DNA from: an uncultured Alphaproteobacteria bacterium
GTDB taxonomy: Bacteria; Pseudomonadota; Alphaproteobacteria; Rhodobacterales; Rhodobacteraceae
NCBI GenBank assembly: GCA_902531755.1
Contig: CACAFI010000014.1
Span: forward strand, 1-42,181
Direction: 5' to 3'
Length of the DNA stretch: 42,181 bases
Shown piece after piece: positions 1 through 42,181 of this stretch. The translations under genes were made by a program, and so were the position numbers. Numbering within the stretch: the first letter of the stretch is position 1; every line of letters begins with the position of its first letter. The notes below the pieces were generated by a model. It was not told the DNA's origin and did no database searches. It saw nothing but the letters and a program-made list of their open reading frames with translations.

Positions 1-801
1 GCACTAGCAATGACTGAGCCAGGAGCCGGTTCTGATGTTAGAGGGATGGAATGCACTGGACAAAGAAAGGGTAGCGACTGGATTGTAAATGGAACCAAAC
101 ACTTTATAAGTCATGCCGACATAGCTGACTTCGTTATTGTTTTCATTGCAACTGGGGAAGAGAAAACAGAAAAAGGTAAAAAGAAAAAAATCTCGTGTTT
201 TCTGGTCGATAGAGGTACGCCAGGATTTGAAATTTGTAGCGGATATAATTCTGTGTCTCATAGAGGATACAAAAATTGCATTCTAAGGTTTGAAGATTGT
301 AGACTTTCCGATGATCAAATTTTGGGTGAAGTCCATAGAGGTTTTGATATTGCTAATGAATGGCTCTACGCGACACGATTAACTGTTGCCGCGACATCAG
401 TAGGTAGAGCAAGAAGGGCTTTTGAATTGACACTTCCCTTTACCACTGAGAGAAAGCAGTTTGGAAAAAAAATAAGTCAGTTCCAAGGTGTAAGTTTCCA
501 GCTCGCAGATATGATTACTGAAATCGATGCCGCCGACCTTCTTACACTATCCGCTGCATCAAAATTGGATAATAAAATTCCAGCAAACAGAGAGATTGCA
601 TCAGCAAAGCTATATGCAACAGAAATGCTGGCTAGAGTAACAGATACCTGTATTCAGCTACATGGTGGGATTGGATTGATGGATGACCTTCCTTTTGAGC
701 GTTTTTGGAGAGATGCACGAATTGAAAGAATTTGGGATGGGACATCAGAAATCCAAAGACATATAATCAGTCGGGAACTTCTGAGACCTTTGGGCGGATA
801 A
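1..801 (+). CDS. Acyl-CoA dehydrogenase, C-terminal part (5' truncated by window)
   Basis: FAD-dependent acyl-CoA dehydrogenase that would introduce an alpha,beta double bond into an acyl-CoA in the cytoplasm. The reading frame is open from base 1 (ALAMTEPGAGSD is the family signature around the middle beta-barrel domain), so the N-terminal helical domain lies outside the window. The C-terminal helical domain carries RKQFGKKISQFQ and QLHGGIGLMDD. The usual catalytic-Glu motif YEGT reads IWDGTSEIQRH here, with Asp at codon 736-738 in place of Glu; this could be a conservative swap or the base may sit elsewhere. It is followed directly by an ADP-forming CoA ligase and a CaiD-type hydratase, so crotonobetainyl/gamma-butyrobetainyl-CoA is a plausible substrate. 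The family call is firm; the substrate is inference. Confidence 0.93.
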   Translation, partial: ALAMTEPGAGSDVRGMECTGQRKGSDWIVNGTKHFISHADIADFVIVFIATGEEKTEKGKKKKISCFLVDRGTPGFEICSGYNSVSHRGYKNCILRFEDCRLSDDQILGEVHRGFDIANEWLYATRLTVAATSVGRARRAFELTLPFTTERKQFGKKISQFQGVSFQLADMITEIDAADLLTLSAASKLDNKIPANREIASAKLYATEMLARVTDTCIQLHGGIGLMDDLPFERFWRDARIERIWDGTSEIQRHIISRELLRPLGG

Positions 802-803
802 AA

Positions 804-2864
804 TTGGTTAGGTCGTTAAATAGACTTTTAAGGCCAAAAACTATTGCCGTTTATGGAGGAAGTTGGTCTGAAAATGTTGTGAAAGAACTAAAAAAGAATT
901 TATTTTTGGGTGAGATCTGGGCTGTTCACCCCACAAAAAAAACTATAGGGGGTGTCAAGAGTTATAGAACAACTTTTGACCTGCCATCATCTCCAGACGC
1001 GGTGTTTGTCGGGGTTAATAGAGAAAAAACTGTTTCAATTATCGAAGAACTATCCGAAATAGATGCAGGAGGAGTAGTATGTTTCGCTTCGGGGTTTTCC
1101 GAAACATCAGTAGATGATAAGTCAGACCAGGGTAAAACACTACAACATAAAATCGTTAAAGCAGCTGGGCAAATGCCCATTTTAGGTCCAAACTGTTATG
1201 GTTTCATAAATTATTTAGACAATGCACTTATCTGGCCTGACCAACATGGTGGAGAACAGGTCAATGAGGGGATCGCTATACTGACCCAAAGTTCTAATAT
1301 CGCAATTAATTTGACTATGCAATGCAGAGGCCTTCCTATCGCTTATATAATAACGGTGGGTAATCAGGGTCAGCTTAATCAAGCTCAAATAGCTTTGGAA
1401 TTATTGCAAGACTCAAGAGTAACTGCTGTTGGCCTGCATATTGAGGGAATAATAAATCCCAAGGATTTTGAAAAGTTGGCAAGAGAAGCTAAAGCTTTAA
1501 ACAAAGGAATAGTAGCTTTAAAGGTAGGCAAGTCGAAGTTAGCAGAAAATGCTACTGTTTCTCACACTGCTTCGATGGCGGGAAATTATCAAGGAGCAAT
1601 AGCTCTACTCAATAAATTAGCTATTGCAACAGTTGATGGTCTTGAGAGCTTTTTAAACACGTTAATGATTTTACATGTTCATCAACCTATAAGAGGAAAT
1701 AAAATTGCATCACTTTCCTGCTCTGGTGGAGAGGCAAGCCTAATAGCTGATATAGCAGAACCATTACAATTTAGGTTTCCAAAACTTAGCTCTAAACAAA
1801 AAAGAAAACTTAAGTCAGCGTTAGGTGATTTGGTTCATTTATCTAATCCTTTAGATTATCAGACGTATGTTTGGAACGACCAAGTAAAGCTGACTACGGC
1901 ATTTAAAAGTATGATGGAAGAAACATATGATTTTTTGTTTATAATTATGGATCTGCCCAAAGAAAGTCGCTGTTCCTCAGATGCATGGTATCCAGCAATT
2001 GCAGCGCTTAAAGAAGCTAAAAAAAATGCAAAATGTCCAGTCGGGCTAATAACGTCGCTCGAAGAAAATATGCCGGAAAAGTTTGCAAAGGATTTATTAA
2101 AGCATGCAATAATTCCACTGACTGGATTAGAAAGTAGTCTTGCCGCTGTAAAGGCATTACAAAATGTGAGTAGCCAATGGAAAATAAAGAGCACTCCATC
2201 AATTATATGGCAACGCTGGCCAGATGAAAAATCTCACATACTAGATGAGTATCAATCTAAAAGAGTTTTAAATAAAATTGGTATAAATGTTCCGAAAGGT
2301 TTCATAATTACGGATAGAAATTCCCTCTTAAATAAATTTAGAACTATTAAAAAAGCTGTCGCTTTAAAAGCCATAGGAATTAATCACAAGACAGATGTTT
2401 CCGGAGTAGTTCTTGGAATAGATAATGAAAACGACCTGCTTGATAAATTCAAAAACATTAAAAGATTAACTAATTCAAAAGAATTTCTTATAGAGCGCCA
2501 AGTAGATAATTATTTGGTGGAACTTTTAGTTGGAATTGTAAGAGATCCACAACATGGCTTTATGATAACTGTAGCAGAGGGTGGAATTCTCTCAGAACTG
2601 CGAAAAGACTCTGTTACCTTATGTATGCCATGTAACAAGACTGAGATAGCAAGGGCATTAGAAAGATTAAAAATATGGCCTTTATTAAATGGGTACAGAA
2701 ATAAAAAAGCTGTTAATATTAACAAGATAGTTTTAGCAGTCTTTGCGCTTCAGCGCTATGCTTTAAAACAGAGAGATAAATTAGTTGAATTGGAAATAAA
2801 CCCCCTTTTAGTAAAATCAAATCAGGTTGTTGCGGCTGATGCAATTATAAGAGAAAATTATTAA
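804..2864 (+). CDS. Acyl-CoA synthetase (ADP-forming), single-chain
   Basis: NDP-forming acyl-CoA ligase (acetate-CoA ligase/succinyl-CoA synthetase superfamily) that makes a CoA thioester from a free acid, CoA and ATP. Seen: an N-terminal CoA-binding Rossmann domain (about 1-125), a succinyl-CoA-ligase-like region with the phospho-His loop SHTASMAGN (His254), and a C-terminal ATP-grasp domain (about 480-686) ending in the typical LVELEINPLLV. There is no GNAT domain, so it is not a Pat-type acetyltransferase. I chose TTG 804 as start because GGGCGG lies 6 nt upstream and the product then begins at the CoA-binding domain; the frame is also open to a TTG at 732 inside the upstream gene. It starts 2 nt after the acyl-CoA dehydrogenase stop, so the two are translationally close-coupled. 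The likely job is activating a betaine-type or short acid for the neighbouring enzymes (inference). Confidence 0.88.
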   Translation: MVRSLNRLLRPKTIAVYGGSWSENVVKELKKNLFLGEIWAVHPTKKTIGGVKSYRTTFDLPSSPDAVFVGVNREKTVSIIEELSEIDAGGVVCFASGFSETSVDDKSDQGKTLQHKIVKAAGQMPILGPNCYGFINYLDNALIWPDQHGGEQVNEGIAILTQSSNIAINLTMQCRGLPIAYIITVGNQGQLNQAQIALELLQDSRVTAVGLHIEGIINPKDFEKLAREAKALNKGIVALKVGKSKLAENATVSHTASMAGNYQGAIALLNKLAIATVDGLESFLNTLMILHVHQPIRGNKIASLSCSGGEASLIADIAEPLQFRFPKLSSKQKRKLKSALGDLVHLSNPLDYQTYVWNDQVKLTTAFKSMMEETYDFLFIIMDLPKESRCSSDAWYPAIAALKEAKKNAKCPVGLITSLEENMPEKFAKDLLKHAIIPLTGLESSLAAVKALQNVSSQWKIKSTPSIIWQRWPDEKSHILDEYQSKRVLNKIGINVPKGFIITDRNSLLNKFRTIKKAVALKAIGINHKTDVSGVVLGIDNENDLLDKFKNIKRLTNSKEFLIERQVDNYLVELLVGIVRDPQHGFMITVAEGGILSELRKDSVTLCMPCNKTEIARALERLKIWPLLNGYRNKKAVNINKIVLAVFALQRYALKQRDKLVELEINPLLVKSNQVVAADAIIRENY

Positions 2865-2875
2865 ACGGTAGGAAA

Positions 2876-3667
2876 ATGGCAATAAAGACAAATGAATTGA
2901 AAACAAAAATCAAGGGAACAATTCTCGAGGTCACACTCGACCGCCCCAAAGCAAACGCAATCGATCTGCTTACCAGCCAAAGAATGGGTGAAATCTTCAT
3001 GGAATTCAGAGATAATTCCAAATTACGCGTAGCTATTTTAAGAGCTGAGGGAGAGAAATTTTTCACTGCAGGTTGGGACTTAAAAGCGGCGGCGGATGGA
3101 GATGCCGTAGATGGCAATTATGGTATTGGAGGTTTTGGAGGGCTTCAAGAACTTGGGCACCTCAATAAGCCTGTGATTTGCACGGTGAACGGTATTTGTT
3201 GCGGTGGTGGATTAGAGTTAGCTTTGTCCTGTGACCTAATTATCTGCTCAGAAAATGCTACCTTTGCATTACCCGAAATTCGTTCAGGGACTGTTGCTGA
3301 TGCCGCTTCTATCAAGCTTCCAAAAAGAATACCGTATCATGTTGCTATGGACCTTTTGTTGACGGGACGATGGTTTGATGCCCAAGAGGCAATGTCGTAT
3401 GGATTAATAAAAGAAATAGTAAAATTTGATCAGCTCAGAAAAAAAGCCTGGGACTTGGCAGAAATTTTAGCAAGTGGGCCACCTCTAGTTTATGCAGCCA
3501 TAAAAGAAATTGTGCGTGAAGCAGAGGATTTAAAATTTCAAGATGCCTTAAACAGAATAACAAAAAGGCAATTTAAAACTGTTGATCATTTATATTCGAG
3601 TGAGGATCAAATTGAAGGAGCTAAAGCATTTGCGGAGAAACGAGACCCAAAGTGGAAAGGAAAATAA
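2876..3667 (+). CDS. caiD: Carnitinyl-CoA dehydratase-like enoyl-CoA hydratase
   Basis: Crotonase-fold enzyme of 263 aa. The sequence tracks E. coli CaiD (crotonobetainyl-CoA hydratase) unusually closely for a crotonase: LDRPKANAID near the N-terminus, GEKFFTAGWDLKAAADGDA in the oxyanion region, and the C-terminal AFAEKRDPKWKGK. The acidic residues that CaiD uses are both present (Glu114 in GGGLELAL, Glu134 in FALPEIRSG). The start ATG has GGTAGG upstream, 11 nt after the ligase stop, so ligase, dehydrogenase and hydratase form one operon. Known for CaiD: reversible hydration of crotonobetainyl-CoA to L-carnitinyl-CoA. Substrate assignment here rests on remembered similarity; a generic short-chain enoyl-CoA hydratase is the alternative. 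Confidence 0.85.
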   Translation: MAIKTNELKTKIKGTILEVTLDRPKANAIDLLTSQRMGEIFMEFRDNSKLRVAILRAEGEKFFTAGWDLKAAADGDAVDGNYGIGGFGGLQELGHLNKPVICTVNGICCGGGLELALSCDLIICSENATFALPEIRSGTVADAASIKLPKRIPYHVAMDLLLTGRWFDAQEAMSYGLIKEIVKFDQLRKKAWDLAEILASGPPLVYAAIKEIVREAEDLKFQDALNRITKRQFKTVDHLYSSEDQIEGAKAFAEKRDPKWKGK

Positions 3668-3731
3668 TTTATCAGTGATAATTTTAGCAATTTAAATATC
3701 GCAGAGATGTTTATGCAGAAAAGGGGGAGGA

Positions 3732-6185
3732 ATGAGAGATAGGTATCAAGTTGTTATAATAGGTGGTGGAGTTGTTGGCGTTTCGGTCCTATATCACCTT
3801 TCTAAAAATGGTTGGACTGATTCTGTTGTTCTAGAGAGATCCGTTTTAGCTGCAGGTTCTAGTTGGCATGCTGCTGGGGGCGTACACGCACTGAATGCTG
3901 ATCCAAATATGTCAGCATTGCAGGGATATACCCTAGATTTACTTTCAAAAATTCAAGAAGAAAGCGGTCAGGACATTGGATTGCATATGACTGGTGGTAT
4001 AACGATTGCGAGTACTCCTGATAGGTGGGAATGGCTTCAATCGGCATATAGAACATATCAAACTATTGGTATAGAGGACGTTTATCTAATGACCCCAAAG
4101 GAGATAAAAAATAAATGTCCGATAATGGATACAAAAGGGGTTTTGGGTGGACTGTGGGCTGATAGAGAGGGCTATGTTGATACAACAGGTACCGTTTGGG
4201 CATATGCTAAAGCTGCTAAAAAACATGGAGCTGAGGTTATTGAGAATAACAAGGTAAATAAATTAAAACAGAGAGTTGACGGTTGTTGGGAAGTGTATAC
4301 TGAAAAAGGAACAATAGTTGCTGAGCATTTAGTGAATGCGGGTGGACTTTGGGCAAAGCAAGTAGGACAGATGGCAGGATTGAATTTACCAATTTCACCC
4401 TTAAAACATCATTACTTGGTTACCGAAGCCATTCCCACCATAGAGGCGATGGATTTCGAAGTTCCTATGACTGTAGACCTTGAAGGTTTCACGTACATGA
4501 GACAGTGGGATAAAGGTATATTAGTTGGAATTTACGAGATTGATCATGAGCATTGGGCTATTGATGGAGCGCCTTGGGACTTTGGGATGGAGTTATTTAA
4601 TGAAGACTTTGATAGAATAGAAAATGAATTGGCTCTCTCTTTTGAAAGGTATCCAGACTTAAAAAATGTTGGGATAAAAAATTGGGTAAACGGAGCATTC
4701 ACATTTTCTCCAGATGGCAACCCTTTGGTAGGGCCTGTAAGAGGTGTGAAAAACTTCTGGCTTGCTTGTGGTGTTATGGCAGGCTTTCTCCAGGGAGGTG
4801 GCGTTGGAAAAACACTAGCTGAGTGGATGATCTTTGGAGAAACCGAAGCTGATCCATGGTCAATGGACATTGCTCGTTATGGTGATTTTGCTTCAAATAG
4901 AGAATATATTAAGCAAACAACAGGTCAATTCTACAGCAGGCGGTTTGTTATGAGCTACCCTAATGAGCAGCTGCCAGCAGGCAGAGATCTTAAACGAACA
5001 GCTGTATGGGAAGCTCAAAAGCATAATGGGGCAATATTTGGAAACAGCTGGGGGCTTGAGATACCATTATTATTTGGACCAAAAAATTTCAAGGAAACAC
5101 CAAGTTTAAAACGCTCAAATGCTTTTAAAATCGTAAATAAAGAGCACCTTAATGTAAGAGAAAATGCTGGAATATTAGATAGCTCCGGGTTCAGTCGATT
5201 TGAAATAAAGGGACCAGGTGCCGAGATGTGGCTCAATCAACTATTGGCGACAGATATACCAAGTAAAAATAAAGTTAAGCTTGCGGTAATGTTAGGGCAT
5301 GATGGAAGACTAAAGGGAGATCTAACATGCTTCAACTGGGGAAATAATGTTTTTTGGATTATGGGAAGCTATTATCTAAGAGAGTGGCATTTGAGGTGGT
5401 TTCATGATCATTTACCAGGTGGAATAAAAAGTATTCAAACAGATGGAGAGATATCGCTTTTAGATATAAGTGATAATGTTGGTGGCTACGCAGTTTCAGG
5501 TCCAAATTCTAGAAAATTGCTAGAAAGATTAACAAACTTTGACGTATCTAACGAAAACTTAAAGTTCATGTCATGTAATGAAATCGACATTGGACTAATT
5601 AGAACAAAAATCGCGCGACTGTCAGTTGCAGGAGAACTTGGTTACGAGATAAATTGTCATGCTTTAGAATTGAACGCTCTCCGAGAGTTACTTATTTCTA
5701 AAGGAAAAGACCTTGGTGTCCAAGAATATGGCTATTATGCTCTTAACACTCTAAGACTAGAAAAGAGTTTTGGCATTTGGAATAACGAATTCATGCAAGC
5801 CTACACACCAGGCGAAACGGGGTTAAGTAGATGGATATCCAGGGGCAAAAATGTGGAATTTGTAGGCAAAACACCAGCTTTAAAAGAATTATCAGAAGGA
5901 AAAAAAGCACTTCAAAAAACTTTGATTACCTTAGAAATTAAAGATGCAGAGGTGGAGGCAAATGGGTATGAACCTATATGGTCAAAAAATAATAAACGAA
6001 TTGGCATGACAACATCAGGTGGTTATGGCCATAATGTTCATAAATCATTGGCAATGGCTCTTGTTGAACCTGAGTTTTCCAAACCAGGAATAGAACTTAA
6101 AACTCATATAGTAGGAAAAGAAAAGAGCTGTGTAGTCCTTGGTAACAGTCCTTGGGATCCTGAAGGATCGAGAATGCGTTCGTAG
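3732..6185 (+). CDS. FAD-dependent dimethylglycine/sarcosine dehydrogenase-like protein with GcvT domain
   Basis: Two-part flavoprotein of 817 aa. Residues 1-380 are a DAO-type FAD oxidoreductase with the dinucleotide loop VVIIGGGVVGVSV. The motif SSWHAAGG (His46) sits at the place where mammalian DMGDH and SARDH attach FAD covalently. Residues about 430-817 are the FAO middle region plus a tetrahydrofolate-binding GcvT aminomethyltransferase fold (YALNTLRLEKSFG, NEFMQAYTPGETGL). Family members demethylate dimethylglycine, sarcosine or related N-methyl amines and pass formaldehyde to folate as 5,10-methylene-THF. The start ATG has a near-consensus GGGAGG just upstream. It lies 64 nt after caiD, in line with the operon, and ends convergent with the lrp-type gene. 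The substrate cannot be fixed from sequence; dimethylglycine or sarcosine fits the neighbouring betaine methyltransferase. Confidence 0.88.
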   Translation: MRDRYQVVIIGGGVVGVSVLYHLSKNGWTDSVVLERSVLAAGSSWHAAGGVHALNADPNMSALQGYTLDLLSKIQEESGQDIGLHMTGGITIASTPDRWEWLQSAYRTYQTIGIEDVYLMTPKEIKNKCPIMDTKGVLGGLWADREGYVDTTGTVWAYAKAAKKHGAEVIENNKVNKLKQRVDGCWEVYTEKGTIVAEHLVNAGGLWAKQVGQMAGLNLPISPLKHHYLVTEAIPTIEAMDFEVPMTVDLEGFTYMRQWDKGILVGIYEIDHEHWAIDGAPWDFGMELFNEDFDRIENELALSFERYPDLKNVGIKNWVNGAFTFSPDGNPLVGPVRGVKNFWLACGVMAGFLQGGGVGKTLAEWMIFGETEADPWSMDIARYGDFASNREYIKQTTGQFYSRRFVMSYPNEQLPAGRDLKRTAVWEAQKHNGAIFGNSWGLEIPLLFGPKNFKETPSLKRSNAFKIVNKEHLNVRENAGILDSSGFSRFEIKGPGAEMWLNQLLATDIPSKNKVKLAVMLGHDGRLKGDLTCFNWGNNVFWIMGSYYLREWHLRWFHDHLPGGIKSIQTDGEISLLDISDNVGGYAVSGPNSRKLLERLTNFDVSNENLKFMSCNEIDIGLIRTKIARLSVAGELGYEINCHALELNALRELLISKGKDLGVQEYGYYALNTLRLEKSFGIWNNEFMQAYTPGETGLSRWISRGKNVEFVGKTPALKELSEGKKALQKTLITLEIKDAEVEANGYEPIWSKNNKRIGMTTSGGYGHNVHKSLAMALVEPEFSKPGIELKTHIVGKEKSCVVLGNSPWDPEGSRMRS

Positions 6186-6191
6186 CAAATG

Positions 6192-6644
6192 CTATACTGG
6201 TATCTTCTTACTGTTTTTTACCTCTTTTAAAGATATACTTGAAGACATACCCGAAAATTGTATCTCCGATATTAATTGCTGCTGAAAGGCGTCATATTCC
6301 TCAATACTCTTTGCAATGATTTTTAATAAGTAGTCTGCGCTTGATCCCGTCAATCGATGTACTTCTAAAATGTTGTTGTGACGCATCACAACTTTCTCGA
6401 ACTCGGAAAACCAATCTGAGTTATGGTTGCTTACTGAGATAGAGAGAAAAACTGTGACAGCGAAGCCTACCTTTTCTTTGTCAACAAGTGATACTTTGTA
6501 TTTAATGACACCCTGCTCTTCCAGCTTTTTAATCCGATTCCAGCAGGGAGTTGATGAAATACCTACTCTCTTTGCGATTTCGGATAAAGGTAGATCTGCG
6601 TTTACCTGAAGCAGGGTTAAAAGTTTTCTGTCAATGTCATCCAT
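6192..6644 (-). CDS. Lrp/AsnC family transcriptional regulator
   Basis: Typical 150-aa feast/famine regulator. It begins MDDIDRKLLTLLQVNADLP, has a winged helix-turn-helix at about residues 19-48 (LSEIAKRVGIS, then CWNRIKKLEEQGVI), and a C-terminal RAM ligand-binding sandwich with VHRLTGSSADYLLKI. It is divergent from metY across a 135-bp, very AT-rich spacer holding a long inverted repeat, and convergent with the flavoprotein gene 6 nt away. Known for the family: it binds amino acids or related metabolites and regulates its own gene and a divergent target. Inference: it controls metY and the methyltransferase behind it, possibly sensing methionine or another amino acid. Confidence 0.92.
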   Translation of the reverse strand: MDDIDRKLLTLLQVNADLPLSEIAKRVGISSTPCWNRIKKLEEQGVIKYKVSLVDKEKVGFAVTVFLSISVSNHNSDWFSEFEKVVMRHNNILEVHRLTGSSADYLLKIIAKSIEEYDAFQQQLISEIQFSGMSSSISLKEVKNSKKIPV

Positions 6645-6665
6645 TCTTTTTTTTCATCAAAAAAT

Positions 6666-6750
6666 AGAAAAATTTTCTAAAATATAATAAAATATAAAAT
6701 AATTTAGCAAATTTTACAAATATTTGTTTATATTTTAGAAATTTTTTCCT
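6666..6750. promoter_or_regulatory. Long AT-rich inverted repeat in the lrp-metY divergent spacer (candidate Lrp operator)
   Basis: The left arm at 6666-6686 (agaaaaattttctaaaatat plus one base) is nearly the exact reverse complement of the right arm at 6729-6750, with a 42-nt AT-rich centre. The arms straddle the spacer between the divergent regulator and metY, where both promoters must lie. Lrp/AsnC proteins bind AT-rich palindromic sites, often in pairs, so this is a good operator candidate. Chance pairing is a concern because both arms are almost pure A/T. Confidence 0.5.
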
Positions 6751-6779
6751 ATTATCTATAAAATTAATTGAGGTGCTAC

Positions 6780-8087
6780 ATGACTGACTATACGAATGCA
6801 GAAACTTTGGTTTTACATGGTGGACAATATAGGAGTGACACGAACACAAACGCTGTAGCCGTCCCTATATATCAAACAACTAGTTATCAATTTAAAAACA
6901 CAGAACATGCAGCTAATCTGTTTGCTCTAAAAGAACTGGGCAACATCTACACGCGCATAATGAATCCAACTAACGCGGTTCTTGAAGAAAGAGTTGCTTC
7001 GATAGAAGGAGGAGCTGCAGCACTTGCTCTATCTTCGGGTTCTTCGGCAACTGCTTTAGCAATTCAAAATCTATGCAGTGCGGGAGATAATATTGTTTCT
7101 TCCCCTCACCTTTATGGTGGGACTTGGAATTTATTTGTAAATACTTTTAAGCAGTTTGGAATTGAAGTTCGCTTTGCTGATCCCGAAAAACCTGAAACAT
7201 TCGGAGAGCTTGTGGATGAAAAAACTAGAGCATTTTTTGGGGAGACGGTTCCTAATCCTAAACTAAAAGTTTTCCCTATTGAAGAAGTTGCCAATATAGG
7301 TAAGGAGTTAGGTATACCTTTAATTATAGATAACACTGTCTCCCCATTAACCTGTCGCCCTATCGAACATGGAGCCACAATTGTGATCCACTCACTCACA
7401 AAATATATTGGTGGACATGGTAACTCCATAGGTGGAATAATAGTAGATAGCGGGAAATTTGACTGGACAGCAAACCCTAAAAGGCAACCACTATTTAATC
7501 AACCAGATGACAGCTATCATGGAGCTATTTGGGGACAACTTGTGCCTGAAGCTCTAGGTGCACCTATTGCTTTTGCGGTCAGAGCCAGAGTAGTACTGTT
7601 ACGGGACCTAGGCTCAGCAGTATCTCCAATGAACTCATTTAATATAATTCAAGGACTTGAGACACTCCCATTACGATTTAGAGCACATCAAGAAAATGCA
7701 GAACAATTGGCTAATTATCTTTTGAAACACAAAGCAGTGCAACAGGTCATTTATCCATCTCTTTTTGAAGGAAAAGATAAAGCAACAGCTGATAAATATC
7801 TTAAAACTGGTTATGGTCCTATTGTTGGAATGGTTTTACGTGGAGGTGCAGATTCAGGAAAGGAATTTATCGATAATCTTAAGATGGTTTATCACGTTGC
7901 AAATATTGGTGACACACGCACTTTAGCTATTCATCCTTCATCAACTACTCATTCCCAACTTTCTCTGCAAGATCAATTTAAAGCAGGAGTTACTCCTGGA
8001 TATATTAGGTTGGCAGTAGGTATTGAACATATAGACGATATAATATCCGACATAGATCAAGCACTTCAAATTGCAGATAAAAAGTAA
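6780..8087 (+). CDS. metY: O-acetylhomoserine aminocarboxypropyltransferase (Cys/Met PLP-dependent)
   Basis: PLP enzyme of 435 aa making homocysteine from O-acetylhomoserine and sulfide (or methionine with methanethiol). Seen: the MetY/MetZ family N-terminus ETLVLHGGQ, QTTSYQF, SSGSSATALAIQN, and the PLP-lysine motif HSLTKYIGGHG. The length is typical for MetY and about 40 aa longer than cystathionine synthases and lyases. The start is ATG 6780, preceded by GAGGTG; an in-frame TTG 12 nt upstream lacks a ribosome site. It is followed after 9 nt by a betaine-homocysteine methyltransferase-like gene, so its product would be methylated by the next enzyme. It is probably regulated by the divergent Lrp-type protein. 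Confidence 0.93.
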   Translation: MTDYTNAETLVLHGGQYRSDTNTNAVAVPIYQTTSYQFKNTEHAANLFALKELGNIYTRIMNPTNAVLEERVASIEGGAAALALSSGSSATALAIQNLCSAGDNIVSSPHLYGGTWNLFVNTFKQFGIEVRFADPEKPETFGELVDEKTRAFFGETVPNPKLKVFPIEEVANIGKELGIPLIIDNTVSPLTCRPIEHGATIVIHSLTKYIGGHGNSIGGIIVDSGKFDWTANPKRQPLFNQPDDSYHGAIWGQLVPEALGAPIAFAVRARVVLLRDLGSAVSPMNSFNIIQGLETLPLRFRAHQENAEQLANYLLKHKAVQQVIYPSLFEGKDKATADKYLKTGYGPIVGMVLRGGADSGKEFIDNLKMVYHVANIGDTRTLAIHPSSTTHSQLSLQDQFKAGVTPGYIRLAVGIEHIDDIISDIDQALQIADKK

Positions 8088-8096
8088 CCCTCAAAA

Positions 8097-9104
8097 ATGG
8101 ATTTAGAAATTACCTTAGATCGGCTTTCAGAAGCTAAGTTTTTGCTAGCTGATGGGGCTACAGGAACTAATTTGTTTCTCAAAGGGCTATTGACAGGAGA
8201 CTCCCCAGAACTTTGGAATTTAAAGCAGCCTAAAAAAATTACCAAACTTCATACAGATTTTCTTGAGGCAGGATCTCAACTAATTCTTACTAATTCTTTT
8301 GGAGGCTCAAATTGTCGCTTGAAATTACATAACGCGGAAAAGAGAGTTACAGAAATAAACTTTGCAGCAGCGGAAATAGCGAAAGAATGTGCTGATAAAT
8401 TTCAAGAAACAAAATTTGTTGCAGGCTCAGTTGGACCAACGGGGGAACTATTTGAGCCTCTCGGGTTGCTCACTTATGATGATGCAGTCGAGATTTTTCA
8501 TGAGCAAATGGAAGCTCTGAAAAGCGGTGGAGCAGATATAATCTGGATTGAGACTATATCAGCACTCGATGAACTTAAGGCTGCACTAGATGCTGCGAGC
8601 CGAACTGGGTTACCAACTTGCTGCACTTTAAGCTTTGATACCCATGGATCAACCATGATGGGGATAGGCCCAAAAACATTTGTACGCTTTTGTGAAGATA
8701 ATAACCTCAAATCATATGGTGCGAACTGTGGCGTGGGACCCTCTGAGATGGTAGATACGATATTGCAAATAAAAAAACATCAAAATAACGATATAGCTAT
8801 CATTGCAAAAGGAAACTGTGGAATCCCATCTTATCAAGAAGGAAAAATAGTTTACAGCGGCACTCCTGAGATAATGAGCATATATGCTCTAATGGCATTT
8901 AAAGCTGGAGCAAAAATAATTGGTGGTTGTTGTGGTACAACGCCCTTACACATTCAAGCGATGCGAAACACGTTAGAGAAAGCACCTATTTCAGTAAGCT
9001 ATTCCATAGAAGAACATTTTGCACAACTAGGGAAACCGTGGCATGACACTGACAAAAGTAAAAAGAGAGTTAAAAGGTCTAACCTTCGAAATAGAAACTC
9101 ATAA
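8097..9104 (+). CDS. bmt: Betaine-homocysteine S-methyltransferase-like protein
   Basis: Zinc-dependent homocysteine S-methyltransferase of 335 aa (TIM barrel). All three Zn-binding cysteines are visible: Cys211 in GANCGVGP and Cys278-Cys279 in GGCCGT. The N-terminal LLADGATGTNLFLKG is the barrel entry motif. The length suits the bacterial single-domain Bmt/BHMT/MmuM group and excludes full-length MetH. Reaction: a methyl group from glycine betaine, S-methylmethionine or DMSP is transferred to homocysteine, giving methionine. With metY just upstream it forms a two-gene methionine operon; the nearby DMGDH-like gene would consume the dimethylglycine made from betaine. The methyl donor is not decidable from sequence, but context favours glycine betaine. 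Confidence 0.88.
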   Translation: MDLEITLDRLSEAKFLLADGATGTNLFLKGLLTGDSPELWNLKQPKKITKLHTDFLEAGSQLILTNSFGGSNCRLKLHNAEKRVTEINFAAAEIAKECADKFQETKFVAGSVGPTGELFEPLGLLTYDDAVEIFHEQMEALKSGGADIIWIETISALDELKAALDAASRTGLPTCCTLSFDTHGSTMMGIGPKTFVRFCEDNNLKSYGANCGVGPSEMVDTILQIKKHQNNDIAIIAKGNCGIPSYQEGKIVYSGTPEIMSIYALMAFKAGAKIIGGCCGTTPLHIQAMRNTLEKAPISVSYSIEEHFAQLGKPWHDTDKSKKRVKRSNLRNRNS

Positions 9105-9193
9105 ATATTCGAGAGCAATTTCCTACTTATAAGCTATTGATTTTTCGTCTATGTATCGTTAATAACATTGCAGCAAAATAGTTTGTTGTAAAA

Positions 9194-9961
9194 ATGTTAA
9201 AGATTTCTGAACTAATAAAAAGCATTTCCAAGGAGTATATTAGCGAAGTGACACTTTCGGAAGATTGTGAGATAGATTTAAATTGCCGAAACGCGTGCTA
9301 CATCATCAAAAGTGGGGAATTATTAAGCTATGGAGCAAATAAATTCACACAGCTATTAAAGACTAACGATCCTATAGGGGTGGCGGAAACAATTCTGGGG
9401 CGTCCAAATGAACTAAAGTATAGGCGCTATAAAAAAGTTTATCTTTACCGCTTGGCAGGCGACCCAGTAAGAATTCAAATTAATAGCGCAGGGCCTTTAG
9501 CAAAATCCATAATAAAATATAGCTTAAGAAGAATTTTTCAAGTTTCTGATGATGATAAAGCGCCTCTACTATTTGAAGAAAAATTTCTTTTAGAAAACGA
9601 GAAAGAGACAAATCTTAGAAAGTTTGAAGAAGGTACGTGGATTTTCAGAAGTGGTTTTTCTAATAATAGAATGTATTTCTTGGAAAAAGGAAGCGTGCAA
9701 TTATTTACAAAAAATAATAGAGAATTAGCTACTTTACAAATGGGAACATGCTTTGGAGAAAGTACATTGATAAGAGGTAAAAAACATAACAATAGTGCGT
9801 TTGCTTTGGAAAACTGTCTTATCAGGACAATTGATGAAGATATAATTGAAAAAAATTTGAAAAATGAAAAACCTCTTGTCCAGCTTATTTTATATTTGGT
9901 TCTAAGGCGAGCTGAGTTTATGAACTCATTAAGAATGACTGATGATTTTTCAAAGAAATAA
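9194..9961 (+). CDS. Cyclic nucleotide-binding-domain protein without DNA-binding domain
   Basis: A 255-aa protein with what looks like two cNMP-binding jelly rolls. A degenerate one lies at about 15-115 (CYIIKSGELLSYG, then DPIGVAETILGRP). A better one lies at about 145-225 (GTWIFRSG, YFLEKGSVQLF, LQMGTCFGESTLIRG). The segment FGESTLIRG resembles the phosphate-binding cassette FGExxLI...R. No helix-turn-helix follows; the protein ends about 30 residues past the second barrel, so it is not a CRP/FNR regulator. It could act as a cAMP/cGMP-responsive adaptor or have lost ligand binding. There is no clear ribosome site before ATG 9194. It stands alone between metY-bmt and a convergent HAD gene; function unknown. 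Confidence 0.75.
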   Translation: MLKISELIKSISKEYISEVTLSEDCEIDLNCRNACYIIKSGELLSYGANKFTQLLKTNDPIGVAETILGRPNELKYRRYKKVYLYRLAGDPVRIQINSAGPLAKSIIKYSLRRIFQVSDDDKAPLLFEEKFLLENEKETNLRKFEEGTWIFRSGFSNNRMYFLEKGSVQLFTKNNRELATLQMGTCFGESTLIRGKKHNNSAFALENCLIRTIDEDIIEKNLKNEKPLVQLILYLVLRRAEFMNSLRMTDDFSKK

Positions 9962-9981
9962 AAGGTGGTTTGCCTTTGGCT

Positions 9982-10701
9982 TTAACGCAAATTCTTATCT
10001 AATTTTTTCAACAGATCAGGAAAACTATCAACGATTATATCGTGATCGGGGTTAGGGTTTGGATCAGGAGGACCTTCTGCTCCCCATTCATCTGGTCGTC
10101 TTACAAAAGCTGTTTTAAAACCGACCCCTTTTGCCGCATCAAGATCAAAATTATGGCAAGCAACCATCAAGCACTGCTCTGGTTCTAATTGAAGACTCCG
10201 AGCCACTGATTGATAAGCTTCTGGAAGTATTTTGTATTTCTTTATACCCTCACAAGAAAAAACCGCATCCCAAGAGAGTTGATTTTTTCTCGCCGTATCT
10301 ATAATTATTCGATAACTAAGAATTGTAAATGAACACACCATATACGTTTCTCTAAGTTTTGGTAAAATTCTTGGAAAATCATTCCAGCACTTAAAATTGT
10401 GAGGTGTTTCGTATGCTATGTAATGAATATCCTCATTTGTAAATTTGGCTAAATTATGTTCCTTTATCAACTCTAAGAGTATGAATTTATGTGCATCATC
10501 GAAATTATAATTAGGAAGTTCAGTCTCTCCTAGATTCAGCATTGATTTTAAACTTCTTCTTCGAAGTTCATTTGCCAAAAATCCCCAGTCTTTGGTATAA
10601 TTATAACGTTCTCCAGTTATTCTAAATGCTTCTTTAAAGCCCGAATGCCAATCCAATATCGTGCCTCCAGTATCAAAAGTAAGAGCCTTAATGTTTTTCA
10701 T
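9982..10701 (-). CDS. HAD-superfamily hydrolase, type II haloacid dehalogenase-like
   Basis: HAD hydrolase of 239 aa. The nucleophile motif is LTFDTGGTILDW (Asp10, Thr14), motif II contains CSFTILSY, motif III KKYKILPEAYQ supplies the Lys, and ACHNFDLDAAKGVGF matches the SxNxxD region of L-2-haloacid dehalogenases. It ends with the family's RRPDEWG. Known reactions are hydrolytic dehalogenation of 2-haloacids or phosphatase activity; the 2-haloacid label often covers other substrates. ATG 10701 has AGGA upstream. It lies 27 nt downstream of the beta-hydroxyacid dehydrogenase on the same strand, so the two are probably co-transcribed. Confidence 0.85.
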   Translation of the reverse strand: MKNIKALTFDTGGTILDWHSGFKEAFRITGERYNYTKDWGFLANELRRRSLKSMLNLGETELPNYNFDDAHKFILLELIKEHNLAKFTNEDIHYIAYETPHNFKCWNDFPRILPKLRETYMVCSFTILSYRIIIDTARKNQLSWDAVFSCEGIKKYKILPEAYQSVARSLQLEPEQCLMVACHNFDLDAAKGVGFKTAFVRRPDEWGAEGPPDPNPNPDHDIIVDSFPDLLKKLDKNLR

Positions 10702-10728
10702 AAAATGTCCTACACAACCTAAACTGAG

Positions 10729-11580
10729 TTAATTTGCTTCTGGCATATTTTTTAAAGCTTTTAAAACTGATTTGCTCAACTCGCCGTTAACAAAATCGTC
10801 TTTCTCATTTTCATCTTCAAAAGCATCTACGTAGGCTAAGACGTCCTTTGTCAAAATTCCAATGGTATTATTGTTTTTAAAAGATTCTTTGAACCATTCG
10901 ATACTTTCTCTGTTAGTACCGAACCAGGTTTGGCCAGATGAGGTATCGATACTTTTGAATAACACATCTATATCCAGATCAAACTTTTGAGCCTGGTGCA
11001 AAACATGCCTAACGGATACAACGGAGCTTGCAGCGATAAAATTGTTAAGAACCTTTACCATCATACCCGATCCAAAATTTCCAATGTGATTGATTTGAGC
11101 ACCCATCAATCTCAAGAGAGGCTCAATATAAGCGAATAATTTTTTTTCGCACCCAACCATAAAAGTTAGCGTTGACTCTTTTGCAGCGACTGTTGCACCA
11201 GACATAGGGGCGTCTATTATTGTAATATTTTTGGGTGCCTTGTTTTTTATATCCATTAAAAACCTGGGAGATAGTGTTGAAGAAATTATTAGGATTTTAT
11301 TTGATTGCTGCTCAAATAAGCCAGCACTTCCCTGACACAACTCTATAGTATCTGCTGCATCTCTCACCACACTGACAATAACACTACTATCATCTAAAAA
11401 CTTCTTCTTAGAAAATACAAAATTATTTCCCAATCGAGATTTTTTGTTTTCTATATCATATCCTTGCGCATCAATATTTTTTGATAAAATTGAACGGAGC
11501 ATAGGTAAGCCCATATTCCCACATCCAGCTACCCCAATTTTCTCATTTAAAATATCTTTATTAGCGCTTTTTGAATTCAT
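10729..11580 (-). CDS. NAD(P)-dependent beta-hydroxyacid dehydrogenase (3-hydroxyisobutyrate dehydrogenase-like)
   Basis: A 283-aa protein of the 6-phosphogluconate/beta-hydroxyacid dehydrogenase family. The N-terminal Rossmann loop is GVAGCGNMGLPML, the substrate-binding signature DAPMSGATVAA lies near 123-133, and the catalytic Lys176 is in GSGMMVKVLNN. The length is close to the family norm of about 290. Such enzymes oxidise 3-hydroxyisobutyrate, tartronate semialdehyde, D-threonine or related beta-hydroxyacids. It is the first gene of a two-gene operon with the HAD protein and is divergent from a PLP ammonia-lyase 66 nt away. That pairing hints at a hydroxy-amino-acid or hydroxy-acid catabolic set, but the substrate is not identifiable. 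Confidence 0.87.
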   Translation of the reverse strand: MNSKSANKDILNEKIGVAGCGNMGLPMLRSILSKNIDAQGYDIENKKSRLGNNFVFSKKKFLDDSSVIVSVVRDAADTIELCQGSAGLFEQQSNKILIISSTLSPRFLMDIKNKAPKNITIIDAPMSGATVAAKESTLTFMVGCEKKLFAYIEPLLRLMGAQINHIGNFGSGMMVKVLNNFIAASSVVSVRHVLHQAQKFDLDIDVLFKSIDTSSGQTWFGTNRESIEWFKESFKNNNTIGILTKDVLAYVDAFEDENEKDDFVNGELSKSVLKALKNMPEAN

Positions 11581-11646
11581 AGTGTTATCCTATCAAAAAA
11601 AAGTGATAATAAAAACTTTGATGATTTAAAAGAAAAGGTATCAATC

Positions 11647-12624
11647 ATGAAGTCGACAGAAAAGCTTTTATTTGAACACATAGTAAATGCCCAGAAGGTA
11701 GTTTCTCAACATATAATCGAAACTCCAGTGGTTTACTCAAAAGTACTTTCAAAGGTCGTTGGTGAACAAATATTTCTAAAGCTTGAAAATCAACAAATAA
11801 CGGGAAGCTTCAAAATAAGAGGTGCTATCAATGCAATATCAAATCTTAGACCAGAACAGAAAAAAGCAGGGGTAGTAGCATTATCTACTGGGAACCATGG
11901 AAGGGGCCTTGCCTTTGCTGCTAAACTAATGAAAATAAAATGTATTATATGCATGTCGGAACTTGTCCCTCAAAATAAAATAGATGGCATAAAAGCACTA
12001 GGCGCTGAAGTGAGATTAATTGGAACTAATCAAGACGAGGCACAAGTTGAGGCCGATAGACTTTCAATTGAAAAGGGAATGACTTACATATCACCATTTG
12101 ATAACGTTGATGTCATAGCGGGTCAGGGAACGATCGGACTAGAGATTTACCGAAAGATACCCGAGGTCAATTTTGCTTTTGTTCCATTATCGGGTGGAGG
12201 ATTAATTTGCGGAGTGGCTAAAGCTTTAAAAGGCTTGAATCCAAATATAAAAGTGATTGGTGTCTCAATGGATAGAGGTGCTGCAATGTATGAATCTCAA
12301 AAGGCCGGGAAACCAATTTTTGTTAAGGAGGAGGAAAGCTTGGCCGATGCTTTAACAGGAGGTATTGGTCTTGATAACAGGCATACTTTTGACCTAACAA
12401 AAGAATTGGTTGACGATATAGTACTTGTAAGTGAAAAAGAGATTGCTCAAGGGATTCATCATGCATACTGGAACGAGTCTCAAATAGTTGAAGGAGCTGG
12501 AGCTATAACTATCGCATCCCTTTTACACAAAAGATTTAAAACCACAGGATCTTCAATAGCCTTAATGTGCGGAAGAAATATAAATATCGACAAACATTTC
12601 AGTTTGATATCTGCAAAGTACTAG
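11647..12624 (+). CDS. Threonine/serine dehydratase-family PLP enzyme (EutB-like)
   Basis: Fold type II PLP enzyme of 325 aa with the Schiff-base lysine in GSFKIRGA (Lys56), STGNHGRGLAFAA, and the glycine loop PLSGGGLICG. There is no C-terminal ACT regulatory domain, so it is catabolic rather than IlvA biosynthetic. The segment SLADALTGGIGLDN resembles the hydroxyectoine-utilisation dehydratase EutB and threo-3-hydroxyaspartate ammonia-lyases more than TdcB. It would deaminate a beta-hydroxy amino acid to a 2-oxoacid and ammonia. ATG 11647 is preceded by AAGG. It is divergent from the beta-hydroxyacid dehydrogenase/HAD operon, which may act on related compounds. EutB identity is a guess: no EutA, C, D or E was found beside it. 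Confidence 0.85.
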   Translation: MKSTEKLLFEHIVNAQKVVSQHIIETPVVYSKVLSKVVGEQIFLKLENQQITGSFKIRGAINAISNLRPEQKKAGVVALSTGNHGRGLAFAAKLMKIKCIICMSELVPQNKIDGIKALGAEVRLIGTNQDEAQVEADRLSIEKGMTYISPFDNVDVIAGQGTIGLEIYRKIPEVNFAFVPLSGGGLICGVAKALKGLNPNIKVIGVSMDRGAAMYESQKAGKPIFVKEEESLADALTGGIGLDNRHTFDLTKELVDDIVLVSEKEIAQGIHHAYWNESQIVEGAGAITIASLLHKRFKTTGSSIALMCGRNINIDKHFSLISAKY

Positions 12625-12647
12625 AGAAAAAGCTACCAGTATCTCAA

Positions 12648-14120
12648 TTAAATCAGCTTATTTTTTAAAGCTGCTCTATCTATCTTCTTTGCTGGTGTTA
12701 GGGGTAGACTTTCCAATACTGTAAACTCTGAAGGAACTTTATATGGCAACAAAGTCTCTTCACAGTGTTTTTTAAGCATAGAAACATCTAACTGACTTTT
12801 AAGCGTAATGAAAGCAACGGGCGTTTCACCGCTTCGATCATCCTGCTTTGCTACAACACACACAGAGGCAACATTCGGCAGAGACATTAACTGTTCTTCA
12901 ATTTCTCTAGGAAATACATTAAAGCCCTTCACAAATATAACATCTTTTTTTCGATCTGTTATGGATAGAAATCCTTCTTTATCCAACACTCCAATATCCC
13001 CAGTATAAATAAACCCATCTTTGATAGTCTGTGCGGTTTCCTCATTGTTTCCTACATATTCTAACATCATATGTGGTCCGTTCACCCGAATTTCTCCAGT
13101 AACTCCAGGACCAAGCACCTGCTTACCAGACTCTATGTCAACAATTTCAATAGTTGTATTAGGCACAGCCTTGCCAACTGATCCTAGACTAGTTCCTTTT
13201 TCAACGGTATTTACGGAAATGGGAGCGATTTCAGTCATGCCATAACCTTCATAAATAGGAATACCAACTCTTTCTTGCCAAATTTTATGGACGGCCACGG
13301 GAAAAGGTGCCCCACCGCCTGGACAAACCCTTAATTTTGGTACAAGTTTTTTTTCAAGTTTCTCGACCGAGAGCAAAGCTTGATAAATTGCTGGAGGACC
13401 ACCACCAAATACATTTATTTCCTCACTAATAAGTTTTTCGACAATTAGATTTGGTTCAAATGCATCGGGGATGAAAACTGTACCATATCTTAAGAGAGGG
13501 TTAGTTACACCAGTTAAAAATCCATAGATATGCGTAAATGGAGCAACTACAAGCCACTTCTCATTCGATTTAGTAGGCCATCCCCACTCCATCCTATCAA
13601 CCATCGAAAGTATACATTGATGAGAATGATTAACTTGTTTGGGAATACCAGTGGTACCTCCAGAAAACAAGATAACTCCTACGTCATAAGCTCTACAAGG
13701 ATTTTCAAGTTTTTCAATATTTGAGGGTTCTACATCTGAATAATCTTCCGTCTTTACAGTTAGATATTCGTATTTTGATAATTCTTTACCAGAGATTACC
13801 AAAGCTGGTTGCAAATTATCCAATAGCTTTCCAAGAGCAACATCAGGTAACAAATAGTTTAGTAAAGCTGGGGTATTTCCTGATAAAAGAACAGCAAAAT
13901 ATGTTAGTAAAAATTCAATAGAATTTGGAAGAAGGATCCCTATAGATCTATTTCTTATGTTTTTTTTCTCTATTTCTTTTGCAAGCTTAATGCAAGCGAA
14001 AACAAATTGTTCGTAAGAAAATTTATACTTTGATGATTTACAATATGTTACTCTTGGCGTATTTTTTGCTGCGCTCAGCAATAGGTCAAGTACGTCGGAA
14101 ATTTTTTTATTGTTTTCCAT
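12648..14120 (-). CDS. AMP-dependent acyl-CoA synthetase/ligase
   Basis: ANL-superfamily adenylate-forming enzyme of 490 aa. P-loop SGGTTGIPKQ at about 153-162, YEGYGMTE (A5), TGDIG and DRKKDVIFVKGFNVFP (A8 hinge), and the C-terminal catalytic lysine in PAKKIDRAAL. It activates a carboxylic acid via acyl-AMP and transfers it to CoA. It is shorter than the typical 510-560 aa fatty-acyl ligases and resembles 4-coumarate-CoA ligase-type enzymes. It converges with the PLP-lyase gene (23 nt between stops). There is no clear ribosome site upstream of ATG 14120. The substrate is unknown. Confidence 0.9.
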   Translation of the reverse strand: MENNKKISDVLDLLLSAAKNTPRVTYCKSSKYKFSYEQFVFACIKLAKEIEKKNIRNRSIGILLPNSIEFLLTYFAVLLSGNTPALLNYLLPDVALGKLLDNLQPALVISGKELSKYEYLTVKTEDYSDVEPSNIEKLENPCRAYDVGVILFSGGTTGIPKQVNHSHQCILSMVDRMEWGWPTKSNEKWLVVAPFTHIYGFLTGVTNPLLRYGTVFIPDAFEPNLIVEKLISEEINVFGGGPPAIYQALLSVEKLEKKLVPKLRVCPGGGAPFPVAVHKIWQERVGIPIYEGYGMTEIAPISVNTVEKGTSLGSVGKAVPNTTIEIVDIESGKQVLGPGVTGEIRVNGPHMMLEYVGNNEETAQTIKDGFIYTGDIGVLDKEGFLSITDRKKDVIFVKGFNVFPREIEEQLMSLPNVASVCVVAKQDDRSGETPVAFITLKSQLDVSMLKKHCEETLLPYKVPSEFTVLESLPLTPAKKIDRAALKNKLI

Positions 14121-14176
14121 TACTTAATTAAAGTCAGAAAACATGAACATTTCAATGGTTTTATTTTAAAATAATT

Positions 14177-14620
14177 TTATGAGTTTTTAAATTCGATTGA
14201 AGGATAGAGATCCGAATTCTCCATGTTCGTTCCCCATCTCCAAGTTGGGTATTTAGGTAGCCATAGAACCGTCTTTTTTCCTAAAGATCCCGAAAAATGA
14301 GCTACTGAGTTAGCTACTGTAATTACCTTTGAACAAATTGAAATCAATTGAAAAACTGAATTAATATCATTTAAGCAATCGCATACATTAAGCAACTGAA
14401 ACCCTTGTTTAGTTATTTGATTGATCTCTTCATCAAATACTGAAGGTTGTAAATTAACTAAAATAACTTTATCAGGATCTAATTCACTATATATCTCCTC
14501 CAGTTTTTTAGAACGCTCAGCACTATAATCTGGATTGAGACTTCGCCAACTTATCCCTATTAAATCCTTGCCAGCAAATTGAGCCAAATTTATCTTTCGT
14601 GAAAGTTTTGTTTGAAACAT
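14177..14620 (-). pseudogene. Remnant of a TPR/GT41-type glycosyltransferase, C-terminal catalytic piece
   Basis: A 147-aa frame matching only the C-terminal nucleotide-sugar-binding half of glycosyltransferases usually preceded by many TPRs. IGISWRSLNP, a short Gln-containing strand VNLQPSVFDEEI, DCLNDINSVFQLI, VITVANSVAHFSGSLGKKT and WLPKYPTWRWG follow in family order. The TPR array, the N-terminal half of the catalytic domain and the usual tail after the YPS segment are missing. No ribosome-binding site precedes ATG 14620, only a run of T. The adjacent 800 bp is non-coding. I read it as a truncated, probably inactive fragment left by rearrangement at the edge of the accessory region. A short functional protein is not excluded. 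Confidence 0.65.
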
Positions 14621-14702
14621 TAAAAAAAAAACAAAGTTTTATTCAATAACATTTTATAGAGCTAATGCGGCTTGCTAATATTCCTTTGACCAAGATACAC
14701 CT

Positions 14703-14766
14703 TAATCCTGAGACCCATTTATTAAAATCAGTTGCTCTCAAAGTAAGAAAGAGCTTTTCTTGGCTA
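14703..14766 (-). repeat. Decayed third copy of the tRNA-Thr 3'-end junction
   Basis: AATCAGTTGCTCT (14726-14738) followed by AGCTTTTCTTGGCTA (14752-14766) matches the junction at 19472-19484 and 19498-19512 exactly, with the same 26-nt start-to-start spacing. The flanking part (ctgagacccat against cccgacccact) is recognisably the tRNA anticodon/T-arm region but degraded. It thus preserves both the tRNA part and the non-tRNA part of the 19.4-kb scar. Confidence 0.65.
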
Positions 14767-15006
14767 ATCCTAGGGTATTTTATCAAATATGTGAGTATGA
14801 CTAGAAACATATGCTCCAATACTTCCACTGAGTAGCTAGGGAATAGGGTCATGATGGAGCAAAAAGATGCAAGGTCTTCATTAAGCTTTTTCTCTTTTAA
14901 AACTTCATGCTAAACTTTCGGAATAAAGTTTTCTAGAAACTAAATCCTCATAGTTACCACTCAGAGAGTGATAGCTATTCTTATAGATTCTAAGAAATAT
15001 AATTTC

Positions 15007-15129
15007 TCATTTGTTTCCTGCTCTGTAGTCATTAGCTTCTTGCCTTGTTACTTGTCTAAAGTACTCGTCTTTCCACATTTCGTCACCAACCTCAATCAGA
15101 AGCTTGTGTAAACCACTACCCTTACTCAT
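15007..15129 (-). CDS. Possible small protein, 40 aa
   Basis: A complete frame starting MSKGSGLHKLLIEVG and ending YRAGNK, with mixed hydrophilic composition and normal-looking codon use for this AT-rich DNA. It lies in an otherwise gene-poor stretch. No good ribosome site is visible upstream, and an overlapping out-of-frame ATG lies 8 nt earlier. It could be a real small gene, or a remnant of a larger mobile-element gene. No family recognised. Confidence 0.3.
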   Translation of the reverse strand: MSKGSGLHKLLIEVGDEMWKDEYFRQVTRQEANDYRAGNK

Positions 15130-15436
15130 TACGCATTTTTCTTATAATCTTGTATTATCAAACAACGAGCCATATCAACAATAAAATTCATGTATTTAAG
15201 TTATTTAGATAAAATAAGATCCAGATCAGTTAGTAGGAGTTGTCCCAGAACTAAGTTGGCTTTAAATTAGTCAATATAAAGCTTTAATAGTTTTCATCAT
15301 TGGAATATCCGTCATATAATTGGCATTGACAATTTGAAGTAATAGACCTTTGTTTTTGGTTAGCGTACTTCACATAGCTATGTTAGGATTTCAATTAAGT
15401 ACCTTCAGTGATTATTAACTTAATGGAGAACGAAAG

Positions 15437-16960
15437 ATGTTGAAGCACCTAGGTTTACTTTCACAGCATGCTGCCAAAAAGTTTGGTGACAAAGATGCTC
15501 TTTTATTTGGCAATCAAAGCTTTTCGTTTCAAGAATTACACGACATGATTGAAAAATTTGGTGCAGGGCTAACATCTTTAGGCGTTAAAGAGAAAGATGT
15601 GGTAACTCTTTATGGATCAAATAGTTGGGAATGGATAGTCAGTTATTTTGCGATCGCTAGGATCGGAGCTGTTATCAATCCTGTAAATACCATGTTGACG
15701 CCTTCTGAAATAATATATGTTGTAAATGATTGCAGAGCACAAACAATAATCTGTTCAGAAGACAAAATTGAAGCTCTTAAAGACATAAGAGAGCATACCC
15801 AAATAAGAAATATCATATCTTTTGGAAAAGAAACCAATCAATGTCAATCATTTAGCTCTATTTTAGCTAGAAATTTGTCGATAAAAAACGAACCAAATGT
15901 TTCACCAAGAGACTTATCTACTATAGCGTATACCTCTGGGACAACAGGTCATCCAAAAGGTGCAATGCAATCACATGAGGCAGTGATACTTAATGGGAGT
16001 ATGACAAGTCAACTTCATATGAGAGGAACCGATGACATCGTTGTTAGTGCCCTACCCTGTCCACATGTCTATGCAAATGTTTTAATGACCGGAATGATGA
16101 TGTTTGGAACAAAACTAATACTACATAGAAATTTTGATGCAGATACAATTTTTCAATCTATAAAAGCTAATAAGGCAACTATTTTTGATGGTGTCCCAAC
16201 CATGTACATGTTTATGCTAAATAGCCCTAATTTAAAAAATTATGATCTATCTAGCTTAAAGCGTTGCTATGTTGGTGGTCAAACAATGCCTGTTGCTACG
16301 ATGACTGCAGTAGAAAAAGAGTTTGGAGTTCCTTTAATAGAACTCTGGGGAATGACTGAAATAGCGGGGCTGGGAGCAACATTTCCACTTTTTGGTCCCA
16401 ATAAACATGGATCAATTGGATGCGCTATCCCCTATTGTGATTTAAAAATTGCAGATGTAGATGATTGTTCAAAACAAATGAATATAGGCGAGGTAGGGGA
16501 ACTTATGGTTAAAGGCCCTATAACTATGATGGGCTATTTTGGCGATGACGAAAAAACTCAGGAGACGTTAGAATCGGATGGGTGGCTGCACTCAGGAGAT
16601 TTGGCTAAGATGGATGAAGACGGTTGTGTATATATAGTAGATAGAAAAAAAGACATGATAATAACAGGAGGGTATAACGTTTATCCTGCAGAAATCGAGA
16701 GGGTTTTAGCTGCTAATCCAAAAGTAGCGCTCGCTGCAGTTGGAAAACAAGGTGACCAGCTAAAAGGAGAGATTGCAAAGGCTTACATTGTCTTAAAAGA
16801 GGGCGAGGAAGCTACAGAGGAAGAGATAATTTCCTATTGTCGTGAAGAGCTAGCAGCCTACAAATGTCCTAGAAAAGTTCAATTTGTAAAGGATGTTCCT
16901 AAGACTAGTACAGGAAAAATCATGAGAAGAGAGCTCAATACTTTAGATAAACTGGGTTAA
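15437..16960 (+). CDS. Long-chain-fatty-acid/acyl-CoA synthetase (AMP-forming)
   Basis: ANL-superfamily ligase of 507 aa with full motif set: TSGTTGHPKGAMQSH (P-loop, about residue 168), ELWGMTE, SGDLAKMDEDG, DRKKDMIITGGYNVYP hinge and STGKIMRREL with the catalytic lysine. It resembles class I acyl-CoA synthetases of fatty-acid or aromatic-acid catabolism. ATG 15437 is preceded by GGAG. It stands alone, flanked by 13-bp direct repeats CCCAGAACTAAGT at 15244-15256 and 16988-17000, and sits inside the region bounded by tRNA-derived scars, so it may have arrived as cargo. Codon use by eye does not differ from its neighbours. Substrate unknown. Confidence 0.92.
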   Translation: MLKHLGLLSQHAAKKFGDKDALLFGNQSFSFQELHDMIEKFGAGLTSLGVKEKDVVTLYGSNSWEWIVSYFAIARIGAVINPVNTMLTPSEIIYVVNDCRAQTIICSEDKIEALKDIREHTQIRNIISFGKETNQCQSFSSILARNLSIKNEPNVSPRDLSTIAYTSGTTGHPKGAMQSHEAVILNGSMTSQLHMRGTDDIVVSALPCPHVYANVLMTGMMMFGTKLILHRNFDADTIFQSIKANKATIFDGVPTMYMFMLNSPNLKNYDLSSLKRCYVGGQTMPVATMTAVEKEFGVPLIELWGMTEIAGLGATFPLFGPNKHGSIGCAIPYCDLKIADVDDCSKQMNIGEVGELMVKGPITMMGYFGDDEKTQETLESDGWLHSGDLAKMDEDGCVYIVDRKKDMIITGGYNVYPAEIERVLAANPKVALAAVGKQGDQLKGEIAKAYIVLKEGEEATEEEIISYCREELAAYKCPRKVQFVKDVPKTSTGKIMRRELNTLDKLG

Positions 16961-16980
16961 TTTATTTTAATTGAAAATAT

Positions 16981-17000
16981 TGGTGCCCCCAGAACTAAGT
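16981..17000. repeat. Short tRNA-end-like sequence and 13-bp direct repeat after the acyl-CoA synthetase
   Basis: TGGTGCCCCCAGA at 16981-16993 equals the last 13 bases of the tRNA-Thr gene including CCA (minus-strand sense), as at 19429 and 22206. The overlapping CCCAGAACTAAGT (16988-17000) repeats 15244-15256. It begins 21 nt past the gene stop. The rest of 17001-17246 shows nothing I can name. Confidence 0.4.
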
Positions 17001-17246
17001 AGTTCTCAGAATAGCTAATTGAATCAATAACTTATTTGTATGGCTAGGGTTTTGCTCGGTAGTTCAATCGCAATATTTAGAAAAACTATAAATTAATCAT
17101 TAAAAGTAAAATTGTTGAGAGTGTCGATCTTCTAATCAACAACATCCGTTAAAAAATCGGGTAAAAATATATTTTCATGAATAATTTACTAGTTAACATA
17201 TTGATGGGCTTTTCTATTTCAAAATATTGGTTAAGCAAATATCACT

Positions 17247-19118
17247 CTAATTTTCTGGTAATCCCAATGGTTTTAAGGTTTCTACTACGTCAATATAAAA
17301 GCTTTGATCCTTTGATGCTGAATTGTCACTCAAGAATTGTTTCGCTGTTTCGCCTATACCATCCTTTTCTTTTTGAAGCTCAAAAAACCTCTTAGCTTTT
17401 TTTAGATTTCCTTCCTTAACATTTATATAAGCTAACATAATATAAAATGTTCTTTCGGCTCCATCCCAGCTATGTTTCTGTCTGAGTTGTTTCTCCAAAA
17501 AGTTTTTTGCACCCTCAAAATCGCCGCTACGCGTTTTGTTTATAGCATAGTATTTTTTTACCCATGACGAATAATGCGGACCCAAACGGAGGCTCTTTTC
17601 AAAGAGAAGATTACTTTTGTCTGTATTTCCACAAATTGCTTCAACTATAGCAACAAGAGAAATATCTTCTACTGTTCTAGCCAGTGGTCTCATATATGGC
17701 AACCTTTTACATGCGATATCATGCTTACGCATTATTCCCTCTAAAACAGCTACTTGAGCTTGAGGGGAAGCCCAGTCTGGATTTTTTTCCATAGCTTCAA
17801 GGGAAAATTGATATGCCTTGGAAAAATCGTCTTCTGGGTCACTTGATATTCCTAAGTTTATCCTTTGCCAATGGACCCAACCTAAAAAATATTTTAATCT
17901 AGAATTCGAAGGCTCCAACTCAAGAGCCTCTTTGTAGATTTTTTCTGATTTATAGTTGTCTTCTGGATTGTTTCTTTGATAGGCAGCTTGTGCCATTATG
18001 TACTTTCTGTATACTTTAGGATTTCGTGAAATTAAATGGTCGGAGTCAATCGAAAACTTGAGATTAAGTTCTCGCAAAACTGAAACACCAAGGTTGTCCA
18101 TAATTTCAAAAATATCATCTATATTTTTGAATTTAAATAACTCTGTCCACAGGATTTCATTATTCGCTATATCAGTAAGTTCTATAAAAACCCTAAAGTT
18201 ATTTGTAATGCCTTGTATAGACCCGTTTAAAATATATTCAACATTATATAAGTTCTTGATCTCTTCCTTGGGTATCTTGTTTTCTTTTATATATTCTCCA
18301 GTACTTGAGGAGTGGATTTGAAGCTTCTTACTTTGAGAAAGTATATTTATCAAGCTAGACGTAAACCCTTCTCCAACGAAGTTATTCTCTTTTTTTCCTG
18401 TTTGATTTTCAAAAGGCATAACCAGAATAGATGGCATATCTGCTGTCAGACTTTTTTCTGATGATTTTCCTTCACTACCTTTATAAAAATCAGAAAAATA
18501 AAAAGAAAAACAAAGAAAAGAAATAATTAAAGCAGCCGCGATAGCACCAATGAGAGGCATATTGGATTTAGGTTTGGTCTTAAGAGTTCTTTTCTGTGAA
18601 GGATCAAGAAGAATATCAAAAGCATGGAACTCATTCTGCTTAACCTTTTGAACACCAAGGTCATTAAAGGTCATCTTAGTTTTAGGTACGACAAAGTCAT
18701 AGACGCTTTTCGATATAGTAATACCATTAGGTTGGGCGAGAGCTTCTAACCTTGCCGCAATATTAACACCATCACCTATCAGGTTACCTTCCTTCTTAAC
18801 AACATCTCCCATATTGATACCGAGACGGAATTCTAGCTTTACATCTGTTTTGTCTGATTGATTTCTTTTTTTGATTTCGTTCTGGAAATCAACACCACAT
18901 TCAACGGCATTTACAGCACTTGGAAACTCTGCCAATACTGAGTCACCAGCTGTGTTAAAGACTGAGCCTTTGTACTTCTTCAGAAGTTTATTAAGAATTT
19001 TCTCACAAGCATTGTAACTCTTGATAGTAGCATTCTCATCCTTTTCCATATGTTTGGAATAGCCAACTACATCAGCTACAAATATTACAGCTATTTTACG
19101 ATCTATTTCAGAGTTCAT
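17247..19118 (-). CDS. Class III adenylate/guanylate cyclase with TM, FlgO/TolB-like domain and TPR repeats
   Basis: A 623-aa membrane-bound cyclase. Residues 1-175 are the catalytic domain: Asp16 in FVADVVGYS and Asp59 in NTAGDSVLAEF are the metal ligands, with GINMGDVV and GDGVNIAARLE typical of alphaproteobacterial CHD-type cyclases. One transmembrane helix spans about 188-208. Then comes a periplasmic part with a FlgO/TolB-N-like fold (ILVMPFENQTG at 231, EYILNGSIQ) and TPR-like helices to the C-terminus. It makes cAMP (or cGMP) in the cytoplasm, with the outer part probably sensing or scaffolding. It lies between two tRNA-derived scars, transcribed alone. ATG 19118 has GGAAG upstream. 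The cNMP-binding protein at 9.2 kb could be a partner, but nothing here links them. Confidence 0.88.
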   Translation of the reverse strand: MNSEIDRKIAVIFVADVVGYSKHMEKDENATIKSYNACEKILNKLLKKYKGSVFNTAGDSVLAEFPSAVNAVECGVDFQNEIKKRNQSDKTDVKLEFRLGINMGDVVKKEGNLIGDGVNIAARLEALAQPNGITISKSVYDFVVPKTKMTFNDLGVQKVKQNEFHAFDILLDPSQKRTLKTKPKSNMPLIGAIAAALIISFLCFSFYFSDFYKGSEGKSSEKSLTADMPSILVMPFENQTGKKENNFVGEGFTSSLINILSQSKKLQIHSSSTGEYIKENKIPKEEIKNLYNVEYILNGSIQGITNNFRVFIELTDIANNEILWTELFKFKNIDDIFEIMDNLGVSVLRELNLKFSIDSDHLISRNPKVYRKYIMAQAAYQRNNPEDNYKSEKIYKEALELEPSNSRLKYFLGWVHWQRINLGISSDPEDDFSKAYQFSLEAMEKNPDWASPQAQVAVLEGIMRKHDIACKRLPYMRPLARTVEDISLVAIVEAICGNTDKSNLLFEKSLRLGPHYSSWVKKYYAINKTRSGDFEGAKNFLEKQLRQKHSWDGAERTFYIMLAYINVKEGNLKKAKRFFELQKEKDGIGETAKQFLSDNSASKDQSFYIDVVETLKPLGLPEN

Positions 19119-19265
19119 GAGACTTCCTTTCAGTTCACAAGTAAAACTAAATTATTTTGTTATTTTTGTAAAATTAGTTGTTGGTTTTTTGTGGAATTCG
19201 TATACCAGCATCCATCTCAGCTTTGATCTTTATTACTACTTTTTCTTAAATAATCGGTGTTGATT

Positions 19266-19347
19266 GGGTACTCTCAACAACCGAGGGAACTACCTATTCT
19301 CGGTTGTTCAACCTATTCTCGGTAGTTGGCTGACCCCCTTAGTACCC
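19266..19347. repeat. Nested inverted and direct repeats next to the tRNA scar
   Basis: AACAACCGAG (19276-19285) is the perfect complement of CTCGGTTGTT (19299-19308). GGGTACT (19266-19272) pairs with AGTACCC (19341-19347) outside it. ACCTATTCTCGGTTGTT (19292-19308) is repeated as ACCTATTCTCGGTAGTT (19311-19327) with a 19-bp period, and AACTACC (19288-19294) pairs alternatively with GGTAGTT (19321-19327). It could be a structured RNA, or recombinase or regulator binding sites; the sequence alone does not decide. Confidence 0.5.
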
Positions 19348-19388
19348 TACAAAACCTACAAGAACTTCTAAGACCCCTTAAAACCCTT

Positions 19389-19491
19389 GTAGATAAGGGC
19401 AATCAACACCAACATACATTTCAGACAATGGTGCCCCCAGAGAGACTCGAACTCCCGACCCACTGATTACAAATCAGTTGCTCTACCAGCT
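19389..19491 (-). repeat. Direct repeat of the tRNA-Thr 3' end (attachment-site-like scar)
   Basis: Bases 19429-19491 are identical over 63 bp to 22206-22268, the CCA end through the D-arm of the intact tRNA-Thr. The 40 bases beyond (19389-19428) match 22166-22205 with 8 mismatches. The 5' acceptor strand and D-stem are missing and unrelated sequence follows (atgataagc), so this copy cannot make a tRNA. A 3'-end tRNA fragment as direct repeat is the standard footprint of tyrosine-recombinase integration. Confidence 0.8.
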
Positions 19492-19572
19492 ATGATAAGC
19501 TTTTCTTGGCTACTTACGTGTAGTTTAACATAGATTTTTGCATCATTTAAACCATTTTGGTCTACCATTTGG

Positions 19573-19625
19573 TCTACCTCTTCCACGCACGGAACAGTGG
19601 GGCTTTATAGGTAGTATGTTCGTGG
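19573..19625. repeat. Diverged direct repeat, left copy (pairs with 20260-20311)
   Basis: This block starting TCTACC aligns with 20260-20311 at roughly three quarters identity with two single-base gaps, including GCA-GG-ACA and AGTAT-TT-GTGG cores. The two copies bracket the GNAT-like gene. Confidence 0.45.
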
Positions 19626-19667
19626 GCTGCAAGTTACAATGTAGTAATAATTGACCAGAACCATAAT

Positions 19668-20114
19668 CTATATAAAGTACTCGAAGTTAAGTGAATCTGA
19701 ATTAACACTTAATTCTTTAGCTCCATTTTTAAGATGAAAATTTCTTGCCATATTGTTCTTTGGACTCAGCGTAACGAAGCGCTTAATTTCAGGTCTATTC
19801 TTTTGAAGCCAATCTACAGCATTAAACAACATCTTACGACCACATCCTTTATCGTAACTCCAAATTGTGTAAAATATTGCTATCGATTTTTCAATGTTTG
19901 TCTTGTCCGAGGAGAACTCATCTAATTCAATTTCATTTGTCGGAACTTCGTTAGAAATTGCGATGCAGACTGCCGCCTTACAATTATGATTATCAATTAA
20001 AGCTAATCCCAGTCTATTGTTGGATAACCTAAATTCTTCTGTTAAGTGAGGCCTTACAGGGTCATCATTAAACAAATGGGAATAATACCCAGATTCAATT
20101 AGTATTGTTTCCAT
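19668..20114 (-). CDS. GNAT-like N-acetyltransferase, 148 aa
   Basis: A small protein with a likely GNAT fold. YDKGCGRKMLFNAV (about 87-100) matches the acetyl-CoA pyrophosphate loop xxxGxG plus following helix, and LSPKNNMARNFHLKNGAKE (about 116-134) matches the motif B region, where a side chain grips CoA before the last strand pair. The N-terminal part is less typical. Acceptor unknown. ATG 20114 has only a weak upstream site (GAGAA). It is a lone gene in the tRNA-bounded accessory segment, bracketed by diverged direct repeats, which suggests mobile cargo. Confidence 0.65.
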   Translation of the reverse strand: METILIESGYYSHLFNDDPVRPHLTEEFRLSNNRLGLALIDNHNCKAAVCIAISNEVPTNEIELDEFSSDKTNIEKSIAIFYTIWSYDKGCGRKMLFNAVDWLQKNRPEIKRFVTLSPKNNMARNFHLKNGAKELSVNSDSLNFEYFI

Positions 20115-20468
20115 AAAATTCTCACAAGAAATAGTATTAAAAGTGAACTTAATTATTTGAATATGTCCCTTTTGTCAATATTTTAGAAAATCTTTTTTCT
20201 CCAATGCATAATAAGAACTAATTGATAAAACATTTTCTATTGAGCATGCTTAATTTTTGTCTACCCTTCCCAAGCATGGGACATAGAGGGTGTACAGGAA
20301 GTATCTTGTGGAGGTGTGCTACAGATAGGATTTCTCCTACTAGTAAAGTTTCAAGGCTACAATATTCATACTTATGTCACTATCTGAAAACTTTTTCAAA
20401 AATTGACCACAATATTTAATTCTGTTTAAATAATTCATATATTAAACTTAATAAGGGAGGAACATTAA
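20115..20468. other. Intergenic stretch with second copy of diverged repeat
   Basis: These 354 bases carry divergent promoters for the GNAT-like gene and the 102-aa gene, plus the repeat copy at 20260-20311. A 65-codon frame at 20222-20419 is low-complexity and lacks a ribosome site, so I do not call it. Nothing else is recognisable. Confidence 0.5.
20260..20311. repeat. Diverged direct repeat, right copy
   Basis: Partner of 19573-19625 in the same orientation; see that entry for the alignment. Confidence 0.45.
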
Positions 20469-20777
20469 ATGTTGCAGGTCTCAAAATGGGAAATGAAAAG
20501 TGGTGCTAGTAGAGATGACTTTGGTATGGCAGCATTGAATTTTTGTAAAAATGCTAAATCTAATTCAGGTGTCAGCGATGCAAAGTTTTATTGGCAAAAT
20601 CCTAATGTAGTGGCAATTATAGTAGAGCATGATGGCTCATGGGGACCGAACGTAGAGCCCTCAGGTCAAACAATGAAGGCATTTTTCGACTTAGCTGACC
20701 TGTCTACCTGCACAATGGATGAACCATGGATTGAGGCTGGTTTGGGTCACAAGAGAACCCAAAAGATTTCAAGCTAA
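20469..20777 (+). CDS. Small protein of unknown function, possible dimeric alpha/beta-barrel
   Basis: A 102-aa protein with a strong ribosome site (AGGGAGG) 10 nt before ATG 20469, so expression is likely. The pattern of strand, helix with Cys and Lys (AALNFCKNAK), strand (SDAKFYWQNPN) and strand (VVAIIVEHDG) recalls dimeric alpha/beta-barrel (ABM-like) proteins. No catalytic signature is visible. Cys26 and Cys80 are the only cysteines. It lies inside the tRNA-bounded accessory segment. Function not assignable. Confidence 0.65.
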   Translation: MLQVSKWEMKSGASRDDFGMAALNFCKNAKSNSGVSDAKFYWQNPNVVAIIVEHDGSWGPNVEPSGQTMKAFFDLADLSTCTMDEPWIEAGLGHKRTQKISS

Positions 20778-20860
20778 AATTGGTGGTAGCATTTTTTTTA
20801 TTTGTGAAATATACAAAATGTCGCATTTGATAATCTGGAAACTTCTGCTACCTTATTGTC

Positions 20861-21049
20861 ATGTGTATAATGAATAGTTTAATGTTTCTTGGCATACTGG
20901 GATATCTTGGCTTCAAAGGGGCTAAGTGGATAGTTAAGACTGTTTACCAAAACAGGGCATCAATCTCTAACAATATCTATCAAGCCTACAATCTACCTGA
21001 GACGTTGTATCAGCGAATAAGGGTAGATGGAAAAAGAGACTACAGATAA
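20861..21049 (+). CDS. Small membrane protein, 62 aa (tentative)
   Basis: The frame MCIMNSLMFLGILGYLGFKGAK gives one N-terminal hydrophobic helix followed by a basic, Tyr- and Arg-rich tail (ASISNNIYQAYNLPETLYQR). A second in-frame ATG lies 9 nt downstream. No clear ribosome-binding site is visible. It converges with the sigma region 4 gene 18 nt away. It may be a genuine small accessory gene; no family recognised. Confidence 0.4.
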   Translation: MCIMNSLMFLGILGYLGFKGAKWIVKTVYQNRASISNNIYQAYNLPETLYQRIRVDGKRDYR

Positions 21050-21067
21050 GATTTTCTAAGACCCAAG

Positions 21068-21355
21068 TTAGGTTTTAGAACCATGACTAGGCGATTTCTC
21101 TAGGCCAACGTCAATAACAAGGTGTCTGAGTTCCAGCATGTCAGGATTGTTACGTAGTTTTTTTAATGCTCGCACCTCAATCTGACGGACACGCTCATAA
21201 GATATGTTGAAGAGCTTTGCGATTTGATGAAGTGTCCAACTCTCTTGGTTCGGCATATCAATTCCAAAACGCATCTTTAAAATCAACAGTTCACGTTCCG
21301 TCATTTTGTCTGACTGATTCAAATTATTAACAGCCTTTGTAATTCTTCTTAACAC
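21068..21355 (-). CDS. Stand-alone sigma-70 region 4-like DNA-binding protein
   Basis: Up to 95 aa consisting almost only of sigma-70 region 4. TERELLILKMRFGI (4.1), then WTLHQIAKLFNISYERVRQI and EVRALKKLRNN (4.2 helix-turn-helix; VRQIE-RALKKLR is the RpoD-type recognition helix). Regions 1-3 are absent, so it cannot be a complete sigma factor. GTG 21355 overlaps the end of the SEL1 gene by 29 nt, suggesting translational coupling; ATG 21304 (78 aa) is an alternative that begins exactly at region 4. It could be a phage/island transcription regulator touching -35 elements or the RNA polymerase beta flap, or a remnant of an RpoD-like gene. It lies in the tRNA-Thr-bounded segment. Confidence 0.72.
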   Translation of the reverse strand: MLRRITKAVNNLNQSDKMTERELLILKMRFGIDMPNQESWTLHQIAKLFNISYERVRQIEVRALKKLRNNPDMLELRHLVIDVGLEKSPSHGSKT

Positions 21356-22037
21356 ATTCTCTTGCTAAATCTTGTGCCTTCTCTATTTGGGATGGGGTCA
21401 TGCGTTTAGCTACGACGTCTCTGTTTTTACCTCCGTTCTCATCCCCGTTAGAAAAACCTATGTTAAACCACATATGAGCATAGACTATATCCTCTATTAA
21501 ACCACCTTGCCCTGCATAATACATCGTCCCCAGATAAGTCTGCGCAGAGGCATATCCCTGTTCAGCTGCTAGAGTATACCATTTTAATGCTTCTTTATGG
21601 TCTTGGATAGTTCCTTTCCCTTCATAAAACATGAATCCTGAATTATATTGTGAAAGCACATTTCCTTGCTCCGCAGCAAGAAGAAACCATTTCAATGCCT
21701 TCTTGTAATCTTGAATTACACCTTTACCTTCGTAATGTTTCATTGCTAGATGATACTGAGCTGTAGAATATCCTTGCTTTGCGGAGAGAGTGTACCACTT
21801 GACTGCCTCACTAAAGTCTTGAGCAGTGCCTTTACCCTGAGTAGTCATCCACCCTACATTATACTGTGCTGCAGCATTTCCTTGCTCGGCTAATTTTTTA
21901 AACCCCTCAAAAGCGATGGTGTAGTCACCTTTTTTGTATGCATTAAAAGCCCTTTTAAAGTCATCACCCCAACTCAAACTCAAGCTCAAAAGAAAAACTG
22001 AGAAGGTACTTACTATATGTTTCAGAAGATGTTTCAT
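21327..22037 (-). CDS. Secreted SEL1-like (TPR) repeat protein
   Basis: A 236-aa protein beginning MKHLLKHIVSTFSVFLLSLS, a Sec signal peptide with cleavage probably before DDFKRAF. Four to five SEL1 repeats of 36 residues follow (pattern A-YK-GD, AAEQGNA-AQYN-G-MY-EGKG), last motif YAGQGGLIEDIVYAHMWFNIG, ending in a Cys-containing tail. I start at ATG 22037; a TTG 18 nt upstream is also in frame. SEL1 proteins are scaffolds for protein contacts, here in the periplasm. Its 3' end overlaps the sigma region 4 gene. It is the gene closest to the intact tRNA-Thr in the accessory segment. Confidence 0.85.
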   Translation of the reverse strand: MKHLLKHIVSTFSVFLLSLSLSWGDDFKRAFNAYKKGDYTIAFEGFKKLAEQGNAAAQYNVGWMTTQGKGTAQDFSEAVKWYTLSAKQGYSTAQYHLAMKHYEGKGVIQDYKKALKWFLLAAEQGNVLSQYNSGFMFYEGKGTIQDHKEALKWYTLAAEQGYASAQTYLGTMYYAGQGGLIEDIVYAHMWFNIGFSNGDENGGKNRDVVAKRMTPSQIEKAQDLARECVKKNYKGC

Positions 22038-22109
22038 CCCAAAAATATTACCCAAAGTTTTAGATTTTGCAACAGCAGGATGTTGGGGGTAATATAGAGA
22101 CGCTTTATT

Positions 22110-22136
22110 ATTGAGGAGATAATCTCCTCAATTTTT
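22110..22136 (+). terminator. Strong hairpin plus T-run between SEL1 gene and tRNA-Thr
   Basis: ATTGAGGAGA (22110-22119) and TCTCCTCAAT (22123-22132) form a perfect 10-bp stem with a 3-nt loop, followed by TTTTT on the plus strand. Oddly, the neighbouring genes run on the minus strand, where only AATAATAA follows the stem. It may block plus-strand read-through or be a relic of an inserted element. Confidence 0.6.
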
Positions 22137-22165
22137 CTATCATTTCTGAGGTTGGAACAAACCTC

Positions 22166-22268
22166 GTAGACAAGGGCAATCAACAAAAACCTACATTTCG
22201 GATTCTGGTGCCCCCAGAGAGACTCGAACTCCCGACCCACTGATTACAAATCAGTTGCTCTACCAGCT
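22166..22268 (-). repeat. Direct repeat at the tRNA-Thr 3' end (intact side)
   Basis: Partner of 19389-19491. It spans the 3' 63 bases of the tRNA gene and 40 bases downstream of it, without indels between the copies (95 of 103 positions identical by eye). Confidence 0.8.
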
Positions 22269-22281
22269 GAGCTATAGAGGC
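22206..22281 (-). tRNA. tRNA-Thr (anticodon UGU)
   Basis: The minus-strand cloverleaf starts GCCTCTA at 22281. It has the D-stem GCTC/GAGC, the anticodon arm ACTGA-TTTGTAA-TCAGT giving anticodon TGT, and the T-arm GGGAG-TTCGAGT-CTCTC. The acceptor 3' strand TGGGGGC is followed by A and an encoded CCA. The acceptor stem pairs fully, allowing two G-U pairs. It is 76 nt with CCA. A 3' partial copy lies at 19429-19491. thrS lies 2.3 kb away on the other strand. Confidence 0.97.
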
Positions 22282-22384
22282 ACGATCTGAAAGTATGAAT
22301 ATTTTGTTAATTTTGCAATAAATTTTTACTGGGGGTAATCTATTTGTATATTTTTTATAAATTTTCATATATTGAAATTTAACA

Positions 22385-22609
22385 ATGGCAAAAATTTTAG
22401 TTAGCTTAGGTGTTTTTCTATGCTTTTTTGGTTTATTAGGGCTCGCTATAGTAATATATAGTAGTGTTAAAATTCGTAAGTACACGAAAGATCATGAAAA
22501 AGGCAATGAAAAGGCTACGTTCGAACAGTTATTAATTATAAATTATCTTGCTCTTTCTTTGTCTGCTTTTGGCTTTATTATTATTATCTTTAGTATTTTT
22601 TTAAGCTAG
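22385..22609 (+). CDS. Small two-TM membrane protein
   Basis: A 74-aa protein with two hydrophobic helices (about 4-26, VSLGVFLCFFGLLGLAIVIY; and about 48-73, LLIINYLALSLSAFGFIIII) joined by a basic/acidic loop (KIRKYTKDHEKGNEKATF). ATG 22385 lies 103 nt from the tRNA 5' end on the other strand. I recall small two-TM proteins of the same layout in Rhodobacterales, which supports a real gene. It overlaps the 3' end of the convergent hydrolase by 9 nt. Function unknown. Confidence 0.65.
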   Translation: MAKILVSLGVFLCFFGLLGLAIVIYSSVKIRKYTKDHEKGNEKATFEQLLIINYLALSLSAFGFIIIIFSIFLS

Positions 22610-23365
22610 CGACATTTGTTCAACCGCTTCTTTGATTAATTCAAGACAGTCCGGAGTTGAGAATCTGTGATCTATGCCTTTTATAATTTGAAGACGTATA
22701 TCATCGCTATTTAATATTTTCAATATCTCGATACTCGTAGAGAGAGGCACATCATTATCGAGAGACCCATGAAAAAGCCTGACCGGACATTTTATGATTT
22801 GCTCCTGAGTCAAGACTAAATGTTTGTTTCCATCTTCAATTAATTTTTGAGTAATTATTAGGGGTTGTTCAAAATATTCAGAATGAAAAGATAGTTTCCT
22901 CGTATTTTTTAGCTCTTGTCTTTGCTGTTTGGAGAGATTATTTTTAGTATATTTAGCGGTAAAATCGGGCGCGGCTGCTATACCAATAATTCCGGCAACC
23001 TTTTGGGGGTACGATTTTGCAAATAATAGTGATATCCAACCTCCAAGCGAGGATCCAACCAAAATCTGAGGACCAGATGTATGCTCGATAATTATATTTT
23101 TTGTATCTTCAAGCCAATCTGAAATTGACATATCTTCGAACCTTCCTGATGAAGCTCCATGCCCTCTGTAGTCAAATCTTAAAAAATCTCTTTTGTTTTT
23201 TTCTGCCCACTTAGAAAGATAAATGGCTTTTGTCCCTTCTTTGTCTGATTTTAAACCGCTCAAAAATACAACACCTGGTGATTTTTTTCCTTTTTTGTCA
23301 CCAATAACTTGTGAAAAGGCTAGTTTTTGTACATTATCGAGTCTATGAAAGTGTGTTTTACTCAT
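22601..23365 (-). CDS. Alpha/beta hydrolase
   Basis: Alpha/beta-hydrolase of 254 aa with the nucleophile elbow LVGSSLGGWISLLFA (GxSxG, Ser about 104). It also has FLSGLKSDKEGTKA (oxyanion/entry region), RFDYRGHGASSG, an acid-strand Asp in FHGSLDNDVPL and the catalytic His in GIDHRFSTPD. No signal peptide, so cytoplasmic. It resembles the carboxylesterase-like hydrolases common in Rhodobacterales. It is divergent from the glycosyltransferase with about 50 nt between starts. Substrate unknown. Confidence 0.88.
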   Translation of the reverse strand: MSKTHFHRLDNVQKLAFSQVIGDKKGKKSPGVVFLSGLKSDKEGTKAIYLSKWAEKNKRDFLRFDYRGHGASSGRFEDMSISDWLEDTKNIIIEHTSGPQILVGSSLGGWISLLFAKSYPQKVAGIIGIAAAPDFTAKYTKNNLSKQQRQELKNTRKLSFHSEYFEQPLIITQKLIEDGNKHLVLTQEQIIKCPVRLFHGSLDNDVPLSTSIEILKILNSDDIRLQIIKGIDHRFSTPDCLELIKEAVEQMSLA

Positions 23366-23416
23366 ATCTTTATTCTATTTGTTTTCTATAATATTTGACC
23401 AGATAATTACACAGCC

Positions 23417-24568
23417 ATGAACATTCTTCAACTTCTAACCAGCCTACATGATGAGATTTCGATTAGAGCAATTGCTGCTTATTCAAAAATATTGAAAGAT
23501 AACGATTGTAATTCATATGTTTTCGCTCCCCTAGGCAGAGAATTATCATATTTTAAGCGATGGGGTGCTGAAATTGCCAGTCAAAGTGCTACTTCGGCAG
23601 ATATTGTTTATTACAAAGCTATCATCAAAGAAATTTGTAAGATAGTGTCATCAAAATCCATAGCCACAATACATGTATATGACATGGCAGGCTATAAAGC
23701 TGCATTGCAGGTTAGCAAAAGCTGTCGTATCAAAATAATATTTTCTTTACTAAAAGCCACATCAGAAGAAACTGTAATAGGTCTTTTAAACAAGACCATA
23801 TTTGGAGAATTCATACCTCGAGTAACTACTCTGGTACCCAGCAAAACAGCTTACAAAGAACTACTTACCAAGTATTCTAGAAAAAACATAGATTTGTTTT
23901 ATGTTCCAGTACCTGTAGATTTCACAATATTTGACGAAAAGAAAATTAGCCAAGAAAGAACTATCTCTTTAGCAACCCAATGGGGCATGCTTGAGAAACC
24001 AAGACACATAATTTTTACTAAAGCCTATTTTCATTCAAAAAAATGGCAAAATCAGATAATAAAATTATCGGCCAATCTAGAGAAACTACCAGAAAATATA
24101 AGACCTTATATTGTAGTTTTAAAAAATAGAGCAAATAATAAACAAGTAAGTGAATTTGAAGAAAAATACTTTAAAAATAGGAATAGTGTTTTATGCCTGA
24201 TGGATGAGCTAACTGATTTAGAAGCCGGCCTCAAACTATCAACTATATACTTAGAACTAAATAATAAAAACGAGTTCTACTCTTTAGATATACTGAATGC
24301 TTTAGCGATGGCTAATACAGTAGTGAGTTGGCAAAATTCTATAAATAAAGAACTTGTACCTGACGAATTTCATGACTACCTGACCGTAAATGGCGATATA
24401 AAGAAACTTACACAAAATTTGACCGACCTACTAAGGATGAATTCGAGAAAAAGGGATTTTACTGGACGAACAGGCCGTAATTATGTAATAAACAATTTCA
24501 ATATGAAAAATATGGAAGAGCTATTAATTGATGCATATAGGACTTTATCTTTTAGTAAAGCAAGTTAA
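23417..24568 (+). CDS. GT-B glycosyltransferase (GT4-like)
   Basis: A 383-aa protein with GT-B architecture. The N-terminal Rossmann half starts [13 protein letters not shown] and contains [16 protein letters not shown]. The linker [11 protein letters not shown] and [14 protein letters not shown] (the GT4-type N/VP-G-D turn) is followed by a C-terminal half with [20 protein letters not shown], corresponding to the EGFG/E-A-A region of GT4 enzymes. Donor and acceptor are unknown; an envelope sugar is likely. The weaker conservation of the EX7E motif leaves some doubt about activity. It ends 11 nt before thrS, so they may be co-transcribed. Confidence 0.75.
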
Positions 24569-24579
24569 AGAAGTATAGA

Positions 24580-26574
24580 GTGAGTTTAAATCTGACTGAA
24601 GACACAGAAATAGCTATTGAACTTTCCGATGGATCCCTAAGAAAGTACCATTTTGGCATAACTGGTTTTGAATTAGCAAAAGAAATATCATCATCTCTTG
24701 CAAAAAGATCAATTGCTTGTTCTGTAAATGGTAACTTGACTGACCTTTCAACCAAACTTACGAATGATTGTTCTATAACAATACATACTATTAATGATAC
24801 AGAAGTAGCACTCGAATTAATTAGACATGATTGTGCCCATATCTTAGCTAGGGCTGTTCAAGAGATATGGCCAAATGTAAAAGTAACTATAGGTCCAGTT
24901 ATCCAAGATGGTTTCTATTATGACTTTGATAAAGATGAACCTTTTTCTGAGAATGATATAGAAAAGATTGAATTGTTGATGAAGTCAATAATTGAAAAAA
25001 AAGACCCTGTGAAAAAAGAAACATGGGATCGTGCTAGAGCCCTAAAGTTTTACAAAGAAAGAAACGAGCCTTACAAAGTCGAGCTAGTTCAAGATATTCC
25101 AACGGGTGAAGATATAAAAATGTACTGGCACGGAGATTGGCAAGATCTCTGCAGAGGGCCGCATTTAGCTCATACAGGACAGGTGCCTGCTGACGCTTTC
25201 AAACTTACAAGAGTTGCCGGTGCTTATTGGAAAGGTGATAGCAAGAATAAAATGCTTCAGCGAATATATGGAGTAGCTTTTAGAAGCAAAGAGGAACTGA
25301 AGCAGTATTTTTTCAGACAAGAAGAAGCCGAAAGGAGAGATCATAGAAAACTTGGAAGAGAAATGGAGTTGTTTCATCTTCAAGAGGAGGCTACTGGCAG
25401 TATTTTTTGGCATCCAAAAGGGTGGAAGTTATACTCTACATTACAAGAATATATGACTAGAAAACTTGAACATAATGGTTATTTAGAGGTAAAAACACCG
25501 CAAATCGTAGATAGAAGACTTTGGGAAAAATCAGGGCACTGGGATAAATTTAGGGAAAATATGTTCATAGTTGAGGTAGATGAACAAGAAAAAACACCAA
25601 GAATAAATGCTTTAAAACCAATGAACTGCCCATGTCATGTTCAAATTTATAATCAGGGTTTAAAATCTTATAGAGACCTTCCCTTACGAATGGCGGAGTT
25701 TGGAGCTTGCCATAGGAATGAGCCTTCTGGAGCATTACATGGTCTAATGAGAGTAAGAGCTTTTTTACAAGATGACGCTCATATCTTTTGCACTGAACAG
25801 CAAATAGAAAGTGAAACAAAAAGGTTTATAGATCTTTTATCTGTAATTTATGAAGAACTGGGGTTCGAGGAGTTTAAGATAAAATTTTCTGATAGGCCAG
25901 AAAATAGGGCTGGTAATGATCAAGTTTGGGATCGCGCTGAACAAGCGTTAAAAAAGGCGACAAAAATGGCAGGTTACGACTACATGATAAATAAGGGTGA
26001 AGGAGCTTTTTATGGTCCTAAGCTAGAATTTGTATTAACGGATGCATTGGGCAGAGATTGGCAATGTGGAACGCTACAAGTCGACTTTGTTTTGCCAGAC
26101 AGATTGGGATCTACCTACATAAACGATATGGGAGAAAAACAAACACCGGTGATGTTACATAGAGCAATTCTTGGGTCTTTTGAGAGGTTTATTGGAATTT
26201 TGCTTGAAAACACAACTGGCAGACTTCCCCTCTGGCTCGCTCCAACACAAATTGTAATTGCCTCGATAACAACAAATATGGACAACTATATTAATGAAAT
26301 AGCCAGCTCATTTAAAAACGTGGGTTTGAGATGTAAGGTTGACAATAGAAACGAAAAAATCAATTACAAAATCAGAGAGCATTCCCTGTCAAAAGTCCCT
26401 ATAATTGCTGTCGTAGGAGAAAAAGAAGTCAAAACCCGCTCCGTAAACGTAAGGCGACTAGGGCAGAAGGTTTCAAAAACAATTTCTTTGAATGATGCTA
26501 TCAAAGAGTTCTCTATGGAAGCTACACCACCAGACCTAAGAGAAAATAGAAATAAGATTGTCGTAAACAAATAA
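24580..26574 (+). CDS. thrS: Threonyl-tRNA synthetase
   Basis: Charges tRNA-Thr. At 664 aa it is the usual bacterial length. The N-terminal TGS domain (1-62, [13 protein letters not shown]) is followed by the editing domain with [10 protein letters not shown] and [16 protein letters not shown] (Zn/editing cysteine). The class II core has [10 protein letters not shown] (Zn Cys), [15 protein letters not shown] (motif 2), [10 protein letters not shown] and [15 protein letters not shown] (motif 3), then an anticodon-binding domain. The start is GTG 24580; only a weak AAAGAAG precedes it. The upstream gene is a glycosyltransferase and there is no leader of the E. coli thrS operator type. The tRNA-Thr lies nearby but is transcribed oppositely. 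Confidence 0.98.
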
Positions 26575-26593
26575 ACAAAACTAATTCAATAAA

Positions 26594-26606
26594 AAGGAGC
26601 TTGAAA
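26594..26606 (+). promoter_or_regulatory. Ribosome-binding site deciding a non-AUG infC start
   Basis: AAGGAG (26594-26599) is spaced 6 nt from ATC 26606, the ideal spacing, while the next ATG at 26627 has its own AAGGAG at a looser 10 nt. The site suggests two possible starts, with the rare AUC as the conserved one. Confidence 0.6.
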
Positions 26607-27151
26607 TCGTAAGGAGACATCAGGAAATGACCTCGGGGCAAAAGGAAGTGGCGACTCGAGTGAATGCATCAATTATATGCAAAGAAGTTCGTCTAATCGA
26701 TGCAGACGGAAATATGGTAGGAATTGTAAGTCCGGAGGATGCAAACATCATGGCAAGCGAGGCGGGCCTGGATCTTGTTGAGATATCTCCCAATGCTACG
26801 CCTCCAGTTTGTAAGATCATGGACTTTGGTAAGTTTAAATATGATCAACAAAAAAGAGAAGCGGAAGCAAGAAAAAAGCAAAAAACAATTGAACTTAAGG
26901 AAATAAAGTTCAGACCTAATACCGATAAACATGATTATGAAGTCAAGATGCGTTCCGTTACAAAGTTTCTTGAGAATGGAGATAAAGTGAAAATAACGCT
27001 TAGGTTCAGGGGTAGAGAGATGGCTCATCAAGAATTGGGTGCAGAATTAATGGAAAGGGTAGTATTAGACACTGCCCACCTTGGCAAACCGGATGTCATT
27101 CCCAAAGTTGAGGGGAGGCAAATGATAATGATAATATACCCTAACACCTAG
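26606..27151 (+). CDS. infC: Translation initiation factor IF-3, probably AUC-initiated
   Basis: IF-3 prevents premature joining of ribosomal subunits and checks start codons. Seen: the N-domain ([38 protein letters not shown]), a Lys-rich linker ([14 protein letters not shown]) and the C-domain ([34 protein letters not shown]). AUC 26606 has AAGGAG ending 6 nt before it and gives the N-terminus (M)[10 protein letters not shown], which aligns with the (M)ARRP start of other alphaproteobacterial IF-3 as I remember them. ATG 26627 is in frame with a second AAGGAG 10 nt upstream, giving 174 aa. infC commonly uses AUU or AUC and is autoregulated through that choice. It lies 31 nt after thrS. Confidence 0.95.
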
Positions 27152-27166
27152 CTAAGCTAGTTTTTT
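27148..27166 (+). terminator. Hairpin plus T6 overlapping the infC stop
   Basis: CTAGC-TAA-GCTAG followed by TTTTTT begins at the infC stop codon. The stem is only 5 bp, so termination is probably partial and the acyltransferase gene 34 nt after infC may still be read through. Confidence 0.5.
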
Positions 27167-27185
27167 GATGTAGATTGAAATAGAA

Positions 27186-28031
27186 ATGCTCCGTCAGTTC
27201 CTTGAGATAATACCCTTCTATTTACTGATCACAATTTTGAAAATTTTACCTTTTGAAAAACGAGTTTATTGGGGAGGACAGCTTTGCAAATTTATATTAC
27301 CTTGGGTTAGCAAATTCTATAAAAGAGTCGACTTTAATCTAAGGATTGTGTATCCAAATATGTCGTATCGTAAAAGGGAAGAGTTCATAAAAGAAAACTC
27401 AAAAATGATTGGTAAAAGTTTTATTGAGCTTATGTTTAATAAAGAATTTCAAAAACGTAGTCATAAAATAAAATATAAAAAAAAAGAATTAAACCCACTT
27501 ATTGAAGCAAAAAATTCTGGCCGACCGATAATAGTTATATCTGGGCATATTGGCTCCTGGGAAGCAGTCAGAGCAGTGCTAAATGATAATGGGCTAACAT
27601 CTGGAGCGCTTTATCAGCGAAACAGAAATATGTTTTATGAACGACTCCATTTAAGTGCCATTAAAGAGGGAGGTGAACCCATACTTGAAGTAGGCACTTC
27701 TGGAACTAGGAAAATGATTTCCTTGATTAGGTCAGGAGGAGTGATAGCTCTAATGATCGATCAAGCCGTAAAGGAAGGTAATTATTTTCAATTTCTAGGT
27801 AAACCTGCTAAGACCTCTACATCAATTGCTGAAATGACACTAAAGTATAATGCTTTACTAATACCCGCATATGGTATCAGAACCGATGGTGATTTCATTG
27901 AGGTTAGCTTTGATAAACCCATAAAGCCCGACACAGTATATTCTATGACAAAAAATATGAATATTAGCCTAGAGAGACGGGTTAATGCGCACCCCACCCA
28001 ATGGTACTGGCCGCATCGGCGTTGGAAGTAA
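27186..28031 (+). CDS. Lysophospholipid/lipid A-type acyltransferase (LpxL/HtrB family)
   Basis: A 281-aa membrane-associated acyltransferase. The catalytic motif HIGSWE (His121, Glu126, HX4E) follows GRPIIVISG, with LYQRNRNM, GGVIALMIDQAVKEG and a final TQWYWPHRRWK typical of LpxL/LpxM-like enzymes. A hydrophobic N-terminal helix (IIPFYLLITILKILPF) anchors it to the inner membrane. It would transfer an acyl chain to a lipid A precursor or another lysolipid. ATG 27186 follows infC closely. A hairpin sits 3 nt after its stop. Lipid substrate not decidable. Confidence 0.88.
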   Translation: MLRQFLEIIPFYLLITILKILPFEKRVYWGGQLCKFILPWVSKFYKRVDFNLRIVYPNMSYRKREEFIKENSKMIGKSFIELMFNKEFQKRSHKIKYKKKELNPLIEAKNSGRPIIVISGHIGSWEAVRAVLNDNGLTSGALYQRNRNMFYERLHLSAIKEGGEPILEVGTSGTRKMISLIRSGGVIALMIDQAVKEGNYFQFLGKPAKTSTSIAEMTLKYNALLIPAYGIRTDGDFIEVSFDKPIKPDTVYSMTKNMNISLERRVNAHPTQWYWPHRRWK

Positions 28032-28033
28032 AA

Positions 28034-28063
28034 GGCTCCGAATATAGCTTTTTACTCGGAGCC
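28034..28063 (-). terminator. GC-rich hairpin between convergent acyltransferase and lipoprotein genes
   Basis: GGCTCCGA (28034-28041) pairs with TCGGAGCC (28056-28063), loop 14 nt. On the minus strand the stem is followed by TTTTACTT, so it mainly serves the lipoprotein gene; it may also stop plus-strand transcription just past the acyltransferase. Confidence 0.6.
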
Positions 28064-28087
28064 AAACGACAACTATAAGTTTGATGC

Positions 28088-28207
28088 TTAACTACATCCT
28101 CCAGTCTTGGAACAAGACACTGCATCTGGAGATACTGTTGGTGCTTCACAACCGGCGACAAAAAGCCCGCCGACTGCTAGAGCAAAAAGTAAAAAATATT
28201 TCTTCAT
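28088..28207 (-). CDS. Very small lipoprotein, 39 aa
   Basis: MKKYFLLFALAVGGLFVAGC is a complete lipoprotein signal with lipobox FVAGC. The mature part is only about 20 residues and has two more cysteines (VSCSKTGGCS). I start at ATG 28207, which has GAGGAA upstream; in-frame codons further up would hide the signal peptide. A terminator hairpin follows. Short entericidin-like and alphaproteobacterial small lipoproteins have similar build. Function unknown. Confidence 0.75.
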   Translation of the reverse strand: MKKYFLLFALAVGGLFVAGCEAPTVSPDAVSCSKTGGCS

Positions 28208-28361
28208 AACACTATTCCTCAAATCTGATTGTTTTATACAAGCTACCATATAGATGGATAGTCGATCAATCAAAAAACTTATTGCGCATTTCTTATTTTA
28301 ATTAACTTTTTTTATTTTTGTGGTACTTTGATAACACAAACATTCATTAAATAAGTAGTTT

Positions 28362-28856
28362 ATGGAAATAATGATTTTTAGTTCTTGGAAAAATAGAAAA
28401 GCAAATTCTGATAAGACGAAATCATTTACGAAAGAGTCGGTTAAAGAGGAGAGTACAAACATTTTTTCTGAAAGTAGCTCTAATATCAGCTCATCGCCAT
28501 CACTATTAGGGAGAGAGATTAAAATAATTGGAAAAATATCTTCAAAAGGGGCTCTTCAATTAGATGGGGTTCTCGAAGGAGAAATAACAGCGTCAAAGTT
28601 AGTTATTGAAAAATCAGCAAAAGTGGTTGGTTCTGTTAATTCTGATGATCTAGTTATCAAAGGCAGAATAATTGGTCCAGTGTATGGAAAAAAAGTGAGA
28701 TTTGGTTCGTCAGCAAGAGTAGAGGGAGATACTTTTCATGAAACAATCGCTATTGAGGACGGAGCCTACTACGAGGGTTCTATAAGACGACATACCAGCG
28801 AGCCTGTTACATCCAATGACTTACTCAAAGATAATCTTGCCAAAAGCAGTAAATAA
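28362..28856 (+). CDS. Bactofilin (first of two)
   Basis: A 164-aa polymer-forming cytoskeletal protein. The central bactofilin beta-helix spans about 48-145 (GREIKIIGKISSKGALQLDG, then LEGEITASKLVIEKSAKV and GPVYGKKVRFGSSARVEGD), flanked by a polar Ser/Lys-rich N-terminal tail and a C-terminal tail. Bactofilins polymerise without nucleotide, often at the membrane, and recruit cell-wall enzymes. It is followed by a convergent secreted repeat protein. A second bactofilin lies at 34.8-35.2 kb beside an MltG-type enzyme. Confidence 0.9.
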   Translation: MEIMIFSSWKNRKANSDKTKSFTKESVKEESTNIFSESSSNISSSPSLLGREIKIIGKISSKGALQLDGVLEGEITASKLVIEKSAKVVGSVNSDDLVIKGRIIGPVYGKKVRFGSSARVEGDTFHETIAIEDGAYYEGSIRRHTSEPVTSNDLLKDNLAKSSK

Positions 28857-28876
28857 GGTCAAGAAAACTTGGTGAG

Positions 28877-30073
28877 TTAGTTAGAAACTCTTCTTATAAG
28901 AACATTTCCAACGGGTACATTGTTAACATTCTCTATAATTCTTGTTGGTTGGCTATGCAGAACTGTTTCAACACCAAACCTGTCAACTAATGTTGCCTTA
29001 ACCCTAACTTGGCTTCCAACTACTGTCTGATCTAGGTTTAACCTTTTTGTATTCTCCCCTGTTAGAGAAACCCAATTTCTTCCATCTCTACTTCGTTCCC
29101 AAGCAACATCGATCGATGCTATGCCATCATCATCAGAAAGAGAGTCGGTTCGTGCCTCCAATACAGCACCTTCCTTCTCCTCACCGATAATAACGACATC
29201 GCCTAGCACAGGATCGTCGACATTTCTTACTGCTTCACTCTCGTTCGAGTAGATAACCTCTCTATTGTCAAAACCGTCAATGTATTCAACACGTACACGA
29301 TAAGTGTAAGAAACGTGTTCTTGCCTCAAATTCAAGACTTCGGTGTCATCTTCTGTGTAATTTTCCCAACCAGTGTTGGGAGAAGTTCGTTGCCACGTAA
29401 AATTAAAAGGACCCATACCATCCTCATCATACACATCAGAAACATCTAATATAAGCGCACTGTCCTCAGCGCTTTCGCCGGTAAGCCTTACTACACCAGT
29501 GGGCTTATCATTAACATTAATTACGGGGGTTGTGGCGGCAGAAGTTAAAGTTTCCAAGTTACCTTGCCCGTCCAAATACGTAAGCGCAACCCGCAAAGTT
29601 TTACCCACATGCTCTTGTCTAGGGGTGAACGACTGGTTTGTAGCACCAGGAATGTTTCTATAAGAGTTTCCATCATTCGAAATTTTCCAAACAACATTTA
29701 CTTCACCAATGCCATCCTTATCAATTATAGATGTGAGGTCTGCTATTAACGGTTCGTCTTCTAACACATCACCGGCACTATCTCCTCGCTCGGTACTTTT
29801 TTGATCAGAACCTGAGCTTTTCTCTTTATTTTTGCTAGTAGTTGCATCTTTATTGTCTTTTGCTATTGATTTTTGAGCATCTCCCCCGTCTCTCACTTCA
29901 CTGTCGTTTTTTGTTTTCTTTTGCTCAGTGGTAAAATTTTTCTTCAATTTTTCTAGCGTTTTGGGAGGAAACACTTCTTCATCAGAGCCTCCGGCAGATA
30001 CTGCAGACCTTAGTGAGAGCCCTAGCAATACCAAAACAACTAATGTTATCTTCAATAATAAGTTAATACGCAT
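28877..30073 (-). CDS. Secreted protein with three Ig-like repeats
   Basis: A 398-aa exported protein. It has a signal peptide (1-27, LKITLVVLVLLGLSLRSAVS), then a charged low-complexity stretch (about 40-103, rich in K, D, S, E). Three repeats of about 97 residues follow (about 104-189, 190-289, 290-390), each with D-DG-G, W-S-DG--W, VG---RV---Y-DG and a closing NVND-P-G. The repeat resembles Ig-like/cadherin-like units of large marine surface adhesins (calcium-binding Asp clusters are plausible). GGAGGGG precedes ATG 30073, so translation should be strong. It has no obvious surface anchor; the C-terminus ends soon after the third repeat. It is probably a periplasmic or outer-surface structural protein. 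Confidence 0.8.
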   Translation of the reverse strand: MRINLLLKITLVVLVLLGLSLRSAVSAGGSDEEVFPPKTLEKLKKNFTTEQKKTKNDSEVRDGGDAQKSIAKDNKDATTSKNKEKSSGSDQKSTERGDSAGDVLEDEPLIADLTSIIDKDGIGEVNVVWKISNDGNSYRNIPGATNQSFTPRQEHVGKTLRVALTYLDGQGNLETLTSAATTPVINVNDKPTGVVRLTGESAEDSALILDVSDVYDEDGMGPFNFTWQRTSPNTGWENYTEDDTEVLNLRQEHVSYTYRVRVEYIDGFDNREVIYSNESEAVRNVDDPVLGDVVIIGEEKEGAVLEARTDSLSDDDGIASIDVAWERSRDGRNWVSLTGENTKRLNLDQTVVGSQVRVKATLVDRFGVETVLHSQPTRIIENVNNVPVGNVLIRRVSN

Positions 30074-30397
30074 TACCCCTCCAAGCGAATACTGACAGTT
30101 TCATTATAATTTTTAGCACATTTTTATTTTTTTTATAGCAAAATAATAAAATTTTTGAAAATTGTTGCACATCTTCAACCACAATAGTCTTGAAATATTG
30201 AAACAACACTTGCGCTAGCACCTCTGATCCCTTAGTTGATTTTAGCCAAAAAACTTAATTGAGTTGATATAAAGCAAAAAAAATTGTATGTATATATGAC
30301 ATATATGACATAAAAAAATAAAGAGGCTAACTTTTGAGCAGCATAGGACGTTATTAAATAGCAGAATAAAAATCTGCAAAACAAATGGTGGTAAACT
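30074..30397. other. Divergent intergenic region
   Basis: These 324 bases separate the secreted repeat protein from the 138-aa gene and should carry both promoters. Very AT-rich; TATATGACA occurs twice in tandem with TATATGACATATATGACATA near 30292-30311. No gene or RNA recognised. Confidence 0.5.
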
Positions 30398-30814
30398 ATG
30401 CTTGAAAAAGAACTAAATGAACTTTCTGATGAAACAATATTGACGCTTTACAAATCGATTATTCCCTCAGCGTCAATAATTGAGTCAGTCAATAAAAAGC
30501 TTGAAAGACAGTCAGCTGAAGGAGCTTTGCGAAACAAAAAAGAGCTGAGTAAAAGAGATGACAACGATTTTAGAGCTGATAAAACCTTTTTGAACTTTCA
30601 AAGACATTTAATTGAATTGAAGTTACTATCCGTAAAAATACTCGAAGAAATTAATAAAAGAGACTTATATGAGTTAGATAGCTATAAAAGAAAGTCAGAG
30701 GAGATTGATTATGTGGAGTCTTGTTCTGATGCAGTCGACGCTTCACCAAATTTAACTTCCGTTCCTCAAGGGGCAGAAACATTGCCTTACTTAAATAGAG
30801 AAGCAAAATCTTAA
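30398..30814 (+). CDS. Hypothetical helical protein, 138 aa
   Basis: A charged, largely helical protein starting MLEKELNELSDETILTLYKS, with a polar Ser/Asp C-terminal tail. It has no signal peptide or membrane segment. GGTGG lies 8 nt before ATG 30398, supporting translation. It is followed 114 nt later by the CoA-transferase. No domain recognised. The sequence is not repetitive and codon use looks normal. Confidence 0.6.
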   Translation: MLEKELNELSDETILTLYKSIIPSASIIESVNKKLERQSAEGALRNKKELSKRDDNDFRADKTFLNFQRHLIELKLLSVKILEEINKRDLYELDSYKRKSEEIDYVESCSDAVDASPNLTSVPQGAETLPYLNREAKS

Positions 30815-30928
30815 CTCTATAGTGCTTTTTCAGTTTCTTTTTGAAGAAATTGTGTAAAAGTTGATAATTTATTTCGGGGAACCTCTTTCTGTGATTTTCC
30901 TTTTTAGAAACTATATTGGAATTTTTCA

Positions 30929-32464
30929 ATGAAAGCTAAAGGTCAATCACTTAAACCAGGAATTTTAGAGGGAATAAGGGTCCTGGATCTTAGTAGAATG
31001 CTGTCCGGTCCCTATGCTACAATGTTATTGGCTGACCATGGCGCAGAAGTTATAAAGATTGAAAGTGCTGAGGGAGACTCCAGCAGAAGGAGTGGACCTT
31101 TTAAAGATAATGACATTAAAAGAGATTGGTCAGGTTATTTTATCAGTTTGAATAGAAATAAAAAGAGCATCAGCCTTGATTTAAAAAATGCTGAAGATCT
31201 TGTTTTTTTAAAAAAACTGATTGAAATAAGTGATGTGTTAGTCGAAAACTTTAGACCAGGCGTCATGAAAAGGCTAGGCCTTTCATTTGATGAGGTGTCG
31301 AAAGTCAACCCGAGAATTGTATACGGCTCGATAAGCGGTTTTGGTTCAGAAATCTTTGGAGAAAGCCCTTACAAAAATTGGCCCTCATATGATGTAGTCG
31401 CCCAAGCGATGGGAGGTTTAATCAGTTTAACAGGATACGATGAAAAGACACCCCTTAAAGTAGGTCCAGGTATCGCGGATATTTTTTCAGGCTCTCTACT
31501 ATCCTTTGGTCTTTTGGCTTCAATATTAAAGTCAAGAGATACTGGTAGGGCTCAGTTTGTCGAAGTTGCTATGTATGACGCCATTATAAGCATGTGCGAA
31601 AGAGCAATTTATCAATATGATTTTAATAAACTTATACCAAAACCAGAGGGCAACGGGCACCCTTTGTTGGCCCCGTTTGGAATTTATAATGCTAAAGATG
31701 GTTTTATTGCAATAGGGATCGTTGAAGACTCTTACTGGAATGTTCTCAAAAAAATAATTGGTTTTGATGATCTTCTAAATGATTTGAAATATGGAACCAT
31801 TGCCTTAAGAGCAAAAAATAGAAATGAATTAAATAAACAAATCAACCTTTGGACAAAAGAGTTTAGAAAAAAAGAATTAGTCAATTTACTCGGGGGCAAA
31901 GTACCTTTTGGCCCAGTTAACAATGTAAGAGAGATCTTTGAAGACAAACATATTAGAGAAAGAAACATGATATTAGAAATAGAGCAACCTTTCGGCGAGG
32001 CAAAAAAGTGGAAGGTAGCTGGTAATCCAGTTAAATTTCAGGATTTTCACTCCTCGAATTTAACGCCACCTACGCTCGGAGAACACAAAGAACTTTATGC
32101 TAATAATCTGCATTCGATTAAATCAAATAAACCAAGCTACCCTTTCCAACCCGAGAAAAAAGATTATCAATGTAAACTTACATTTATGAGTCACGAAAAT
32201 AGACTTTTTGAGTTTTATGCTTCTTCATTTACCTGGCTAAGATCTAAAGAAACATTTCTAATTTGCAGTTTAGAGAAAAGTAAGTTTATGTCTATTGAAA
32301 ATAGTGTGCGAGCTGTAAAGTTCCATTTTTTAAAATTAACTACGAGAAAAGATGCTTACAAAAAAGCAATCGCTCGTTTAAATATTAAATTATCTGAGAA
32401 AAGTATTTCTGAAGTCTCTCTAACATATACACAATTTGATATATTAATAACTGTTAAAACATAA
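30929..32464 (+). CDS. CaiB/BaiF family III CoA-transferase with extra C-terminal domain
   Basis: Residues 1-393 are a complete family III CoA-transferase: GIRVLDLSRMLSGPYATM, EVIKIE, NRNKKSISLDLK, ENFRPGVMKRLGLS, YGSISGFG, the catalytic Asp in EVAMYDAIIS and the usual closing PTLGEH. It would exchange CoA between carboxylic acids (carnitine, oxalate, 2-methylacyl type). About 118 more residues follow (394-511), starting after ANNLHSIKSN and containing FYASSFTWLRSKETFLIC and AVKFHFLKLTTR; these have no counterpart in the family. No stop or frameshift separates the parts, so it is a fusion or a lineage-specific domain. A CaiB-like role beside the caiD operon 27 kb away is speculative. Confidence 0.88.
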   Translation: MKAKGQSLKPGILEGIRVLDLSRMLSGPYATMLLADHGAEVIKIESAEGDSSRRSGPFKDNDIKRDWSGYFISLNRNKKSISLDLKNAEDLVFLKKLIEISDVLVENFRPGVMKRLGLSFDEVSKVNPRIVYGSISGFGSEIFGESPYKNWPSYDVVAQAMGGLISLTGYDEKTPLKVGPGIADIFSGSLLSFGLLASILKSRDTGRAQFVEVAMYDAIISMCERAIYQYDFNKLIPKPEGNGHPLLAPFGIYNAKDGFIAIGIVEDSYWNVLKKIIGFDDLLNDLKYGTIALRAKNRNELNKQINLWTKEFRKKELVNLLGGKVPFGPVNNVREIFEDKHIRERNMILEIEQPFGEAKKWKVAGNPVKFQDFHSSNLTPPTLGEHKELYANNLHSIKSNKPSYPFQPEKKDYQCKLTFMSHENRLFEFYASSFTWLRSKETFLICSLEKSKFMSIENSVRAVKFHFLKLTTRKDAYKKAIARLNIKLSEKSISEVSLTYTQFDILITVKT

Positions 32465-32525
32465 TATTATAACTTAAATTGGCATTAATCTTGCTCTCCT
32501 GAGACGATAACAGAGAGGTATAGAA

Positions 32526-32843
32526 ATGCATAGAACTAATGAAGCGAACCTGAGTTCAATTACCGATAATTTAGAGAAACTACGTGAATGTTTCGGGCAG
32601 TGGGTAAACCTGTCAATAGTGTCCGAGACTAAAGTCATCGTGACAACAGCACATACCAGAATCTTTAATATGGGACCGCATGAGATTAAACTAGGAGAAC
32701 TATGTGAGGATAGTTCCAGAGAAGTGACCCAAAAAATATATTCAGGAAAAAAAATAAAAGCAAGGTTATGTGATTTTCGACCTTCATTCTTGGGTGGTTA
32801 CAAGAGAAATCCCGAAGTTATGATTTCTATTTGGGAAAATTAA
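32526..32843 (+). CDS. Hypothetical protein, 105 aa
   Basis: A soluble alpha/beta protein (LRECFGQWVNLSIVSETKVI, then KARLCDFRPSFLGGYKRN), with no signal or membrane segment. GAGAGG lies 8-13 nt before ATG 32526. It is 61 nt downstream of the CoA-transferase and 71 nt upstream of another unknown gene on the same strand, so a three-gene unit is possible. No family recognised. Confidence 0.55.
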   Translation: MHRTNEANLSSITDNLEKLRECFGQWVNLSIVSETKVIVTTAHTRIFNMGPHEIKLGELCEDSSREVTQKIYSGKKIKARLCDFRPSFLGGYKRNPEVMISIWEN

Positions 32844-32914
32844 AAACTATAGCATTTTCACCCATTAGATGATATTCTCATTCCAATCCACGGAGATGGT
32901 ATGGAAGCAGGCAG

Positions 32915-33544
32915 ATGAAAGATCAGGAAACTCCGAATAGAAGAAAGCTAAGTCTTGGTATAGATGCCATCGGAACGGTGGACACAATTTTGTGTTGGGA
33001 TAAGCTAGAAAAATGTTTTGGGAATTCTTTTAGGTTTTCTACCGAGACAAAGTTTGAAATAACAAAGGAGTTAGCACTGCAACAAGGCCGGCTTCAGAAA
33101 ACGAAGTTTGAAAAGAAGACACCTAGAATGGTTAGTTTCCAAGAAAATGCGAGAAATCTATTTCAAAATATAGAAGATTTAGTTGAAACCAAGGACAGCA
33201 AAGCCTTGTCTTTTGTTTCAGATATAATTAAGAAAGCGACCGGTTCCGAAATAATAGCTTTTTGTGATGCTTTGAAAGCTTTAGGGAGCACGGAAAATGT
33301 CTTTGAGCCTGTCAGACCAAATGACCTATTTAGAGATATAATAAGAAAAATTGTAAAAACCTTATTAAAAGAAGATATTCCTCTCTCTTTACATGTTCAA
33401 TCTACCCTAAATAAATTTATGAATGAACTCGATCGACAACTACCAGAAACTATTTTCCCTCTTTCAAACGCTAGATACATAGAAGAGGGAAGAATAAGAA
33501 TTCTAAAGGATTACTTAAGAGGCTACCTAAGGTCTAATAACTAA
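32915..33544 (+). CDS. Hypothetical helical protein, 209 aa
   Basis: A mostly helical soluble protein beginning MKDQETPNRRKLSLGIDA with basic and acidic amphipathic segments (SKALSFVSDIIKKATG; FRDIIRKIVKTLLKED). No signal peptide, TM helix or catalytic motif visible. Upstream GGAGATGGTATGG gives a possible ribosome site, and a 5-codon mini-frame at 32901-32918 ends on the start ATG. It converges with the mltG-like gene 1 nt past its stop. Function unknown. Confidence 0.6.
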   Translation: MKDQETPNRRKLSLGIDAIGTVDTILCWDKLEKCFGNSFRFSTETKFEITKELALQQGRLQKTKFEKKTPRMVSFQENARNLFQNIEDLVETKDSKALSFVSDIIKKATGSEIIAFCDALKALGSTENVFEPVRPNDLFRDIIRKIVKTLLKEDIPLSLHVQSTLNKFMNELDRQLPETIFPLSNARYIEEGRIRILKDYLRGYLRSNN

Positions 33545-33545
33545 T

Positions 33546-34769
33546 TTATTTCAATAAAACTGGCTTGGCAGGCGGTAAAGTAACATAAGTTATTGCTCCC
33601 GATTTCGTTGATTTTCTTTGTTCTCTCTTCCTCGTAAGCAGAATTTCAATACCCTCTTTATGACCATCATATGTCTTAGAGAATCGATGTCCTCCGTTTC
33701 CGTTAGATACGAAGAAAAGAAACTCCGTTTTTGATGGTCTAGCAGCCGCAAATAAAGATGCTACCGAGGGATTACTTATAGGAGCAATAGGTAACCCCTT
33801 TACGATATATGTATTGTATGGTGTTTTTTCTTTTATCTCTGCTTTGGTTGGACTCCGTGCAATAATGTTCTTTCCCATTGTCAGTCCGTAGAGGACAGTT
33901 GGGTCAGCCTGTAGTTTCATACCTTTGGATAATCGATTATGAAATACTGACGAAATAAGTTGTTTCTCCGAGTCATTTCTTGTTTCTTTTTCTAAAATCG
34001 ACGCTAGTATCAAAAGTTCTCTAGGACTTTTCAATATTATATTCCTAGATCTCATCAGCCAAGCTCTTCCCAAATTTGCTCTTTGCAGAAGTGTAATTTT
34101 TGATAAAATCTTTTCTCTACTTTCTCCATTTTTGAAAAATAATTTTCCTGTTGCCAAGCTTCCTTCCTCAGGAACAAAATCAATATAACCAGTTAAATTT
34201 TCTGTTGAGTTAATTTTCTTAACTATTGCATTAGAGGTCATACCATCCTCTAAAAAAATCTCGACTTTCTGTTGCGGAATTTGATTATCAGAAATATTAT
34301 TTTCAATTTTTTCAATTAGCTTAGAGTTTTCTATCTCAATCAAAGCAAGTTCCGACTTTAGTTTGTGCAATTCCTTTGTCAAACTTTCAATCTTAATACT
34401 AAGCGGCTGGGAGACCGTTTTCACAAGGGGGGTGAGCGCATCATCTGATCTGAAACACACGCCTTCCCAATTAGTTTTTCCCGAAATGATCTTAATCTTT
34501 TCATCTTCGAGAATCAGAAATTCGGTTCCTTTTTCACTGGTACCAAGCCAAATCCCGTCATCCTGAACAAGTTTAAACAATCTGTCGTCTACAAAAGCCC
34601 TTCCGGTTCCTTTCTCATTTTGTTCTATTAGAGTGACTAGATGCAACGTAAAATCATCGGATTTGCCCTTTATACAGCTCAACACCCTAGGAAAGCTTTC
34701 AGAATAACTTTCGGATGATATCTGCAAAGCAAAAACTGATAGAATAATTGAAAGAAGTATTCTTAGCAT
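33546..34769 (-). CDS. mltG: MltG/YceG-type endolytic murein transglycosylase with unusual N-terminus
   Basis: A 407-aa protein. The C-terminal half (about 165-395) is the MltG catalytic region: VPEEGSLATGKLFF, LLILASILEKETRND with the catalytic Glu260, VFHNRLSKGMKLQADPT, YNTYIVKGLPIAPISNP and FVSNGNGGHRFSKTYD. It cleaves nascent glycan strands and so sets chain length at the inner membrane. In place of the usual transmembrane anchor plus LysM-like domain there is a Sec signal (1-24) and a small domain with Cys32 and Cys105. A coiled coil (about 121-157, IESLTKELHKLKSELALIE) and part of the LysM-like region follow. It starts 24 nt after a bactofilin gene, so the two form an operon. Confidence 0.88.
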   Translation of the reverse strand: MLRILLSIILSVFALQISSESYSESFPRVLSCIKGKSDDFTLHLVTLIEQNEKGTGRAFVDDRLFKLVQDDGIWLGTSEKGTEFLILEDEKIKIISGKTNWEGVCFRSDDALTPLVKTVSQPLSIKIESLTKELHKLKSELALIEIENSKLIEKIENNISDNQIPQQKVEIFLEDGMTSNAIVKKINSTENLTGYIDFVPEEGSLATGKLFFKNGESREKILSKITLLQRANLGRAWLMRSRNIILKSPRELLILASILEKETRNDSEKQLISSVFHNRLSKGMKLQADPTVLYGLTMGKNIIARSPTKAEIKEKTPYNTYIVKGLPIAPISNPSVASLFAAARPSKTEFLFFVSNGNGGHRFSKTYDGHKEGIEILLTRKREQRKSTKSGAITYVTLPPAKPVLLK

Positions 34770-34792
34770 GGCGAATTACATTAAATAGCAAG

Positions 34793-35158
34793 TTAAATTT
34801 TGTGAAAACTTACATCTAATACAGCACCGTCGTCTATAGCCACTCTTTTGTAGGATAAATTTCCTTTGGCTTTACCGGAAGATGCGATGGTTATTTTATT
34901 TGCAGTAACTTCACCTTCAAAATCTCCAATAATTATAAGGTGCTCAGCAAAGATTGAGCCCTTAACTACTCCTTCTTTCTCGATGACTACCTCCGAGGCA
35001 TTTACTTCACCCTTAATGTATCCAGAAATCGATATTGTGCTAGGCGAAGTTATACGCCCTTCCAGAGACGATCCGTTTGACACTATCGTCCCGGAACCAG
35101 CTGCTTTAGTTAAGAAGTCGACGTCTGAAAATTTTGATCTAACGTTCACGGCATTCAC
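34793..35158 (-). CDS. Bactofilin (second), upstream of mltG
   Basis: A 121-aa protein that is nearly all bactofilin core: GTIVSNGSSLEGRITSPSTI, then GYIKGEVNASEVVIEKEGVV, GDFEGEVTANKITIASSGKA and YKRVAIDDGAVLDV, each turn of the beta-helix visible. The start is GTG, either 35158 or 35149; the latter is better spaced from AAAAGG. It lies 24 nt upstream of mltG on the same strand. Bactofilins are known to position cell-wall hydrolases (classically M23 peptidases encoded next door), so recruitment of the transglycosylase is a reasonable inference. Confidence 0.9.
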   Translation of the reverse strand: MNAVNVRSKFSDVDFLTKAAGSGTIVSNGSSLEGRITSPSTISISGYIKGEVNASEVVIEKEGVVKGSIFAEHLIIIGDFEGEVTANKITIASSGKAKGNLSYKRVAIDDGAVLDVSFHKI

Positions 35159-35387
35159 CTTTTACTGTTCAACTTATTACTGCCAAATAGGTTAGCGTCT
35201 TCTGCGCTTTATTATAGTCTACCAAACTACTGATAGGTAGCAACGATTCTTTATTCCACCTTCTCTTGTACGCTTTTCTTTTCTAATCCAATATTTGAAA
35301 TAATAAGTCCTTAAAAAAATGATGTTTAAACAGTTAAATAGGTGCTATTATCGATGCCAAATTGTTTAAACTCTCATAATCAAGAAA

Positions 35388-37691
35388 ATGAAATTTACTG
35401 CAGCTCACTGGGGAACATACAAGGTAAGCAAAGGCAAAGAAAAAAACTTTAAATTACTTCCTTTTGCGCCAGATAAGGATCCATCAGATATAGGACGGGG
35501 AATAGAATCCGCTGTAGCAAGTAGCGCGCGCATACACAAACCAGCAATTAGAAAAGGCTGGTTATATTCTACGAACAACCAAAAAAGCGTGAAAAGAGGA
35601 AAGGATGAATTTGTAGAAGTATCATGGGAAGAGGCATTTGAATTAGTTAGTACTGAAATCAAACGAGTAATTTCTACCTATGGAAACGAAAGTATTTATG
35701 CCGGTTCATATGGTTGGGCAAGCGCTGGTAGATTTCACCATGCTCAGAGCCATTTAAGGAGATTTTTAAATCTAATCGGAGGATATACGTATTCTAAAAA
35801 TACCTACAGTTATGCGGCCGCAGAAGTAATAATACCACATGTTCTAGGAAATTTTTACAATTTCCTTTTTGACACTACCAGTTGGGACTCAATCGTAGAT
35901 AATACCTCACTTTTCCTGGCCTTTGGGGGCGTTCCTTTAAAAAATGGGCAAATAAACCAAGGAGGAGTAGGTTCGCATAATCAAAGAGACTATCTAAATA
36001 AGGCTCTAGCAAACGGGGTGAAATTTATAAACATTAGTCCATTGAAATCCGATTTAGATATTGTAGATGACATGGAATGGGTCCCATTAAGACCCAATTC
36101 AGACGTCGCTCTTATGCTGGCTCTTTGTTACGAAATTAATAAAGCCGGCGCAACCAATAGAGATTTTATAAATAAGTATACGGTGGGTTTTGAAAAGTTC
36201 ACTGAATATCTAAATGGAAATACAGATGGAGTCGCAAAAAACGCAGATTGGGCATCACAAATTACTGGGATTAGTTTAGAGGGTATTTTTGAACTTATTG
36301 AGAAAATAAAAAAGTCAAAAAAAACAATGATTTCTGTCAGTTGGTCACTAACACGACAATCTCATGGCGAGCAACCTTACTGGGCAGCGATTGCTCTGGC
36401 TAGTATTATAGGAGACATTGGCAAACCAGGTGGTGGAATTGGGTTTGGGTATAGTGCAATGAATAGCATTGGCAATCATTATGAAAAAATACCTGCTGTC
36501 TCTTTACCCCAAGGTAAAAATGCCGTAAAGAATTTCATTCCGGTTGCAAGAATTTCAGAGATGCTTGAAAGCCCCGGGACCTGCTTTGATTACAATGGCT
36601 TAAAACTAACTTATCCAGACATAAAACTAATTTACTGGGCAGGAGGTAACCCCTTTCACCACCATCAGGATTTGAACAGGATGATTAAAGCATGGCAACT
36701 ACCCGAAACTATTATCTCCAATGAATGGTGTTGGAATGCTTTGGCAAAACATAGCGACATTGTTTTGCCGGTAACAACACCTTTAGAAAGAGAAGATATC
36801 GCGCTTGCACCAAGAGACCCATACATGGTTTTCATGTCAAAGGTTATTGAGCCTGTTGGTGAGAGTAAGTCAGACTTTGAAATTTTTTCAGGACTTGCAG
36901 AAAAATTCGATCTAAAAAATGATTATACTGATAATAAGACAGAAAAGGAATGGATCAGGTGGATATATGACGAGAGTAATGCTTTACAAGAAAATAACCA
37001 CAAGTTTCCAGACTTTGATGTCTTTAAAAAAAAGGGATGGTATAAAAATCCGGAACCACTCAATCAACAAATACTTCTTAAACAATTTATTGAATCTCCT
37101 GAAAAAAATCCTCTAGATACACCTAGCGGGAAAATTGAACTTTTTTCGAAGCAAATCGACAGCTTTCAATATTCAGATTGTGTTGGTTATCCAAAATGGT
37201 ATGAAGATAAAGAGTATTTAGGTAGTGCCACAAAGTACAAACTACATCTTCTTTCAAATCAACCTAAATTTAAGCTTCATTCTCAATTAGATAATGGTGA
37301 GGTAGCAAATGGTGAAAAGTCAGATGGAAGAGCAATAATTGAAGTAAACAGGAATGACGCCAACGCTAGAGATTTATTAGATAAAATGGTGGTTAAGGTT
37401 TTTAATGACAGAGGCTCTTGCCTTGCAGTGATCAAAATATCGGAAGACATAATGCAAGGTGTTGTTAACATCCCAACTGGAGCCTGGTTGGATCCGTCAA
37501 AAAGTGGAGATATAAGTTGTGTTCATGGTAATCCGAACGTGTTAACACAGGATGTAGGAACATCCCAGCTAGCTCAGGGCCCATCAGCACATACATGCCT
37601 CGTAGAGATCGAACAGTTTCAAGAAGAAGCTCCCAAAATCACAGCTTTTGATCCCCCAGAAATAAGGCATATTAGTAAACAAAAAATCTAG
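35388..37691 (+). CDS. bisC: Molybdopterin-dependent S/N-oxide reductase, cytoplasmic (BisC/DorA family)
   Basis: A 767-aa Mo-bis-MGD enzyme of the DMSO-reductase family, single-subunit branch. SYGWASAGRFHHAQSHLRRF carries the Tyr108/Trp110 pair, and NTYSYAAAEVIIPHVLG carries Ser141, the serine Mo ligand of BisC/DorA/TorA. There is no N-terminal Cys cluster for an Fe-S centre and no twin-arginine signal. It is therefore predicted cytoplasmic, as for biotin or methionine sulfoxide reductase, rather than periplasmic DMSO/TMAO reductase. C-terminal MGD-binding parts include LSNQPKFKLHSQLDNG. ATG 35388 has only a weak upstream site. It is followed 94 nt later by katG, which suggests a role in repairing oxidised sulfur compounds. 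The symbol is approximate; the substrate is unproven. Confidence 0.87.
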   Translation: MKFTAAHWGTYKVSKGKEKNFKLLPFAPDKDPSDIGRGIESAVASSARIHKPAIRKGWLYSTNNQKSVKRGKDEFVEVSWEEAFELVSTEIKRVISTYGNESIYAGSYGWASAGRFHHAQSHLRRFLNLIGGYTYSKNTYSYAAAEVIIPHVLGNFYNFLFDTTSWDSIVDNTSLFLAFGGVPLKNGQINQGGVGSHNQRDYLNKALANGVKFINISPLKSDLDIVDDMEWVPLRPNSDVALMLALCYEINKAGATNRDFINKYTVGFEKFTEYLNGNTDGVAKNADWASQITGISLEGIFELIEKIKKSKKTMISVSWSLTRQSHGEQPYWAAIALASIIGDIGKPGGGIGFGYSAMNSIGNHYEKIPAVSLPQGKNAVKNFIPVARISEMLESPGTCFDYNGLKLTYPDIKLIYWAGGNPFHHHQDLNRMIKAWQLPETIISNEWCWNALAKHSDIVLPVTTPLEREDIALAPRDPYMVFMSKVIEPVGESKSDFEIFSGLAEKFDLKNDYTDNKTEKEWIRWIYDESNALQENNHKFPDFDVFKKKGWYKNPEPLNQQILLKQFIESPEKNPLDTPSGKIELFSKQIDSFQYSDCVGYPKWYEDKEYLGSATKYKLHLLSNQPKFKLHSQLDNGEVANGEKSDGRAIIEVNRNDANARDLLDKMVVKVFNDRGSCLAVIKISEDIMQGVVNIPTGAWLDPSKSGDISCVHGNPNVLTQDVGTSQLAQGPSAHTCLVEIEQFQEEAPKITAFDPPEIRHISKQKI

Positions 37692-37746
37692 ACAAAGTGT
37701 CGCAAAAATCAATGCACGTTGATATATTGTTTGACTATAGAACTAA

Positions 37747-39912
<2,166 letters not shown>

Positions 39913-40271
39913 ACAAATAGGACTATACATAGTTATAACTGTAATCAATCAGGCAAAAATAATTGATTGGAATTAGTTTTTTATTATTAAAAGTTTACTA
40001 TGAAATCCGTCGCTGTTGAACAGAGTAAGGTTGGTGGGCTTTCTAACTAACTTCAATAGACAGCGAATAATATTAGTAAACATATTTCTTTAGATAAGAT
40101 TGCTATAGGAAAATTAGAAGATGTAGACCCTGCCAAAAAAAGTTGTCTCTTTAGAGAAATCAAACTATATTTAAGGTATTCCGACGGTGATGGTTAACAT
40201 AGTTAAATCAACGGTGGAGGACGTCCTTCAAATTCTAGATCGATAAAAATTTTTATGCGGTAGGATAACAA
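39913..40271. other. Intergenic stretch with possible decayed coding pieces
   Basis: No intact gene in these 359 bases. Short open pieces in different frames read like protein: a start MKSVAVEQSKVGGLSN at about 40000-40050, then HISLDKIAIGKLEDVDPAKK (roughly 40080-40140), and MVNIVKSTVEDVLQILDR just before the flavin reductase. They may be leftovers of one gene broken by frameshifts, but AT-rich chance frames are possible. The promoter of the next gene should lie here. Confidence 0.4.
39946..39982 (+). terminator. Weak hairpin and T-run after katG
   Basis: CAATCA (39946-39951) pairs with TGATTG (39964-39969), followed after a short gap by TTTTTT. Short stem with an offset T-run; a modest terminator candidate 34 nt past the katG stop. 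Confidence 0.35.
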
Positions 40272-40934
40272 ATGTTTTATACAACTCAGGCAAATGATCA
40301 TGGGTTCCCACATGACCCTTTCAAAGCAATAGTAACACCAAGACCTATTGGTTGGATTGGGTCAATTGATAAAGAAGGAGTTGCCAATTTAGCACCACAT
40401 AGCTACTTTAATGCAATTTCAGATAATCCCTACTTTGTTATTTTTGGTTCTATTACTTATAAAGATACCGTACGTAACATTGAAAACACAGGTGACTTCA
40501 CCTGCTCTCTAGTTTCCGAAGATATGTTCGATGCTATGAATTCTTCATCGGTACCTGTTGAACCAAAGGTAGACGAATTTAATTTAGCCGGTATTAAAAA
40601 GCAAGAAAGCAACTTAGTAAAGTCTCCTTTTGTAAGTGGTTGCTGTGCTGCTTTAGAATGCAAACTGTGGAAAACTATTGATCTTCCTGGAACTAATCGA
40701 TCTAACCTGACAGGTAATTATTCAATAATTGGCGAAGTAGTCGGCATACATATAAATGATGAATACATTGAAAATGGTATGTTCAATACTAAGAAAGCAA
40801 GACCTGTAGCAAGATTAGGCTATATGGACTATGGAGTAGTAGGCCAAGAAAATATTTTCTCTAAAAACAGACCAAAAGTTAACTCTGAAGGTCAACTAGA
40901 GCAGGTTGACAAATGGGATGGCGTGTATCGCTGA
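40272..40934 (+). CDS. Flavin reductase-like, FMN-binding split-barrel protein
   Basis: A 220-aa protein of the flavin reductase-like domain family. The N-terminal TPRPIGWIGSIDKEGVANLA and APHSYFNAISDNPYFVIF form the FMN-binding split barrel; KDTVRNIENTGDFTCSLVS and the C-terminal RLGYMDYG follow the family order. It may reduce flavin with NAD(P)H for a partner oxygenase or act as an FMN protein on its own; no partner oxygenase lies adjacent. TAGGA precedes ATG 40272. It converges with thyX two bases past its stop. Confidence 0.88.
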   Translation: MFYTTQANDHGFPHDPFKAIVTPRPIGWIGSIDKEGVANLAPHSYFNAISDNPYFVIFGSITYKDTVRNIENTGDFTCSLVSEDMFDAMNSSSVPVEPKVDEFNLAGIKKQESNLVKSPFVSGCCAALECKLWKTIDLPGTNRSNLTGNYSIIGEVVGIHINDEYIENGMFNTKKARPVARLGYMDYGVVGQENIFSKNRPKVNSEGQLEQVDKWDGVYR

Positions 40935-40936
40935 TA

Positions 40937-41857
40937 TTATTCCATTTCAGGGAAGTACTCTAGAAATTCGTTCCACTCTCTTTTTGACATTTGCGAGTTA
41001 TCAAATGATATGTTTTCACCTTTTAGTTTCTTTTTAAGGCAATCTATTGCCTGTCTCGATAGGTGTATTGAATTCATTTGATAGTCTAAAAATGCTTGAA
41101 ATGCCTTAGGCACCCATTTTTGTACTATCTCACCTATAATCTCTGCGTATACCCTAATTTCATATTGAGCATGTTTATCTGCTCTGAGCCTTAAAAAGTT
41201 GAATAAATTGTGTAGGTCTGTTTTCCAGTACCATTGAGTATAAATATTGGTTGGCAAATTCATTCTAGCTAATTCTCTTGCTAAACCGGGTTTACCATCA
41301 GAGGAAAGTAAATCCTCATAATTTGTATAACTTCGGTCACTATCATTTTTTAAAATCTCTAGAACTCTTTGTGCGTCCTCTGCTTCTAATACTTTTCCCC
41401 TACCCTGGTTGTTGATCTTCGATTGAGCAGCTAAATTAGCAGGGTCAGGAATATAAAACTCTTTATCAAGAATAGAATAGCGGGCCGAATACTCATTGAC
41501 ATTAGCGGTCCTGTGTCTAATCCATTGCCTAGCAACAAATACGGGAAGTTTCACATGAAGCTTTATTTCGCACATTTCAAATGGCGTCGAGTGCCAGTGG
41601 CGCATTAAATAACGAATTAAGGAGTTATCATCTTGTGCTTTCTTAGTGCCTGCACCATATGAAACACGTGCTGCTTGAACGATTGCATCATCATCACCCA
41701 TATAGTCTATTACCCTTACTAGGCCATGATCTAAAACAGGATAGATTGTAAAGAGGCTATTTTCGAGGTCCTCAACAGTGGCTCTTTTAGTAGTGAAAGA
41801 TTTTTTTCTTTCTTCCTCTACCGACTGTTTATCTTTTTCAGATATTGTCATTTGCAC
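40937..41857 (-). CDS. thyX: FAD-dependent thymidylate synthase
   Basis: Flavin-dependent synthesis of dTMP from dUMP with methylene-THF as carbon donor. The ThyX signature RHRTANVNEYSARY (114-127; RHRX7S satisfied by Arg114-Arg116 and Ser124) is intact. QAARVSYGAGTKKAQDDNSL, HSTPFEMCEIKLHVKLPVFV and TQWYWKTDLHNLFNFLRLR also match the family. At 306 aa it has the longer alphaproteobacterial form. The start is GTG 41857 or ATG 41851, both weakly supported by GAGAAAG. It is divergent from gloA. It needs the folate C1 pool that the flavoprotein at 3.7 kb may feed. Confidence 0.97.
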   Translation of the reverse strand: MQMTISEKDKQSVEEERKKSFTTKRATVEDLENSLFTIYPVLDHGLVRVIDYMGDDDAIVQAARVSYGAGTKKAQDDNSLIRYLMRHWHSTPFEMCEIKLHVKLPVFVARQWIRHRTANVNEYSARYSILDKEFYIPDPANLAAQSKINNQGRGKVLEAEDAQRVLEILKNDSDRSYTNYEDLLSSDGKPGLARELARMNLPTNIYTQWYWKTDLHNLFNFLRLRADKHAQYEIRVYAEIIGEIVQKWVPKAFQAFLDYQMNSIHLSRQAIDCLKKKLKGENISFDNSQMSKREWNEFLEYFPEME

Positions 41858-41908
41858 GCTTTCTCATAAAATAGACTCTTCACTAGTTTTAACAAGGATA
41901 GGAATAGA

Positions 41909-42181
41909 ATGGCAATCAAATATTTGCATACAATGGTGAGGGTAAGAGATATTGACGCATCACTAAACTTTTATTGCAACCTGCTTGGACTAAAGGAAGT
42001 TCGTAGAAAGGAGTATGAGCTAGGTAAATTCACACTTATTTTTCTTGCACCACCTGATCAACCTGAAGCAATGATTGAGTTAACATATAATTGGGATAGC
42101 TCAGAAACATATACAGAGGGACGAAATTTTGGCCACTTAGCTTTTGAGGTTGATGATATTTATGAAACCTGTCAGCATTTG
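41909..42181 (+). CDS. gloA: Lactoylglutathione lyase (glyoxalase I), 5' part, cut by window end
   Basis: The first 91 residues of a glyoxalase I: the start YLHTMVRVRDIDASLNFYCN with the metal-binding His, LLGLKEVRRKEY, FTLIFLAPP, a Glu metal ligand in MIELTYNW, and NFGHLAFEVDDIYETC with the second His. It isomerises the methylglyoxal-glutathione hemithioacetal. ATG 41909 has AAGGATAGGA upstream. It is divergent from thyX with about 50 nt between them. Confidence 0.9.
   Translation, partial: MAIKYLHTMVRVRDIDASLNFYCNLLGLKEVRRKEYELGKFTLIFLAPPDQPEAMIELTYNWDSSETYTEGRNFGHLAFEVDDIYETCQHL

What the first reader, a model, noticed from the sequence alone, without database searches (positions are those of the whole stretch)
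19389..22281. tRNA-Thr(UGU) 3' end duplicated as a 103-bp direct repeat bracketing 2.7 kb of cargo
The 63 bases from the CCA end to the D-arm are identical in both copies, and 40 more bases downstream match at 32 of 40. Only the right copy is a full tRNA. Between them lie a SEL1 protein, a sigma region 4 protein, two small proteins and a GNAT protein. This is the footprint of a tyrosine-recombinase element, but the integrase is gone.
Basis: partly seen in the sequence, partly recalled or inferred. Interest (0 to 1): 0.6.

Follow-up and report, generated by a model that had tools for sequence, protein, structure and literature searches.

The report
tRNA-anchored stack of swappable gene cassettes
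In a little-known ocean bacterium, a transfer-RNA gene has served as a docking site for small DNA units that lack their own integrase, and the genes inside such units are swapped between related bacteria at a short shared joint, somewhat like the gene cassettes of integrons.

Summary
The repeat is real: 63 identical bases of the tRNA-Thr(UGU) 3' part plus a 47-base flank matching at 37/47. It is the footprint of site-specific integration. Relative G012 has the empty site, and 5 of 9 relatives whose tRNA-Thr locus was read carry a tyrosine integrase (DUF6538 + Phage_integrase) beside this tRNA. Its outer boundary is a 13-bp tRNA end, where G012 joins flank to tRNA. A decayed third copy lies at 14711-14802.

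In the genus, modules inside such units are bounded by an end repeat: of 399 shared-module ends, 181 lie within 30 bp of it (shifted-repeat mean 25, maximum 47). G007 and G002 differ by exactly 248 bp between two copies of GTAGTATGTTCTTGG. The window's GNAT gene is such a module (94-95% identical in G005 and G014).

tRNA-targeted cassettes are known ('additive' genomic islands). Module swapping at a shared joint that is neither tRNA nor attC appears to be a new variant. The enzyme is unidentified; slippage or homologous recombination is not excluded.

The parts
22206..22281 (-). tRNA-Thr(UGU), intact; its 3' 63 nt is the core of the integration site
   Evidence: ARAGORN, Rfam 68.5 bits; synteny with relatives ends at its 3' end
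22159..22205 (.). tRNA-proximal end of the inner unit (type X flank)
   Evidence: 37/47 identical to 19382-19428; 93.6% identical to the flank of a core in G009
19429..19491 (.). distal core of the inner unit: 63-nt copy of the tRNA-Thr 3' part
   Evidence: 63/63 identity
19492..19554 (.). conserved element end ('tail') behind the core, GCTTTTCTTGGCTACT...
   Evidence: aligned with 10 further copies in relatives
19555..19578 (.). arm-like direct repeat pair TTTTGGTCTACC / ATTTGGTCTACC; a like pair overlaps the integrase start codon in relatives
   Evidence: binding by the integrase is inferred
19563..19637 (+). end repeat (ER) 1; joint core GTAGTATGTTCGTGG at 19611-19625
   Evidence: nhmmer 50 bits (this copy is in the training set), R1 model 59 bits
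19626..20297 (-). GNAT module; ORF 19668-20114 minus (148 aa)
   Evidence: 94-95% identical in G005 and G014, bounded by ER on both sides in all three
20250..20324 (+). ER 2; degenerate joint core 20298-20312 (10 of 15 letters, counted by eye)
   Evidence: nhmmer 54 bits (in the training set)
20313..21049 (+). second module: ORF 20469-20777 (102 aa, no family) and ORF 20867-21049 (60 aa)
   Evidence: 89-91% identical in G020, G019 and G004, starting at an ER
21068..22055 (-). sigma region 4 protein (21068-21355, 95 aa) and SEL1-repeat protein (21327-22055)
   Evidence: the same pair in a tRNA-Lys element of G010
19382..19428 (.). type X flank, proximal end of the outer unit
17247..19118 (-). 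adenylate/guanylate cyclase-TPR gene, cargo of the outer unit
   Evidence: absent from the empty site
16981..16993 (.). outer boundary: 13 nt TGGTGCCCCCAGA of the tRNA 3' end (followed by ACTAAG), where G012 continues into the tRNA
   Evidence: the same core followed by ACTAAG in G009
14711..14802 (.). decayed core + tail, older integration footprint
   Evidence: nhmmer 32.4 bits, E 8e-9 in the searched set

Best explanation
The window holds a stack of two small integrated units downstream of tRNA-Thr(UGU). Each was inserted by site-specific recombination into the 3' end of the tRNA gene, as tyrosine recombinases do. On this reading each newcomer restores the tRNA and pushes the older unit outward with a partial tRNA copy at its far end. 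Shown: empty site, cores, different occupants in relatives, and integrases of one family at this very site in relatives. Inferred: an integrase of the DUF6538-Phage_integrase family inserted these integrase-less units, acting in trans or before it was lost. Inside such units the cargo is modular: modules of about 0.25-2.6 kb are joined at a conserved end repeat and differ between arrays and genomes by gain, loss and exchange there. That module boundaries fall at the repeat is shown; the enzyme is not known.
For: 63/63 core identity. Empty site in G012 and three different end types behind the same acyl-CoA synthetase gene in G000, G010 and G004. Integrase beside tRNA-Thr in G003, G004, G009, G018 and G020, i.e. 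5 of the 9 relatives whose tRNA-Thr locus was read; of the other four, G012 is empty, G008 and G010 gave no integrase match, and the G002 contig has only 1.6 kb on that side. Core copies per locus, tRNA included: three in G020, four in G018. Family-wide habit: 35 of 37 loci given to ARAGORN (of 66 found) have a tRNA, 33 with it 65-113 nt upstream of the integrase match on the same strand. Modules: 181 of 399 shared-segment ends within 30 bp of an end repeat against 25 +/- 6.4, maximum 47 in 1000 shifted sets. Identity switches inside the repeat. Exact 248-bp presence/absence between near-identical flanks. 18 arrangements, the 248-bp case among them, in which one genome has module(s) between two repeats where another joins the same outer flanks at one.
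Against: No DUF6538 integrase was found in the window's own genome, which is 64.5% complete; its other phage-type integrases (C15, C61) were not tied to this site. No excised circle or reads were available. Breakpoints are not all at one place in the repeat, and one lies before the hairpin. Repeats in one array can point in opposite directions (38 toward, 21 away from the tRNA in 15 loci with a tRNA).
Confidence: 0.82

Rival explanations
1. Ordinary local duplication of the tRNA region followed by gene insertion; no mobile element.
For: A 103-110 bp direct repeat beside a tRNA could arise by duplication.
Against: Empty site in G012 and different contents or end types at the same site in G000, G004, G008, G009, G010, G018 and G020; integrases at the site; the same element ends recur with other cargo.
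Confidence: 0.03
2. One 2.7-kb element that once had its own integrase and lost it, with the rest of the window ordinary chromosome.
For: Integrase decay is common in the genus: of 16 DUF6538 matches, 7 have open frames of 377-396 aa and 9 are shorter, some with stops, some perhaps cut by contig ends.
Against: The outer boundary at 16981 makes the island 5.2 kb with two units. The combination X end + 13-nt core of the outer unit recurs in G009 around 1.3 kb with one ORF over 200 aa and no integrase; the integrase remnant there lies beyond the 13-nt core, in the next unit. A 1.1-kb unit in G018 has one ORF of 60 aa or more, a methyltransferase.
Confidence: 0.25
3. Module exchange at the end repeat is only homologous recombination or replication slippage between repeated DNA, not site-specific recombination.
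For: Breakpoints scatter over roughly 12-20 bp, within the most conserved stretch; a deletion between two 15-bp copies can occur by slippage; no dedicated recombinase was found to track the repeat.
Against: In the exact indel the two repeats share only 15 continuous identical bases, short for RecA (length limit recalled); modules recur at many sites and near different tRNAs with the same ends; insertion as well as deletion is needed.
Confidence: 0.45
4. Rolling-circle (IS91/ISCR-like) one-ended transposition: end repeat = hairpin terminus, GTTC/CTTG target and origin end.
For: The joint core holds GTTC and CTTG, targets recalled for IS91-type elements; some copies fold into a hairpin.
Against: Y1 transposase in 0 of 22 genus genomes, with 5 of 14 control genomes positive; Y2 in 0 of 22, although no control rang in that search, so it does not show absence; mean folding z only -0.37. 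The genomes are drafts.
Confidence: 0.05

Closest known systems
Additive flexible genomic islands (Alteromonas, PMC4119200; Ca. Actinomarinales, PMC7771536; Methylophilaceae fGI-2, PMC10872708)
   Same: A tRNA gene is the target for gene cassettes, with tRNA fragments repeated at or before the cassettes; number and content vary between strains (passages read).
   Different: The passages seen describe repeats of the tRNA fragment itself; here modules also join at a second, non-tRNA repeat shared by arrays near different tRNAs.
CIMEs / integrase-less integrative elements stacked by accretion (recalled; no paper read)
   Same: Element ends and core sites without own recombinase, stacked at a tRNA; a unit with integrase is next to the tRNA in some relatives.
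   Different: No conjugation or mobilisation gene was recognised in the window's units; units down to 1.1 kb with one gene.
Tycheposons (Hackl et al. 2023 recalled, not held; described second-hand in PMC10872708)
   Same: Cargo-carrying units at tRNA genes in marine bacteria, with tyrosine recombinases.
   Different: Described as 4-200 kb with a recombinase; here 2.4 and 2.8 kb without one; the relatives' integrase is of the DUF6538 family.
Integrons
   Same: Arrays of small modules joined at a shared site, present or absent one by one, first position next to a fixed end.
   Different: No IntI over cut-off in 22 genomes, no attC-like fold shown, gene directions mixed, anchored at tRNA genes.

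Membership tests
tRNA-targeting tyrosine-recombinase integration (genomic island) | direct repeat of the tRNA 3' end at both boundaries | tested here: met
   63-nt identity and 13-nt outer copy
tRNA-targeting tyrosine-recombinase integration (genomic island) | empty site in a relative | tested here: met
   G012
tRNA-targeting tyrosine-recombinase integration (genomic island) | own integrase | tested here: not met
   none on the window contig; cognate ones in relatives
Additive flexible genomic island | variable number of cassettes at a conserved tRNA locus across strains | tested here: met
   G012 none; G010 3.3 kb; G000 5.2 kb; G020 about 16 kb
CIME / trans-mobilised unit | att-type ends without a recombinase gene | tested here: met
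CIME / trans-mobilised unit | excision or transfer by a helper integrase | not testable with these tools
   needs reads or bench assay
Tycheposon | 4-200 kb with a tyrosine recombinase (as described in PMC10872708) | tested here: not met
   2.4 and 2.8 kb units (5.2 kb together), no recombinase
Integron | IntI-type integrase | tested here: not met
   TIGR02249 over its cut-off (265 bits) in 0 of 22 genus genomes; sub-cut-off matches up to 77.8 bits in 20 of 22, mostly in 310-328-aa ORFs that I take for XerC/XerD
Integron | attC sites with a conserved fold | tested here: inconclusive
   109 repeats, mean z -0.37 against -0.10 for flanks
Integron | cassette genes nearly all in one direction | tested here: not met
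   largest ORF in 59 intervals: 21 with, 35 against the repeat, 3 none (counted from the list; some modules appear more than once)
Prophage or phage satellite | phage structural, packaging or replication genes | tested here: not met
   nine proteins scanned against PHROGs; cargo hits are sigma factors and families of unknown function

The most novel reading that the evidence does not exclude
This genus of marine alphaproteobacteria has its own cassette-exchange system that works like an integron but is not built from IntI and attC. Gene modules carry a conserved half-site, join at a 15-bp core (GTAGTATGTTCTTGG) and move one by one between arrays anchored at tRNA genes (Thr, Leu, perhaps Ser), catalysed by a recombinase that also targets, or works together with one that targets, tRNA 3' ends (candidate: the DUF6538 integrases acting in trans).
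Probability: 0.35. Interest if true: 0.8.

Novelty: new variant of a known kind. Interest (0 to 1): 0.6.

Why it matters
How small-genome ocean bacteria keep exchanging single genes is an open question. A stack of integrase-less units at a tRNA, with modules traded at a defined joint within one genus (the joint repeat is in 20 of 22 genomes searched), gives a concrete and testable route. If the joint is a recombination site, it would be a second way, besides integrons, to build and reshuffle single-gene cassette arrays.

Tried and rejected
Second tRNA gene at the left copy: rejected; the Rfam score (37 bits) comes mainly from the shared 63 nt with a gapped D-arm, and similar non-tRNA bases recur in the element ends of relatives.

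Conserved fold of the end repeat (attC-like or RNA): RNAalifold found no pair and folding energies barely differ from shuffles; not claimed.

Phage carriage of the repeat: the 29-mer is absent from IMG/VR; the 15-mer hits 23 viral contigs, of which the best extended match to the repeat model is 15.9 bits over 21 positions; no support.

Other recombinases for the joint: serine recombinases are present in 13 of 22 genomes, not pursued; Y1 transposases not found, Y2 not found but without a positive control; integron integrase not found over its cut-off.

Origin of the 1.1 kb at about 14190-15350 with the decayed core: in the loci held, only the core part matched; left unexplained. Hackl et al. 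2023 is not held. DUF6538 appears in no held paper. Searches for tycheposons, an integron-like or a tRNA cassette system with such a joint listed nothing that I recognised as it; only titles and abstract starts were seen there, apart from passages of PMC10872708, PMC7771536 and PMC4119200.
Full report
WHAT WAS CHECKED. The repeat exists as described: 19382-19491 and 22159-22268, 110 nt, 91%, with 63/63 identity over the tRNA part and 37/47 over the flank. Exact repeats in shuffled DNA of the same stretch reach 15 nt at most (200 mononucleotide shuffles). The only tRNA called is tRNA-Thr(UGU) at 22206-22281, minus strand.

WHERE IT SITS. The window is contig C14 of a draft genome of 1.52 Mb in 85 contigs, 64.5% complete. 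Twenty-one relatives of the same genus are held. Five of them (G003, G004, G009, G018, G020) could be matched, by equal contig numbers and lengths, to public records of uncultured marine Alphaproteobacteria isolates such as AG-892-M03. The stretch from the tRNA rightwards is syntenic in 11 of the 21, at about 76-79% in most. In 9 of them the match includes the tRNA and starts at window 22202-22206, the tRNA 3' end. What lies to its left differs from genome to genome.

EMPTY SITE AND TRUE EXTENT. In G012 the acyl-CoA synthetase gene (window 15437-16960) runs directly into the tRNA. The two alignments to the window overlap by 13 bases, TGGTGCCCCCAGA, which in the window stand at 16981-16993. So the island is 16981-22205, not 19389-22281. 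It has two units: inner 19429-22205 and outer 16981-19428, the latter with a cyclase-TPR gene. Behind the same gene, G010 has an end with a 17-nt core, G004 an eroded 63-nt core, G000 the 13-nt core, and G005 no recognisable core within the stretch shown. The 13-nt core followed by ACTAAG recurs in G009 (L036, about 15938-15950), about 1.3 kb from a type X flank, the same pair of ends as the window's outer unit. A decayed core + tail lies further out in the window at 14711-14802 (32.4 bits).

INTEGRASE. Five of the nine relatives whose tRNA-Thr locus was read carry a 371-392-aa integrase beside it (G003, G004, G009, G018, G020). Of the other four, G012 is empty, G008 and G010 gave no match with these integrases, and G002 has only 1.6 kb on that side. 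DUF6538 + Phage_integrase was shown by hmmscan for G003 and G020 and DUF6538 at the places of the other three by genome search. In the five-member alignment R231, H327, R330, W353 and Y362 are invariant; that these are the catalytic residues is recalled. Of 66 related loci in public genomes I gave 37 to ARAGORN: 35 have a tRNA, and in 33 it lies 65-113 nt upstream of the integrase match on the same strand, for Thr, Leu, Gly, Phe and Arg tRNAs. A pair of TTTGGTCTACC-like repeats overlaps the integrase start codon and also stands at the far end of the units; arm-type binding is inferred. The window's genome shows no DUF6538 match, but about a third of it is missing.

STACKS. Core + tail copies outside the tRNA number three in G018, two in G020 and one each in G008, G009, G005, G019, G004 and the window (these 11 trained the model, so they match by construction). 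One G018 unit is 1.1 kb with a single ORF of 60 aa or more, a TylF-like methyltransferase. An end with one and the same tail is found with a 17-nt Thr core and, in G009, with a Leu(GAG) core. In G010 an 8.85-kb element at tRNA-Lys (54-bp exact repeat, integrase 414 aa) carries the same sigma-region-4 and SEL1 gene pair as the window (75-89% by stretch), so this pair too seems to be mobile cargo.

MODULES AND THE END REPEAT. Behind the tails stands a 75-90 bp end repeat, which also occurs alone between cargo genes. A sequence model of it finds 1-16 copies per genome in 20 of 22 genus genomes and none in two; among 111 relatives, searched with stricter filters, only one weak match lies outside the genus. 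In the 41 sequences searched (window and 40 loci of the genus; training copies included) a second model gave 135 hits, in stretches that hold tRNA-Thr, three Leu tRNAs or two Ser tRNAs and in contigs without a tRNA; for tRNA-Ser(GCT) the repeats lie 4-10 kb from the tRNA. Of 399 distinct ends of segments shared between genomes, 181 lie within 30 bp of a repeat; 1000 sets with shifted repeats gave 25 +/- 6.4, maximum 47 (ends are not fully independent). Fifty-nine pairs of neighbouring same-strand repeats lie less than 2.6 kb apart (my cut), median 1081 bp.

WHERE THE JOINT IS. Among 109 aligned repeats, 249 pairs with only the left flank in common stay similar up to about column 51, and 60 pairs with only the right flank in common become similar from about columns 52-68; the stretch between is GTATGTTCTTGG (pairs are not independent). 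G007 and G002 are nearly identical on both sides of one joint, but G007 has 248 bp more, exactly between two copies of GTAGTATGTTCTTGG, where G002 has one copy. Counting this case, there are 18 arrangements among 144 repeats in which one genome has module(s) between two repeats where another joins the same outer flanks at one (some share a repeat). The window is one: tail | GNAT module | second module, against tail | second module in G020. The GNAT module is 94-95% identical in G005 and G014, while two backbone stretches between the window and G005 are 74 and 86% identical.

HOW IT MOST LIKELY WORKS. Units with tRNA-type cores enter at the tRNA 3' end and stack outward; the integrase is supplied by a neighbour unit or was lost (inferred). 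Within units, modules are exchanged at the end repeat. Whether a site-specific recombinase acts there is open: the short shared core and recurrence at many sites argue for it; scattered breakpoints, mixed directions of genes and of repeats, no conserved fold and no enzyme found to track the repeat (DUF6538 in 9 of 22 genomes while the repeat is in 20) argue against it or leave it open. Integron integrase is not found (0 of 22 over cut-off), nor are Y1 transposases.

COMPARISON. tRNA genes as targets for cassettes, with tRNA-fragment repeats, are described for Alteromonas, Ca. Actinomarinales and Methylophilaceae (passages read). The finding as given is therefore a new member of that kind. The second joint shared by arrays near different tRNAs is, as far as searches show, not described in the held papers, hence 'new variant'.

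Noticed in passing
window 17247-19118: The N-terminal cyclase domain of this cyclase-TPR gene has paralogues in many genus genomes, often several per genome (about 64-93% at DNA level): a large family of cyclases in a small-genome marine genus, some of them cargo of these islands.
   Followed up: no
window 20811-21049: A 239-bp stretch with a 60-aa ORF recurs at about 80-87% in about a dozen genus genomes, a small repeated module of unknown function.
   Followed up: no
window 21068-22055; L039 8795-9650: A stand-alone sigma region 4 protein (94-95 aa) overlaps the end of a SEL1 protein gene; the pair is kept together in two different islands.
   Followed up: partly
L039 3918-12826 (G010:C1): 8.85-kb element at tRNA-Lys(TTT): 54-bp exact repeat, 414-aa integrase with a different N-terminus at the far end, TGTCTACT repeats at both ends.
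   Followed up: partly
window 14190-15350: 1.1 kb with a decayed element end between two genes that lie next to each other in G004, G005, G010 and G012; some relatives show no acyl-CoA synthetase gene there and have an element end instead.
   Followed up: partly
window 19432-19500: The partial tRNA copy passes Rfam's tRNA gathering score (37.2 against 29 bits); automatic annotation may call a false second tRNA-Thr in such islands.
   Followed up: yes
L036 12106-14240 (G009): An NgoFVII-like restriction endonuclease and a C5 cytosine methylase as cargo of the tRNA-Thr island.
   Followed up: no
L038 8795-9014 (G005); L036 16007-16210 (G009): Integrase N-terminal remnants, the one in G005 fused directly to an end repeat, suggesting that ends may swap through the shared GGTCTACC motif.
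   Followed up: partly
loci L084-L109, L129 and others: DUF6538-type integrase relatives just downstream of Gly, Leu, Phe, Arg and Thr tRNAs in SAR116 and other alphaproteobacteria, in many with a weak match to the GGTCTACC pair near the start codon, but no full end repeat.
   Followed up: partly
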